This document shows, piece by piece, positions 1 to 64,000 of a DNA stretch of 64,000 nucleotides. The DNA is taken from positions 43,327,203-43,391,202 of the forward strand of contig JAJEKV010000002.1 of the NCBI GenBank assembly GCA_021234155.1, given 5' to 3'. Source of the DNA: Isoetes taiwanensis (Eukaryota > Streptophyta > Lycopodiopsida > Isoetales > Isoetaceae). Below the pieces are notes generated by a model, which worked only from the letters and a program-made list of their open reading frames with translations, was not told where the DNA came from and made no database searches. How positions within the stretch are numbered: position 1 is the stretch's first letter; every line of letters begins with the position of its first letter. A program made the translations under genes and the position numbers.

Positions 1-440
1 ATCTATGGGATCCAACAAGATGGCGCAACAGACGTTTTGCTGTCCGGGTTAAAAAACTTCCACTCCGAAGGGTTTTCGGGGAGGAAAAATCATGACATAA
101 ATAAGAGTATGGTCAAACTATAGAAACACACACAATGAGAAAAATATATACACATCAGGCGAGTGCCAGAGGGCATTGCTCATCCCGTCGGTCCATGACC
201 TCTTGACAGTAGTTGCGCCAGGACAGACTTTGTCAACCCTGCCAAGTGGGAGAAGTGGAAGACGAATGTCACACCCTTCACAACTATCCAGTGCATGATC
301 AAATCCGGGCATGCTATGCTAGGTTGGTCAGGCCCGGCCAGCTGCTACCATGAGATGTTGAGCATGGCCTCAGTATGGATGCTAGGATCATCCCCAATCC
401 ATCGCCCCACCTCAATGTGTGTGCACCTATGCTAATTGAG
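1..440 (-). mobile_element. Decayed 3' end of a non-LTR retrotransposon (same family as 6948-9494)
   Basis: The first 170 bases align by eye to 6988-7150: both contain GGTTAAAAAAC or GATTAAAAAAC followed by CCGAAGGGTTTTCG, then a similar A-rich stretch. Reading into the element on the minus strand gives traces of the same Cys/His-rich C-terminal region. The window edge cuts off the extreme 3' end. The copy is more decayed than the one inside the Copia element, so the two came from separate insertions. It is non-coding now. The inner boundary near 440 is approximate. Confidence 0.6.
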
Positions 441-660
441 GCGATGGATCCGCGCTTTTCCATTCATAGAACTTGAAGCTTGTGCCATTAGAAGCTTGAC
501 CAATCGTAGGTATTTGTTGATGAATGTTGGTAATAAAAGAACGGCTAATCCGAGCACTAAGGTAGAAAAATGAATTGATCTATAATCACATTAGCTGATG
601 CTAACTATATTACAAAATCAAAATATATAATTACCTGCTACTAATTGTGCATTGAATTGA
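441..660. other. Unassigned AT-rich spacer
   Basis: No coding potential, RNA gene or recognisable repeat was seen between the LINE remnant and the first long direct repeat. Confidence 0.5.
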
Positions 661-858
661 ATGCTTGCAAATGAATATCTAGCATTATAACAGGGGGTTG
701 CTTTTGTATTTTTGTACGTTTTTCCCTAAGGTTTTTATATGATTTCGTGGTGTATTGTCGTGGATGTACTAATGCGTACATCTAGAGTGCGCATACGCAT
801 TTCTTATTTTTTGTGGCACTTGCCAATGGTTTAACCCCTTAACCAAAAAAAAAAAAAA
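661..858 (+). repeat. Direct repeat copy A (LTR-like or interspersed repeat)
   Basis: This stretch matches 4108-4376 in the same orientation. Shared blocks in the same order are an ATATCTAGCAT-like start, TTTTTATATGATTTCGT or TTTCTATGATTTCGT, a GTGTACTA-like block, a CTAGAGTGC or CTAGGGTGC block, and CCTTAAC followed by an A run at the end. The copies are roughly 75 percent similar by eye. With copy B it brackets 3.2 kb that contains the chimeric gene fragments. It could be old LTRs of a transducing element or two unrelated copies of one dispersed repeat. Confidence 0.5.
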
Positions 859-1067
859 CCAATTCATGGCATGCAAATCTCGAGAGGTTTTGCTTTAGGG
901 TTCCTTCCACTCTTCCACGGGGTATTTTAGCGTGCCCTTGATTTTCCGGCTCGAATAGCATGATGATCAATACGGCGGGCCTCTGGCAGATGAACAAAAT
1001 TGGAAGCCCCGAAATAGGGTTTCTGTCAGATTTCGAAGGAATTTTTCTGTCACGTTGGTTGTAGGTG

Positions 1068-1272
1068 CAGGTGCCTTATCTTCTATGTGCTCTTGGAGAT
1101 GGCCATCTATTCAATTTCATTGTTGATGTTGATACGGGACTTCTATCAGATAGGAAAAAGATATCCTTCGGAGCAACAGACAGGCCAACTGTGATTTATA
1201 GCAGCAATAAGAAGCTGCTTTACAGTAGTGTTAATCTAAAGGAAGTCAATCACATGTGCCCCTTCTTCAGGT
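1068..1272 (+). pseudogene. DDB1: DDB1 (UV-damaged DNA-binding protein 1) internal fragment
   Basis: The translation has the near-invariant DDB1 strings [19 protein letters not shown] and [14 protein letters not shown], ending at VNHMCPF. In plant DDB1 these lie in the second beta-propeller that docks to CUL4. About 25 residues expected between the SDRKK and TDRPT segments are missing, and everything up- and downstream in DDB1 is absent. The fragment starts after a good splice acceptor (GTAGGTGCAG at 1061-1070). It runs without a gap into ferrochelatase sequence at about 1273, an order no DDB1 gene has. It is a captured or rearranged piece, not a working gene. Confidence 0.88.
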
Positions 1273-2012
1273 GGACATCTTTCTTCAGTGCCCATGGCGT
1301 ACCTGTATCTTATGTTGAGAAGGCTGGAGATCCATACCGTACAGAAATGGAAGAGTGTGTACACATTATTATGAAAGAGTTAAAATATCAGGGAGTCAAA
1401 TCTGAGCACATTTTAGCTTATCAGGTAAGGAACTTGATAATGATTAAGTGCATATTCGACCAGAATTATTAAATGCAGAATCGAGTAGGGCCAGTTAAAT
1501 GGTTGAAACCATATACAGATGAGAAAATCAAAGAGCTGGCAAAGGAAGGCATTGAAAGTCTTCTTGCAGTTCCCATCAGGTAATTTCTTTAAAAGCATAG
1601 AGGTGCTCTTGAGTGTTAGACAAAGATTTGGATGCTAAGCCTGGGATCATATTGTGTTGGATGTCTGCGTAATTGTTGTTAGATGATAGTTGTAGGTGTG
1701 AGCTGTTAAGATGAGATTCTTATGTGTTTATAAGAAGCCCTTTGTGTTTGTGTGAGAACTTCTAGTGCAAATTATCAAAGCTTCGAATCTTATCTTATTC
1801 TATTTTTAATTGGCGACTTTGTCGGTGAGCACATTGAAACGTTGGAGGAGATTGATATGGATTATCGAGAGCTTGCCCTTGAATCGGGAATAAAGAACTG
1901 GGGCCCGCTTTTGATTGTGAACCAACATTCATTGCTGACTTGGCGGATGATGCGGTTATTGAAGCCCCTCCACATGTGGGTGCCATGGTGGTTCTCCTTC
2001 TCGAACATAAAC
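1273..2012 (+). pseudogene. Ferrochelatase fragment (haem biosynthesis), broken
   Basis: Ferrochelatase inserts iron into protoporphyrin IX in plastids or mitochondria. Segments in correct order are [17 protein letters not shown] (1292-1342), EHIL-AYQ to 1424, [14 protein letters not shown] (1482-1523) and [20 protein letters not shown] (1828-1887). A frame-shifted part follows to about 2012. The SAHGVP motif carries the family's active-site histidine. Introns at 1425-1478 and from 1580 keep GT donors, so this is genomic, not a retrocopy. Lesions are a frame slip just before SAHGVP, loss of a clean acceptor before 1815, and a frameshift near 1905-1915. The N-terminal half is replaced by DDB1. 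Confidence 0.88.
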
Positions 2013-4107
2013 AGGTTGGTTAATCTTTGTTGTATGGTATATAGCTCCTTCCTCGAACGATTTCATGTTATGCAAATGGTGAGTAGCATTTGATGCAGAT
2101 CGCCTTGAACCATTAATCTATCGTGACATACCTTCTTGTGGTCCAAAAGAAGTACAAAGCCTTGTATATAAGCACAAAGAATGTAAAAGCGAAGCCAAAA
2201 CAATGCAAAAGGGAAAGAAAAAATTCAGGTGGTTCTTTTGTTGTTAATTTAGGAAGAGGTTTCTGTACCATTTTATCCTCTCAGCAAAAGATGAGGTCTT
2301 AATAGTTTCAAAATTTTATCCCCCTCAGCCTCTTTTCCAGATAGGTAGGTCCTTTTTTAAGAACTTTCTGTAATGCCACTTTCTTCAAATAATTTCACCA
2401 TCCGCTATCATTCATCATTTTCCAGTAAGCATGATTTGTTGCAGCATTTTTGAAAGCATCTAATATATGTTGTTCTGGTAGCTCCACATGTTTCATCTTT
2501 GCCATTGATCCATTGTTTCCTCGGTTTGCCATTACGCTTGTGGCTATCTTGCGAAATCATTGCACTACTAAGAGCATTGCAAATCATTGCGAGAATATCA
2601 AAAAGCGGGCATATGAAGGATACGCTCATAGATACAATGAGTTCTAAATCACGAAACTTGTTGTCTGATTGTGATTGTTGCTTGGTAATGAGACGAGTCT
2701 TCTCCAGCTTATTCTTCAATGATGCTAAAATCTGAGCAAGTTTAGTATGCAATGCATATTTGCCCAATATTCCAAGTATTGTTGCAGTAGAGGTGCATGC
2801 ACGGAAGTTCCATGAATCTGCATGTTAGAGCTGGGATACCTTGGTGCTATACTAGCTTTGGCAGATTAATATAATTCATAGAAGGAATAAAGAGGCTACA
2901 ACTGGAACTCGAGCAATAACTTTCGTGAATGAAAATGGTATGAGTTACCCTTTTGTTGCCTGTTATGTACGTAGATCATGTTCTTTGCTTTAGTTGCATA
3001 AATTCACAAGCAGATTTCAACTGCTGCTCAGCCATTCGCATTGCGCATGTCAAGCAAGGTTTTAACTCTTTCGTTATTTTTTAAACCTGTGTTCATGGTG
3101 AAACATGTATATCAAGAAATCTTCTATGCCCCAGATATATTACATGGCATTTTAAAAAGGGGATATGTTGGGCAAAGGCATTATTACTGTCCGTACCTCA
3201 TCAATATTATTTGTATGTTGCAATATCAATTTGTGTAGTACCTCATCCTTATTTGATGAAGATATAGCTGGTATGGTTTGGCAAGATTTAAGCACTACTA
3301 TTTTCCAAGGATGCATTGGTTTGAAGTCCCTATTTGTTCTTTAAACATCAAATTTGAAGCTTCACCATCTATGGTGGTTGCAATCTATGGTGGTTGCAAT
3401 ATCGATTCCTATGGTCCTATGGTATCTCATCCTTATTTGTCAAACATACAGGTGGTATAGTTTTGACAAGATATAGGCACTATGGCTTTGGAAGAAGCCC
3501 CATATTCTAAAGTTGCTATGTTCCATTGCACTTTTCTTATGTTTGTTCCGTTGAACTTTTCTTATGTTTAATGTCATCAATATTTTTCTACACAAGACAT
3601 GTTGCCATCTCTTTGTTTCCCTAAGGGCCCGAAGGGCCCAAAATTTTTTTTAATACAACAACCAATACATAACTATCATTAACATTAATTAACTTAAACC
3701 ATTAAACCATTGCATCTAACATTTTTAAATTACAATCCCCCTGAAACCCCCTTTGGTTTGGGTGCATATTCACACGGGGGGAGAAATAACAAGATTGAGG
3801 TAGCTAATAACAACTCCTAAATGAAAGAGGTCTCTGAATAGATTCGACATGGCCGTTTCGGATTCGGCACAGCAATGCTGTAGTCAATCTCACTAAACCC
3901 TAGCCGTCCAAAATTTTCTCCACTTTGAAATGATTAATTTTTTTCTCCTAAAAACTGACATTTATTAATTTTAGCCACAAAATTTGAATAAACGTTTATA
4001 AATTTGCCATTCAGTGACTTCTCCCCACTATTTAACACCTTGTTTCTTTGTAGTTCAATAAGTAGGTTTTGGTGATGATGACGACGATGATGATGGAATT
4101 TTAACGT
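2013..4107. other. Non-coding region inside the direct repeats, with local duplications
   Basis: No protein could be recognised. Two local duplications are visible. A block beginning CTCATCCTTATTTG and containing GGTATGGTTT/GGTATAGTTT occurs at about 3240-3330 and again at 3425-3510. TCTATGGTGGTTGCAAT is repeated at 3368-3400. A short purine or poly-A tract lies near 3645. The rest looks like neutral intergenic sequence. Confidence 0.45.
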
Positions 4108-4376
4108 CCACGGGAATGGAAATATTTAGCATAATAATAGGGATTACTTTTATATTTTATACGCTTTTTCGCATGATTTTTCTATGATTTCGTTGCTGTA
4201 TTCGTGCAAGTGTACTACATAGTATTTCTAGGGTGCACTCTTCCCGAGCCATTGATTTTTTAATAAGAAATGCAATCTTGTGGTTATGGTATCTCAAAGT
4301 TTCGAATCTATGTAGATGTCCATCAAATTATTTTACGGTGTCAACAATAGCAATAGTCGGGCCTTAACAAAAAAAA
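4108..4376 (+). repeat. Direct repeat copy B
   Basis: Second copy of the repeat at 661-858, same orientation, ending in CCTTAAC plus an A run. It has about 70 extra bases before the end, from a local duplication (next entry). Together with copy A it flanks the DDB1-ferrochelatase chimera. Confidence 0.5.
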
Positions 4377-4433
4377 ATGGAGATGTCCATGGAATTGTTT
4401 TTGGGTTTCAACAACTAGCAATAGTCCGGTAGG
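4312..4433 (+). repeat. Diverged tandem duplication (about 69-bp period)
   Basis: A block starting GATGTCCATCAAATT and ending CAATAGCAATAGTCGGG is followed by a similar block starting GATGTCCATGGAATT and ending CTAGCAATAGTCCGG. The two units differ at roughly one position in six. Confidence 0.6.
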
Positions 4434-5266
4434 GGAAACCCTTCATCTTCAACTAGGGGATTAACTACATTTCATTTCATTTTTCACTTGCAGCACCATG
4501 TTTCAAGCCTTGGCCTGCAATGTTTGTGGCGGATGCACCCCTGTTCTTGCTAAATCGGCCCTGTTTACATAAATCTTGGCGATGGAGGCAATTGCAAAGG
4601 CCTCGTGGGACTATAAGATCGACAACTCTCATTTTTTTGTATATTTTGTTGTCCTACTAATTCCAAGATTTCGATTTATGCAGTTTTGTGGAGCCATAAC
4701 CAGACTATTTGGCCATGAGAGAAGCTAGTTATGGTCATGGAATATGAAAAATAGAACTCGTACCGTCTTTCACTAGCATCAAAACGAGGATGGCGGCTTT
4801 GTTAAGAGAAACATTCATCAGCAGGGTACCACTCCAGATCCGACAGGGAGGAATGTTGGTTCGAAGGCAAAGTTGCCATCCTGTTGCAAAGGTATTGGAG
4901 AAAACTGCAGGAAGGGGAAATGGTGAAGTCTAAACTTTTTATGCATATATAATAAATAATGGATTCCGTAAATTAGAGTATCTAGTCCATTTGAGAATGA
5001 TGTCTCTAGCAATGTTACATGCTTTCTACAGGTTTTAGAGTATCGGGAAGAGTTTATCTTCTGTATGCATCTCTGATATTCACAGCAACTGTGCAGCCCG
5101 ACTACATTTTTTCTGATGGTTAGTTTTTGGTAAGAGTTTGGGAAGATTACTAGACTCAAGTTATTGGTTAGATTGCAGGTTAAGGTTACATAATTAGTAC
5201 GTTCCAGACTGCTGTTCCAAGATATCACTCTCTAAATATATTGTATTATCATAGCAAATGAGATTC
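4434..5266. other. Unassigned intergenic stretch before the first Copia element
   Basis: Nothing recognisable on either strand. The longest open frames are short and lack codon structure or known motifs. Confidence 0.4.
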
Positions 5267-5811
5267 TGTTAAGATAATTATATGGTCATGTCACAATGCA
5301 ACAAAGGGCATGAATATTACACGGGTCACGCTATATGTAAACACCGACATTTAAAGGCATTATAAAAGTAAGAATAATTTCAGATTGGGATTGAACAATT
5401 TTACAAACAATTTTTTTTTATTGATCGCAAAAGTTTTTGCAAATCAATTTGGCCCGAGACAAGGCAAATCAGGTCTGGTCCAAACCTGTTCCAGATCTTT
5501 ACCACTCGTTTCTGCTGCTGAGTTTCGCCTGCACGATTGTTCTGCTATTCCTGCCAGTGATTGTGTTACAGTACAGATCCGGTTGTGAAAGATATATGTG
5601 AATTCATTCCTTACTGTAACGATCAGCTTGCTCTGGCTTTTTCTAGCCAGATATTATTGCTTGTTGTAGCAAATCGCTATCTTATGCTTGATCTGATTTT
5701 GTTTTTAATATGGCCAGAAATATTTGATGCAGTGAATCGCATTCACTTGATTGCAGTTGTGTTATATTGGTATTTGCTATGAGTTGAAGATAAAAAAAAA
5801 AAAAATCTACA
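5267..5811 (+). repeat. 5' LTR of the first Copia element
   Basis: Starts TGTTAAGATAATTATATGG and ends TCTACA directly before the primer-binding site, so it has TG...CA ends and is 545 bp. The block at 5273-5315 recurs at 13705-13745 as the only preserved part of the 3' LTR. The left boundary is inferred from the TG and the match. Confidence 0.65.
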
Positions 5812-5823
5812 GTGTATCAGAGC
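5812..5823 (+). promoter_or_regulatory. Primer-binding site (initiator tRNA-Met), degenerate
   Basis: GTGTATCAGAGC immediately after the LTR resembles the canonical plant TGGTATCAGAGC, complementary to the 3' end of initiator tRNA-Met. Reverse transcription would start here. Ten bases downstream lies the gag ATG. Confidence 0.75.
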
Positions 5824-5832
5824 TAAATCAGC

Positions 5833-6720
5833 ATGGCTACTCGGTTCAGAGCTTTCTTGTTGAGTATAGTAGATGTGTATAATAGTGGGTCTAGATTTCA
5901 AGTATGGGAATCCAAAATTAAGAGAATTTTGAAGATAGGAGTATGGGATGTTGTGAAGCCTCCAAAAGAAGCAGATAAGTTGCAAGAAGTGATGGCAAGG
6001 CTTGAGAAGCTGAAACTGAGCGATGAGGAAGTAAAGAAAGAGAAGAAGTCCAAGGACAAAGCTGGAATGTCGGATACATCTGCAAAAATGGACGAGGCAA
6101 AAGGTATTATATGTAACAAGGCCAGTTCCAACATTCTATTGAGGGTACAAGGATTATCACCACAAGAGATGTGGTTGTACCTTCTCAAAATTTATGAAAG
6201 TAAGTTGTCTTCTCGTGTTGATGTTCTAGAAAAAGAACTAAGACGATTTAAATATCATGATGGTGATAATCTAGAAGTGTTTTTCAAATTTTGGATATGA
6301 TATTGTTTGATCTAAAAGATGCTAGGTGTTGTGTTGTCCAAATAAGCTGAATTATTAGCTATCTCAAGAGCTTTTTCAACATATGATGAGCAGATTGCAA
6401 TGTTTGTGAGAAATGTAGTAAAGAATCGTGAGCAAGCAGAAAGGATAGTTGGCGCAGAGATGAAGGAATTTTGTACTCTAGTCGTTCAAGTGATCGCAAA
6501 GGTTGAAGAGGTAAAATCGATCCATGTTATGGGCAAAGGACAACTGTCCAAAATTAGTCAAGGAAATTTCGTGTTATAATTGTAGTGGAAGAGGACATAT
6601 GTCTTCAACTTGTTCTAGTCCAAGAAACAGAGGAAGAATTGCAAGTAATAGAGGAGGAGCTGCATTAGGTAACAGAGGCAAAGGCTAAGGAAAATCAACC
6701 TCTGTGAATTTTAGCTGTTG
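5833..6720 (+). pseudogene. Copia gag (capsid and nucleocapsid) pseudogene
   Basis: The ATG at 5833 opens a 155-residue frame to 6300 with the usual Copia gag start: an F.VWE..I...L segment, a charged lysine/glutamate stretch, and a leucine-rich capsid core. A stop at 6298 interrupts it. The reading continues in other frames to a CX2CX4HX4C zinc knuckle at 6572-6613 (C-YN-C-SGRG-H-MSST-C) followed by an Arg/Gly-rich stretch. The knuckle is intact, but no single frame joins it to the start. Confidence 0.8.
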
Positions 6721-6794
6721 AACCAATTGACCAAGAAGAAGATACTGAGGTAATACCAAAAATTTGTATTGGTATGTAAAGAAAATGCTCATGC

Positions 6795-6947
6795 TAATTC
6801 TCTTGTGATAGATAGTGGAGCTGAGCGATCCATAGTCAGGTCTCCAGATATGTTGGTTGATTGCTCAAGAACTGGATCAAGACAATATTCAGTTGGGCAT
6901 TGGGAGTTTGCAGCAAGTGGGGATGCTAGAGTTGTTTGATTTGGAGG
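6795..6947 (+). pseudogene. Copia aspartic protease remnant
   Basis: LVIDSGAERSIV at about 6801-6836 contains the catalytic DSGA triad of Copia protease. The domain breaks off at the LINE junction at 6947 and the sequence resumes after 9500. Confidence 0.75.
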
Positions 6948-9494
6948 AAGGAAGGAAGGTATTTTTATCGTCCACGGAGACCAATCGGTCTATGGGACCC
7001 AATACAAAAACGCAGCAAGCGGATTACTGCCCGGATTAAAAAACCCCCGCCCCGAAGGGTTTTCGAGGGAAAAACCGTGGCAGCAATCAGCCTACTGACA
7101 AACTGTCCTAACATATAAAATGCAAAAACACCCAAATATATACAGTCATGCACCGCACCCGTAGTTCCTAATCAGCGGGCAGCCAGGCGGGGGAAAAGGT
7201 GACCTCGCAGGTCCAGTACCTCCTGAATGTACGACCCCAGGGCACGTACTGACGGTGTGTTCATCAGCAAATGTAAGGGCAAGTCCGGCCGTACTAAGGG
7301 AGCGTATCTGGCCCGGATCTGACTGAACGCTGGGCAACTCTGGAAAGTGTGAGACTCATCCTCAATGGCACCCGCTTGGCAAGACTCGACAGAGCTCGTC
7401 CGGCGGGGCTCCCTTAATCCACCGCCCATCTCGTCGCGAAGATGGTGGGCACTGCGGCGAATGGAGGCAATGAGTCTGGCGCTTTTTCGAGGGGGTACCG
7501 GGAACGCGGTAGAGTCAGGCCCGGGCTAACACGGGGTTGATGTGCTCCTTGTAATGGGCCGTTTTGACCTGCTCTAGAGCGCCGGGGTCCCAGAGCTTGC
7601 CAAGGAAACAAGCGTCTAGGTACTCCCGCAGGCTGTCACGATCGGCCGCTGTGTCCACCTGCACGCATCTGTGCTCCTGCACGTTCCATCTGGCGAACCA
7701 CTGATCTCTCTTACCCCTCCAACAGGCCCTAAGCCGCTGCGGACCCATTGCCCGCGGTGTAAAGGGGTGCGGGGCCGAGCATCACCCATAGTAACCACTT
7801 TACGAAAATAGGCGATGTGTCTATCAAGGGCTGCCCGTGAAGCGGCAAGAATCGGTTTCTCTGCAGCAGAATCGATAGGGGACTGAAGGTTTCACCCCAA
7901 GTGCCCGTGCCAAAAATGCCTTCTGCACCTGCTCCAAGTCATTCCAGGTCGCCAAAGAGACGACCGGGCCCCAAACCTCGACCCCGTACAGAAGGACAGG
8001 CTCGACCAGTGCCCGGAACAGATGTGACTGATGGCCCCAATCATAGAGCTCACTTTGCCTTTGTTGTTCTGCATGGCATAAAGCTTTCCGGACTGCTTGT
8101 CACCCATAAGCGGATAGGCGCCCCCAGCCAGAGGCGAGGAGGGGAACTCCACCCCGTGTACTTGTAGGTGGGTGGCGTCCACCCAGTGTCCCCCGATATG
8201 TGAGTGCGGGGAGGCGCGGGGTGGCGTGAAGGATATGAGAACCACCGGTCTTGGTGATTCGCAGCATGTATGCGTGGCGTGGCAAAATGTGTCTAGGGCA
8301 TCGGTGAGATTGCATAGCTTACGGGTGTGGGGGCCAGCCAACATCGTCGCATAGATGATGAGCCCGGATGATCCGGTGCAAAAAGGCGTATGCCATCCCC
8401 CATGCTCGGTAAGCCGGGGCTCTAACTGATCAATGTAGAGGCCAAAAGTGTTGGCGAGGGGGCAACCTGCGGGACCCGATACTCTTTGGTAAATGTGTGG
8501 CCGTCGGACGCATCTGCCAAAACAACTCTCATACAACACGTGATATGGCATTACGCACGGGCAGGGAGCCCAGATTGACGTGATCTAGCCCACAGCTTTT
8601 CGGGAGGCAAGTATCAAAAGCCAGCGAAGTCCACAAAGCAAACAATACAAGTCTGCCGATGATTCCGCCGTCTTCAATCGGTGCCGCAATGTAAAGATAT
8701 GGTCAATCGTTGAGTGGCGGGGTCTAAAAGCACACGCCTGTGTGAGGGCTCGCGACATCTGGCGCCTCGCCCGGTGGTCAAGCTGCTGCTTCGAGAATGC
8801 CCGCCAGCAGTTTGGCAAAATCTTGAATCGACCATGATCGTCCGTAAGTGGCGGACGATTGTGGGTCGCCTGCCTTGTGAATGGGAACAACTTGTTGTCC
8901 ATTGTCGGGGAGACCTTCCGCAATGCTTACGTTGGCGAGTGGTAGTGAGGACCGGCACAAGCGGCTGCCCTGCCCATTTGAGTAACTCGGCCTGCATACC
9001 ATCGAGGTCAGCTGCCTTCCCATTAGCCAGCCGTTGCAGGCCCTCCTCAACATCCTCCTCCACGAGAACCAATGGGGGGCCATCCTGTGGGGGTATGGGC
9101 GTACGCGTCCCTGGCGGGTCATAGAGCTGCTGCAAGTACTGTTCCCACTGCCCGGGTGTGATGTCCCCTGTAGGCTGGGCTGGCCTTCGAAGCACTCTGC
9201 GCCAAAAGGTTCGAGGATGAGTGTCCAGCAGGCCGAACATCTCCCCCTGATGCCTGGCAAGGTACCGCGCCTTTGTCTCCTTCAGATGGGCGCGGTACTG
9301 TGTGGTGGCCTGCAAGCGGGTACCTGGATCCAGAATGTGACGGAGCTGCCGCTTGCGTTCTTTACACTCCGCATCAAACCATCGGTTACGCGGGAATGTT
9401 GCTGACCCTGAGCGGCGACGCGGGGGGGTCTGCCAAAGCACTGTCCGCGCATCCGTAAATAGCAAAGTCAGCTGGCCTGTCTGCTGCTCTAGTG
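6948..9494 (-). mobile_element. GC-rich non-LTR retrotransposon (LINE), 5'-truncated, inserted in Copia
   Basis: The insert is much richer in GC than the Copia around it and codes on the minus strand for pieces of a reverse transcriptase. Copia coding stops at about 6947 and resumes at about 9501. TGGAGG occurs at both edges (6942-6947 and 9495-9500) and is a possible 6-bp target duplication. The element's 3' end, on the minus strand, is a short TTCC repeat rather than poly(A). Before it lies a small hairpin, AGACC-AATC-GGTCT (6978-6991). A second copy of the same 3' region starts the window. Confidence 0.8.
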
Positions 9495-9504
9495 TGGAGG
9501 GCAA
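7172..9504 (-). pseudogene. LINE ORF2 reverse transcriptase, frameshifted
   Basis: Going 5' to 3' on the minus strand: a basic linker with WFDAECKERK (about 9375); the RT finger motif with LANGKAADLDGMQAELLKW (near 9000); PIHKAGDP (about 8885); FRPRHSTIDHIFTLRHRL (about 8700); GCPLANTFGLYIDQL (about 8450); and a Cys/His C-terminal segment SHTFQSCPAF (about 7340). The catalytic YADD codons at about 8344-8357 have lost one base, so the active site is destroyed. At least four more frame changes are needed to read through. No endonuclease domain remains, consistent with 5' truncation. Confidence 0.82.
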
Positions 9505-10340
9505 ACATGTAAGCCTGAAAGATATGTTGTGTGTACTAAATTTAATCAGAAATTTGATTTATGTAAGTCAAATAATAGATCTAGGATTTAAGGTGGTGTT
9601 CGAACAAAAAATATGTAAGATAATGCGTGATAATAAAGTTTTTTGGCAAAAATAATTGAAGACTTGTTTGAACTAAGCAAAAGTAGAATGTTTAAAATAT
9701 ATGCTATACTGGTTCCGTCTGTTAAGTTATGGCATGAAAGATTAGCTCATATGTATGTGAAGAATGTTGAGCTTATGGCCAAGAAATGTTTAATAAATAG
9801 TTCAAAAGAAATTGTCAATTTGTTTGTTATGGATGTATGCTAAGAAAGCATACAAGGACACCATTTAAGAAAAACAATAAGGGTGCAAAGGATCTTCTTG
9901 AATTAGTGCATACTGAGTTGTATGGACCAATGAATATAGCAAGTATGAGTGAAGAAAGATATTATATTTCATTTATTGATGATTATAGTAGAAGAAATTA
10001 ATGCTGTTTTTTAAATGCAAAGCATCAAGCTCTGAAAGCATTTAAACAGCTTGTGAAACGGGAAAGAAGTCAAATGTATAAGATCAGATAGAGGTGGAGA
10101 ATATATGTCTAAGAAATTTGTTTAGAGCGAATAAGAAGGCAACTCACTTGCAGATATAGCCCTCGGCAAAATGGGGTTGCAGAACGCAAAAATAGAACAG
10201 TATTGGATGCAGCTAGGGCAATGATAAAGCATGCAAAGCTACCAAATTTTTTATGGGCAGAAACAGTAAAAACAACATTTTATATTCAAAACAGACTTCC
10301 TTCAGTCAATACATAAGGATATGTCCCTGAAGAACTATAG
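9501..10340 (+). pseudogene. Copia GAG-pre-integrase and integrase remnant
   Basis: After the LINE the Copia frame resumes with LKDMLCVLNLIRNLIYVSQ, the usual link after protease. Then comes LWHERLAHM (9729-9755), the start of the pre-integrase zinc region. Next is ELVHTELYGPMN (the D of DDE replaced by E) and YYISFIDDYSR near 9960, then PRQNGVAERKNRTVLDAAR near 10160-10220, which supplies the catalytic glutamate of the integrase core. Frameshifts lie at 9840, 9998 and about 10125. Confidence 0.8.
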
Positions 10341-10394
10341 ACTAGTAAAAAACAAGAATATGATAAGTTTAAATTATATGGATGTTTAACGTAT

Positions 10395-11270
10395 GTGCAT
10401 GTTCCAGAAGAATTACGGACTAAGCTCGAAGATCGGTCAACAGAAGCATTTCTAGTCAGCTATGATGAAGAAGCTAAAGGCTATCGACTTTATGATTTTA
10501 TTGAAAATTATACAAAATTTGAGGAGAGCCCAAAAACTCCTATAGATATTGATGAGGATAATGGTTCTATAGTCTTAAATGATGAACCAAATAAATGAAG
10601 CACTGTAACTGATACACATCTGCTTAAAAAACATAAGAGTGAAGTTGAGCATTTAAAAGAAATTTACAGGGGGATGAGGAACTATATGGTAGGCAAGAAT
10701 CAGGGAAAAGTTGACGGTAGCAAATGCTTTGGCTACCAGATAATGATGTTTCAGATCGTATGACATTATTTGAGCCGGTGTACCTAACAACTTTGATGAA
10801 ACTATTAGTGCAGGAGATGCAGATGAATGGAAAAGTGCAATGAAAGATGAAATGCAGTCTTTTTTGCAAAATAAGACATATGAGCTTGTAAAGCGTCCTG
10901 AAGATAAAAACATAGTAGGAAATAAATGGATTTTTAAATAAAAAAAGGTCCAGATGGATGCATGCAAGAATATAAAGCCAGACTAGTTGTAAAGCTTTTT
11001 CAGAAAAAAGGTATAGACTATGAAGAAACATTTCGCCCATTGTCAAACTAGCAAGTTTAAGGGCTATTTTAACATATGCAAACCCTAAAGATCTAGAGCT
11101 ATATCATATAGTTGTAAGCACAACATTTTTAAATATAGACATTGATGAAGAAATATACATGGAACAGGCTCGTGGATATGAGCAAGAGGAAGACATAGTA
11201 TAGAAATTAAAAAAAGCAGTCTATGGATTAAGGGAAGCTCCAAGACAGTGGTATATATATGCATGAACAA
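10395..11270 (+). pseudogene. Copia reverse transcriptase, 5' part
   Basis: The linker with RSTEAFLVSYDEEAKGYRLYD is at 10434-10500. The RT domain starts at about 10825 with EWKSAMKDEMQSFLQNKTYE, then KWIFK-like and ARLV segments and DYEETFRP. It ends in VYGLREAPRQWY just before the LINE insertion. Stops and slips at 10596, 10938 and 11050 make it non-functional. Coding resumes at 12570. Confidence 0.8.
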
Positions 11271-12563
11271 CTACCTAAAAACAACTACATTAAATTTAGG
11301 CAGTTTTTCTCTGGTCAAAATCAAGGGAACTTGCTCCAGCAAATTCAAAATAATGATGCCTTTCTTAACACTATTGTTTTTACTGCCCTGTGGAACATTT
11401 GGAAGGCTAGAAATAGGATTGTGTATGGTAAAAAAATGTCTCCATTTTTTGGATTAAGATGAATTTCCAGTTAGATTTGGAAGGCTATGTTATTGCTCAC
11501 AAAAGTAAATATGGAGACAAGTATGACAGGAAATGGGATGCTGTTGGTAAATTCATTGGTGTTTTTAATTTCTTTAATTCCTTCCTCAATGTCATCAATT
11601 CTAATGCACCTTTCTCTGATGATTTTGATAGAATATCTGGAGTTCCTGAGAGGGGAGGGCAGGAACAAGTTTGACACCATGCTGACATATTAAGAAGCTG
11701 CACTATATTGCAACAGCACAGGGGTTTCAAACTTAGTACCACCAGGGCCACAAGCAACTTCAGATGAAATTAAGTTATACAAAGTCAGAAGCAATAGCAA
11801 TGAAGCATCATGGGCTAAGATCTATTGCAGGGAAGTCGTGCAGATGTACTGCTTGTTCAACTTTTTATTCATGTACCACTTCTCATTGACATATAGACAG
11901 CTCAGTAGGTACAGGGAATTATACTACTCTCATAAGATGCTGGCTGATCTATATGGTACACTGCTTCTTCTGATGGAAAAAGAAGACATTCACCAGCTGT
12001 TTATGGAAAATGGATCTGATTTCAACAGCTATAAGTTTGAGACTGACTCAGGCTTCTATTGGGTCTACAATGCCATCTTCGACCAAATCATGAACTCCCC
12101 ATCACATCCAACTTAGCCGTCACTCCTATTTCTTCCCTCAAACTTGATCTGCATCTCCATAATATCCTGATAATTTCTTTTGCTCAGTAATTAATCTTGC
12201 TTTTGTCTAACTTTTTGCTCAAGCACTTGGAAAGCAATTTTGTCCTTGCAGGAATTAAGGATTCGAATGGCCTGTTGTGATGTTTCTTCCATGCTAAGAT
12301 ATCAGCTCCTTCAAGTGGGGCAAAGCAGTATTTTGAGTATTTCCTCATGGAAATTCTACTACTTTGATCTCTTCTTGCAGTTGGTCTGCAACTGTGTTAC
12401 TTAAATAACTCTATGCAGCTTCATTTTAAATTTTATTAAATTACTATTAAGATGTAACTAATGAGGATGACTCTACTCTCATTAGATGCATACTTGTATG
12501 GCTTTTATTAATTAATGGAAAAAACATCTCTTACCTTCAAAAAAAGAAAAAAAAAAAAAAAAA
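11271..12563 (+). mobile_element. 5'-truncated L1-type LINE with poly(A) tail and 6-bp target duplication
   Basis: GAACAA at 11265-11270 is repeated at 12564-12569, directly after an A-rich tail (12539-12563). Removing the insert and one GAACAA restores the Copia RT reading (glutamate-glutamine). The 5' part encodes ALWNIWKARNR, typical of the end of plant L1 ORF2. A long 3' region follows with short frames at 11459-11674 and 11838-12116, then an AT-rich 3' UTR. The 1.3-kb insert is a classic truncated target-primed insertion, younger than its Copia host. Confidence 0.88.
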
Positions 12564-12569
12564 GAACAA

Positions 12570-13640
12570 GGATTCGAAAAACAAAAGTCTGGTGGTAATC
12601 TTTACGTTTTTCATGATGGAGATAGTTTTTGCATCATAGCTCTTTATGTAGATGATTGCATAATGGCATTAAACAATTCAGAGTGTTTGAGTGTTTGAGT
12701 GAGTGAGTATTAAATGCAAGACAGTCTTGAAGCAGAAGTTTAAGATGACGGACCTAGGTGAACTTCGACTATTTCTTGTTCAAAGAGAGAGAAAAAGAAA
12801 GAAGATGATTATTACACAAGCAAGAAACATTAGAGGTATTCTTGAAAGATTTAATATGCTGCTTGCAATTCTATAAAAGCACCCATGGTAGTTGGTGCTA
12901 AGTTACCAGATGAGATGTGCCCTAAAACAGATGCTGAAATAGCATGCATGAAAAAGGTGTTGTACAGAGAGCTTATTGGTTGTTGACGTTATGTAACTAA
13001 TAGCACATATCTTGACATTGCGTATGTAGTTAATTTTTTGAGTCGTTTTACAAATAATCTAGGACAAGCACACTGACTCCAACAAAACGAGTTCTCAGGT
13101 ACGTGAAAGGAACTCTTCATCATGGACTGGAGTATAAGGTGGGAAAGGAAACTGGTTTAGTTCTCAGAGCTTATGTCAATGCAGATTGGGCAGGAGATAT
13201 AGATTCACGGAAGTCAACCTTCGGATCACTATATTGGGAGGAGTTGCAATATCATGGAGAAGTAAAAAACAATCCTCAGTTGCTATGTCCTCGGCTGAAG
13301 CAAAATATGCAGCAGTGTCCCTAGTAGCAAAAGAAATAGTGTGACTCATAGGTCTGTTAGAGAAACTTAGAATTATACAGAATAGTGCAATAGAGATTTA
13401 TAGTGATATCATGAGCTGCATAGCTATAACAAAGAATCCTATAATGCACGAAAGGTACAAAATATATTGAGTTACATATGCATTTTGTGAGAGACTTGGT
13501 CGTAAAGGGATTGATACAGGTTCTATATATATCAACCAATAACCAAATGGCAAATTTATTCACGAAACCTATGCGAGAAGATAAGTTTAATAAATTTAAG
13601 GTTGAACTTAGCATTGGGAACCATTGTGACATGAAGATAA
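12570..13640 (+). pseudogene. Copia reverse transcriptase 3' part and RNase H remnant
   Basis: Coding resumes with the GGNLYVF segment, then ALYVDDCIMAL (about 12640), the YVDD catalytic motif of Copia RT. TDLGELRLFLVQ-like text follows at 12749. RNase H follows with ADWAGDIDSRKSTFG (about 13182-13226) and EAKYAAVS-like text at 13300. The C-terminal block includes NNQMANLFTKPM near 13550. Several frameshifts separate these. The body ends at a GATAA microsatellite near 13636. Confidence 0.82.
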
Positions 13641-13699
13641 GATAAGATAAGATAAACTTAAACCTACGCGAAAACCCAATTGGGTTATGCAAAAGAAGA

Positions 13700-13770
13700 C
13701 AAAGGGCATAATTATATGGTCATGTCACAATACAACAAAGAGCATGGATTTTGCAACAAAGAGCATAAGA
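13700..13770 (+). repeat. 3' LTR remnant of the first Copia element
   Basis: TTATATGGTCATGTCACAAT followed by ACAACAAAGAGCATG matches the start of the 5' LTR at 5275-5315. The rest of the LTR is missing: from about 13771 the sequence is unrelated and richer in GC. Confidence 0.7.
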
Positions 13771-15251
13771 GGCGAATAATTTTTTTTTCTTGTATAGGGG
13801 TTTCGATTTGGGACCCCTTTTCGTTCTTGGGGCAATTCGCTAACGGGCCAACCGAGCCGAAATTCCTTGCCAAGAAACGGGGACGAGACGGTTACCCCTA
13901 CAATATTTTTTGATCTCACTATTTCGTCTAATCTCTAACCAAGCACCGGTGATGCGTAATCTAAGAATACAACCGCAATTCCTCGATTTTTGGTCGAAGC
14001 GACGGTGGGCGCATCGAATGCACCACCGGAACGACCCGATTATTATGATATTATGCATTTATGTGGTCGGTACTTTCTTGCTTCGCTCTGGCTAAACTCC
14101 GGTAGGGCGGCTATGGCGTCTTCAACCTTTGGCTATGGCGTCTTCAAGTTCTAAGTCGAGGCTCCTGCCATTTTTTTCTTGCTGCAAAGTCGCTCCTGCT
14201 TAGAACAATAAAAGATCAAGCGGATTTTCTTGCTATGTTTTCCTTTGCTGTATTTTCCTCAAATCAGTCTCTCCTACTTCGCCATAGTCCTCTTCTTGTT
14301 TTGAAGGCAGAGTATGCTCGATTCCTCGTAACCTTCTGTGAGGAAAGTGCCTTCTAAGCACCAATCTGCCCATAGGCGTCTTCGGCATCCACCATATCTC
14401 CTCTTTCCATACTTCTGCCGGATCTCCTCCACCATATCTCCTCTTTCCATACTTTTGCCGGATCTCCTCTTACATAGCTCTGCAAGAAGCGTTCAATGGC
14501 CTTGCAGAGTCATTCTAAAACTGCGGAGTATTCTTGCTTGCCTTGCAAATGCAAATCGGCCCTGGAAATCCGCCTTGGAAATGGCAAAATGGCTCTACAT
14601 AACAGTGAGACACAGAACAGAGAAGGCAAGAAATGAACGGGGACGACATTCTGCCATAGCAATGGTTCACGTGCATAAACTCATGGGCAGTTAGGGACCA
14701 TGGGCAGTTGGGGGTTTCCGGCAGGAAACCGGTTTCCGCCGGAAAGCCCCTCCTACCCATGGGTTCCCTAGCACAAAATGATTTTAAATAGTAAAGAGGG
14801 GCACAAATTTTAGGCCCAGATTTCCATCAGTCAGAAACAAGAAAACAGTAAAATTTTAGGAGCCGTGCGCCCTTTAGCAGAAAAATGGGTATTGCCTAAT
14901 TTGTTTTCTAAGAGAATTAAATGCTTCTTAAACGACACCTTTTCTTTTTCATTTATGACCTTGAAGAATGGTGCAACCTTACAGATCCTCATGCAGATCT
15001 GATGGCTGCTACTTGATATAGAATTTATTTATCGCTTGATCAAAAATGGTTGATTTACATTTCTGCAGTTCAATAGTGGCTCTTCCACAGAGCCCAAAAA
15101 ATTGTTCAGCCATGAAATGTCCTGCAGATCAGTAGAGCTCCCATGCTTGCTATCCTAAACTTCCCGTATTCACCAGTCTATTTTGCACTTAGTGCCTCAA
15201 TCTGTTGCGCCGCTATTGTTAAAAAATGACACATGCGGCACAATAATTGAA
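13771..15251. other. Unassigned region between Copia and the golgin gene
   Basis: 13771-14100 is a patch of higher GC with no long open frame and no match I can name; it might be part of another LTR. 14109-14147 repeats GGCTATGGCGTCTTCAA twice. 14389-14468 is a clean 40-bp tandem duplication. 14680-14760 has several GGGCAGTT and GGAAACC repeats. The part next to 15251 is probably the 3' UTR of the golgin gene, but no polyadenylation site can be fixed. Confidence 0.45.
14389..14468 (+). repeat. 40-bp tandem duplication
   Basis: Two adjacent 40-bp units starting CCACCATATCTCCTCTTTCC at 14389 and 14429 differ at one base. The near identity means a recent slip or unequal exchange. It lies outside genes. 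Confidence 0.9.
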
Positions 15252-18200
15252 TTAAAATATCATGTTCCTTACCTGCCTTACAAGCATGTCAATCTGTTCT
15301 CTGTACATTTCTTTAACATCTGCCAAGTCAGCCCTCAGTTCTTCAACCTATTAAGTGCATTTCCAATATATCATTCTGGATTGATGAGTTCCTTTTCTAA
15401 ATTAAAAGCAAGTCAAATCCATTGGAGATGTTTGATCTATTTCATTGTCTGAGAAAACCCTTGAGTTCCATTACTTCATACACAACAAAGCAGGTCAGTC
15501 ATGGTGGAACTACACTTGTATAATTTTAGAAATAAACACCTGTTAATATGTCACTTAAAACATATTACGAATCACCTGTTCATCCCGCTCGCCCATTAGC
15601 TCTAGTGCAGATGTATGCCGACGACGCAAGGATTCAAGCTCAGCACGTAAACTGGGTAACGAAGCTGTGTCTGCACGTAGTTTTTCATACTGCATATATG
15701 ACACATAGCATTCATATTTTATAACAGTAGGGTCCAGATGTATAGACAAATATGTTTGTCATTACCTGCGTAGTAGTTCTTACAAGTTCCTCAGCTAATG
15801 AATCCCGGGTTGATTCAAGAGTTGCCTGTAGTTTAAAAAGCAATGATAGTAAGATACTCATTGCCTACACTATTAAGCCGTCCCATTTAAAGCTAATTGG
15901 ACTTGGGATTACCAGCCTGGCAGCGTAGGAAGCCAATTCTCCTTCTTTTTGACGTAAAAGAGACTCCAATTGTTCCAATGAAGCTGCAGTCATATGACTT
16001 TTCCCCCTTTGTGGGGAAGGTGGCGGTGGGTCATTACTCTTTGTCCTCTCTATAGTGGCATGCTCCCAAGAATCTAAAGATGCTTGTAAGTAATAACTTT
16101 CCTCAATATTACCCATACTGGCACTGTGAAGGTGTCTAGAATTTTTGTTTGCACCTGTCAATACACCATATAATCATGCTTCACAAACAAAGAACAAAAG
16201 CATGTAGACAGTGTTTGGCACTTACTATGCTCTGTCTGGATATGTTTGTGCACGTCCTGTTCACCATCCAAATGAGCTCGGTTTTTATATTCTGCCAAAG
16301 AAGCTCGTGCTTGTTCTAGTTCCTGAATAGTGGAATAAATATATGATCCCATCTTAGCTCTGAAACATGTATTAACGATGAACTAGAGGATTTCTGGTGT
16401 GATAATAAAAACTTTCTTTTGCATGTGCTTTCAATTCCTTTCCTATATGCTTTCAATTAACAGCCCCTGCACACTTCTGTGGATTCTAGTTCCTGTGGGC
16501 AGCTATACATACTCTGATGGATGGATTAACTAGAGCTTTTACATAGGCAGGTCATCCACATCACAAAACATGTCAGAAATCCTTGACATCAGAATAAACC
16601 ATAAAAGATTCTATTTATAGCAGCTTGGGACAGACTTGCTGAGTAATTACAAGGATAAAGCCATAAGGACAACTGATAAGACCACCAGAAATCAGCCTCA
16701 TCCATATTCAGGAACCAGTGAGATCTAAACTGAGTCCTTCCTCCACAGCTTAAAAGATTAAGTCTTGTGATGGCTCCAATTTTACCCTTCCGATGTTCTA
16801 TCCACCCTTCCCTCTGCATGAAAGATCCTGTGGCAGCTTTAGCTGTCCAATGTGGCCCTCTTGCGATAGAAACCTACCCTTCATCCAGTTCTTAAGTAGC
16901 CATACAACCTTTCCTAAGATAAGTTGAATCAATAATCCAGAAAAGAGGTGACTGACGTCAACCTGAAAGCAGATGATTTTTTGTGATGATTCTTGACACC
17001 AAACTGGGAAAGGAAGGTTATTTGCAGATTCTTAGGATTACCTATTCCTTGTTTGATTGTGGCCCAAACAAGCCATGTATGGCTGCTAATCTCAACACTG
17101 TGTTGAAGGAGAGCATATTCTGGAAGTAAGCATGAGTGCATGATACAGTCTCGTATGTCCAAAGGAAGAATACTATGAGCTCCAATGGAGATTAAGACAT
17201 TTGAATGGTTACATTCTTGAAAAGTTCATAAAGAGATGTAAAAACTTTTCGATCTAATACGTGAAACAATTTTATGTGAATTTCACTCAAATATGTGAAT
17301 GCCATGGTGGCACCCTAATTGAGATGGGATATATAAAACAAAATTGGGAATGCCTACCAATGTATATGTATGATTTAAACTTCTATGTTCCATGAATAGT
17401 CACTTCTTATATGAGCAATATTTATCTCTAAGGAACAAAAATATAACGCTTGAAGAAAAATGGCCAGCCTAAACATGTTAACAATAATAAGGAAAGAATT
17501 CATTGCAATTATATATACATCCTGCTCCAATCGCTAACCTGCCCAAGTAAGAAGATACGAGACTTTTCTTCTGCGATGTCTCGAGCATGTTCATCTGTCA
17601 ACTGTTTGACCTCTTCCTCCAACTGCTTCACACGACCCTCTTGAGTAGCTGCCATTTCCATAGCAGCAAGATAATCTTGTCGACTCTCTGCGGCCCGTTG
17701 TCTTTCTTTCTCGAGTGACTTTGTGAGTTGAGATTGCTCGGCTTTCAAGCAAGAAACCTGCAAAGAACAGCAAAATCAGAAAAGAACAGCAAAAAGGAAT
17801 TTAAGGATAAAAGAACCCTAACCTGGGCTTCCATAACAGCCATTCTTGACATTGCTTGTGATAGACGATCATTAATGGCCCTTTCTCTCTCTTGTGCCGC
17901 TGCAGCCTTTGCTTCTGCTTCCTGCATAAAATGGTCAAAATGCCTCTTCACTTCCAAAGCTGCATAATAGAATTTGCTTCTCTTCGATGCTGGATGAAAT
18001 GATTTCTTTATGGTATTGTAGGTAACAAACAAATAATACTGAATTACCAAGCAGGCTGCATAGGTTCTCAATCTTCCTTCGCATTCCAAAGATCGGGTGC
18101 TAGAAAATATTCTTACTTTACAAAATACAGCCTTCTAAAGGTATGAGCTAATGGACACCCATGAGAAGCAAATCTCCTGCTTTTTGCTGAGCTTATCAAA

Positions 18201-21200
18201 AAGACAGACTAATAACAAGTTTGTACACAAAAGAAATTTGTATCACTTGTGCAATCTTAACCATAATTTTCCTTTCTTTGCAAACATGTCTTTCATGATA
18301 AAAGCTTCCATCATGTGCATTCTACTTTCTCGCAAGTCTGCTTAGCAAACCCATTATCCTACTCATAGTACTTAAGGAAATTGTCCAAACCTGTAAGCGT
18401 GAATTTAACGAACGCTCCACTCCCATCCATGCATCTGCCCGCATATTTAAAGTGTCCTGCATATGAAGCAATATTCATTTGTTCAAACTTACGAGTCAGT
18501 GTTACAACTTAATTCAACACAAAAAAACATACTTGCAGTGCTTCAATTTGGCGGAGTAAAGGTCTTGTCGATTCTGGCACATGAGACACTAGTTCATCAT
18601 ACCTTGCTTCTGCATCCTGAAGACACATAAAAACCTTTTAACACTGACAAGAAATCATCTACGACAAAAAAAATGCATTTTATCAACCTGGCAACGTTTC
18701 TCTAGTACTTCAAGGTCCTTTCTCAACATATCCTCACGAAAAGCTGCCTGCAAAGTGAAATGAAGGAACAAACATGCAAGAACGGAATTCAGCAACACAA
18801 ATAACTTGACATGCTAATGCATCACCATTGGTTACCTGCTGTTCTGTCCGGCTTAGCCCTGTTCGTAGCTCGTCCAGAGTCTGTAGAAGGGCAGACTCCC
18901 GTTCAGAAGCTTCGCGGAGCCGCCTATCAAGGTCAGCTTTTGCCTCCGTATCTGCGCGTGCCTCAGCACGTGCTTGAGCCTCCTTTGCTTCATTCAATGC
19001 ATTGACATAAAACTCTTTCTGTGCTGCTAACTCAGAATGTCCCTTCTCGATAGTTTCCTGCAAAGCCTTTTCCAGAACAATTTTCTCCCTTTTCATATTC
19101 TCAACCTTCGCTTCTTCCACCTAGGGAAAGTGCATAGTTCACCAGATGATGAGCGCATAATTAACAAAGAACTCTAAACTTCTACAAGTTAAAGATTCGG
19201 CATATTCTAAAGATGGACAAGGAAACTGCTGATAGATTTTCCATGCACTTCTTTCATGAAAATTTTTCTACTCAATAGATAGAAGATCCTGTCACATGGT
19301 CAGCGTCTGCATTTTGGAGTCAGTTCTCATTTACAGCTGCCATAGAGACCTGGTAGAGAGCAGTTTTCATCACTCATCCAGAATGTCATAATCATAGTCT
19401 ATGCTTACAGAGATATGGTTCAGGTGGGCTACATAATCGGGCACGATGAATCCACAGAATCCTAGCAGCTAACTTAGAGAAAGTGCCATGTGGTACCTGA
19501 ACCTTGGAATTGAGACGCTGCTTTTCCTCTTCTATCTCTCGCACCTGCCCATTTGATAAATCCAACATTTCATGAATAACATCTCTCCTTCCCTGCAAAG
19601 CACTTTTAAGAAGGACCAGGCACCTGAGCACGTAGCTTCCTTATCTGGGCTTCTTGAGCTGCCTGTTTCTTTGAAAGCTCTTCACCTATATAGCATTGGG
19701 CAAAGAGATATTATAACTTCCCAAAGATTATAGCAATAACTAGCTGCAAGTATTGGAGAGAGCACCCACATCAAGCAAAGTTTTATCTTGTGTTACAAAA
19801 GGTCATAACCAGATATTTGGGACCCCTCATAGGTTACACTCTTAAAAAACATAGATTACAGCTCTAGGGAGGAGATATGCAAGTTAGTCGCAAATTTGCA
19901 TCATAAGATAATGTGACTGAGTCGGAAGCTTTATACTGCACAGATTCTAAACTCAACTCTGGAAAACAAGATTGGTTTTATGAACCCTGGATCTTATAAT
20001 ACCTTCGGCCATGACCTGCTTGATTATTTCATCCTTCTCCTTAAGTAATGCTGAAGAATCGCTCTTTCGTGCTTGGTCTCTTCGCAGCATGTCTCTTTCC
20101 TTTGTCAAAGCATATATCTGCAGAGATAGAAAATAGATACTTCAGACTTCAATTTCAAAGCAATCAAAGCATTCGGCTACAGTCCATAATAAAATTGAGG
20201 AGAAATGGTTAGACAATGATACTAATTAACACATTTGGCAAAAAAATTGCTTACTTTTCGCTCTGCAGCTCCAAGCCTCTGTTGATACTCTTCTCGCAAA
20301 GCATCATCATTAGAGCGTCTCTGTTAATAAGTTCATTGAAAATACTTTTAGTGGAACATTAACCTTCATGCTTCAATATGATGCTTAGGAAATCTGACAG
20401 GAAGAGAGTCTTCAGTAAATCTATGAACACTTCTTGTTTTCATTATTTTAAATAGCCTGAAAGGTTAACGAACGATGCAATAAGCATTAATTTTTTAATA
20501 TGACTAGCAAAGCATGGCACCTTCATAGAATCTAAGCATTCCAGATATATGACAAGGAACAATGCAGGGAGAGTGAGAGAGAGGTTAAGGTCTTGGGAAG
20601 AACAGTATTCAGTCTTGAACAATGCAGAGACCAAACCACGTAAGGTGGTAACTTAGATAAATGCAGCTGTAACCACAGAATCACCTGTCATTGAATTATG
20701 CCAATTGCAGAAAACAAGACATGACAAGTGGATGTGGGCTAGCGCAGCATCAAGATCATCTAAGCAGGCTTTATCGACCATTAGTAGAGCTGGCAGCAGC
20801 TAAAGCACTCCAATTATCATCTCCAACACATCTCTGCTAAGCTGAAACCAGTGGCATATTCTATAAGCTATAGTTTGTATTCCTTGTATGATTATTCATT
20901 TGCACAGCAGAAGTGTTCTACTTTCAGACTTTCTATATGTCTCTCTAATAATGACGGTATAAGCTAAAAAAATACAATGCATTTTGCAAAATAGACTTCA
21001 CGATCTCTAACAATCATGGTATAAGTTTAAAAAAGACATTTCATTTTGCAAAATAGACTTCACAACCCTCAAATAACATACAAGTATTCCAGACAACCTT
21101 CAAATCTTCAAATGCAGCCTTCAGTTGATCATTCTCTAGTAAGAGCCGTGAAATCTCATCAGCCTTCATCTGCATGGACAAAATAAAACTTAATATCTAA

Positions 21201-23495
21201 TTGACATAATATCTTTAAGAAAGTTGTTAGTTGAAATATAACTGCAAACTTCGTATCCTATGATGCTAGCAGAAACAGGCATCCTGGTCACTCTCTGCCA
21301 ACTTTGGTGGATATAACTGAGCTCAATCCTGCAGGAGAGACCACCATTCCAGGTATGAATGGATCGCAGATAGTTGGTTCGAAGATGGCATTGAATGGCT
21401 GGTGCATTTGGATGTTCCCACACAAAATATTACTGAACAATTGGAAGCTTTATATGATTTAGTCAGGTAATTGACAAGACGTGTATAAGACAAAATGGAG
21501 ACATAACAAAGATATATCAAACCATGATTATACATGTGACACAGCAATATCATCTACTAGTCGTTCTCCTCAACGTCATACTTCTTGAAAAAAAGGCACG
21601 TAAGGAAGTATTTGGTTCTCAGGAAATTGGGATAGAGAACATTTACACGTCCAAGTCAAACATTAGTTTTGTACTGCAAAGCTCACTAGTGCGTATATGG
21701 TTCTGCAGGTAACTAACTGGTCGGCAGCACTCCTACATAAATTGTTACGAGTACGAGATGCTCAGCTTATATTTTTCATAACCCCTATGCCTGAAGCCTT
21801 GTCATATTATTTAAAATTTAAGCCGTGACTATTGTTCAATTCAGTCCAATAGATGCAAGAAATTACTAGGAATTTAATAACATAGAGATGATGCAACAAT
21901 ACCAGCAGCCATAACAAAAAATTGTCTAGTTTAAATTTGCTGCCAGAACTATCAAGGCCCAGTTTTTCTAAGCAAAGATGCTGAACATGTTTACAGGGAG
22001 AAAGCTAAAAATTTAACTGTTTCTGAATTACAACATGATGCTCAAAAAATTAGCAAACTGAACTGATAAGGACCATCTAGAAGACCAAGAATGCCAAAAT
22101 CAGACAAGGAAAATAATAAGGATCAAAGACCCACAAATCCTGTAGGTCTTGCACCACTACAATGTCTTAAAATCTCTATGAAACACACAAAATTGGAAGT
22201 CGTGGAGTCAATTGCCTCATGTCTGTATCCCCATGCCTAGGATGGTTTATGTTTGCTTGTTGGAGAGAAGAAAGGTTATATTAATGTCTACAAGAGAACA
22301 CTTGATACTATAAGACCAGTTATTACATGCAAGCTAGGGGCGCATTTGCATCCTCTTAGATATGTGTTCAAGAATAAATAGCAAAGGATGCACGTTTTCG
22401 AGACTCATCTAGCAAATGCATGACAGCAGATGATTACCTGGATTCAATTTTTTTTACATAAAACAGTCTGCTAACCTCGCTAAGGTTCGATTTAAATACC
22501 TTTTGGCAACCTTGTACATGAATAAAGCAATCGTACCTACTTGCTGTAATCGGTGCTTGACATAGTAAAAAACGAATAGCATATGGGTTTAGAAGACACA
22601 TTACCAACCCCCTCATACCTGAGCTTGTTTTGCAGCTCCTTGTAATGCAGATTCCATTTGCTTCACATCTGATTTTAATTTTTCTGTTTCATCAGCACCC
22701 TTTAACACAGAATCAGATGCTGCCAATCTGTCTGGGATGGCACTATTGACTGGTGGCTCAACCATTTCACTTGAAACAACCTCCTGAAAACCTTCAAGAT
22801 CATCCCTACAAGAGCTTTGAGTTGAATCTTCAACTTCAGACGTGGATTCATGAAGGCCCTTGCTGCTATGATCCCCTGATGGAAGTGCCACATCAACATA
22901 TGTGCTGTCAATCTCAGGGCATGATTCCTGTTCCTTCAATCGATCAGTTTTTTCAGGTTGTTCATTATTCAAGCGTTTTATCTCCGTTTTATGCTTCAAA
23001 TCCTCCCAGCCTTCAAGATATTGAATCTCAGTTTTAGAGACATCTGGCAGTGTGGGAGGCGTTCCTGTCTCAAGGGATTCCATAATGTGAGTGTTTGATA
23101 CAGATTCAGCCTCATCAGCTTGATGCTCATTTTGTGATTCACCAGGTGTGGCGGTGGACACACTAACAATTGCAGTGGAACTATCATCATCCTTGCTGAC
23201 GGATAAGCCATTGGAATTTCCATCAAGTGGTTCTTTTGTTTCTGCGACAGATGTATTCTCTGAAGTGCCTTGGAAGTCTAGAACAAATCAAATCACATGA
23301 ATTTAGGTCTGGTTATTGACAGACTCTATAGGTTAAGAAAAGAGAATAATTACCTTCCCATGTTGGATATTTGTGTTCAAAACCCAGGGCAGTATCAAAA
23401 TTTTTCTCTATGTTTTTCACACTTTCGCTCAACTTGGTTACAGCCCCCGCAATATCACCTAGATTCCCAAGTGACACTTTCCCCAGCCACGCCAT
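15252..23495 (-). CDS. GC5: Golgin candidate 5 / TMF-like coiled-coil Golgi tether, 18 exons
   Basis: Plant GC5 (homologue of animal TMF/ARA160) is a Golgi-surface coiled-coil tether that binds Rab6-type GTPases. Exons on the minus strand: 23495-23354, 23277-22619, 21169-21098, 20320-20255, 20117-20003, 19685-19624, 19544-19497, 19120-18836, 18747-18688, 18616-18533, 18456-18391, 17921-17823, 17757-17539, 16322-16226, 16154-15913, 15825-15766, 15689-15576, 15347-15252. All introns are GT-AG. Lengths sum to 2586 nt, a multiple of three, giving 861 residues without a stop. Signatures are MAWLGKVSLGN and VKNIEKNFD at the start, ENALQGA-like ALQGAAKQAQ (residues 257-267), a long coiled coil, then LLRQKEGELASYAARL and ALELMGERDE near the C terminus (TMF TATA-binding region). 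Arabidopsis GC5 is 956 residues; the acidic N-terminal spacer is shorter here. The last residues run into what may be an intron, so the very end is uncertain. Confidence 0.93.
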
Positions 23496-24345
23496 TCCCA
23501 GTTTCTAAGGCCGAATAGAAGCTGATTTGTCCATCACATGATCAAAATGAAACATGCATAACTTGGGATTTACCAGATCTTTAACTTCAATCCAGTCAAT
23601 TATAAATGGCAGCTAAAGTAGCTGGAATCCGTATTTTGACAGATGAAGAATGCCATTTCAAAAACTGGACCTGTGCTTTGCAAGATCTGCACATACAAGA
23701 CCTTACCTTGAACACGTGAAGTGTCCGAGCTGAAAAATCCAGCCCAATTAAAATAGACGTCCCGACGGAACTGAACTGAAGATGAATGTACCAAACTACT
23801 CTGAACACCGTGTTTTCTACTTGATGTATGCGTATATTGGCCGTATGTATGAACAATATAAAATTTGGAAGTCGTGTGTGCTTTATGCTCTCCTTCACTC
23901 GGGCCAAAACTTTTCCCCCAAATACTAGCAAATACGTTCCGGAAATGACCAGTTTCCTAGATTTGGCCAAAGGTTGGGCTCTTTTTTTTGTGTTTGGGTT
24001 TTGGGGGGGGACCTTTTTTTTTTTTTTTTTTTCTTTATGGTTGGTGTTCGTGGCCATTTTTTCTCACATTTGTGCACGGGCACAGAGGGCAAGTTCCCTC
24101 TTCACGGGGCCTGCTAAAAGCAGCCCGACCTTGGTGGGCAGCGAAGCCGGACTGGGGGCTGGGTTTGCGCCCCTACTACTGTGGCCTCTGGTGGAAGGAA
24201 GGCGGGTGTGGTGTTGTCCTTGCAGCTTCTGTTGTCTTGGGAAGAGCTCGGTTACAGGTTATCTTGGAAGGTGTAGGTCATCTATGCAAGGGGCCGCCAG
24301 GTAATTGGTGGCAGGAACCCTGAGATGGGAATGCCCATGTCTGAC
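23496..24345. other. Upstream region of the golgin gene
   Basis: This should hold the golgin 5' UTR and promoter (minus strand). A long T run at about 24016-24032 (an A run on the coding strand) and a G run at 24003-24010 stand out. No TATA box can be assigned with confidence. No other gene was seen; open frames here are low-complexity shadows. Confidence 0.4.
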
Positions 24346-24749
24346 TGTTGCATTCTGTCTACGTCGGATGTGAAGAGGTTCGTGTTAATCAAGAGGGAGT
24401 ATGTGTTTGATTCTAGTTTTGTAGCATGTGGATTGCTGGAAGGTTCCTCGGCTTTGCTTTTTGATTGTTTGATGGTTGGACGATTTCTTCCGGAGTCTCT
24501 TTTCTCTGTGCTGGAGATTAAAGTAAAGCGGAAAACAATATCAGAGAGAAGTCGCCTTTGATTAATCAGAAGAATATCTTTATACAGCATTGTGGTTCTA
24601 AAATTAGAACTCTCCAGAATAGGAGGCAACCGACTTCAGACTTCCTACGGTTGCTCCACTAACTTCGGCAACCGTTCAATGACAAAACCTAACATTAGGG
24701 ACAATGAAAGACACAGATGATGACAGTTGTCAAACCTTGTATTCCAACA
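24346..24749 (-). repeat. 3' LTR of the younger Copia element
   Basis: On the minus strand it starts TGTTGGAATACAAGG and ends GAATGCAACA, so it has the TGTTG...CAACA ends usual for Copia; length 404 bp. It follows directly on the polypurine tract. A TATA box (TGTATAAAGAT on the minus strand, 24576-24586) marks the likely U3/R transition. Only one LTR is present, so no age can be computed from an LTR pair. Confidence 0.82.
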
Positions 24750-24763
24750 CTCCCCCTCAAGGT
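24750..24763 (-). promoter_or_regulatory. Copia polypurine tract (plus-strand primer)
   Basis: On the minus strand AACCTTGAGGGGGA ends at the LTR start. An almost identical tract, AACCTTGAGGGGG, lies about 160 bp upstream (plus-strand 24914-24927), so the tract region has been duplicated. Confidence 0.75.
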
Positions 24764-25008
24764 TGACACTGTCTTACTTCTCCTACCCAATACAAACTAC
24801 AAAAACAATTGCTGAACATGAAATTTGCGGAACATTTCTCCTACCCAAAACAAACTGTGAAACAAATTGTTGAATCACGAAATCTGCTGAACAAACCTGC
24901 TATTCAGTGCTGCTCCCCCTCAAGGTTGGCTCTGCCCTACTTCTACTGTTGCAAAACAGATTGCTGAACATGAAATCTGCCTTATTTTCACATTGATCCA
25001 GTCATACA

Positions 25009-28000
25009 TCAAAGTCTGGTCATTCCCATTTCTTCAAGGCATTGAACAAACCTTTTTCTAGGAAGTGGTTTAGTGAACACATCTGCTGTCATCATGTGAG
25101 TCCCCAGATGCTTGATCACGATTTCTCCTTCTTCCACTTTTTCTCGAGTAAAATGAAATTGTACCTCAATGTGTTTGGCTTTCGTGAAGTTGCATGGATT
25201 CTTAGCCAAACTAACAGCAGCTCGGTTGTCATTCAGGATCAATGTTGCCCCCTTTTGAGCAATGCCCAGGTCTGATAAGAGTCTTCTAAGCCAAATGGCT
25301 TCTTTTGTGGCTGCACATATGGCCATATATTCTGCTTCACAGGTGCTAACTGCAGTTGATCTTTGTTTCCTGCTACTCTAGCTAATGACTCCCCCTTGCA
25401 GCCTAAAATAGAAGCCAGTTCTAGACTTGCGTGCAGTGGCATCCCCGTCATAGTCAGCATCAACCATACCTTCAAGAGTCATCTCCGCATGGCGTGTAGC
25501 TCTGTAAGTAATCCCCATACAAGATGTGGATTGCAAATAGCGCAAAATTCTCTTAACAACCTGCCAATGTGAGGGAGCTGAATTTTCCATGAATTGACTG
25601 ATGGTAATGACGCTTTCAGCTATATCTGGCCTTGTGCACACCATAAAGTGCATCAAAGAACCTACCACACTTCTGTAGGACACGCCAAACATGTATGGCT
25701 GGGTTTCTGCTCCTGGGGAAGTAGCAACAAGACACAAATTTGAAGAAACAGAGGGAGTGCTTACCTCTCGTGCGTGAGTCATGGTGCATTTCTGCAAAAG
25801 AGAGTCAATGGCCTTTGCTTGATGTATGGTAACAGTTTTGCGCATGGGATCATGGACCACCTGTATCCCAAGGAAATACTTGAGGGGACCCAAGTCTGTC
25901 ATGTGGAACCGTGCTGCCAGAGAGGCTTTAGTTTGGTTCATCAGCATCGAAGAGTTAGATGCTAGAATCAAGTCATCGACATAAAGGACGACATAGACGA
26001 CAGATGAACCGAGATGCTTTGTATACACATTCCAATCTGCATGGCTGCATGTGAATTCCTGACTGGTGAAGAATGCATGTATGGTCTTATACCAAAGGCG
26101 CGGGGATTGCTTCAAGCCATATATGGCTTTCTTAAGTTTGCAAACATGTGCTTCAGATCCAGGAGAAACATACCCTTCTGGTTGCTTTAAGTAAACCTCC
26201 TCATCTAGTTTGTCGTGCAGGAAAGCGGATTTAACATCCATCTGTTGAATATCTAGGTTCATGGCAGCTGCCAAGGCCAGTACAGCCCGGATAGAGGAGA
26301 GTCGGGCCACAGGAGCATACGTCTCTTGAAAATCAACGCCGGCCTTTTGGGAGCAACCCCGAGCAACTAACCGAGCCTTGTACTTTGAAATACAATTATG
26401 CTCATCATATTTAAGCTTGAAAATCCACTTACTAGAAATGGCTGTGCGCCCTGCTGGAAGTTGGCAGATCTCCCAAGTATTGTTCTCCAAGAGCGAGGCG
26501 TACTCTTCATCCATAGCCTTCTTCCAGAGGTGCTGTTGTGGACTGCGCATGGCTTGTTGAAAGCTGGCAGGTTCTGCAATGGAGGCACTGCTGTGCAGAG
26601 CAATGTAAGCAGACCCCTTTGGTCGTTTGCTTTGTAAGTACTCCATCATCTTTGCAGTGGGCTTGATAGCCGTCTCAGATGTGGCACTTCCTGATTTTCT
26701 GCGCTACTGTCATCTTCACCAGACTCTGGTTCAGAGGGTATCTCAAATTCTTCACATGGCACATTGTCTTGACCTTGGTCTAGGTCTGATTCAGATTCAC
26801 TGGCAGTGTCCAGAGAATCACCGTCATCGGGCACAGATAACATTGGATCACCTGCGGGTGATTTCCCGTCTCGTTTTCCCAGGGTATAGTCTTCTTCATC
26901 AAAGATGACACTCCTGCGTGTTATAATTTTGCCTGTGGCTGGAACAAACAATCTATAACCCTTCATGGTTTCACTGTACCCGACAAACATACATGCAACA
27001 GCCTTGGGAGAGAATTTACCTGCACGTCTTTCAGCCTTTGACAAATGTGCATAGGCCTTGCAACCAAAGATCTTAAATCCTTCCACGTTTGGCCTTTGAC
27101 CCGTCCATGCTTCTTCTGGTACGCAACCATCCAGAGCCTTGGTTGGTACCCTATTTATGATATACACTGCTGTGTGAGCAGCTTCTGCCCAAAACCGAAA
27201 GTCTATGCCTTTTGATAGGATCAGCGCCCTTGCACACTCAAGAACAGTTCGGTTCTTACGCTCTACAACCCCGTTTTGTTGATGTTCATGTGCAATGGAG
27301 GTCTCATGCCTGATTCCACAATCTTGCAAATATTTTATGAACACGTTGCTAAGGAACTCACCCCCTTGGTCTGTTCGAATAGCTTTGACTTTCTGGCCTT
27401 TGAAGTTTTCAGCTGCATTCTTCCACTGTTTAAAGTACTCAAAAGCCTCTGATTTGTGTGCAAGGAAAAAGATCCAATTCTTTCTGGTACAATCGTCAAT
27501 TACCAACAAGAAGTATTTGGAACCTCCCAAAGAGGTTACTCTTGCTGCATCCCAAATATCCATGTGTGCCATATCTAGAGGTGATGTAGCACGTGTGCTC
27601 GGTTGCTTTTTATAAGCCTTTCTGCTCAGCTTCCCTAGGGCACATCCTTCACACAATCCCGTGGGCGACTTTAATTTGGGAAGTCCAAAAACATAGTTCT
27701 GCTCCCTCATTCTTTTCAGAAACTGAAAGTTGGCGTGTCCCAACCGCTCGTGCCAAACTTGATTTATATCGGTTGTAGTGGCACTTAGAGCAGTGCACTG
27801 CCCCCTGCACCAACTCAGTTTATACAATGCTCCCTCTCGTTCACCTTGTGCCACAATATTTTGATGACTGTCTTTGACAATGCACTTGCCATTTCCAAAA
27901 GTTGCAATCAGTCTGGCATCATCCAATTTGGAGACTGAAATGAGATTTGGCTCGAGATCAGGGACATACAAGGCCTGCTCCAATATTATTGTGCCTGTAG

Positions 28001-28490
28001 GTAACTTTAGGCTGACAGTACCCTCTCCAGAGATAGTAAGAAGCCCCTTTCCTATTTTCACCTTGCGATTCCCTGGAATGGACTCAAAGCTCTCAAACAG
28101 TTCTCGCTGGCCTGTCATGTGGTGACTGGCTCCTGAGTCAAGGTACCATATTCTGTGAGTGAGTTTTGCAACAAAACTTGTGGCAGAAACCTGTCTGTTA
28201 GTCCAGGGATCATCATCTATAAACATTTGATAGAAAATTGAAAGGAGCCTGTATATGAACTCAAGTATCTTACCAACCCATTTGAGAGACAGTCTGGAGG
28301 CCCTTCTATATTCCATTTGTGTTCCAAAGAAGGCTCTACTTACAGAAACCATTGAGTCACTGGAAGAACTATGTTCAGATTCACTTCTTTCCTTAGTTTT
28401 GGCTGCTTTGTGCCCCTGAGCATATGGAGCATCCTTTTTGTGCAATTGTGTTTCTGTGATGACTATTTTGTAATCGAATTCATTAGCTTA
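25009..28490 (-). pseudogene. Copia gag-pol polyprotein with one frameshift and one nonsense codon
   Basis: Minus strand, 5' to 3': the end of gag with a worn zinc knuckle (about 28440). Protease YLDSGASHHM (28145-28116). VWHERLGHANF pre-integrase. Integrase with HMDIWDA, RTDQGGEF and NGVVERKNRTVLECAR, giving the D,D,E triad. The frame closes at 26646. RT continues in another frame from about 26690, with SAFLHDKLDEEVYLKQPEGY and LYVDDLILAS (YVDD at 25972-25983). RNase H has DADYDGDATARKSRTG, then CEAEYMAICAATKEAIWLR, ending in ADVFTKPLPR at 25009. Lesions are a one-base slip near 26690-26650 and a TAG at 25378-25380 where the family has tryptophan (TGG). Confidence 0.9.
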
Positions 28491-29489
28491 CATACGGCCA
28501 CGGCCCTTGCATTGGGGCGTGCTCGCTGATCTGTGAATGTTTGGTAGGGAAATAAAGTGTTCATGTCGACACCTTAGTTGGTATTCCTTTTTATGTGTTT
28601 CTTATTACATGGCGTATGGGAAGCGTCCTGCTATACGGGGGTGTGAGGTGTAAAATCCCTTGCCCTTGATTTGGCATATTCACACCTTTATGCTAGGATC
28701 CAATGGTCCTTAAAAAATATTAACACTTGAGCAAGGTCATGTGCTTATATGGCCTTTGGATTGATAGCATGGTTTTGTTATTATGTTTCTCATCAGCAGC
28801 TTCAGTGACGCAAAACATGATGGTTGGAGCACTAAAAACAAAAGCAAATGGGAGGCCCATTATCTTAATCCTTCAAAATCTTGCGATTGTGCATGACGAA
28901 AATTCATCCATTCGAGTATACATCATGGAGAACATAGTTGAACACACATAAAGTTTTCTTTTAAGGATGAGAACCCCATTAAACATAGTCACAAATGCAC
29001 ATGTTGCTATATGGTATAACAACATCTCCACGTCCAAATTAGATCATGAATGGATAACTAAACAGCAATTAGTATCTACACTAGAACCAACTAAGGTGGT
29101 GGTCCGCTTTCTTGTGCAATATTCTTCTCTACCTCCACACAACTCATGTGTTTAGGAAACTTCACTCTCAACGACCTCAACAAGCTGAAAGTGTAGAGAA
29201 TTTGTCTCTGAAAAGTAAGGAAGAGTCTCCATCTACTCTTCCACACATACTATCATATCCATCCTTTATCTATGAATAGCTAATTTCATCAAGGGAGATA
29301 ACACGCATTGTAGTATTTCTTTATCACCAATCCTTCAACGAGATAGAAGTTTGAAATATCTCTCTAAACACGTACCATATTTATTGAATGTCCAAACAAT
29401 AGATGTTCTAAAGTTTATTCTGCTCTCGCACACACAAGGTAAGATGTACTCACATCATTTCTGAAATTATGAATCACCATGTTCACCCT
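28491..29489. other. Unassigned stretch beyond the truncated Copia element
   Basis: No recognisable protein, LTR or repeat. It should contain the Copia 5' part if the element were complete and does not, which fixes the truncation at about 28490. Confidence 0.45.
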
Positions 29490-30890
29490 CAACGATCTAT
29501 GCAAAATCTGCCATAACAATGTGCAAATATTTGGTGCAACAATTTTTCCAAGCCCATTTCCATATAGTGACCAATTCCTCTATATTCACATTAACATCCC
29601 ATTTCATCGACAAATGAAGAACTTCGTCTCGGGCAAGTAATTTGTAGCACATAGAGACAAACTGGCCTTCTGTAAGACATTGATCCACTGACCAAAACTC
29701 TCTCACGAGAGGATGTGCAAACCCTCTCTTATCATGTTCCTTCAATGAGAAGGAATCCCTTACACATGCTAAGGGACTAATCGTCCTGATTGGTACCAGC
29801 TTCCGACAAACTCGACATCGGCTTGCTTCAACCTCCTTTGTACACTTACATCTACACTATAAGGTTTAAGCATTCCATCTACATTCATAGAAGACCACTA
29901 CACGAGCATAAAGTCTAAACCATATACATCCTCTCTTAGATGAAAACGAAATTTAATCACAAACCATGCTTTACGTAATCCCTTCAAAAATGAAGATGCT
30001 CCACCATAAGGCTTTAGCTCATAAAATAAAACCCATGGTAATTCTGCTTTGATAGATGTCGTACTATTAGATACACATAAGAGTAATGATTGAGCAGGAA
30101 GTTTTAGAACCTGCCTTACAATGAAGGTCAATGTTTACCATTCCCAAGCCTCCATTCCAAATACAGTCTCTCACTTCTTCCCTGAGGGAGGAAGAGTCAT
30201 AAGCCATTAGTTACTTAGCTTGGGCTACAGCAATGACTCTACGAACATGTGAATAAATGCCTTGGAAAATGTGCAGCCTATATGATGCTCCCAAATTGAC
30301 CACAGTAACCAACCAGATCCGAGATGAAATGCTTTCCCTTTATATGGGGCCCATGCATCTGGGTAGGATGCTAGAAGAATAGATTGGCAATCCAGTGTAC
30401 TATTTAATTCTACTTAAAGCCAGGATCATGCTAGTTGGACTTTTGGACAAGAAAAGAGGCAATGCTCAAGTGTTTCAACATCTGAAAGGAAAAGTGGGCA
30501 TATATCAGAGTCGCGAGGATCATATTTATGCCACAAGGCCTTTACATACAAACACGTATGTAGGACTTGCACCCAAAGCACAAAAACTTTAGGATGGAGC
30601 AACTTATCCCAAAGCCAGTGCCATGTGCGAGCCCACATGGGTTCTGGGATCTGTAATTGCCATCCATTTGGCAATGGAAGGGAACATGGAGCTAATAGCT
30701 GATGGTATATAGAGCGGACAAAGTACTTGTCTTTATGAATATCCTCGTGATAATTCCATGGCACCCTTTCCGTGACACCGACTTCTACTATGAGAGGGAA
30801 GTTCTCTGCCACATCCCAATATGAGAGTAAGAGCCGGCCATGACAAAAGGCGGCCACCTTCATATCATGCTTCAATAGAGATATCTGCTA
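29490..30890 (-). mobile_element. L1-type LINE ORF2 C-terminal remnants (zf-RVT region)
   Basis: The minus strand at 30875-30426 encodes a reverse-transcriptase zinc-binding region: HPKVFVLWVQVLHTCLYVK followed by C-PLF and DVETLEHCLFSCP, where plant L1 elements have C..C...ET..H.LF.C. A second similar piece at 29745-29497 has TIWKWAWKNCCTKYLH, the block that normally precedes this region. Its order after the first copy suggests two overlapping fragments. Both are frame-broken and no poly(A) tail was found. Confidence 0.6.
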
Positions 30891-31318
30891 GGGCCCATTG
30901 TCTCTGCATAAGGGGATGAACAGATGTAGTGAGTGGAGGTGCTAAGGGGTCTGATGGCAATGGTAGCTGTTGCACTCAGAAGTGTGTACCTCAGTACAAC
31001 ACCTAGTCCTAGACTATCGGACAGTTTCTTGAATGAATTCTTCTCTCCTGTATTTAAGCTGAAGTGTATGCAAAGTGGTATCCCAACACAAACGAGTTAG
31101 CCCTCCCTCGTAACAATTCTACCATCAACAACCAACAACAAGCTTATAGAATTTTTTCTTCAATTTGCATCACACATTTATTTTTTTTCAAACAAATCTA
31201 TTACACAACTATAACCTCAATCGATCTCCACAAATTCTTTATTGCTCATAAAGGATTGCCCAAACAAAATATCTATTCATGTTCCAAATTGACAAATGTT
31301 TTCACTTCCTAATCGTCT
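30891..31318. other. Left flank of the giant transposon
   Basis: AT-rich sequence without a gene. Its last four bases, GTCT (31315-31318), recur directly after the right end of the giant element at 55167-55170. On the far side the sequence continues at 55171 (CAACATCTC). Confidence 0.5.
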
Positions 31319-31343
31319 AAGTCGTATTTAATTAAAGTGGGAC
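31319..31343 (+). repeat. Left terminal inverted repeat of the giant element
   Basis: Perfect 25-base inverted match to 55142-55166. A chance 25-base inverted match at this distance is not credible. Similarity stops right after GTGGGAC, so these are the termini and not a long inverted duplication. Confidence 0.85.
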
Positions 31344-31524
31344 AAATCTTGAATTTTGGGACTCGGACTGAAAATGGGACTCACACATCATAAAAGAAAT
31401 TTCTGAATTGATTGCTTGAATAGAATTACACATGACACACATAGAATTGGGTTACTTGTTTTCCTCATAAATTTTACAAACCACTAGTTGAGATAGTTTT
31501 CAAACTTCTCAATATTATGTGCCC

Positions 31525-34490
31525 TCATACAATGATATAGCATGGAGGTTGCTCATGGCCTTGTCCATCTCCCTTCTTGGGATCTTGTGTGTGTTGTCCT
31601 TTGCAACGTGAGAACTTGGATATGACCATACCACACACTCCACCAATTCCCTCCTTTGAGGGGGGGCATAATTGCCCTCCACTTCTTCTCCCGCCCGATG
31701 CGGTGTATTGCTCCTTCAAGTTGCCCTTCTTGTGTCTCCCAATGGGCTCCCAATATTGAATTTGGAATCCGGGACTTAACTCCTCTCCATCGGGCATAGT
31801 GGTGGTTACATCGAGAGAGTGCCACCCCTAACCATATTGACAAATCGTCATCATCAGGCCTTACTAGCACAAAGTATCCTTCCTTGATGTCCTCAAAGGG
31901 ATCCCACTCAGGAAGATCAAACCACTTCGGCTTTGAGGCCTTACTTCCCACAAACCACTTGGAACCCTTGTTGGGACCCAAGTGAGCATTCTTAGACGTG
32001 CTTGCACCTTGAGAACCCTCCCATCTTGACTGGCAAGAACCGTCTCTTAGCTCCCTCCCACATGGTCGCTTGGGTTTCCAAGCATGTCACAACTTTCTCC
32101 CAAGTACTTGATTAGGGAGTCCATTTGATTTTTCTTAAGAGTGGAGGTGTGCTTTCCATTTCGAACATCATCCCAGTGTGTTATGTAATCCTTGATGCCC
32201 TTCACCAGTTGGCTAGAGTCTTTGACTGTCTTGAAGGGAGGTAGTGGTTTTGGTTGCCCTTTAGGAATGAGAACTTCACCAGCAGCACCCCTTTGCCACA
32301 ACTCGATACCTTGTACAGGCATCCACAACTTGTCACTGGTCTCCACTTATATTGCATGATTGGTATTCCATCCCTAACCCAAAACTTGAACTGAAGTGGC
32401 TTTGTGTGTCTGTCAACCGGGTCCTTACCATCTAGCAAGTATCCTTCTACAAATGATTTCCAATCGCAACCTCATCCATCAAGAAAGCCATTGGGTTGGG
32501 GTCAATGCAGCTCTCAAACACATCCATTAGTTCAGGGAGAGTGGTCACGTTTTCTCTCTTGAGCTTGGTGGAGAAAGTTCCAAAGAATCCATCTATATCA
32601 TCATGCGTATGCCCAACCATCATGAATCCCACTTTCACAACTTTGAATACTCCCACTGCTGTCAAGTATGACATTGCCCCAAACATCCATCTATTCTTGT
32701 TTTCTTTCCAACAGTTGTCCAACCCAACACATAGCTCCTCGAGTGCATTGATTTCTCAAGTAAGGGGAAATCATCCCAAGTCCTCCTTGATTCACTAGAC
32801 ACCTTGGATGTGAGCTTTTTTATCCGCCTTTGGTAACAAAGCGGTTGATCATCCATCAAAGCCTCAAAAATGGGTGCTTTGAAGGGGAATACCTCCTCCC
32901 TTCTATCGATCCTTTCTCTAGTGTTCTCGAGGCACTTGAAAATAGAGCTCACATGGAAGTTTGGATCATCTCTCCATAGATCAAGCACAAAATGACCATA
33001 TGTTCCAGTTCCATGACCATGTGTTAATACACCCGCCGGACTTACTTTCATCCGAAAAGCGTTTTGACAACGCTTGGGTAAAGGATCTAGCTTTGGCAAG
33101 AAAGTCTTATGTTGGTCCATCTTATCATGAATTATACACAAAAATTTGTCCTATTTTGCATCTCGGAAAATGTTCTCCACTTTGCCAATACAACCTGCTC
33201 TACATGATATTTGGTCCCTTTGGTGATCGCAAATTGCTCCCTAATTGCCATTCTTTCTTTCTCTATTGCGGTTGATGCAAGTGTATCCTTGAGTTGAATG
33301 CAAGTGTTGCACTTTGAGAATGGCATGTGTTGTAGGACACTCACGCGTCCAGAAGTGAGTGCTCCATAAACCTTGAAATGTGATTGAGAAAGAGGCCTAC
33401 CTCCAGTGGTTTCTAGGATGGAGTTGACCTCCTTAAGGCACTCCTTACGGATATAGTGTTGTGGCAACACTCTTTTGCACCACTCGCGCACACCGTGCTT
33501 TCGTTCACCTTCGACTTGTGAGGCATAGATTGAGACATGTATCTCACAAAGCTCTCAAGACTGCAATGGCCTTTAGAGTATTTGCTCTAGTTTTCAAAGT
33601 GAGTGCATTACCATGTTGGAACAAAGTGTGCCATTTTCTAACCTGCTCTCGATTATACGTAAAATGAAGACTTGCTCACCCCAAGAATCCATCTCAATGC
33701 TCTCATACATACCTTCATGCCCCTCAATTGATATAGTAGCCGAATCCCTGTGTTTTCATCATAGCTGGAATTCCTACACGAGGAGTAAATGAAATTAATC
33801 CTATCTTTTTTGAAGTTTGTCAATGTATTGGGACCTTATCTCGCCGCGAGGTCATCCACATTGTAATCTTTGACCGTGCGATCTAGGTTGCAACACTCTT
33901 GTCCCCTAATTGCCTCGGGTTTTCTTTGGTTGGTGCCATACTTTCCATCCTTTCTAAATATTTGTCACTTCTAGGCCTCTTGGGCACCTTTTGGTCGCCT
34001 TTTATGAAAGACATAGCGTCTCTTCCTTGTGATCAAAGGATGCTCATCGACCACCAAATCTTCCACATGGCCTTGGGTGGGCCTTGGGGTGTGTAGTTCA
34101 ATAGGGCAATCTAGAGTATCACCATTCTTGTGTGTAATATATCTAATTGGCCATCTCAATCTGAGCTTGGGACTCCGGCAGCCCAGCACACAATGCAATC
34201 ACTAGAGCTTCCACAGGACATGATTGTATCAACTTCGATAAGAAGCTTCACAATGCCAACTCCAAGATGTTCATCTCCCGACCTCTCATCATTCACACTA
34301 TCAAATGGATCAACTGCTAGGTTATTATACCCTCTGCAAATACCGGGTGCAGTTGCAAGGGTGCAACAAAAGGCAACCATCTTCCTCTATTGGAGCCTAG
34401 GGCAATGGCCTCCTTTGGACTTCCACGGCTCCATTTTACTCATCTCACATGTTCCCCTGAATGAAAAAGCTCACATTAAAACCATATAGC
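31525..34490 (-). pseudogene. DUF7869-like protein (possible RNase-H-fold transposase), frameshifted
   Basis: Minus-strand pieces read 5' to 3': a short N-terminal region (34380-33971); a basic Cys-containing segment with SKCNTCIQLKDTL (about 33315); HGHGTGTYGHFVLDLW (about 33000); then DNCWKENKNRW (about 32720) and MVGHTHDDIDGFFGTFS (32620-32572). The spaced pair DNC.ENKN and GHTH.DID is the hallmark of DUF7869 proteins, which are expanded in many plants, protists and animals. The acidic residues suggest a metal-binding nuclease core, but that is inference. The C-terminal part (31981-31553) has YFVLVRPDDDDLSIWLG, a BAH/chromo-like reader segment often seen at the end of this family. At least four frameshifts break it. 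Confidence 0.7.
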
Positions 34491-35675
34491 CCCAAACACC
34501 ACAAATATGACCATATGAACCATATAAAACCATACAAACATATTAAATATAATCATATTAAATCATACAACCATATGTAAACATTGTAAACATATATAAC
34601 CATTGAAACTATTCAACCATTGAAACCTTATTAAATACATAAGATAACATATATAAACATATAACCTACCCTTTCATATCTTGTCATGTCCACGTGGCGC
34701 CTCTTGATTTGAAACCGTGGGCCATGTCAACAATCCGCGACTTGCCACGTCATGGAGGGCATGGCCCTGCGTGACAATGGTTTTATTATTGCACTTTTCA
34801 CGAGGTTCGAGGGTGCGGCCCGAGAATTAAGCGCACCCTCTTCCTCTCCCCAGACCATTCTTCCTCCCCGTTTTCTCTCGATCACTCATCCTCCCTGTTT
34901 CCTTAGGGCGCTTTTACCGTCGGTGATCGATCGAACCGAGCGATTCCAAGGCCATCTTATGACAGCAGCTTGGTCGACGGATCAGGACGCTTCCAGCGCC
35001 GAAGTTCTCGCGCAGATTCATTGTTCGAGCGGGCGTTACCGCCTGAGAAGAAAGTGAGGCCCTTTTTAGTGCTGCTTTTTAGTTTTCTGTAAGTCCTTTA
35101 GTGCATTTTTACTTATATTCTGTTGTTAGAGGCTCTTATTGATCCCTGATACAATTTACAGCCCGAGAAATCCTTATTCACGCTTTGCCAACGACTATAC
35201 CCACATGGAAGCGAACTCGGAAGCCTCCTCCTCATCCAGCAAATCTTCCAGGTATGTTTTTGTAATATCATACCCTTTTTTAATCTCATTTCTCTGTACT
35301 GTTCTCCACTGTTCTCTGTACTCTTCTCCACTGTTCTCTGTTTTCTCATTGATCTCTGTTTTCTGTTTTTGTTATCTTTTTCTTGCTTGTGGTTGAATTG
35401 AATACATTGTACAGGCACAAGTGAGAATAGTGGTTAGAGTAGTAGCAAGCAACCGAGATAGAAATCATCAGAGACTGGTGTTATGAACTAAGATATTGCG
35501 TGAGCATTAATGTGAACATAACTAGGAATGTCTTTCTCCCAAAGAAGAACTAAGAATAGGAATTTGCTTCACGTAATCTCCATTTCTAACTCACAAAGAA
35601 ATAACCCAGAGACATGCAGGAAGGGAGTGGCGAAGTTGGGAATATTGCCGCCAGCGGTCAGAAGTACAAGGCCGC
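34491..35675. other. AT-rich spacer then leader-like region in the giant element
   Basis: 34500-34670 is very AT-rich with repeated ACCATA and AACATAT words. CCACGTGGCG (34689-34698, a G-box core CACGTG) and CCACGTCATGG (34744-34754) follow. A small frame at 34752-35057 has no recognisable domain. 35285-35370 repeats TCTCTGT and CTGTTCTC words. No gene can be supported. Confidence 0.4.
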
Positions 35676-36775
35676 TTTCTCGACTGCGCCGTTCGAGAAC
35701 TTCCGACAGCGAGGCGAGAAGAGGGAGTGTACACTCGACCGCTGGTAGGTTGAGGGATTTCGACTGCATGATTCGGGATTGCACCCGGCCACCAATGTCT
35801 TCACATTCTTTAGAACCTGCCGGTAGCCTTCTCGACTGCGTGAGTCGAGAATGATACCATGCCAATGGCTCTTGTAATGCGATCGTTGGTGCCTCCCACC
35901 CGGTCGAGCCACTCTCCCTTCAACCATGCTCATCTAATATTGCGAAGAGGATCGGCTCCGCCCGGGTGGGAGGCCTCGGGCTGACTTCAACCACAGTTCG
36001 AAATACGCTTCACCTCGTGAGTCGAGAAAACGCAGTTCTTAGTGTACTTAGAGCTGGCCTCCGGGGGCGATCTTTTAACCACTCTCCTTCTATCTTCCCG
36101 GACATTGCGAAGGGAAGTGGTTTCCTTTGTCTGGCAGCCAACTCTAGCAACCCAATTCTCTTTGTGTGGTGTGGCCTCTACCCAATCAAAGACCGTCTCC
36201 TTCAACCATCTTCGCCGACATGTGCGAGAAGGGGATGGGCTCGATTGGGTGGAGGGCACCTCGGCGACTAACTGAGAGGTCTTGGCCGCTTTCGACTCGT
36301 GAGTCGAGAAAAACGGCCACCGCACTTAGCTGGCCGCTGCAGACAGCCTTAACAACCTCCTTCTATCTTCCTGTTGGACATTATGAAGGGAAGTTGTTTT
36401 GTCTGCGCGGGAAACTCAAAGAACCCGCGAGGGGAAACCACATTGCAGTTTGTCAGATGCATTCTCGGCCAAGGAAGCTCAGAATGCCTTACCCAACCGG
36501 CACTCCATGTGTACCATCAGGAGTTCGATGGTTAAGGCATTCTCGACTTGCGAAGTCGAGAATATAGACACTTTCGGCCAAACCAACTCTCGCGGCAAAC
36601 CATAGAGCTGCCGCCCCCATTCTCGCCAAGGAAGCTCCGGGAATGCCTTAACCAACAGGCACTTTCAGGTGGTACTAACCCGGAGTTTCGATGGTAAAGG
36701 CATTCTCGACTTGGCGAATCGAGAATGTAGACAAACTAATAATGATTGCATTCTCGACTCGCCAAATTCCGAGAA
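35676..36775. repeat. Cluster of palindromes around CGACTCGCGAGTCG (left arm, first block)
   Basis: Perfect or slightly imperfect palindromes occur at about 35676-35700, 35829-35851, 36016-36030, 36290-36312, 36539-36563, 36702-36726 and 36749-36775. The consensus is CTCGACTCGCGAGTCGAG flanked by TT and AA. Each could fold into a hairpin with a stem of about 11 bp. They recur at 39293-39676, 52922-53000 and 53992-54272, always within the giant element's own DNA and never in the nested elements. Confidence 0.85.
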
Positions 36776-37065
36776 TCCTTTAGCCACCAATTCTCCGGTA
36801 TGGTAGCGGTGGCCTCTACCCGTTGAGTCACTCTCCCTTCAACCATCTTCGCTTCAGCACAAGTGAAGGGAGGGGCTCCTGACCGGTGGAGGCCTCTACA
36901 ATAACCATTGTGGAACCTCACGTAGAGGAAGCCAAGGCTTGCATTTCTCTACAAGTCTTGCACTTTCTATTCTCCCTCGCTTTTAGTCCCAAGTGCCTCT
37001 AGCCTCATTCGAGCCACTCTCCTTGAACCATCTTCCTCGAATATTGAAGAGGAGTGGTTAGGACA
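35860..37065. repeat. Degenerate hairpin modules with CTCTCCTTCAACCATCTTC cores
   Basis: Six or more modules share a core near CCACTCTCCTTCAACCATC, a short loop with GACATTGCGAAG-like text, and a complementary arm (GAAGGGGATGGGCTC-like), then GGAGG(C)CTC. They lie at about 35890-35975, 36070-36125, 36190-36262, 36350-36400, 36822-36895 and 37010-37065. Several also carry the CGACTCG palindrome nearby. They look like subterminal or regulatory repeats. No coding frame passes through them. Confidence 0.65.
36460..36735 (+). repeat. Tandem duplication with about 163-bp period
   Basis: ATTCTCGGCCAAGGAAGCTC...AATGCCTTA...GGCATTCTCGACTTG at about 36460-36565 recurs at 36622-36735 with scattered changes. 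Each unit contains one CGACTTG/CGAATCGAG palindrome and an outer inverted pair AATGCCTTA / TAAGGCATT. Confidence 0.75.
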
Positions 37066-37806
37066 GGGCGGAAGAAGAGGATGCATTTGAACCCGATCTC
37101 ACGGGCCTTAGTCCTAGCCTGATCTATGTACAACATTCCAAGTAAGCAGGTCCATGAAAAAACACACCTAAACGGGCCTGTTTCTTTACCCCGATCCATT
37201 GTTTCCTTGCCGAGAGCATCTCTCAACCCGAGAGAGTAAATCATCTCTCGAAGCTGAAAAATCTTTGGACAAGGAAACGATGAATCCGTCGAGCTTATCG
37301 GCGGTTCCATTATTTAAACATATACGGCATGTTCTACAAGCTTTAAATAACATAGGCATCTACGAAACTCACCTCTTCACGGTGATTCCTTTGGGCCATC
37401 AGATATCCACGGATCCCATGACCTCACCTAGAGTCTTTGCTTTTCGGCCGGTCTCTTCAAGAGTGTATTAAAGATCTAATACTTGTATCAACTGCGATTC
37501 TCAAGCGTATCCCGTTCCATGGCGCCCGCAGTTGTAGAGTTCCAGTGTTTGGCAGCTCCTCTCCGCTTCCTACCTTAGCTCCGTGCTCATCGATCAAATC
37601 AATCGCTTGCAATAGGGCTAGCGGTGAAAAAAACACATATGCAAAGTATTGTTAGCAAATTTTAAGGTGTCAGCGGGCGCCATTTCGAAATCGCTAACGA
37701 TCGATGCTCCCCTCGAACTTCGAGGTCCCCAATGCAGCGAGGGAAGATAAACTACGCTCCGCTCACTTAGTCCCTTGATGTGATTAAATTTCGAAATAGT
37801 GTTTGG
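37066..37806. other. Unassigned DNA of the giant element
   Basis: A short plus-strand frame at 37266-37471 (LFKHIRHVLQALNNIG) has helical, coding-like composition but no family I recognise and no continuation. The rest shows no gene. Confidence 0.35.
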
Positions 37807-37850
37807 GCGGGCTAAAAGCCGACCGTCTTTGCACTTTAGCCCGCTTTTTT
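37807..37850 (+). terminator. Terminator-like hairpin followed by T run
   Basis: GCGGGCTAAA (37807-37816) pairs perfectly with TTTAGCCCGC (37835-37844), an 18-base loop lies between, and six T follow directly. In bacteria this would be read as an intrinsic terminator. In a plant element its role is unknown, possibly a 3'-end hairpin of a transcript. Confidence 0.45.
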
Positions 37851-37984
37851 CATAAATGATTGCATGTCCTTAACTTCAAATTAAAGAACACGCCCGATCT
37901 TTTTACATGCGGTCCTAAAACTCACAACGTATGGAGGAGACTTAATTCTGAGGGGTCCGAAGAGGATGAGAGGGCATCTTCGAC

Positions 37985-38500
37985 ATGACTCCGCCCAAGA
38001 AGCGAGGCGCGGAGGGGATGCTTCTACCGGTGGCAAAGAAGAAGAAGAAGACAAACACCCCGTGTGAGCTCGAGGTTTTTCTTTTGTCGGAATACCTTAA
38101 TCGATCCATCCTTTCATCTTGCAAAGCATTCACCGCGGACTCATCGGGTGATCATCGGGCGAACTCCATTCTTCGCCATCGAGGGATCGGAGACAGAGCT
38201 TCTTGAAACAAAGGTAGATTCTGGTGGTATGTCGAGGTATCGACAAGTGGGAAGGAGAAAGATCTGTTTCTACACCAAAGGGACAAGAAGAGCTCCGGAG
38301 ACAAGTACAAGAAATGGGTGTTGTGCTCTCCGCCTCTGCGCTGAGATTCAAAGCATTTAACACTACATGTCGAGGACTGCCGGAAAGAGTAAGTTCTATC
38401 ACACCAAAAAATTAGCAAGTTTCAAATTATTCTCACTCTTCCATGAGCAAGGCTAAGGGCATCGAAAAAAGGCCGCGCCTTTAAATTGTCGAGGAACCTT
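37985..38500 (+). other. Short unrecognised frames in the giant element
   Basis: A frame at 37985-38206 begins MTPPKKRGAEGM and has a KKKKK run (a nuclear-localisation-like stretch). An overlapping frame continues to 38415. The two may be parts of one frame-broken gene. I recognise no domain. Confidence 0.35.
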
Positions 38501-38502
38501 GG

Positions 38503-39094
38503 GTGGAAGGATCCGAAGGGATGAAGGAGGCCGGAACCCTAACATCCGAGGGGAGCTTGGTATGGAGATTTCCAGAGTCGGGAAAAACTGTTCAACACGG
38601 GAGCTTCACTTCTACCGTCTTTGAAGACTCTACAACACTCTACAAATTGGGGAATGAAGTTGTGGTTCATACACAAAAAGTCCACCAAAACAAAGATGGG
38701 GATGATGACACCCACGGGAGGAATCGTGATGACGAAGGAGACGAAGATATGGTCGAGTCCCCAAACCTCGATCCAGATGATCGATCAGGATTTCACAGAG
38801 AGAGGGGCATGTAAAATGGAGCCGCCTAGCTCAAGATTATCCGTTGGGAATATCACACAAGCCTTCAAAGGCTGGACATTAGGACGGCTGAAGGTTTGCA
38901 CGGGAGATGCCGCCTTGTTCAACCATTGGAATTTAATCCAAAGACACATGCTGGAGATTCTGAATCGATGGTGCGACATCCCGTTGCAGATCCAATGCCC
39001 TGCGGATGTCATACCTTTAGCGATCGACAGTGAGTTGTTCACCGAAGTCCGAGGGAAGATCCAAGGGAAAGACGCCCTGGCTTCCAGGTTGTAG
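38503..39094 (+). pseudogene. Unrecognised protein with BAH-like start, frame-broken
   Basis: Open frame 38503-38814 includes TSTVFEDSTTLYKLGNEVVV, which resembles the start of BAH-type chromatin-reader domains (a LYKLGD.V.V pattern). A long acidic tail rich in D, E and N follows. An overlapping frame continues to 39094 with a coding-like segment (QAFKGWTLGRLKVCTGDAAL) and a Cys/Pro motif. The overlap suggests one original gene with a frameshift near 38700-38810. A C-terminal helical part may follow. The function is unknown. Confidence 0.4.
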
Positions 39095-39292
39095 ACACAA
39101 GACTCTGAGGGCTCAAGTATTCGTAGACGGAGAAGGAGGTGCCGCAAGGATCAGGATAGATATGCCAAGCGAGAGTGCAGAGTTCTTTCTACGGAGACGC
39201 CAAAGAACCGAACGGGCCAAAGATTAGCCACCGCTGTAACACAATAGCGCGAAAGTGCCGCCTACGTAAGATAAATAACTCTCGGTTTCCAT

Positions 39293-39676
39293 TTCTCGCG
39301 AAGTCGAGAAAGCCCTCGCCATCCTAACATTTCGCCGATTATCATCGGGGTTTTCGACTCGCGAAGTCGAAAGCCGTGGTAACACGTAAAATCAAAGGAT
39401 GCGGAGCTTTCATTCAGCGAAGTCGAGAAAAACCCTTAGCCAAGTAAAAGAAAATTAGACATTCAAGGGATTTTTCGGACTGAAGTCGAGAAAGCCCCGC
39501 CATCCTAACATTTGCCGACATATCATCGGGTTTCTCATTTCGCGAAGTCGAGAAAGCCAGGGTAACACAGAAAATCAAAGGATGCAGAGCTTTCTCGACT
39601 CGCGAGTCGAGAAAACCCAGAGAAGTAAAAGAAAATTAGACATTCATGGGACTTTCGACCAAGGAGTCGAGAAAAC
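39293..39676 (+). repeat. 182-bp tandem duplication with embedded palindromes
   Basis: AAGTCGAGAAAGCCCTCGCC at 39301 recurs as AAGTCGAGAAAGCCCCGCC at 39483. Both units continue through CATCCTAACATTT, TATCATCGGG, GGTAACAC and AAAATCAAAGGATGC to AGAAAATTAGACATTCA. Each unit carries three CGACTCG(CG)AGTCG-type palindromes. The similarity is about 85 percent. Confidence 0.82.
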
Positions 39677-39873
39677 CCGGCTACTATTTAATTGCTTATT
39701 AGGGTGTTTGTAGATACTTTCATGCTCGACATTGGTACATTGTCCAATGCGCCCCTTTATCCCGACCGGATCATACACGCCTAGGCAAATTGGAAAGCAT
39801 TGGGTTGTCCTCGGCCCTAAAGGGAAACGTGGCTCCCCGGGATAAGTGGAAGACCTTTGAGAAACTATGCGCA

Positions 39874-40223
39874 TATGTTCTCACTGAGGGACAGGAAGAT
39901 GACGAGGGAGAGGAAGAAGAGGAGAAGAAGAAGAGAACACCAAGGAAAGGCAGTGGAGTCTCTCGCACCAATATGACCTCATTCTTAATCGAGGCTGGTG
40001 GGAGAAATGGACTGACATATGGGCTCAATGGACAAGAGGCAAAGTCAAGGACAGCAATGGAGAATTTCCAAGCAGGCCGGACCCCAAGTTGTTTGACAAG
40101 CAGTTCATGAAGAGGATACAGGGCCTCACGGACAAAGAAACGCTTGACCTACAAGGCAAAATCTTGGAGGGAACAATCCTGCTAAGGAAGATCAGGCGTT
40201 CTAAAATGCAGGACGCAAAGGAT
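39874..40223 (+). pseudogene. Unrecognised ORF of the giant element, 5' part (interrupted by the Mutator-like element)
   Basis: The frame begins after a Glu/Lys-rich stretch and reads through WWEKWTDIWAQWTRGK and KLFDKQFMKRIQGLTDKE to KMQDAKD at the insertion point. It is open and coding-like (tryptophan-rich, then charged helices), but I recognise no family. The frame continues in phase at 49439 after the Mutator-like element with YATVLKRQRALEEG. The interruption makes it non-functional unless the element excises. Confidence 0.6.
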
Positions 40224-40290
40224 GGGGAATTTTTCTTGGAGGGTTTTTTCTTGACTGGTTAAGAGGGTTTTTTTTATTTCTAGTAGACGA
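40224..40290 (+). repeat. Left TIR of the Mutator-like element
   Basis: Starts GGGGAATTTTTCTTGGAGGG and is about 80 percent similar to the reverse complement of 49367-49429, with GGAGGGTTTTTT, TGGTT and AGAGGGTTTTT as the fixed blocks. Confidence 0.8.
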
Positions 40291-40571
40291 AATTGTGAAT
40301 TTTTTGGTGGCATTAACATGTAAATAGGATCTTTGGTGCCTAGGATTAGAACTTGAATTGGACAGTTGATTTAAATGGAGAATAACTTGGCACACATTTA
40401 TTTAATAAAGTAATTGAAAGAAAACATAGAAAACGAACATGTTTCAAAGGATTGATCGCAGGACATCATCTGTAACTACAGGTTGGATGATGTCAATAGT
40501 CAATCTTGGATCTTGGTTTAATAGCCTTGCAAAGACATACATTATATGCTTGCATGGAGTATATTGCTTCT
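40291..40571. other. Element DNA between left TIR and transposase stop codon
   Basis: Non-coding; probably the transposase 3' UTR. AATAAAGT-like text on the plus strand near 40405 is not on the transcribed strand, and no polyadenylation signal was fixed. Confidence 0.4.
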
Positions 40572-43500
40572 TCATTGTTCTAGCTCGAAATCGACGGTGC
40601 ATGTTGGATATTTGCAAATGCTTACCTTGTAAGTTTCGTTTGGCCTTCTAATACAATACTCAACATGTAAGTGAGGTATGATGACTCTCGTTGAAAGCAG
40701 TTCACATTCCAAATGTAGAGCTTGTTCAAGTCTGATTTCTGCATCCTTCCCCAATTTTGTCCTTCTATTCATGCGTTTTCCAAACCGCTCCATAACTGTC
40801 ATGGGCTTACTTGTCATGGGCTCACTAGAAGCTGTAGCATTGCATGAATTGATCCCTCTAATAGAGAAACTTCCTCTCTCCAATATTCCCAACTCTTGGC
40901 TGTTTAGATTGACCCCAGTACATACTGGCCAATCAACAGGTCTAACTGGCACATGTACTATATTGGTAGAGGGATACCATGTGTGTTGCATATGATCAGG
41001 GCAGAACCAAAATTTTTGTACGACCTCCCTTCCATTTGCTTTCCTTACCCCTGTAAAACATGGTGCTGCAGTGGATTTGGTTATAATCTTATTGATATAG
41101 GAATTACATTTCCTACCATTCGGCCCCAATCTTCCCTGGCACTTCACTCTACTACCTGGCTCAGTTCTTCTTATTGCCCACTCTTCGTCAGCCACATCAA
41201 ACTCATGAACAACATATACTGCTTCATCAAATACTATGTTACGCCTTCGTGATGCATCCATTCTAACTCTAGCTTGCGTATGAGCTCGCTTATCTGGACG
41301 ATGACTTCCTGATCCCATGTCTCTGTTGTACTCAGAACTGTCTCTAGTTCGCTTAAGAACTGTTTGGTTGTTTCCTCCGGAACCTGGATCTATGGGGCGG
41401 ATTCCGGTATGCAACACAGCTGAATTGACTGCATTAACACAAACTGAAGGACTTACATTGCTAGTAGCGGGAGTACCTAATCTTCGAATCAATGTAGCCA
41501 ATCCAGGACCCGTGCCAACAAAGTTATGTTCTCTATGTGCTTTACACTTTGCACTTTGTAATACAGCTTCTGTCAGATCATGTAGACAAGCGTCATACAA
41601 GCTTATCTTATTGACGTAACCTCTTGATGCTAACCAGCTGGCATGTCTAGATTCAGATAAATTTGTGTTTGGTATCTGAGCTGCTGCAACTAGATCAACA
41701 CCATCATGCATGAAATTACCCCATCTACTAGCTCTTTGGTGCCACCATGCAAGCCAAGATCCCAATGCTGGTAAATCTCGTGGATTAGCTTTTCCTGGCC
41801 ACCAAGAAATAATATTTTGATATGCCACTTCAGCTTCTTCCACAGAAGCTGCTGATCTCCATGCCCTGCATAAAGTTAAATGTTCTTGCCTATGCTCATG
41901 AATAATGAGTTTATTTGTATGTCTCTGTAGACACTGCTCCCAATGAAATTTACAACCACGTTCTCTTCCTTCCATTGGTTGTCCATCATTGAATACCAGA
42001 CGAATGGCATTCCAATTAGCTTGAGCTTCGTCAGCCATAAATCCTCTAAATTGGGCCGGCTTAAAGCTCTTCAACATCATTACATTATTAAGCTTCTTCC
42101 AGAACTTTGCTTGCGAGGCAGTATCTTCAGTTTTCATCTCACAAGTTGCTATTGTCAATAGACAACGCATACTGAAAATTATAGAGAAAAGAAGTAAATA
42201 TGTGTCATTAAAATGAATAAAATAGAAGTCCAATGAGTACCTAGGGTCATAAACATGACAAGCCAAAGTTGTCCATCCAGGGATACGTTTAACATGATCA
42301 AAATGAACCCAAGAATTTTCTAAGTCACCTCCAGGGCGCATTCTGTTAACAAGCTCCACTCCAGATCCAGGACCAGTTGTGGACATTTTGAATATATAAC
42401 ATCGACCAGTATGTTCATTGTGAAGTTGGTAGGGAAACTTGGATCCATGAAAGAATTGATATCTGCAGTACTGCTTCAGGTAAAGAATCTTCCCAATCTC
42501 ATCTTTTTGTGTGGTGCGACACTCCAATGTCTTATTTATCCATTGACGTATCCTTTAGAACCAAGAAAATTGTCAAAAGACAAAAGAGATATATATTAAT
42601 AGCAATATCTACATTAAGAAAAGTACCTTCGCTTATTGCAAAGGGGCTCCAATTGTCTCAGCAACCCGTCAATTTTATCTCGGTCCCACATGTGAATGTC
42701 AGAAGCTTCCTCTGTTGATATCAAACTATTGATTGTTATTTCCATGGCAATCTCTTTCTCTATTTCTTTTGGCCCTTTCCTAGCAACAGATCCACTGGAC
42801 TTGGATTGAACCATTTGCTGCATTTGCACTAGTTCTTCACGACTTGGTAGTGATCTAGCTGGGTGTTCATGCCTGCCAATATGAATGGCCAATCTAGTGT
42901 ACCTGAAATTGTCAGGCAATACGTAATAGATTATACATTGGCATAGCTCGATGCATGAAGGTTGTTCATCACAATATTCACAAGCCAAAACACCTGCATC
43001 CTTAGACAATGGACCAATAATAGGTTGCCTTTTCAGAGTTCCCTTCCATTGAACATCATTTGCAAAACCTCTAGAAGAAAATAATCACAAGTAGGATTCA
43101 TGCATCTTATGTGCCCACAACATTTGGAATACTTAACCACGCCATCAAATGCTTGACTTGTTTTCTCTGGCTTGCTCCAGATGTATGGATCAACTTTGCG
43201 TTCCATTCCAGACATGGACTTGAGTACATCAGGAGGCAACTCAAATACTATAGTATCATTATACTGAGATGGTAAATATTCCACTCCTTGTGCTATCTCT
43301 GTCTTGGATGTGATTTTTTTCAACTTACTAGTTCCAACGCTCCACAGAATTGACTCAAAAGTTGATAAAGGTTTCTTGGACACATCTCGATTAGGACTTT
43401 CAATCAATATTGGGGCATCAGGAGTGCCGATACAGATGGGTGCGCCTTCTACAGAAATAAAGTGACCATTTACTGCAAAAGCTCTATAGACAACTTCACC

Positions 43501-43816
43501 TCTGTCATTGGTAATCTCCGGGAGTCGTAAGGTTGGTAATCTCCGGGAGTCGTAAGGATCTACCTTCTCGACCATTAGAAGATTGAATTACACATAGCCC
43601 CGCTGCTTTAAATTGGAAACTATCACAAAGCCATTTTCTACTCATACAACATTCTCCATTTTCAAAAGTAGCAAAGATTCTCAAACGCTTTCCTGGTGAA
43701 GTGATGATAACATCAGTTTTGGTGAAGGCCAGAATATCGCATTCGCCTAGATCCATGTCAAAGATGAATAAAAACTTGAATCTAACGAGCCGGTTTAAAA
43801 AGATGAAACACAACAT
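40572..43816 (-). pseudogene. GCM/MULE-type transposase with introns, two disabling lesions
   Basis: Minus strand. The N-terminal part holds a Cys/His-rich finger (KCCGHIRC, NPTCDYF, then ACEYCDEQPSC and IHIGRHEHP), like the WRKY-GCM1 class linked to MULE transposases. The catalytic core has HVYDPSMRCLLTIAT across an intron, FRGFMADEAQANWNAIR, CKFHWEQCLQRHT and NTNLSESRHASW; the acidic residues in these strings are the expected DDE set. A C-terminal Cys cluster (KCQGRLGPNGRKC, FWFCPDH) follows. Introns at 42553-42626 (74 bp) and 42172-42240 (69 bp) have GT-AG ends and keep phase. Lesions are a perfect 25-bp tandem duplication (43508-43557) and a one-base slip near 43083. Without them the gene would be close to intact. 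Confidence 0.82.
43508..43557 (+). repeat. Perfect 25-bp tandem duplication inside the transposase gene
   Basis: Two identical 25-base units, 43508-43532 and 43533-43557, each starting TTGGTAATCTCCGGGAGTCG. The duplication shifts the frame: reading from upstream reaches LRLPEITN and then ends, while the second copy repeats LRLPEITN in the frame that continues downstream. Complete identity points to a recent event. Confidence 0.93.
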
Positions 43817-44364
43817 GCTTGAACGTTCTTAACAAAATTTTGTCATAAATGCATAACGTTGTAGTTATGAGTGCTTGCCATAATCATAAAACCAAACATT
43901 ATGAATGCCAATAGAACACTATCTATATCATAATCATAAAACGTTAGCATTAATTGTCATAAAACGTTAGTGGGGGTGCAAATGTGGGGCAAAATATTAA
44001 AACGTTAGCATTAACGTCATAAAACGTTAGTGGGGGAATGTGGGGTATTGGCAAATGTGGGGCAACCCGTTAGAATTTTTTGAGGCAAAAATTTGAGGCA
44101 ACCCGTTAGAACGCAAAAATTCCTAAAGCATGTCTATTGCCCGCAAGCATTCCTAAAGGCAAACATTCTTAAAATAAAAAGACAACTTTGCTAAGACATG
44201 ATATTTTTAAAAGTATATTGATCATCAAAAGTAACGAAAGAAAAAAAAAGAAGCAAGAAACGAAAGAACTTTTTCTTATGCGACGGCGCGTTTAGTGACT
44301 CTGCCAGATGCTGCTCCAAATCGAACTCGCACGCCAGATCACCCAGCGGTAGCCAGTCCTCCAC
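43817..44364. other. Upstream region of the transposase gene
   Basis: Contains repeated ATAAAACGTTAG words (about 43938-44030) and GTGGGG(C/A)AA words (44025-44105). These may be part of the promoter shared by the divergent genes. No coding frame. Confidence 0.45.
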
Positions 44365-45110
44365 TAAATTTGTAAGTATTTGTTATGTTGCCTTCTCTTT
44401 CACCATTTTTCGCAGATCATTTCGCGGATCATTTTTTGATTTTTCGCGATCTCCTCGGATAGAACTCCTGCAAATCACCCCAGGCGGCGCCGTCCTACCC
44501 AAAATCTGTGAGTATTTTGTAAGTTGTCTTCTCTTTCACCCTTTTTTTTCCCAGATCATTTAACTGTACTCGAACTCCTCCAGATCTTTTCGATGTCTTG
44601 GAACTCCGAAAATCAACCCAGCGGCCCTCCCAAAAAATGTTAGTATTTTGTAAGTTGCCTTCTCTTTCACCGTTTTTTTTTTTTTTTCATTTTGATATCT
44701 TTTCTTAGATCATTTAAGCGTACTCGAACTCCTCGGATCTTTTTAAGCTCTCTTGGAACTCTTGCAAATCACCCCAGGCGGCGCCGTCCTCCCCAAAATT
44801 TGTAAGTATTATGTAAGTTGCCTTCTGTTTCACATTTTTTTTTCATTTTCATTATCTTTTTGCGAGCATTTAAGCGTACTCGAACTTCTCGGATAAAGTC
44901 GCTCTATTGGAACTCCTGCAAATCACCGTAGGCGGCGCCGTCCTCCCTAAAATTTGTAAGTATTTTGGAAGTTGCATTACGTTTTTGAGAGCATTTAAGC
45001 TGTACTCGAACTTCTCGGATAAATTTTGTTTGCTTGAACTTCAGAAATCACCCCAGTAGCCGTCCTCCCCAAAATTTGTAAGTATTTTGTAAGATGCCTT
45101 CTGTTTCACA
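44365..45110 (+). repeat. Six-unit tandem repeat array between the divergent genes
   Basis: Anchors AAAATTTGTAAGTATT or close variants lie at about 44365, 44501, 44631, 44796, 44949 and 45070, spaced 114-165 bp. Each unit also has a TACTCGAACT(C/T)CTCGGAT-like block, GGAACTCCTGCAAATCACCCC, GGCGGCGCCGTCCTCC, and GT(T/A)GCCTTCTGTTTCAC plus a T run. The anchor TTTGTAAGTATT resembles a 5' splice site, so each unit could be a leader exon. The array lies upstream of both genes. Confidence 0.85.
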
Positions 45111-45543
45111 GTTTTTTTTCATTTACATTATCTTTTTGCAAGAGAATGAACGTGTGTCCACTTTGAAAAATAAGATTGTGGACCTAAGCCCTTTGCTCTG
45201 TGAACCTAAGCCCATTCATTTTTGAGCATTAGCATTTCATTTTATTTGAGTGGCATTGTATTTTATCCTTCAGGCTTTGTTTGTTATGTCCGATTTGGGT
45301 CTGTTCCTTGTGTCAGATTTGATTCTTTATGCGGTTATCCTCCCCATTCTTTACACATACATTCCAATCCCACATCCTTGTGCGTGCAACATAGCCATTT
45401 GCATCTTCTAATAATCTACACCTGTCCTATTTTCCTATCAGTTGTTGCGTGAAGCTAAAGTAGTTCTCTTTCATTCTGCAGATGTAAAAGTTGAAGGTCA
45501 GATGTAAAATTTGAAGGTTTTGCAAGATAGTGAGGTTGTTAAT
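45111..45543. other. Leader region before the plus-strand gene
   Basis: No repeat unit and no strong frame. A short frame at 45222-45452 has no features. Probably 5' UTR or intron of the gene that starts at about 45544. Confidence 0.4.
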
Positions 45544-48330
45544 GGTTCAAACTAGAGGCAGGAATCTAGATTTTCAGCCTATCGTTTGGAGTCCCCTAAA
45601 AGCGGAATAGAGGAAAAGCAAATAAAATTATGTCTAATATTCTTGGCGGTCGGGACCATGAAACAATAGAAGAAGAGGATGAGGATAAAAATGAGGAAAT
45701 GGAAAATGAAGACGATTGATGGAATTGATGCATCAGGAAGCGGATGTGCAACAATGTCATAAGCTTGAAGATCAATTTCAAAACCCGAAGGTGCCCGCAT
45801 GCAGAAAGAAACAACATAAAATCAAGACAACATGAAGCAAAACCAGCCACATATGAAAGTTTGGAGGATGATATTAATGAAGATTTTGATGCAACCTTCA
45901 CGATGGAAATGATTTCTGAGACCCTTGATCAACTCAGGTTAACAAGACCTACACCACCACCATTGATCCCTCCGTAGAATTCTTAGAAATGAGGCAGTGA
46001 GAACAGTGACTAGTTCTACTCAACAGATGCGAGAAGTATTTCGATCTGATGGTTATATTCAAGAAAAAGGCTCCTTCATTTTATCAATGCAAACTTTGAG
46101 GAAAGATGATGTTTGGCTTGATGACACCATAAAGGCAAACTGGGATCCCATCTGGAGACAAATAATTGAAGAGTTCGAATTAGAAGTTGCAAATTGAGGA
46201 GGATTGGAAAGATTTGAGTGGTCGCATGTTCTTATCTTTGGGATGGGAATCATCGTCATTGTGGCATGGATGGAGGAGATTGCATCCAATTACACATTCA
46301 ATAGGTCGAGACATATTCGAGTATTGGCATCATTTGTGGTTGTCGATCGTGATACAAGAAGGTCCATTGATATCATCATTGAATCGCATTAATGAGTATG
46401 TATTGCCTTCTTGCATATATAATCACTTAATTTATGTATGTAATCAACGATGTTGATTTAAACTTATGTAATGTATTCTGAGGTTGAATGAGGTTGGAGT
46501 TGTCAAAAATACTCTAAAAGATACTTTGTATAGTGTATACAAAGTGGCAACATCTAATCCTGAAAAGTACACAAGTAGATTAGAACCTTCATATCTGAAA
46601 TCATTGAAGCTAAAGGATTCTAGTGGCATTCTTTGGTGACCAATGGTATCCATTACCAAGACTTGCTTACTGCAAAATATTGTTTCAGGTAATTATTTTT
46701 AAATTTTGTTATGGTAATGTATAAGATGTATTGATTAGTTGTTTATTGCATTGGTCTATAGCGTGCCATTGATAGAGATATAGAGCAAGAAATCAAGAAG
46801 ATTGGACAATCGATGATCTTTGAGACAATGAGATCAAATGCCAAAAGGAAGGTCCATGAAAAGTGGATAGCAAAAATGGGGAAGTATCTTGGAATTGTGA
46901 ATCCATCTTTAGGAAGTAGTTGGTTGCATGCTGTGACTCGTCTTGACTTGGAAACTAAAAGCATGAACATTACAGTAGAAAAGTTGATTGAAATGGTTAA
47001 AGCTAAGGTCCCAAATCACGTTAGGGACAAATGGATTCATTGGATGTCTTCTGGTGTTGCAATTATAAGTACTTATGGCATTCCAACTAATGATAAAGAT
47101 TTTAGAGATTGGGTAAAAAAGAAAGTGTGGTTGGAGCATTTACTATCCCGTGCAAAGGAAATTTTTCTAAGAACATCAGAGGACTTCAACATTGTTATTG
47201 AAATCCATAGAGGCGATGACCTAGAGAGTTGGTTTCGTCAATTCAAATTGGAAAACAGAAAAATGATGTTCAAGAACTATGAGAAGGAGATGATACTTGG
47301 TTCTACAATGCATGATGCATTTGAAATTGAAAAGTCTGCTACAAGGGTTTGCCACAGGTACATCCTATTTTTCTTTATCAAGTTTACTTGTTTACGTTTG
47401 ACACTAACTTCTTTGTCTTACACGAGATATTATAAGTATCTCGTGAAGCAAAATCTTTTGCATCAAATTCCTATCCGGATCAAAGTATGGTGCAAAAAAA
47501 GGCGAGCATGGCATGTATTCAGAGAAGGGCAATATGGATCGACCGGGAGGCATGGCGATTATGAGGAAATCCATTGTCCTTGGTGGTTGGATTTTCCAAT
47601 CAATAGTTATCCAAAGAGGAGAAGGATGAATGGCATAAACATCAAAAGGCGTTATGAAAGCAAGTGATCCTATCCCTTCCGTCACAAAGGTTAGATGTAC
47701 ATGGTACTAAAAGCGATGAAAAGAAAAGGAAGAAAGTAAAGCACAAAGATGTTGATGTATCGATGAGGAAACTATAGAGGTTGGGTGTGGAGCATCCATG
47801 TCCACAACCTTTTGAAATTATGTGCAATGTTGCTATTGAAATTCATTGTGCTGATGTTTGTCACATATCGGAAGATTTAAATCGTAAGATAGAAAGCAAA
47901 TCTTTCAAAGAATTAAGGGGAGTTTGCCGGGTCACACGCATAAAGCCATTGGCGAGGTACATGCATTTGGAAAAGAAAGGGATTGGGGATTTGACGTACT
48001 TCTAATGGATTTTTCCGACTAATGACTTCCTTTTCTTTGGTATTTGTCGGAGATACCGATTGGAACAAATGTCCACAAACATTGATTGAGGCGGCCTTTG
48101 CTCTAGGTAACTTATGTTTGGATGATGGTGTTTGGATAGTAGCTATTTGTTCTTGAAGCAATGCAAACAAGTCCAAAGGGCTGGAAAATTGAGGAACATA
48201 GAAATTATGAGGACTTACACCCTCGTATCTGATAAACCTTTTGGGTTCAAGATAGATAAGCTTGGCACTTTCGCTCAACTTTCTTTGCAGGTTTATGTTA
48301 TGGGCAGAATTGGCACAACACCGCGCATTC
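45544..48330 (+). pseudogene. Unrecognised multi-exon gene of the Mutator-like element, upstream of the methyltransferase domain
   Basis: Coding-like pieces lie in series on the plus strand: MVQTRGRNLDFQPIVW (45544); an acidic stretch (45640-45710); ESLEDDINEDFDATFTMEMI (45858-45917); SFILSMQTLRKDDVWLDDTI (46073-46132); WKDLSGRMFLSLGWESS (46205-46255); KDTLYSVYKVATSNPEKY (46519-46572); a 190-residue helical block (46763-47357); and IESKSFKELRGVCRVTRIKP (47887-47946). Stops and possible introns (for example after 46195 and 47357) separate them. A segment near 47985-48015 (GFDVLLMDF) might be methyltransferase motif IV, weakly. I recognise no family for the first 600 residues. They probably belong to one gene with the domain that follows. 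Confidence 0.5.
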
Positions 48331-48484
48331 AAGGATCAGCAAGTAAGTTCTTCTTGATTATTTTCTTGCTTATATAGATGTCACATTTTGTTTAAGGATG
48401 TCTCTTTCTTTTGTTTAAGGATGTCTATTTCTGTTTATAAAAGTTAGATGTGTTTTGCATTGCCTCATTTCTTCTCTTGTTTCC

Positions 48485-48830
48485 TAGGTACAGATTATGC
48501 AAAATCTATCATTCATCATCATCATTTGCAAGCCACCAAATCTTTGGCAAGCCCAGAAAGACAATGCCTTTGAAAAAAAATCTATTCAGTTCATGGAGTA
48601 TTTGTTAGAAATGCTTTGCCCAGAAGGTGGTGTAGTCCTAGATTTATTTGCAGGAACAGGCTCAATGTTAATGGCTTGTGCTATTCGTGGATGTCATTGT
48701 TTTTCATTTGTGGTGATCCTGTTTTTATGTGATCTTGTGAAAGCTAAGTGCATATCAAAATTTATGAAGCCAAATGCATTGATTTGGAGAACAAGAATGA
48801 GAAGTATGATTCGAGTCCGAAGATGAGCGA
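48485..48830 (+). pseudogene. N6-adenine/N4-cytosine-type DNA methyltransferase domain
   Basis: The open frame at 48497-48826 contains FEKKSIQFMEYLLEMLCPEG, then VVLDLFAGTGSMLMACAIRG (DLFAGTGS at 48641-48664) and CHCFSF. This is motif I with the preceding helix and following strand of bacterial-type beta-class amino-methyltransferases, where the pattern is V.D.FAGTG....A....R.C...E. Motif I sits near the C terminus, as in classes where motif IV (DPPY-like) comes first. Here the motif IV candidate is imperfect. A splice acceptor precedes the domain (TTTCCTAG at 48481-48488). Domain assignment is fair; activity is unlikely in this copy. Confidence 0.65.
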
Positions 48831-49366
48831 TGTTGTAGGACAAGATGTTGAGGAGCTGGGAGGAATAGTAAACTCTCACTCTTTCAAGAAATATTGTATG
48901 CATTTATAGCTCCATGCAAGTAGTTGTCAAATAGTTCTTAATATTGCTACATGTTTGCAGTGCATTACCAGACTATGCTGAGAAGATTGCTATGGAGCAA
49001 GCATCACAACCTTCACCTATTATAGTCGTTTCGAAGAGAAAGAAATGCTTATTTGTGGACGATGAATCTAGTGAAAGTTTGAGGTAGACATAGCAAATTG
49101 CTATCGAACTTGTGTCCTTCTATAGTCAGACATTTAGTTCGTTCACTTGTGGTACCTACAAAAACTATGGCTGCTATTGTTTGACATTTTCCGGCTTAAC
49201 TATGCTTTTGCATTTTTTATTAGTTTCTACAAACTACCTTTTCATAATATTTTGGATACTTGATTGAAGCAAAGGGAATGGTTTATGTATTATAAGATTG
49301 TATAATTAAATCAAAGTTAGGTACTAAGAAATACCATAGGAAGATACACGCCAAGGATTAAGCTGA
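48831..49366. other. 3' part of the Mutator-like element
   Basis: A short coding-like tail may continue to a stop at about 49085 (IVVSKRKKCLFVDDES, ending LR then stop), with a basic stretch. The rest is AT-rich 3' UTR before the TIR. Confidence 0.4.
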
Positions 49367-49429
49367 AGTAGACAACATAGAAAAACCCTCTAAACCATCC
49401 CTAAAAAAACCCTCCAAAAATTTGCACTC
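49367..49429 (-). repeat. Right TIR of the Mutator-like element
   Basis: The reverse complement starts GAGTGCAAATTTTTGGAGGG. Same blocks as the left TIR with small indels in the T runs. It is followed by the second copy of the 9-bp duplication. Confidence 0.8.
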
Positions 49430-49438
49430 GCAAAGGAT

Positions 49439-49700
49439 TATGCCACAGTCCTAAAGCGACAGCGTGCGTTAGAAGAAGGCATCACGGAGTTCTGCAACGT
49501 TGCATCTAATGAATACCATGATTTTGATTATTACAAGGAAAAGGCTGCCCTTGATGAGGAAGACATGAAGGAATTGAACCGTCTATGTCAACCCTACATC
49601 AACACCAAGTCAAGCGTAGCACGTCAAAACCCTTCCTTTCCCCGAGCGTGCTATGGCACCACGAAAAAGGAAGCTTGGATTAAGGGTGGTCCCATTTAAA
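49439..49700 (+). pseudogene. Unrecognised ORF of the giant element, 3' part after the insertion
   Basis: Starts in phase with 39874-40223: YATVLKRQRALEEGITEFC, then DFDYYKEKAALDEEDMKEL, ending at a stop near 49699. The smooth join across the 9-bp duplication proves the insertion site. The overlapping next frame (from 49736) may be the original continuation after a frameshift. Family unknown. Confidence 0.6.
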
Positions 49701-49735
49701 GGCGTGCACGATAGCTCCCCCCATTTCGGGTTACT

Positions 49736-50237
49736 TTGGGACACAAGGGATTTGGTGGTGCAGGCCTTTGGACCCGTGGCACTATTTGCCATCAATATGA
49801 TCGAAGACCCCACCCTTTTTATGACAAAGCCGACATAGGCGATTGGTACAAGGCGTGTTCTGGACATGACCGACTGGATACTTTCGGTTTCCTTGTCTTT
49901 TGCATGCTTAGGGCAATCAAACAGCCGCATTGTCTCCCAATAGGCGGTGATATTAACTTCACCAACAAGATCATGCACTCCATATACGAACTTGATCATG
50001 AGTGCAGACTTGGCTTGCCGAAGGCATCAAGCTTTGCCAACATAGTTTTGGTTTTGATTTCAAGATCGGCGGTCGACCTGGATAAGTGGTGGTCTAGCGA
50101 GCATCATTATCTCGACAAGTTCATGATCTCTCAAGAGCAGATGGAACCCTGGAAGGGGGGCAGGTTTATGGAGGATGTTCCATCGATGGACAAGGTCAGC
50201 AAAGATGGTGCGACCGGTCCTATACATAGAATTCCTA
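49736..50237 (+). pseudogene. Unrecognised protein of the giant element (interrupted by the 2.3-kb element)
   Basis: Open frame with coding-like sequence: DIGDWYKACSGHDRLDTFGF, CLPIGGDINFTNKIMHSIYE, DLDKWWSSEHHYLDKFMI, then PIHRIP at the insertion. It continues after the inserted element at 52570 with RPRVIKYFITSLVEEDQIVS and ends at a stop near 52640. No family recognised. Upstream it probably joins the 39874/49439 frame by one frameshift at about 49700, giving one protein of 400 or more residues, perhaps the element's transposase; that is inference only. Confidence 0.55.
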
Positions 50238-50266
50238 ACAAAGTTTAAAATGAAACGCACTTATTT
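50238..50266 (+). repeat. Left TIR of the 2.3-kb element
   Basis: ACAAAGTTTAAAATGAAACG then CACTTATTT; inverted match to 52535-52563 with one mismatch. Confidence 0.85.
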
Positions 50267-50835
50267 GCTGCAAACGCACTTCAAAAGGAATCTTTGAAAG
50301 ATTCCCTAAAATTCCCTTAAAAAATGCCCTTTTCTTGGTATATTTGTGACAAGTGTGACAATTTGAATATTTTAGGCACCATTTTTGGATGGGAATTTGA
50401 ACTCAGCTTCCATTCAAAATTGTTTGGTACCATTTTTTGGCCCCCTAGTTTGGTTTGAGAAATAGTAATATTTTTAAGGACAAAACAAAATAGACATTGA
50501 AAAAAAAAACAAAGAAGCTAAAGAGTGCCCAAAAACGTATTTAGTTCAAAGTTTATAAATTCACTACAAAATTATGAACAAAATTGCAAAAAATGCAACA
50601 CATTTTGATATTGCCTCAATGAAGCAAATATTGTCACCTTAAAGTATGCCTCACACGCGAGGTGAAGTCGAAGATGCTTGCGCTTTGCTTTATACACTTG
50701 CTCTTATTTGCTCCTCCCAACTTGCTATAGACTTCAGATATCTGCTTGATGGCGGCATTATGTATCAATCCGGACTTTTTAAACTTTGTAATTTATTTGT
50801 TCTCTGTAGTCTTTAGTTTCTTCCAAATAAATTTC

Positions 50836-51075
50836 AAGATGGTATAAATTTATACCTTAATAGATAGTAATATGTGGACATAGTATGCTAGAGAGTTCGC
50901 GGTATAAATTTATACATAAAGAAGACTTGATGGTATAGATTTATACAACAAAAAGAACTCGAAGCGGTATAAATTTATCAAACAAAAAGGACTCGAGCGG
51001 TATAAATTTATACCCAAGAGGACTTTTGGTATAAATTTATACCGCAAGAGTTTTCTCGGTCTAAATTTATACCAA

Positions 51076-51171
<96 letters not shown>

Positions 51172-51425
51172 TATATAAATATATAATATATATATATAAT
51201 ATATATATTTACATATATATATCCAAAAAAAAGAGAATCTCTTTGGGTATAAATCTATCTGTGAGACTTCCTCATGATATAAATTTATCTGGTTTTTTTT
51301 TTTTTTATATATACAAATATGTGAGCGATATATATATTGAATATATATATATATTAACATGTATAAGATGTATATAGATATATATATACATAAAATATGT
51401 AGTCCAGAGTATAAGTTTATATCGC
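50836..51425. repeat. Array of GGTATAAATTTATACC palindromes
   Basis: About ten copies, perfect or one to four bases off, at roughly 50839, 50900, 50930, 50964, 50999, 51029, 51059, 51247, 51277 and 51409. One more lies at 52045. The spacing is about 30 bp in the first block. Spacers contain AAGAGGACT or AAAGGACTCG-like text. The palindrome is specific to this element. Confidence 0.85.
51078..51166. repeat. (TA)n microsatellite
   Basis: About 43 uninterrupted TA units, followed by more TATA-rich DNA to about 51225. It is a likely site of length polymorphism and cruciform extrusion. The open frames here (YIYIYI) are artefacts. Confidence 0.97.
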
Positions 51426-52534
51426 GGCAAAATCTTGTGGGGTCTTTCTTGCTCCCAAAGGTTTTTGCAACTTAATCTTGTTGAAATAACACACTCAAGG
51501 GATAATTTTATGCGTTTTCTTAGTTTTTAGTTCAAAAGTTCTAAAATAGTTCTAAATTCTCGACCTTGTAATGCAATGTTAGAGCATAAATTAGTCGAAT
51601 CCCGTTGTTATTTTTATTTTTTTTCTCTACACACATGCTAACTTCACTTTAGGAAGCTCAAAAACTGTTTCTAAAGGCAAAGGACCCCAAAATGTTATGG
51701 AGACACATGTGTTCAACGAGAAGGAAACTATGTAGTTTGTCCATAGGGGTGCGAGGAGTAGCAACCCCTCAAAGTTTACCTATTTCTTTGCAAAAAGCGG
51801 AAAAAAAAGCAAGATAGACAAATACTTCTCTGTGGAGAAATGCAATGGATGCTTCACTTTTCTGAGATGATGGAATTGTCTTTGAAGACTCTCAACATTG
51901 ACAAGGAGCTTGACTATCTTCTCAACATCACTATATTGTGGATTGGTATTGTGCAAGCCCAAAGGCATGATGAATACATCTCAGAGAACAACAAAGAAGG
52001 CCATGTAATCACGAGAGCTTCACTACTTCAACTTTTTTTCCCTCGGTATAAATTTATCTGACATCGTCGGTTGGAACTTCAACTAAGCGCATGATTTCGT
52101 GGATGTATTATCATTTGTAATACCATATGATGCAAAAACAATAATTTTTCATTCAAGCAGTTTGTTCAACTGTCTCCCAATGTCTTTTAAGGTCAATTAG
52201 GATGTTTAGCCAAAATGGTTGTGAAATAATAATTTTTTTGTCTTTTATAACAGCCAATATAAACGTTCTAAGGGATAAGATACAAAAGCGTCTAATTTTT
52301 TCATATGAGTTTGCCCCATAATAAATCTTTGGCTTTTCGTAGTGGTCCTTTTCCCCTCTAAAATGAGATATTTTTTTTTTGTTGTTCTTCTCCTTAATGT
52401 TAAGTCTTCCTAAAATGTCTGTTTTCATGAGCAGCGGTTTTATAAATCTTTAGACACAAGATAGTAAAAGAGTCCTTTTAGGGTATTTTAGAATTTTGTA
52501 AATTTTTAGAAGGAATCTTTCAAACGCACTTCTT
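51426..52534. other. Remaining interior of the 2.3-kb element
   Basis: Short frames at 51840-52061 (plus) and 51780-51968 (minus) look slightly coding-like but match nothing I know. The minus frame contains MPLGLHNTNPQYSDVEK. This may be a captured gene scrap. No transposase motifs. Confidence 0.35.
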
Positions 52535-52563
52535 AAATAAGTGCGTTTCATTTTAAACCTTGT
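52535..52563 (-). repeat. Right TIR of the 2.3-kb element
   Basis: Inverted copy of 50238-50266; TTCCTA follows at once. Confidence 0.85.
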
Positions 52564-52569
52564 TTCCTA

Positions 52570-53245
52570 TCCGGCCAAGAGTTATCAAGTACTTCATAAC
52601 CAGCTTGGTCGAGGAAGATCAAATTGTATCAAAGAGTGGTACATGAATGGCTGTTTCTCTCAGGGGGCTATGCCGTTTGGAATGAAACCTATATCCGTGG
52701 TTGGAAATAAGGACATGGTTGAAACCATTCAGTCATACACGGATCCGCTTCATGAGCATTTCAAGGGGAGGAAGACAAATGGAAGCAAGAAAAGCGGCGA
52801 GAGGACGAGGGAGACAAAGGCGGCGCGGAGACGAGGATGTCGAAGGTTTGGACGAGAATGCTGCCGAAAACATTATTGAAAACCCGGAGACAAGAGGTGA
52901 GTTTACTTTGCTCTATCGGTGTTTCGACTTCGCTGAAGTCGAGAAAACGTTCCTTTCAATACCTTTTTTTTCATTTTCACTTCACTGCGGTCGAGAAAAA
53001 CTCATTTCCTTTCGGCCGGATGTCATCACTTTCGTGGAATTCCTTGTCAACGACTCCGCATCATTGTCATTGGAAAGCATCGGTTCACTTCACGAGGAGG
53101 AGAATGCAATTCCCAAAGACAATCCACAGCGAGACACCGCTATGACCCGGAAAGGACCGGGAGAAGATAATGATCCCGCGATTTGGATCCCGATGAACCG
53201 GAAATATGGTCGAGCCAAACTCCAACTGGGATCCAGCTGGTCCCA
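52570..53245 (+). pseudogene. Unrecognised coding remnants of the giant element, right arm
   Basis: After the end of the interrupted frame, 52660-52850 reads PISVVGNKDMVETIQSYTD and then a basic stretch rich in Lys/Arg. A CTGTTTCTCTCAG acceptor-like site precedes it. CGACTTCG palindromes interrupt at 52922-53000, so this may be an exon edge or a UTR. A further piece at 53120-53240 leads into the HAD-like domain. No family recognised. Confidence 0.4.
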
Positions 53246-53720
53246 CCAAGCTTGTAATATTTGACGTCAATGGAGTATTAGCTGCAGTATACCACGACAA
53301 AGACGTCCCCGAGATTAACACCTCGCAGATCCCAATGAAAACAGAGCATAAAATAGTGTATCCGAGGGCCTAGAGCTAAGGAAATTATTGAATGGTGCCA
53401 CAGAAGGGGATTGAAGTGGGCATATGGTCTTGTATGGCAAAGAAAAATATTGTCAATGTTCTTGGTGTTCTCGGCATTTCAGTTTTGAAGTTCAAGTTCG
53501 TTTGGGGAAACGAAGGGTCGAGCATGTGAAGGACCTCGATCCAGCCATCACAAAGGGGAAGCCTATAATGGTGAAAAGCTGGATAGGGTTTATGAGCAAT
53601 TCGGGACTATGGCAAACACAACACGGCGATCATAGGCGACTCCGCCTACAAGTGCTATCATAACGCGCAAAAATACAATCATTGCTAAGCCATATCGACT
53701 GAAGAATATGAGGCGGATAG
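53246..53720 (+). pseudogene. FCP1/HAD-type phosphatase-like domain, broken
   Basis: KLVIFDVNGVL at 53248-53280 matches HAD motif I (DxDG(T/V)L), with Asn in place of the second Asp (DVNG). Further on, in shifted frames, come EIIEWCHRRG (53360-53389), GIEVGIWSCMAKKNI (53412-53456) and IIGDSAYKCYHNAQKYN (53625-53675), the equivalents of FCP1 motifs II to IV. FCP1-type enzymes dephosphorylate proteins such as the RNA polymerase II tail. At least three frameshifts and stops make the copy dead. It may be cargo taken from a host gene or part of the element's original set. Confidence 0.6.
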
Positions 53721-53989
53721 GTGGTTGTCCTTCGGACTACTGTCTGTCTTGGCGGAATCCCTCTTTGCCATTCTTGTCGCCCGATGTGCTTACGAACTAT
53801 CCGAGGCCTCACGGAACCCGATCCGAGAGAGCAAAGCCGATCATGAAAGCTATGGACGACAAATACTTTGGTGAACAAGAAGAGTGACCCACGCTTTCGG
53901 ATAGTCAAATTGTGTGAATATTGTAATCGAACGTGAACACATGTATTGACCATTTTGTAATGAATATACTTGTATATTGAGTTTTCGAT

Positions 53990-54272
53990 GCCTTTCTCGA
54001 CTCACGAGTCGAGAAAGGCATGCTTGTCGTGTTGATGAAACCATTTGTATGTTTGATTGTGTGACTGGATGCAGCCACAATCTATTATGATAATGCTTGT
54101 ACATTGGGTTTCCTGGGCCTTTCTCGACTCGCGAGTCGAGAAAGGCATGCTGGTTGTCTCGTTGACAAAAGCATTTGTATGCTTCCGTGTGTGATTGGAT
54201 GCAACCATATTCTAATGAGAATGGTTGTACTTTGACTTTTATGGGCCTTTCTCGGCTCATGAAGTCGAGAAA
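53990..54272 (+). repeat. Three-unit tandem array (about 125 bp) led by palindromic hairpins
   Basis: CTTTCTCGACTCACGAGTCG at 53993, the perfect form CTTTCTCGACTCGCGAGTCG at 54119, and CTTTCTCGGCTCATGAAGTCG-like text at 54246. Between them lies GGCATGCT...ACAAAAGCATTTGTATG... GGATGCA(A/G)CCA...AATG-TTGTAC in each unit. The palindrome forms a 12-bp stem with CTTTCTCG/CGAGAAAG arms. Confidence 0.85.
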
Positions 54273-55141
54273 GACACTACTTCCCACGCCATTGGATGCG
54301 TTGTATGGAATGAATGTTCTCCGTTGTAATTTGATTTCAACATTCTTTTCTTCGTTTTGACTAATGGCACCGTGAATTGTTAATCATACTCTCCTTGCTC
54401 CGGTGGTTTAGGCACGGATCCGACACCGATTGCATCCTTTCGGGCATCACAGAGACCGCTCCAGGCGACACAGATCCAGCTCAAGGCGGAAGAAATACCG
54501 TTCTGGCACAGATCCCGGTCACGCTACACTCTTGCCCGGCCTTTGGGACAAGGTTGCTCGCTACACCCTGGGGATAAAGAACAGGCGAAGAACAAAGAGA
54601 AAGTCCAGGAAGCTCAAGGCATCTTGCAAGCATTGCATAACATCCACGGAGGTTGGGGAAGGAGCATATTCGATGAAAGGCTGCGGGAGGCGAGTGGAGA
54701 AGTCGGGTGGGCAGGGTCGGTAGGTAGCTCGAGGCACCTCCACGTGAGGCATTCCACACTCTTCAGGTTGCCCCCAAGGCTTACAGACGGCATGAAGAAG
54801 CGCCACAAGTTAATCCCCTAAGGTGGACCACCTACCAAGATGATGTAACTGTAGTGACAGCAAGACCGCCATGGTCTCTGCGTCCGATGTAAAATACATT
54901 GTATCTGTTCAATTTATTAATAAAAATTCATTTTCAACTAGATCTTTGGTTTCAAACTTTAATGAATTTCCTTTGTTTCAGTTGCATTGTTTTTGTTCTC
55001 GACTCGCGAACCTGGGAAAACTGCAGCACAGCTCGGATTCAGAGTTTTATTCAAAAATTCGAATTAAGGATAGTTTTCGGGTCGGGGTGCTACTTTTTAT
55101 GTAAATTAACCGGGTTCCGAAAAAAATTGGGAATGGAATGA
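54273..55141. other. Right-end DNA of the giant element
   Basis: Overlapping frames on both strands at 54377-54821 are typical of GC-rich non-coding or ancient coding DNA; none is recognisable. One more CTCGACTCGCGAACC palindrome relic lies near 54998-55012. The inner side of the right TIR is not similar to the left side. Confidence 0.4.
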
Positions 55142-55166
55142 GTCCCACTTTAATTAAATACGACTT
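55142..55166 (-). repeat. Right terminal inverted repeat of the giant element
   Basis: Reverse complement of 31319-31343 with no mismatch. GTCT follows at 55167-55170 as the second copy of the candidate target duplication. Confidence 0.85.
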
Positions 55167-55170
55167 GTCT

Positions 55171-56159
55171 CAACATCTCAAGTTTTCACAAAATCTTAAT
55201 GGTTGATTAACCTTCATATTCTTGAATAATTTCGAGTTCACCAAGTCGCCACTTCAAGCTGCCGGGAACTGAACTTCTTCTGCCGACTCTGCATCAGATA
55301 TTCCCCCGAACCCATTTCCAATCGGTCCGGCACTTCTTCAGCATTCAGCTAATAGATTTAGAAACTTTCTACTTCAAATACTTAGAATCAGACATTTACT
55401 GTAGCATTTTACTGTAGCAATGAGATATACGTTACTGTAGCTAGGTTCCTTAGTTTCATTTTCATATTTTATTTCAATGGTCGTTCATCCATAGTAACTC
55501 TAAGACCATTGAAAATGAGAACTTCTTTCTCAAACTTAGAGTCTTCTTCAACTACGGACCTTGCATTGGCTCACGCTGTAAATAACTCAGAAATGTCTAT
55601 AGGGCAACAACAAGGCTGAGCATCATGAATGTATTAGTATCACAACTGCATTTCCTTCTCTGTAGATGTAGCGAACTTGATGTGTCATAATTATCAACTT
55701 GGCAAAATGGAATTGCTCACTCTGACCAACTGTCCATGCACTCATCTTCTGTCATTTATTTTAAACTGATAACGCAGATTCTGTTGAAAGGATGATGTAA
55801 ACATTGTCTGATGTAAGCAAACAGCATGTTTTCTCAAGTCCAAACCTGTTTTCTCAAATCTCCATAATTAAACAACATACCTAGCTACAGAAACTCAACC
55901 ACTTGCCTGCACCTTGCTATGTTAACCTTCTCATCTTTTGGCTGCTGTTAAGATTCTGCACCATGATAGCTATTAAGATTCTGCACCATGATAACTCCTT
56001 CATGGCCAAGGTGTGTTCATAAACACACCAAGAGGTGTTCCAACACACCAGGCCTTCTTGCAAACTCATGGCTCTGCTCCCAATTAACTCTAGAAAATGA
56101 CTTACCTGCAAAAACACACAACATATTAGATTAAAAAAGACTTCTGCTCAAATGTTGCA
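55171..56159. other. Intergenic stretch right of the giant element
   Basis: No gene found. ACTGTAGC is repeated at 55397-55442. GATTCTGCACCATGATA is directly repeated at about 55951-55991, and CACACCA words cluster at 56013-56060. Confidence 0.45.
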
Positions 56160-58000
56160 CAGAGTGCAACAGTAGCCGCCACCATGGAATGTCTAGAAGA
56201 GCATGGGTGGATGGATATGGCCAAAATAGATGTCTGACTGCATCCCATGCTGCCAATAGTCCTCGAAGGAAAGGAGATGCATTTGGAAAAGGCTCAAAAG
56301 GGTGAAATAGATCCTAAGGAAGAACTGGTTTGACTGCTTTCTTGCCTAGAGGAGTACGATGGCCGAGAGATTGTTTGAGAAGGCGAAGACTAGGAGAGTC
56401 ATCTTCACCATTCAGGAGCCTCCAAATGAATTTTGAGATGAGGACTTTACTCTGCAATAAGAAGCCCAGTATATCCACGCCACCTGCCCACTTAGAGGGG
56501 ATGCATTTAGACCAGGCAACCTTAACCACGGCACCCTCCTCTGTGCCAACCCATATAAAATTTCAAATTATTGCAATGAGCTTCTGTATTTTAACTGTGG
56601 GACTAGCAACAAGGAAGCCATATATATATATGGATACTGCTGAGCATTGATTTAGCAACTGTAATGCGACCAACGAGGGATAGCTTTGCAGTTGACCACC
56701 AGAATAGGTGTTTCTCCAAACCCTTTATAATTTTTGCCTATGCTGCTCCTGCACCAATATGAATGCCAACAGGAATTGCAAGTAGCTTTGTGGCCTATCC
56801 ATGAGCAAAAAGCTTTCATGGATAATTATGAAGTCATGCCGGAATTGGAGTGTCCAATGTCCATAAGGCCATATACCTTTGCCAATCCACCAACACACTA
56901 ATAGCTTCAAGGTTCTCGGAGTTGGAGACAAGAAAGAGGAACGTGTCATGAGTATATTGATTGCGAACTTCCTGTGTGTACCATCCTCCATAGCGAGGCT
57001 CTGAAGGATCGTCCCCTGATGTAACATCAAATAACTGCGATCGCATCTTCGCGACAATTGTGAAAAGGAGTGGCACTAAAGGGCATCCATGACGAATACC
57101 TCGACTAAGTGTAAAGACCGTTGTCGGGTCACCATGAAAGAGAACAGCAGCTCGGATAGAGACATAGGCAACTTCATGACGTCGGATGTAAATTGTTGTC
57201 TGAATTCCAATCTGAGCATACGCAAGCGCATGCACTCCCAGTTGACATTGTCATATACTTTCGCAAAATCTAGCTTAAGATACACAACGGGATAATTTCG
57301 CCGATGTGCTTAATAGATCCCCTCATATGCAACAACCACATTATTAAGAATGCATCTTCTCAGAAGAAATCCTGACTGAGTTGTAGAAATGGACTCAGCC
57401 AAAATACCCTTCACTCTCCCCTGCAAATGCCTTGGCAAATATTTTATATATAGATGATTATAAAGTAATGGGTCGCCAATCTGCAATAGTTTGGGGATCT
57501 TTGCTATTGGAGATCGGCGAGATGGCACCTGTATTCAAAATTTTGTCCAGGGGAGTAGACCGACGAAAGTAAGCGTCAAATACATCTGGCTCCAACCATT
57601 CCTAAAATTCGTCAAAGAACGCAATTGATATACCATCCAGCCCTGGGCACTTGCTCTTTTTAAGTTCAAATACTGTCGAACTCAGTGCAGTAATAGTTAT
57701 TGCAGCCTTTGCCGATAGACGTGTTCTTCAGAAATGATGGAAGATATCCTAGATAGGACTGCATCTCGCATTTTTTACTGAAAGGACGGATGCTTCTCAG
57801 CAAGAAATGCTTGAAAGTAGTCATGCAGATGCTGCTTGAGCTCTGTTGGCTGCAAGAGTACTAAGTCATCTGACAGATGCAAGGATGATATGGCTGACGT
57901 CACGCGGCGCCGCTTAGCTACGCGAAAGAAAAAGCCCCTACAATGGTCTCCATATAGACTTTCATTCCAATCCTATTAGAAATGGTCTCAGTTCCTTTAG
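56160..58000 (-). mobile_element. L1-type LINE reverse transcriptase fragment
   Basis: Minus strand, 5' to 3': LPRHLQGRVKGILAESI (57450-57400) with QSGFL-RRCILNNVV; YLKLDFAKVYDNVNWECM (57285-57232); GIRHGCPLVPLLFTIVA (57110-57060); YTHDTFLFLVSN (the YADD site, now YTHD, at about 56960); and VAWSKCIPSKWAGGVDILG (56523-56467). These are RT motifs in correct order. Frameshifts at about 57300, 57075 and 56830, plus the changed catalytic motif, mean a dead copy. It ends next to the Gypsy 3' region and may have inserted in its LTR. Confidence 0.82.
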
Positions 58001-58174
58001 AGGTCTTTCATCTCATTTCTGTTAGAGATGGCCTCAATCAAGCCAGTTAGAGGACTGATATCTTTATAATCGTGAATAAAGAATTTAAAGTATCAATTTC
58101 TTAATAAAGCAAGTGCAACTTTAATATTAAAGAATCCCAAATACAAAAAAATGAATGTCTCCTAACTTTGCTTA

Positions 58175-61100
58175 TTATTCTTGCAAAGTTCGTTCATATT
58201 CCTCCACAAGTGAGCTGTATTCTTTAAGTTGGAACTTAGAATACCATACTGCATCAGAGGGTTGATGAAATTTGAATTTCACAAGATAAATTTGATAGGA
58301 GAAACTTCTAGTCTTCTTATCTTGGCGCATGAGTATTTTCTCTGGTTCAAGCATTTCTTCATCACCCTTGATGTTGGGAGGCTCTGAATGTTCCATTTTC
58401 TGCAAAATCTCAGGAGAAATTTCACTTCCCTTATAGGGTTTTAGTATTCCCACATTAAAAACTGGATGCAAGTTAGTCCATTTTCCATATAAATGTAAAC
58501 GATAAGCATTTTCACCAATTTTGTCATCAACTTGAAATGGACCATAATACCTAGGTGCCAGTTTTACATACCGATTACCCATTTTCCGTAAGCGCTTATT
58601 AGGAAGATGAATCCAAACCCATTGATCTTTTTTGTAAACGACTTTACTTTGTTTCTTTGCAAGTCTAGAAATTATTAACTCTTGGCTCTGTTGGATTCGT
58701 GATTGTATCTCCTATAAGATATCTGCAAAGTCTGCATTTGCTTCGTCTGAAGCGGGTACTTCTCCTCCAAGCTTCGCAATCGGGGATTCCAGGGAGTATC
58801 TATATACTACCTACAAAGGAGTTCTCTGGGTAATAGAATGGACGGTGTTATTGTAGGCAAATTCCAAGAGATAAAGGTACTCTTTCCATCGACTTTGTCT
58901 TTTGGCGACATAAGCTCTCATCATATCTTTAATAACACGATTCACAACTTCAATTTGGCCATCCGTTTGGGGATGATAGGCTGTGGAAAACTTTAAAGTT
59001 GTCCCTAGATTTTTCATGAGTCCGAACCAAAACCTGCTGCAGAATAAGGGATCTCTTCCGTTATGATTGCATCTGGCATTCCATGGATCCTAAATGTCTC
59101 CTTTAAAAAAATCTTGCTTGCTTGCGGTGCCAGTCATGTTGGACTTATTTGGAATAAAATGAACCTGTTTAGACAACCTGTCTACCATTGTCCAAATCTG
59201 GTTATTCTTGTGAATGGTCTTTGGTAACCCCTGAATAAAATCCATGGTAATATGCTTCCATAGTTTTTCTAGAATGGGAAAAGGTCGTACCAGTCTGGCA
59301 GGCTTACCGGTAGAAGCTTTCATTTGTTGATAGATAAGGCATGCTTCTACATACTTTTTAACATCTCTTTCAAGTTTTGGCAAAAACAATGTTTAACGTT
59401 GCCAAAGTAGCTTGAGTTCCTCTATGCTCGGAGTATGGAGGTTCATGACATTCTTGTACCACTTTCTGTATTCTGTATTCTGCCAAAGAATCTCTATCAT
59501 CCTTTTGTATCTGTGCATACAGAGCAGCAAAAGAGGGGTCGTTCGCATATTCCCCTTTCATTGGTTCCAAGTCAACAATTTCTGCTATGGATATGGCTTG
59601 AATATTTACTCGGCTTAGTGCATCAGCAACCTGATTCTCCTTCCCCAGTTTATACTCAAGCTGTAACCTTTCAAAATCCTTTATTGAGTCAATGAGCTTT
59701 AACTGTCGCGCATTGATAATATCCTGTGTTCGTATATGTTTCAAACTCTGCTGATCAAAACGGGCAACAAACTTTGACCCTATAAGATAATGTCTCCATT
59801 TCTTTAGTGCATGAACCAAGCAATCAATTCCTTTTCATAAGTGTGATACTTTTGCTCCAATGATTTGAGCATGCGACCAACATAAGCTAATGGATGCCCG
59901 TCTTGCATAAGTACTTCACCAATAGCATTTCCACTAGCGTCAGAACATATGGTAAAAGGCTTGTTCCAATCAGGCAGTATTAATACTGGTTCAGTTGCCA
60001 TTTTCTCTTTCAGAATTTGAAAAGCTTCATCGGCTTTCACATTCCAAACAAAGGGTATGTCCTTCTTTAAAAACCTGCTAAGAGGAAGAGTTACTTTTGT
60101 AAAATCGTTGACAAATCTTCAATAGTAACTGCATAACCGTAAAGAACGTAAATCCTTGAGGTTTTCAGGTTGAGGCCAATCAATAATAACCCTAATCTTT
60201 TCAGGATCCATCCTTATGCCCTATTTGGATACAATATGACCCAAATATCCAACTTCTTGCATAAAGAATCTACTCTTGGACTCATTAACAAACAACTTGT
60301 TCTGCCTGAGAAGATCAAAGTACTGCTGAAGATGTTGTTTGTGCTCCTCAATAGTTGTACTATATATAAGGATATCGTCAAAGAATACTACAACACTTTT
60401 CCCCAATACTGGTGCTAAAACTCTTCCCATGAGATGACAAAATGTTGCCGACGCATCGGTCAGTCCAAAAGGCATTACACGAAACTCATAATGACTAAAA
60501 GTTGTTCTGAACGCTGTCTTACCAATGTCCTCATTCTTTATTCGAATCCGATGATATCCTGATTTTAAGTCTATCTTGCTAAAGATGCAAGCACCTCATA
60601 GCTCATCAAATAAATCGTCAGCTCTGGTACTGGAAACTTATCCTTAATGGTCAGCTTGTTGAGGGCTCGATAGTCTACACACATTCTATATCCCTTGTCT
60701 TTCTTTTTTATTAGAATGACTGGTGCACCAAAAGGTGAACAGCTCGGGCATATTAACTGATGGTCTAACATCTCGGGCGTATTAACTGACGGCATTTCAA
60801 GCCCCAGTTTTTCAAAATGGCTAACTCGGTAAGGTGCCCTATTTGGAGGTTTTGCATTTTCTTGCAAGTGTATCGCATGATCTTTTGGGCGATGAGGAGG
60901 TAGATCTAAAGTTTCCTCATCTTTGAAAAGATCATCAAATTGCCTGAGACAGCTATACAATTCAAGAGGCACCTGTGGTTGTGGATCCGAGTTCCTCGAG
61001 TAAATGAAATACGACTCTGCTTCACTTTGTATTAACTTCTTAGCTTCCGAATATGTCAATGAGGGTTCAACCTGAGATGCAAAATCTGAGTGCAGTTTAA

Positions 61101-62723
61101 AAGGTTGACGTTCAATAGTAATTAGGTCATCAAATTGTTCTCGCCATCCAATTCCTAATATCACATCCATAGATCCTAAATGAGTTAGAATCAAAACTTT
61201 TTCTTCCGAGTACTGCTCTATTTGGATAGGAGCTATCATATATTTATCGCACTGATTCTTGGGCCCCTTCAAACCTTGCACAACTATGATTTTAGTTTGT
61301 AAATCACAAATAGGTAATCCTAGTTTGTACACCAAGTCCTGCGAAATAAAATCATGTGTTGCTCCATCGTCAAGTAAAGCAGTCACTTCATGACCTTTTA
61401 CTGAACCTTTTATTTTAAACAGCCATGTTTCTGGAGATCCTGTATCTACTCCAGACAAATTCTTTAGGTATGGTATTTGCAGTCTCCATTTTTCTTGTTC
61501 AATAGCCGCGGGCTTTCCTTTACTCCTTTCTTCCCCTTCCCTAGACGTTTCTGGTCTGTCCTCCACATGATGAGATTGAGCAATGGGTCGTTCTTTAGGT
61601 ACGGGCCCTTTGAAATGTACTTTCTTCAGGTTCTTATCCGCTGAAGCCGAATTCTTTGGACAGTTAGATTGATAATGCGGTCCTCCATAAATATAACATC
61701 CAGTCTTTGGCCCTTTATTCTGCTTTTGCTTGGCCTTCTGTCCATTATTTGAGCGCTTTCCGTTTCTTCCATTAAACCTTGACGTACGCTCATCGCGCCC
61801 TCTTTTATTTTTCTTATCCTTCCTATTTTCATATTTTTCACACTTCAATCTTTTCTGTTCCCGAGAAGGTGCTCCTTCCCAAATAACTAGTTTGCGGGCC
61901 TTGGGATTTAATTTTCATTCTGAGGCTCATGCTTTCTGAATTGCATCTTTCATATTGATTGATTCAATAAGATCTAGTTCTCCCTTAAACCATTCACAAA
62001 CTTTCTTAGAAGCTTATTTTCACCCAAGTTTCTAACTTGTGAACCCAAATGACTGAATTTCATATAATAATCGGACACAGTTTCTCCGTCATCCTGTTTA
62101 ATAAGATCCCACTCCTTTTGCAATATTCTATGATAATTTGCGGGCAAGTAATGGGCTTCGAATGCGCTACGGAATACTGTCCATGAATTAACCTCAGGTT
62201 GCATCAATCTGCGGCCTTGCCACCAAACTTGTGCTTGTTCATCTAGATAAGTGTCCATGGCTTGCAGTTTCTCTTGTTCAGTTGCGCTTACTCTCTTAAA
62301 GAACTTCTCCCAAATTCTAAGGAAACTTATCATCTGCATTGGTTTAACAGCTACTCCGCCACTAAAGTATGGCAAATCCACTTTTTCTAACCATTTAGGA
62401 GCCTTATTCTTCTTATTTTGAGAGTTAGTTTCTACAGCAATCATAGGATCTGGGTTGGAATTAATTAGTGGTGGATTTACGGGTGGCAAGCTTTCAGGTG
62501 GTGGCGGATTAGCAGGTGGAGGTTCACTTGGCAGTGGAGGCTGCTGAGCAATACTGGGTAGAAACCCATAAAGTAGAGCGATCTGCTCTAGTTTATGCTG
62601 ATAATCTTTTGGAGATGAAGGCGGTGGCAGTGCTATCTAATTAGCAATTTCTTTTGCTATAAAATCGGCAGTTCTTAATGCCTGCTGATACTGGCTTTCA
62701 GGGATATTAAATCGACGAGCCAT
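58175..62723 (-). pseudogene. Ty3/Gypsy gag-pol polyprotein, frameshifted
   Basis: ATG at 62723, nine bases downstream of nothing else but the primer site region. Gag core at 62489-61974 (LRIWEKFFKRVSATEQEK, QVWWQGRR). Knuckle at about 61710 reads [13 protein letters not shown], with the second Cys changed to Tyr. Protease [12 protein letters not shown] (about 61370), where DSG or DTG is usual. RT starts VPELTIYL and continues at 60475 with MPFGLTDASATF and VVFFDDILIYS. RNase H lies at 60040-59560 (CSDASGNAIGEVLMQDGHPL). Integrase has FSTAYHPQTDGQIEVVNRVI (58985-58926). A C-terminal part (58582-58175) with YYGPFQVDDKIGENAYRLHL follows. Breaks occur at 62637 (TAG), 60571, 60221, 60040, 59370 and 59090. 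Confidence 0.88.
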
Positions 62724-62748
62724 TGACACAAGTTTCCGGAAAGACCTT

Positions 62749-62760
62749 GCTCTGATACCA
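62749..62760 (-). promoter_or_regulatory. Gypsy primer-binding site (initiator tRNA-Met)
   Basis: TGGTATCAGAGC on the minus strand, a perfect match to the usual plant priming site, 26 bases before the gag ATG. Confidence 0.9.
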
Positions 62761-62764
62761 AATT

Positions 62765-63285
62765 TGATACGGTAACAACAAACTTAGAAATACAAACAAC
62801 AGAAACTTAAACTGAGATCCTCCAATCTTTAGGAGATAATTCGCCTCCCAACCAGGCTCAGATCCAACTTGCCAGCTCAACAATCATAAGAGAATTCTTT
62901 ATCTTTAACTTCAATCAGATTAGATCAAGGGCAAGTAATGACGTAGAGTTCAGCGCTAGAGCAGGAAAGCTTAGATTTAGATAGGAAGAACAACAAATAT
63001 TTATAACGGGTGGAAAATACCTTTTTCCTGAATTCCCTTTTTGGCTGCGAAAGGGCTAATAGGAGTGGCTGACATGGATTCGGCTCAAGAATAGCTGGAT
63101 TTGGCCCTTTTTGATCAGATCAACCCCCCTATTAACAGAACCATTGAAGCTATTTTAGCTTTGATACCTTTTTTGATTAAAGGATCGATGACCTGTTATC
63201 AGCCGCACAATATCTTTTAAGCATAATTTTCCCATGGTTGGACCTTTAAAACATTTACACCATATGGTAAGCTTATAAGTTGTTC
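62765..63285 (-). repeat. Gypsy 5' LTR (outer boundary uncertain)
   Basis: On the minus strand the LTR ends ACCGTATCA, four bases before the primer site. A TATA box, TTATAAATATTTG, lies at 62995-63007 on the minus strand. The outer start was not found; a LINE end begins near 63290. Confidence 0.6.
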
Positions 63286-63289
63286 TTTG

Positions 63290-63563
63290 TGCTAAATAGC
63301 TAGATAAACTATTTCAAAGCTTTCTGGTGTTCCCGGGATTAGTAGAGCGGAAGTTTGCCATTTGGCGGGACTTCTTGGATGTTGTAGATGGTGATGGTCG
63401 GTTTGTACAGCAGTAGAGTTGCAGTTTTTCTGTGAGTTTATTGTGGAGTGTCGAGGTATCGCTGTCTCTTTGGGGCAGTTCTCCTTCCTCCTCACTTGCT
63501 TTGTAACATTACCATTCTTTTAATATATTGATGACACAGTTCTTCAAAAAAAAAAAAAAAAAA
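63290..63563 (+). mobile_element. LINE 3' UTR with poly(A) tail
   Basis: TTTTAATATATTGATGACACAG then TTCTTC and about 17 A (63547-63563) is the usual end of plant L1 elements (TTAATA-AATT... then poly(A)). The upstream 250 bp is T- and G-rich without introns or genes. Short insertion, plus strand; a target duplication could not be confirmed. Confidence 0.55.
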
Positions 63564-63599
63564 TGTATTGAGCCTGAGCTGCTTCCCCGAGCCGATCTT

Positions 63600-64000
63600 A
63601 AGCCGTAACAGAATCTAGAGGGATTTAACGTAATTTCCATAAAAATTTTGAAAATCTAGAGGAATTTTGATGGAATCTTAGAGAATATAAGCAAACTTTA
63701 GAAAATGTAAGAAATCTAAGGGAATCTCATAAAATCTAATAAAATCTAAAGGGAATCTTCATAAAATCTTAGAGAATCTCTCCATAAAATGTAAGGCAAT
63801 CTCATAAAATCTAAGGGAATTTATGGGGATCTTCGTATAATCTTTGAGAATCTAGTGGAATCTTGACGTCGGTCCAAACTTGCGTACTAGGAACTTGGGC
63901 TGCAAGACGTATATAAGTAACATGGGATGTATTCTAGATTGTTTTAAAATGTTCTAGGATGTTCTCAATATTTTGGAATGTTCTAGATGCTCATAGATAG
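63600..64000. repeat. Degenerate short-period repeats (AAAATCT-rich, then TGTTCTAG-rich)
   Basis: 63640-63860 is built from variants of CATAAAATCTAAGGGAATCT and TTAGAGAATCT at 20-35 base spacing, at least nine copies. After about 63930 a second family appears: ATGTTCTAGATTG / ATGTTCTAGGATG / ATGTTCTAGATGC. No coding frame. It continues beyond the window. Confidence 0.7.

Follow-up and report, generated by a model that had tools for sequence, protein, structure and literature searches.

Results

The element and its insertion site

The stretch of 64,000 nt that we analysed (hereafter the window) contains, at positions 40224–49429, a dead, decayed copy of a Mutator-like element, which comes from a large and old family of DNA transposons, probably of a quillwort. 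It carries two broken genes in head-to-head arrangement, a transposase-like gene on the minus strand and a methyltransferase-like accessory gene on the plus strand, with a repeat array between them. Terminal inverted repeats are absent in some MULE families; in this element, the left end (40224–40272) and the right end (49381–49429) carry 40-nt arms (40233–40272 and 49381–49420) matching at 83%, the longest inverted repeat in the searched interval 39700–49900, where the runner-up has 27 nt and 78%. The 9-bp target-site duplication GCAAAGGAT lies on both sides, at 40215–40223 and 49430–49438, and the boundaries originally predicted from this duplication and the inverted ends are borne out. The 9-mer has further occurrences in the window at 9885 and 22381, and 10 bp (CGCAAAGGAT) is an alternative length of the duplication; both lengths fall within the 8–11 bp given for MULEs in PMC6446971.

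Two sister copies, L039 and L040, have the same outer left end, GGGGAATTTTTCTTGGAGGG, in unrelated flanks; L040 also has the outer right end, ..TTTGCACTC, the right end of L039 being different. A clear target-site duplication was found in neither of these two sisters. We furthermore searched the genome with a 253-nt query spanning the joined flanks, which gave 968 candidates and 40 scored matches. All but one of the latter (39/40) cross the junction at 96–98%, the remaining one being the window's own right flank, and three junction-crossing matches read by eye have a single GCAAAGGAT at the junction, confirming the empty site of the element in the genome. The predicted joining of a host ORF across the empty site therefore holds as far as the joining is concerned, but, given 39 such matches, what is joined is a high-copy repeat, and a single-copy host ORF is ruled out.

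The transposase gene

The transposase-like gene spans 40448–43756 on the minus strand, with an ATG at 43756 and an approximate low end placed by comparison with L039. It survives as frames at 40572–42554, 42614–43084, 43033–43587 and 43505–43828, and a 25-bp tandem duplication at 43508–43557 breaks the frame relative to L039. Profile searches gave no MULE match for the window frames or for L051, and no GCM match to the transposase. Among 41 aligned members, SWIM was detected in two and Transposase_mut in two, with best E-values of 6.8e-5 and 0.034, respectively. Comparison with eight genomic MULE domains by hhalign, using shallow alignments, gave no match, and the 50 matches listed for a structure model of the transposase include no eukaryotic MULE structure; the ISCth4 transposase (6xgx, 6xg8 and 6xgw) is counted among the closest known systems. 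Judging from these weak tests, a DDE-type, Mutator-like transposase is plausible, and so is the GCM/MULE label that had been predicted.

The accessory gene and its altered motif IV

The accessory gene, on the plus strand, has its ATG at 45542 and ends at about 48868, its limits again being set by comparison with L039. In the window copy, the first exon has stops in all three frames, and the motif IV stretch (47993–48026), read by eye, is frame-shifted. As predicted from its sequence, the intact protein of ~990 aa begins with a conserved N-terminal domain and ends with a methyltransferase domain of N6/N4 type in which the catalytic motif IV is altered, the two being separated by a middle region. 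The N-terminal domain, matched by alignment at approximately 45888–46394 on the plus strand, is putatively ParB-like by its motif (DGNHR..AW) rather than by profile or fold, and searches of Pfam, PHROGs, NCBIfam and PDB sequences for a ParB-like domain gave no match. The profile search proposed with the original prediction was positive: an ORF at 48488–48826 (plus strand), with VVLDLFAGTGSM at about 48635–48663, contains the SAM-binding end of Pfam N6_N4_Mtase (PF01555) and scores 29.3 bits against a curated cut-off of 26.7 bits, with L045 also over the cut-off (34.8 bits) and L051 below it (16.6 bits).

The catalytic motif IV of N6/N4 DNA methyltransferases is [DNS]PP[YFW]. This form occurs in 0/30 rows of our locus alignment, of which 26 (21 of 25 distinct places) have D[FL]PTN. 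The SAM motif FAGTG is kept in two subfamilies, and motif I of a third deviates (LLTGTG). Changes of such kind in motif IV or motif I would be expected to abolish methyltransferase activity. Since motif IV is of the usual form in none of the 25 places read, the usual methylation is not to be assumed, and active self-methylation, as it had been stated, finds no support here. As the aromatic residue is missing from motif IV, reading or binding of DNA is a more likely role for the methyltransferase domain than ordinary methylation.

A clubmoss protein, Diphasiastrum complanatum O6H91_08G053900, aligns with 92% of the L051 accessory protein at 31% identity and shares DFPT in motif IV (DFPTD), but differs by an N-terminal Myb/SANT domain (PF00249). 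Its predicted structure, the sole model of an accessory-type protein, has a mean pLDDT of 39.7, too low for a fold to be read from it. The SAM-binding end is also alignable with beta-class DNA methylases of phages and bacteria, for example those of Mycobacterium phage Arcanine (gene 61) and Lactobacillus phage LBR48, which carry DPPY where the window family carries D[FL]PTN. An origin in known viral contigs found no support in one scan of IMG/VR with six short peptide patterns, which gave zero matches.

Pairing and selection

A listed transposase stands within 20 kb of 63 of the 219 methyltransferase places listed in the genome, and in 62 of the 63 it is upstream and divergent; shifted controls gave 0, 0 and 0. 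Sister copies with the same pairing exist: the divergent two-gene layout recurs in L039, L041 and L044 and, at 45–57% transposase identity, in L045 and L046. The head-to-head pairing is thus retained in sisters, which removes the objection that sister elements might lack the gene. Furthermore, L051–L053 have open frames, and dN/dS among open-frame copies is 0.098, 0.154 and 0.145 for the accessory gene and 0.138–0.198 for the transposase. Within the accessory gene, values are 0.054 for the N-terminal domain (L051 against L053) and 0.116 and 0.189 for the methyltransferase stretch. This shows that purifying selection acts on both genes. The methyltransferase-family gene belongs to the element family, and pairing and selection together rule out a chance neighbour.

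A palindrome between the genes

Between the divergent genes lies an array of six diverged repeat units (44326–45120, repeat family D1), in which the palindrome CGGCGCCG, containing three CpGs, occurs at 44485–44492, 44779–44786 and 44933–44940. The palindrome is iterated between both genes in several subfamilies: of 21 between-gene slices (40 kb), 13 contain the exact site, 36 times in all. This count was made after the palindrome had been noticed in five elements, and it includes many sites related by descent. Neighbouring parts (47,652 nt) contain 0 exact sites, and dinucleotide shuffles of five slices gave 0–0.008 per slice. The exact palindrome is missing from the other 8 of the 21 slices, two of which have a variant (L051, L063) and six none (L045, L059, L060, L064, L066, L067). 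Array units diverge between subfamilies except for the palindrome core, and the two outer base pairs vary in identity, yet their dyad symmetry persists in 17 and 16 of the 22 distinct sites. In the genome, 70 of the 85 listed palindrome-pair clusters lie more than 12 kb from every listed copy; the palindrome thus occurs in other contexts and is not exclusive to the element.

Discussion

A family of Mutator-like elements that constantly pairs its transposase with a selected, catalytically altered methyltransferase-family gene, and that iterates a palindrome between the two, resembles two described systems in different respects. VANDAL elements of Arabidopsis are likewise of Mutator type, with an accessory gene, VANC, and fast-diverging non-coding repeats; according to PMC10398659, the targets of VANC are short-motif sequences repeated in tandem in non-coding regions of the element, and short-motif repeats of this kind are seen here as exact CGGCGCCG in 13/21 slices. 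The likeness lies in element type, accessory gene and repeats, and the window family differs in that its accessory protein is of the methyltransferase family and the element has inverted ends. The other system is Sola1-1_Ec32 of the brown alga Ectocarpus, for which PMC12477816 describes a gene for a ParB-like and DNA-methyltransferase protein opposite the transposase, citing similar proteins from green and red algae (Iyer 2011, Petroll 2025). Its protein has 1104 aa (992 aa in L051), is encoded on the strand opposite the transposase and has an N6/N4-type methyltransferase domain. This opposite-strand layout and methyltransferase part recur in the window family, which is likened to Sola1-1_Ec32 by layout and methyltransferase domain, not by sequence, and differs from it in being Mutator-like, in a land plant, with an altered motif IV and a ParB-like part recognised by motif.

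We propose, with a probability of roughly 0.45, that the accessory protein is part of a VANC-like self-recognition system, binding the element's own palindromes and shielding the region from host CpG methylation. The protein would dimerise on CGGCGCCG palindromes within the element's two-way promoter and, once bound, would block or reverse host CpG methylation, keeping the promoter region expressible, as VANC does for VANDAL. Host CpG methylation as the target would fit the three CpGs in CGGCGCCG, and the accessory protein would be the palindrome binder, a role that the transposase or a host factor might fill instead. A more far-reaching version, to which we give somewhat less credence, would make the family a convergent lycophyte Mutator-like counterpart of VANC, in which a prokaryote-derived protein, putatively ParB-like and with a catalytically altered methyltransferase, reads the iterated promoter palindrome and shields it from host silencing at CpGs, the protein and its site having changed in step across subfamilies.

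These proposals have to be weighed against others. The accessory protein might be an enzyme that methylates adenine N6 or cytosine N4 of its own element, distinguishing or hiding it from host silencing, and Pfam N6_N4_Mtase scores above the cut-off in the window and L045, FAGTG conserved in two subfamilies and selection on the methyltransferase stretch would all fit; modification of the own transposon is also what the authors of PMC12477816 propose for the algal protein. Such self-marking is nevertheless unlikely, considering that [DNS]PP[YFW] is found in none of the 30 rows, that the clubmoss relative has DFPTD and that the third subfamily has LLTGTG in motif I as well. MURB is thought to assist transposition of MuDR, and a comparable helper acting with the transposase would agree with the constant pairing and the similar dN/dS of both genes; the palindromes would then serve the transposase or a transposition complex as sites and would play no part in silencing. 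We consider this improbable too: transposase sites are expected at the ends, and the palindromes are intergenic, not terminal.

The array could also be a mere promoter or 5' leader repeat for host factors, similar among subfamilies by shared descent, and both the 70 of 85 listed clusters elsewhere and the descent of many counted sites point this way; with array units that vary among subfamilies outside the core, and flanking base pairs that vary while symmetry is retained, we think there is little to recommend this explanation. Least credible by far is a passenger, that is, a methyltransferase gene captured by chance and useless to the element: MULEs acquire host gene fragments (PMC6446971) and the window copy of the gene is broken, yet constant pairing across diverged subfamilies, a single layout in 62 of 63 pairs, open frames in L051–L053 and dN/dS of 0.10–0.15 have largely refuted it.

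The original prediction of an undescribed system has to be narrowed, as the idea of a transposon-borne methyltransferase is in print (PMC12477816). In the literature consulted, where other papers were judged by title and the start of the abstract, the ParB-like and methyltransferase architecture was found only in that paper and in no Mutator-like element or land plant. What is new is that the element is Mutator-like and from a land plant, that motif IV is altered and that a palindrome is iterated between the genes.

In summary, transposon-borne methyltransferase-like proteins, which PMC12477816 reports for algae, would extend to Mutator-like elements of a land plant. With CGGCGCCG as a concrete cis site, whether the protein binds or methylates, and marks or unmasks, becomes directly testable. 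Selective retention of a version with an altered motif IV would point to a domain maintained for reading DNA and not for writing on it.

Results

The inverted ends, the 9-bp duplication and an empty site in the genome fix one insertion at 40224-49429, the limits claimed for this Mutator-like element in the original prediction. Its target (39903-40214 and 49439-49699) is a repeat present in many copies and containing a long open frame. Across the genome searched (G000; 1,658,258,908 bases, 1110 contigs) this repeat is abundant, with 968 candidates, 40 of which were scored and 39 span the junction at 96-98%. The host ORF said to join over the empty site is itself part of this high-copy repeat. 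The window copy of the element is dead. Outside it, a long TA-rich simple repeat (51006-51471) gives rise to spurious open frames on both strands.

Sister copies were found at several loci of the same genome. L039 is ~97% identical to the window element over 4.1 and 5.2 kb, and L041 and L044 match it in pieces at 77-94%. The divergent layout is kept in L045 and L046, where the longest transposase stretches are 57% and 45% identical, respectively; L040 is a partial copy with pieces of transposase and methyltransferase, and L042 and L043 have only the methyltransferase within the 10 kb examined. With splice sites placed by hand at GT..AG from comparison among copies, both genes of L051 are open in three exons each (accessory protein of 992 aa, transposase of 1043 aa); L052 and L053 also have open accessory frames.

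The pairing was counted genome-wide with a 61-aa piece of the methyltransferase end of the window gene (150 matches, 150 scored of 454 candidates), a 218-aa methyltransferase piece from another subfamily (160 matches, 150 scored of 776) and a 223-aa transposase piece (153 matches, 150 scored of 830). With 150 rows per list, merging the two methyltransferase lists gave 219 distinct places. At least 63 of these lie no more than 20 kb from a listed transposase, a lower bound because each list was limited to 150 rows, and places shifted by 100 kb, 300 kb or 1 Mb gave 0 pairs. Among the matches listed, the transposase lies upstream on the opposite strand in 62 of the 63 pairs, the sole exception being on the same strand 18.5 kb apart, which bears out the predicted head-to-head arrangement. 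The first methyltransferase list alone gave at least 51 pairs out of 150, every one divergent.

Arrays between the two genes (44326-45120 in the window) vary in sequence by subfamily and have in common the palindrome CGGCGCCG or its variant CGGTGCCG. Having first noticed the palindrome in five elements, we counted it afterwards in the others. Exact sites number 3 in the window, 6 in L039, 4 in L041, 3 each in L044, L052 and L053, and 2 in L046; L051 has two CGGTGCCG, and the L045 array slice contains neither form. Of a further twelve 2.2-kb slices (L058-L069), picked from between other gene pairs without prior sight of their sequence, six carry 12 exact sites in all, a seventh carries only a variant, and five carry none. 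Over all 21 slices (40,438 nt) the exact sites add up to 36, spread over 13 slices; these counts are not independent because many sites share descent. The runner-up palindromic 8-mer reaches 11, and shuffles of five slices average 0 to 0.008 sites each. The exact palindrome is absent from 47,652 nt taken from neighbouring regions of nine elements. The L042 locus, which holds a truncated element, has one exact site, and L040 and L043 have none. The two base pairs flanking the 8-mer vary in identity yet remain dyad-symmetric in 17 and 16 of the 22 distinct sites, and symmetry further out drops to 4-8 of 22. The array units also repeat the splice-donor-like word GTAAGT, and the array may therefore be part of a transcribed leader.

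Genome-wide, palindrome pairs 123-153 bases apart number 81, versus 8 for the reversed pattern, and pairs 78-108 bases apart 84 versus 12. From 100 pair places listed we made 85 clusters. Among the matches listed, 15 of them lie within 12 kb of a gene of the element family (shift controls 0, 1, 0, 0), with 12 clusters upstream and 0 downstream of methyltransferase places. The remaining 70 are away from listed gene copies and some resemble other repeats; some may belong to element copies beyond those listed. CGGCGCCG pairs also occur, away from listed copies, in a seemingly different repeat family (CGGCGCCGCCAG.. with GGGGGCAAATTTCAAGCCCCC; for example at C930:11360726, C963:1843067 and C1027:7512271), and a single CGGCGCCG with symmetric flanks (gcggcgccgc) lies outside the element at 57905-57912.

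By Nei and Gojobori's count, which gives rough values well below 1, the three pairwise comparisons among L051-L053 (dS 0.79-1.67) yield dN/dS of 0.098, 0.154 and 0.145 for the accessory gene. For L051 versus L053 it is 0.054 in the N-terminal domain, 0.098 in the middle and 0.189 in the methyltransferase stretch; for L051 versus L052, it is 0.068 in the middle and 0.116 in the methyltransferase stretch, silent sites of the N-terminal domain being saturated. It is 0.26-0.36 in the first 115 residues, which are poorly conserved. The transposase gives 0.138-0.198, and values of 0.093 and 0.198 were obtained for exons of L045 and L046. Comparing subfamilies (L051 versus L045) gives 0.355, where silent sites approach saturation.

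Discussion

As predicted for the plus-strand gene, the window copy scores above the Pfam N6_N4_Mtase cut-off, as does L045; L051 falls below. The domain matches phage methyltransferase families, 347 phage records with E values of 1 or less (none covering most of the query) and solved methyltransferase structures (best E 4.8e-6), all in the SAM-binding end. The position of catalytic motif IV was set from a sequence alignment and from aligning profiles globally with a phage methylase, which places D and P of DLPTN opposite D and P of DPPY; local alignments reach the SAM-binding end only. A six-member profile run over sampled loci gave 30 rows (25 distinct places, five present twice), reading DFPTN in 21, DLPTN in 5, and DFSTN, DFLTN, DPPTN and DSPTH in one each; the window copy, frame-shifted at this motif, was left out. 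The clubmoss relative P0001 (Diphasiastrum complanatum O6H91_08G053900) reads DFPTD. The change is thus older than the divergence of these lineages, or it arose more than once. A motif IV change of such kind would be expected to abolish methyltransferase activity. The altered motif speaks for an accessory protein that would bind DNA without ordinary methylation.

P0001 carries a Myb/SANT domain at its N-terminus (residues 1-60), resembling the Myb of telomere-repeat-binding proteins, and may represent a domesticated or retargeted form. For the N-terminal domain of the accessory protein, no profile or fold supports a ParB-like reading.

VANC proteins bind tandem repeats that contain short motifs and lie in non-coding portions of VANDAL elements, lifting silencing (PMC10398659), and the authors who describe an algal accessory protein propose that it can bind its own transposon and modify it epigenetically (PMC12477816). 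Given divergent genes around a palindromic array, an N-terminal domain that is the most constrained, and selection on the whole protein, self-recognition is the simplest reading of the accessory system in the Isoetes element: its accessory protein would dimerise, bind the palindromes of its own element and counter the silencing of that element.
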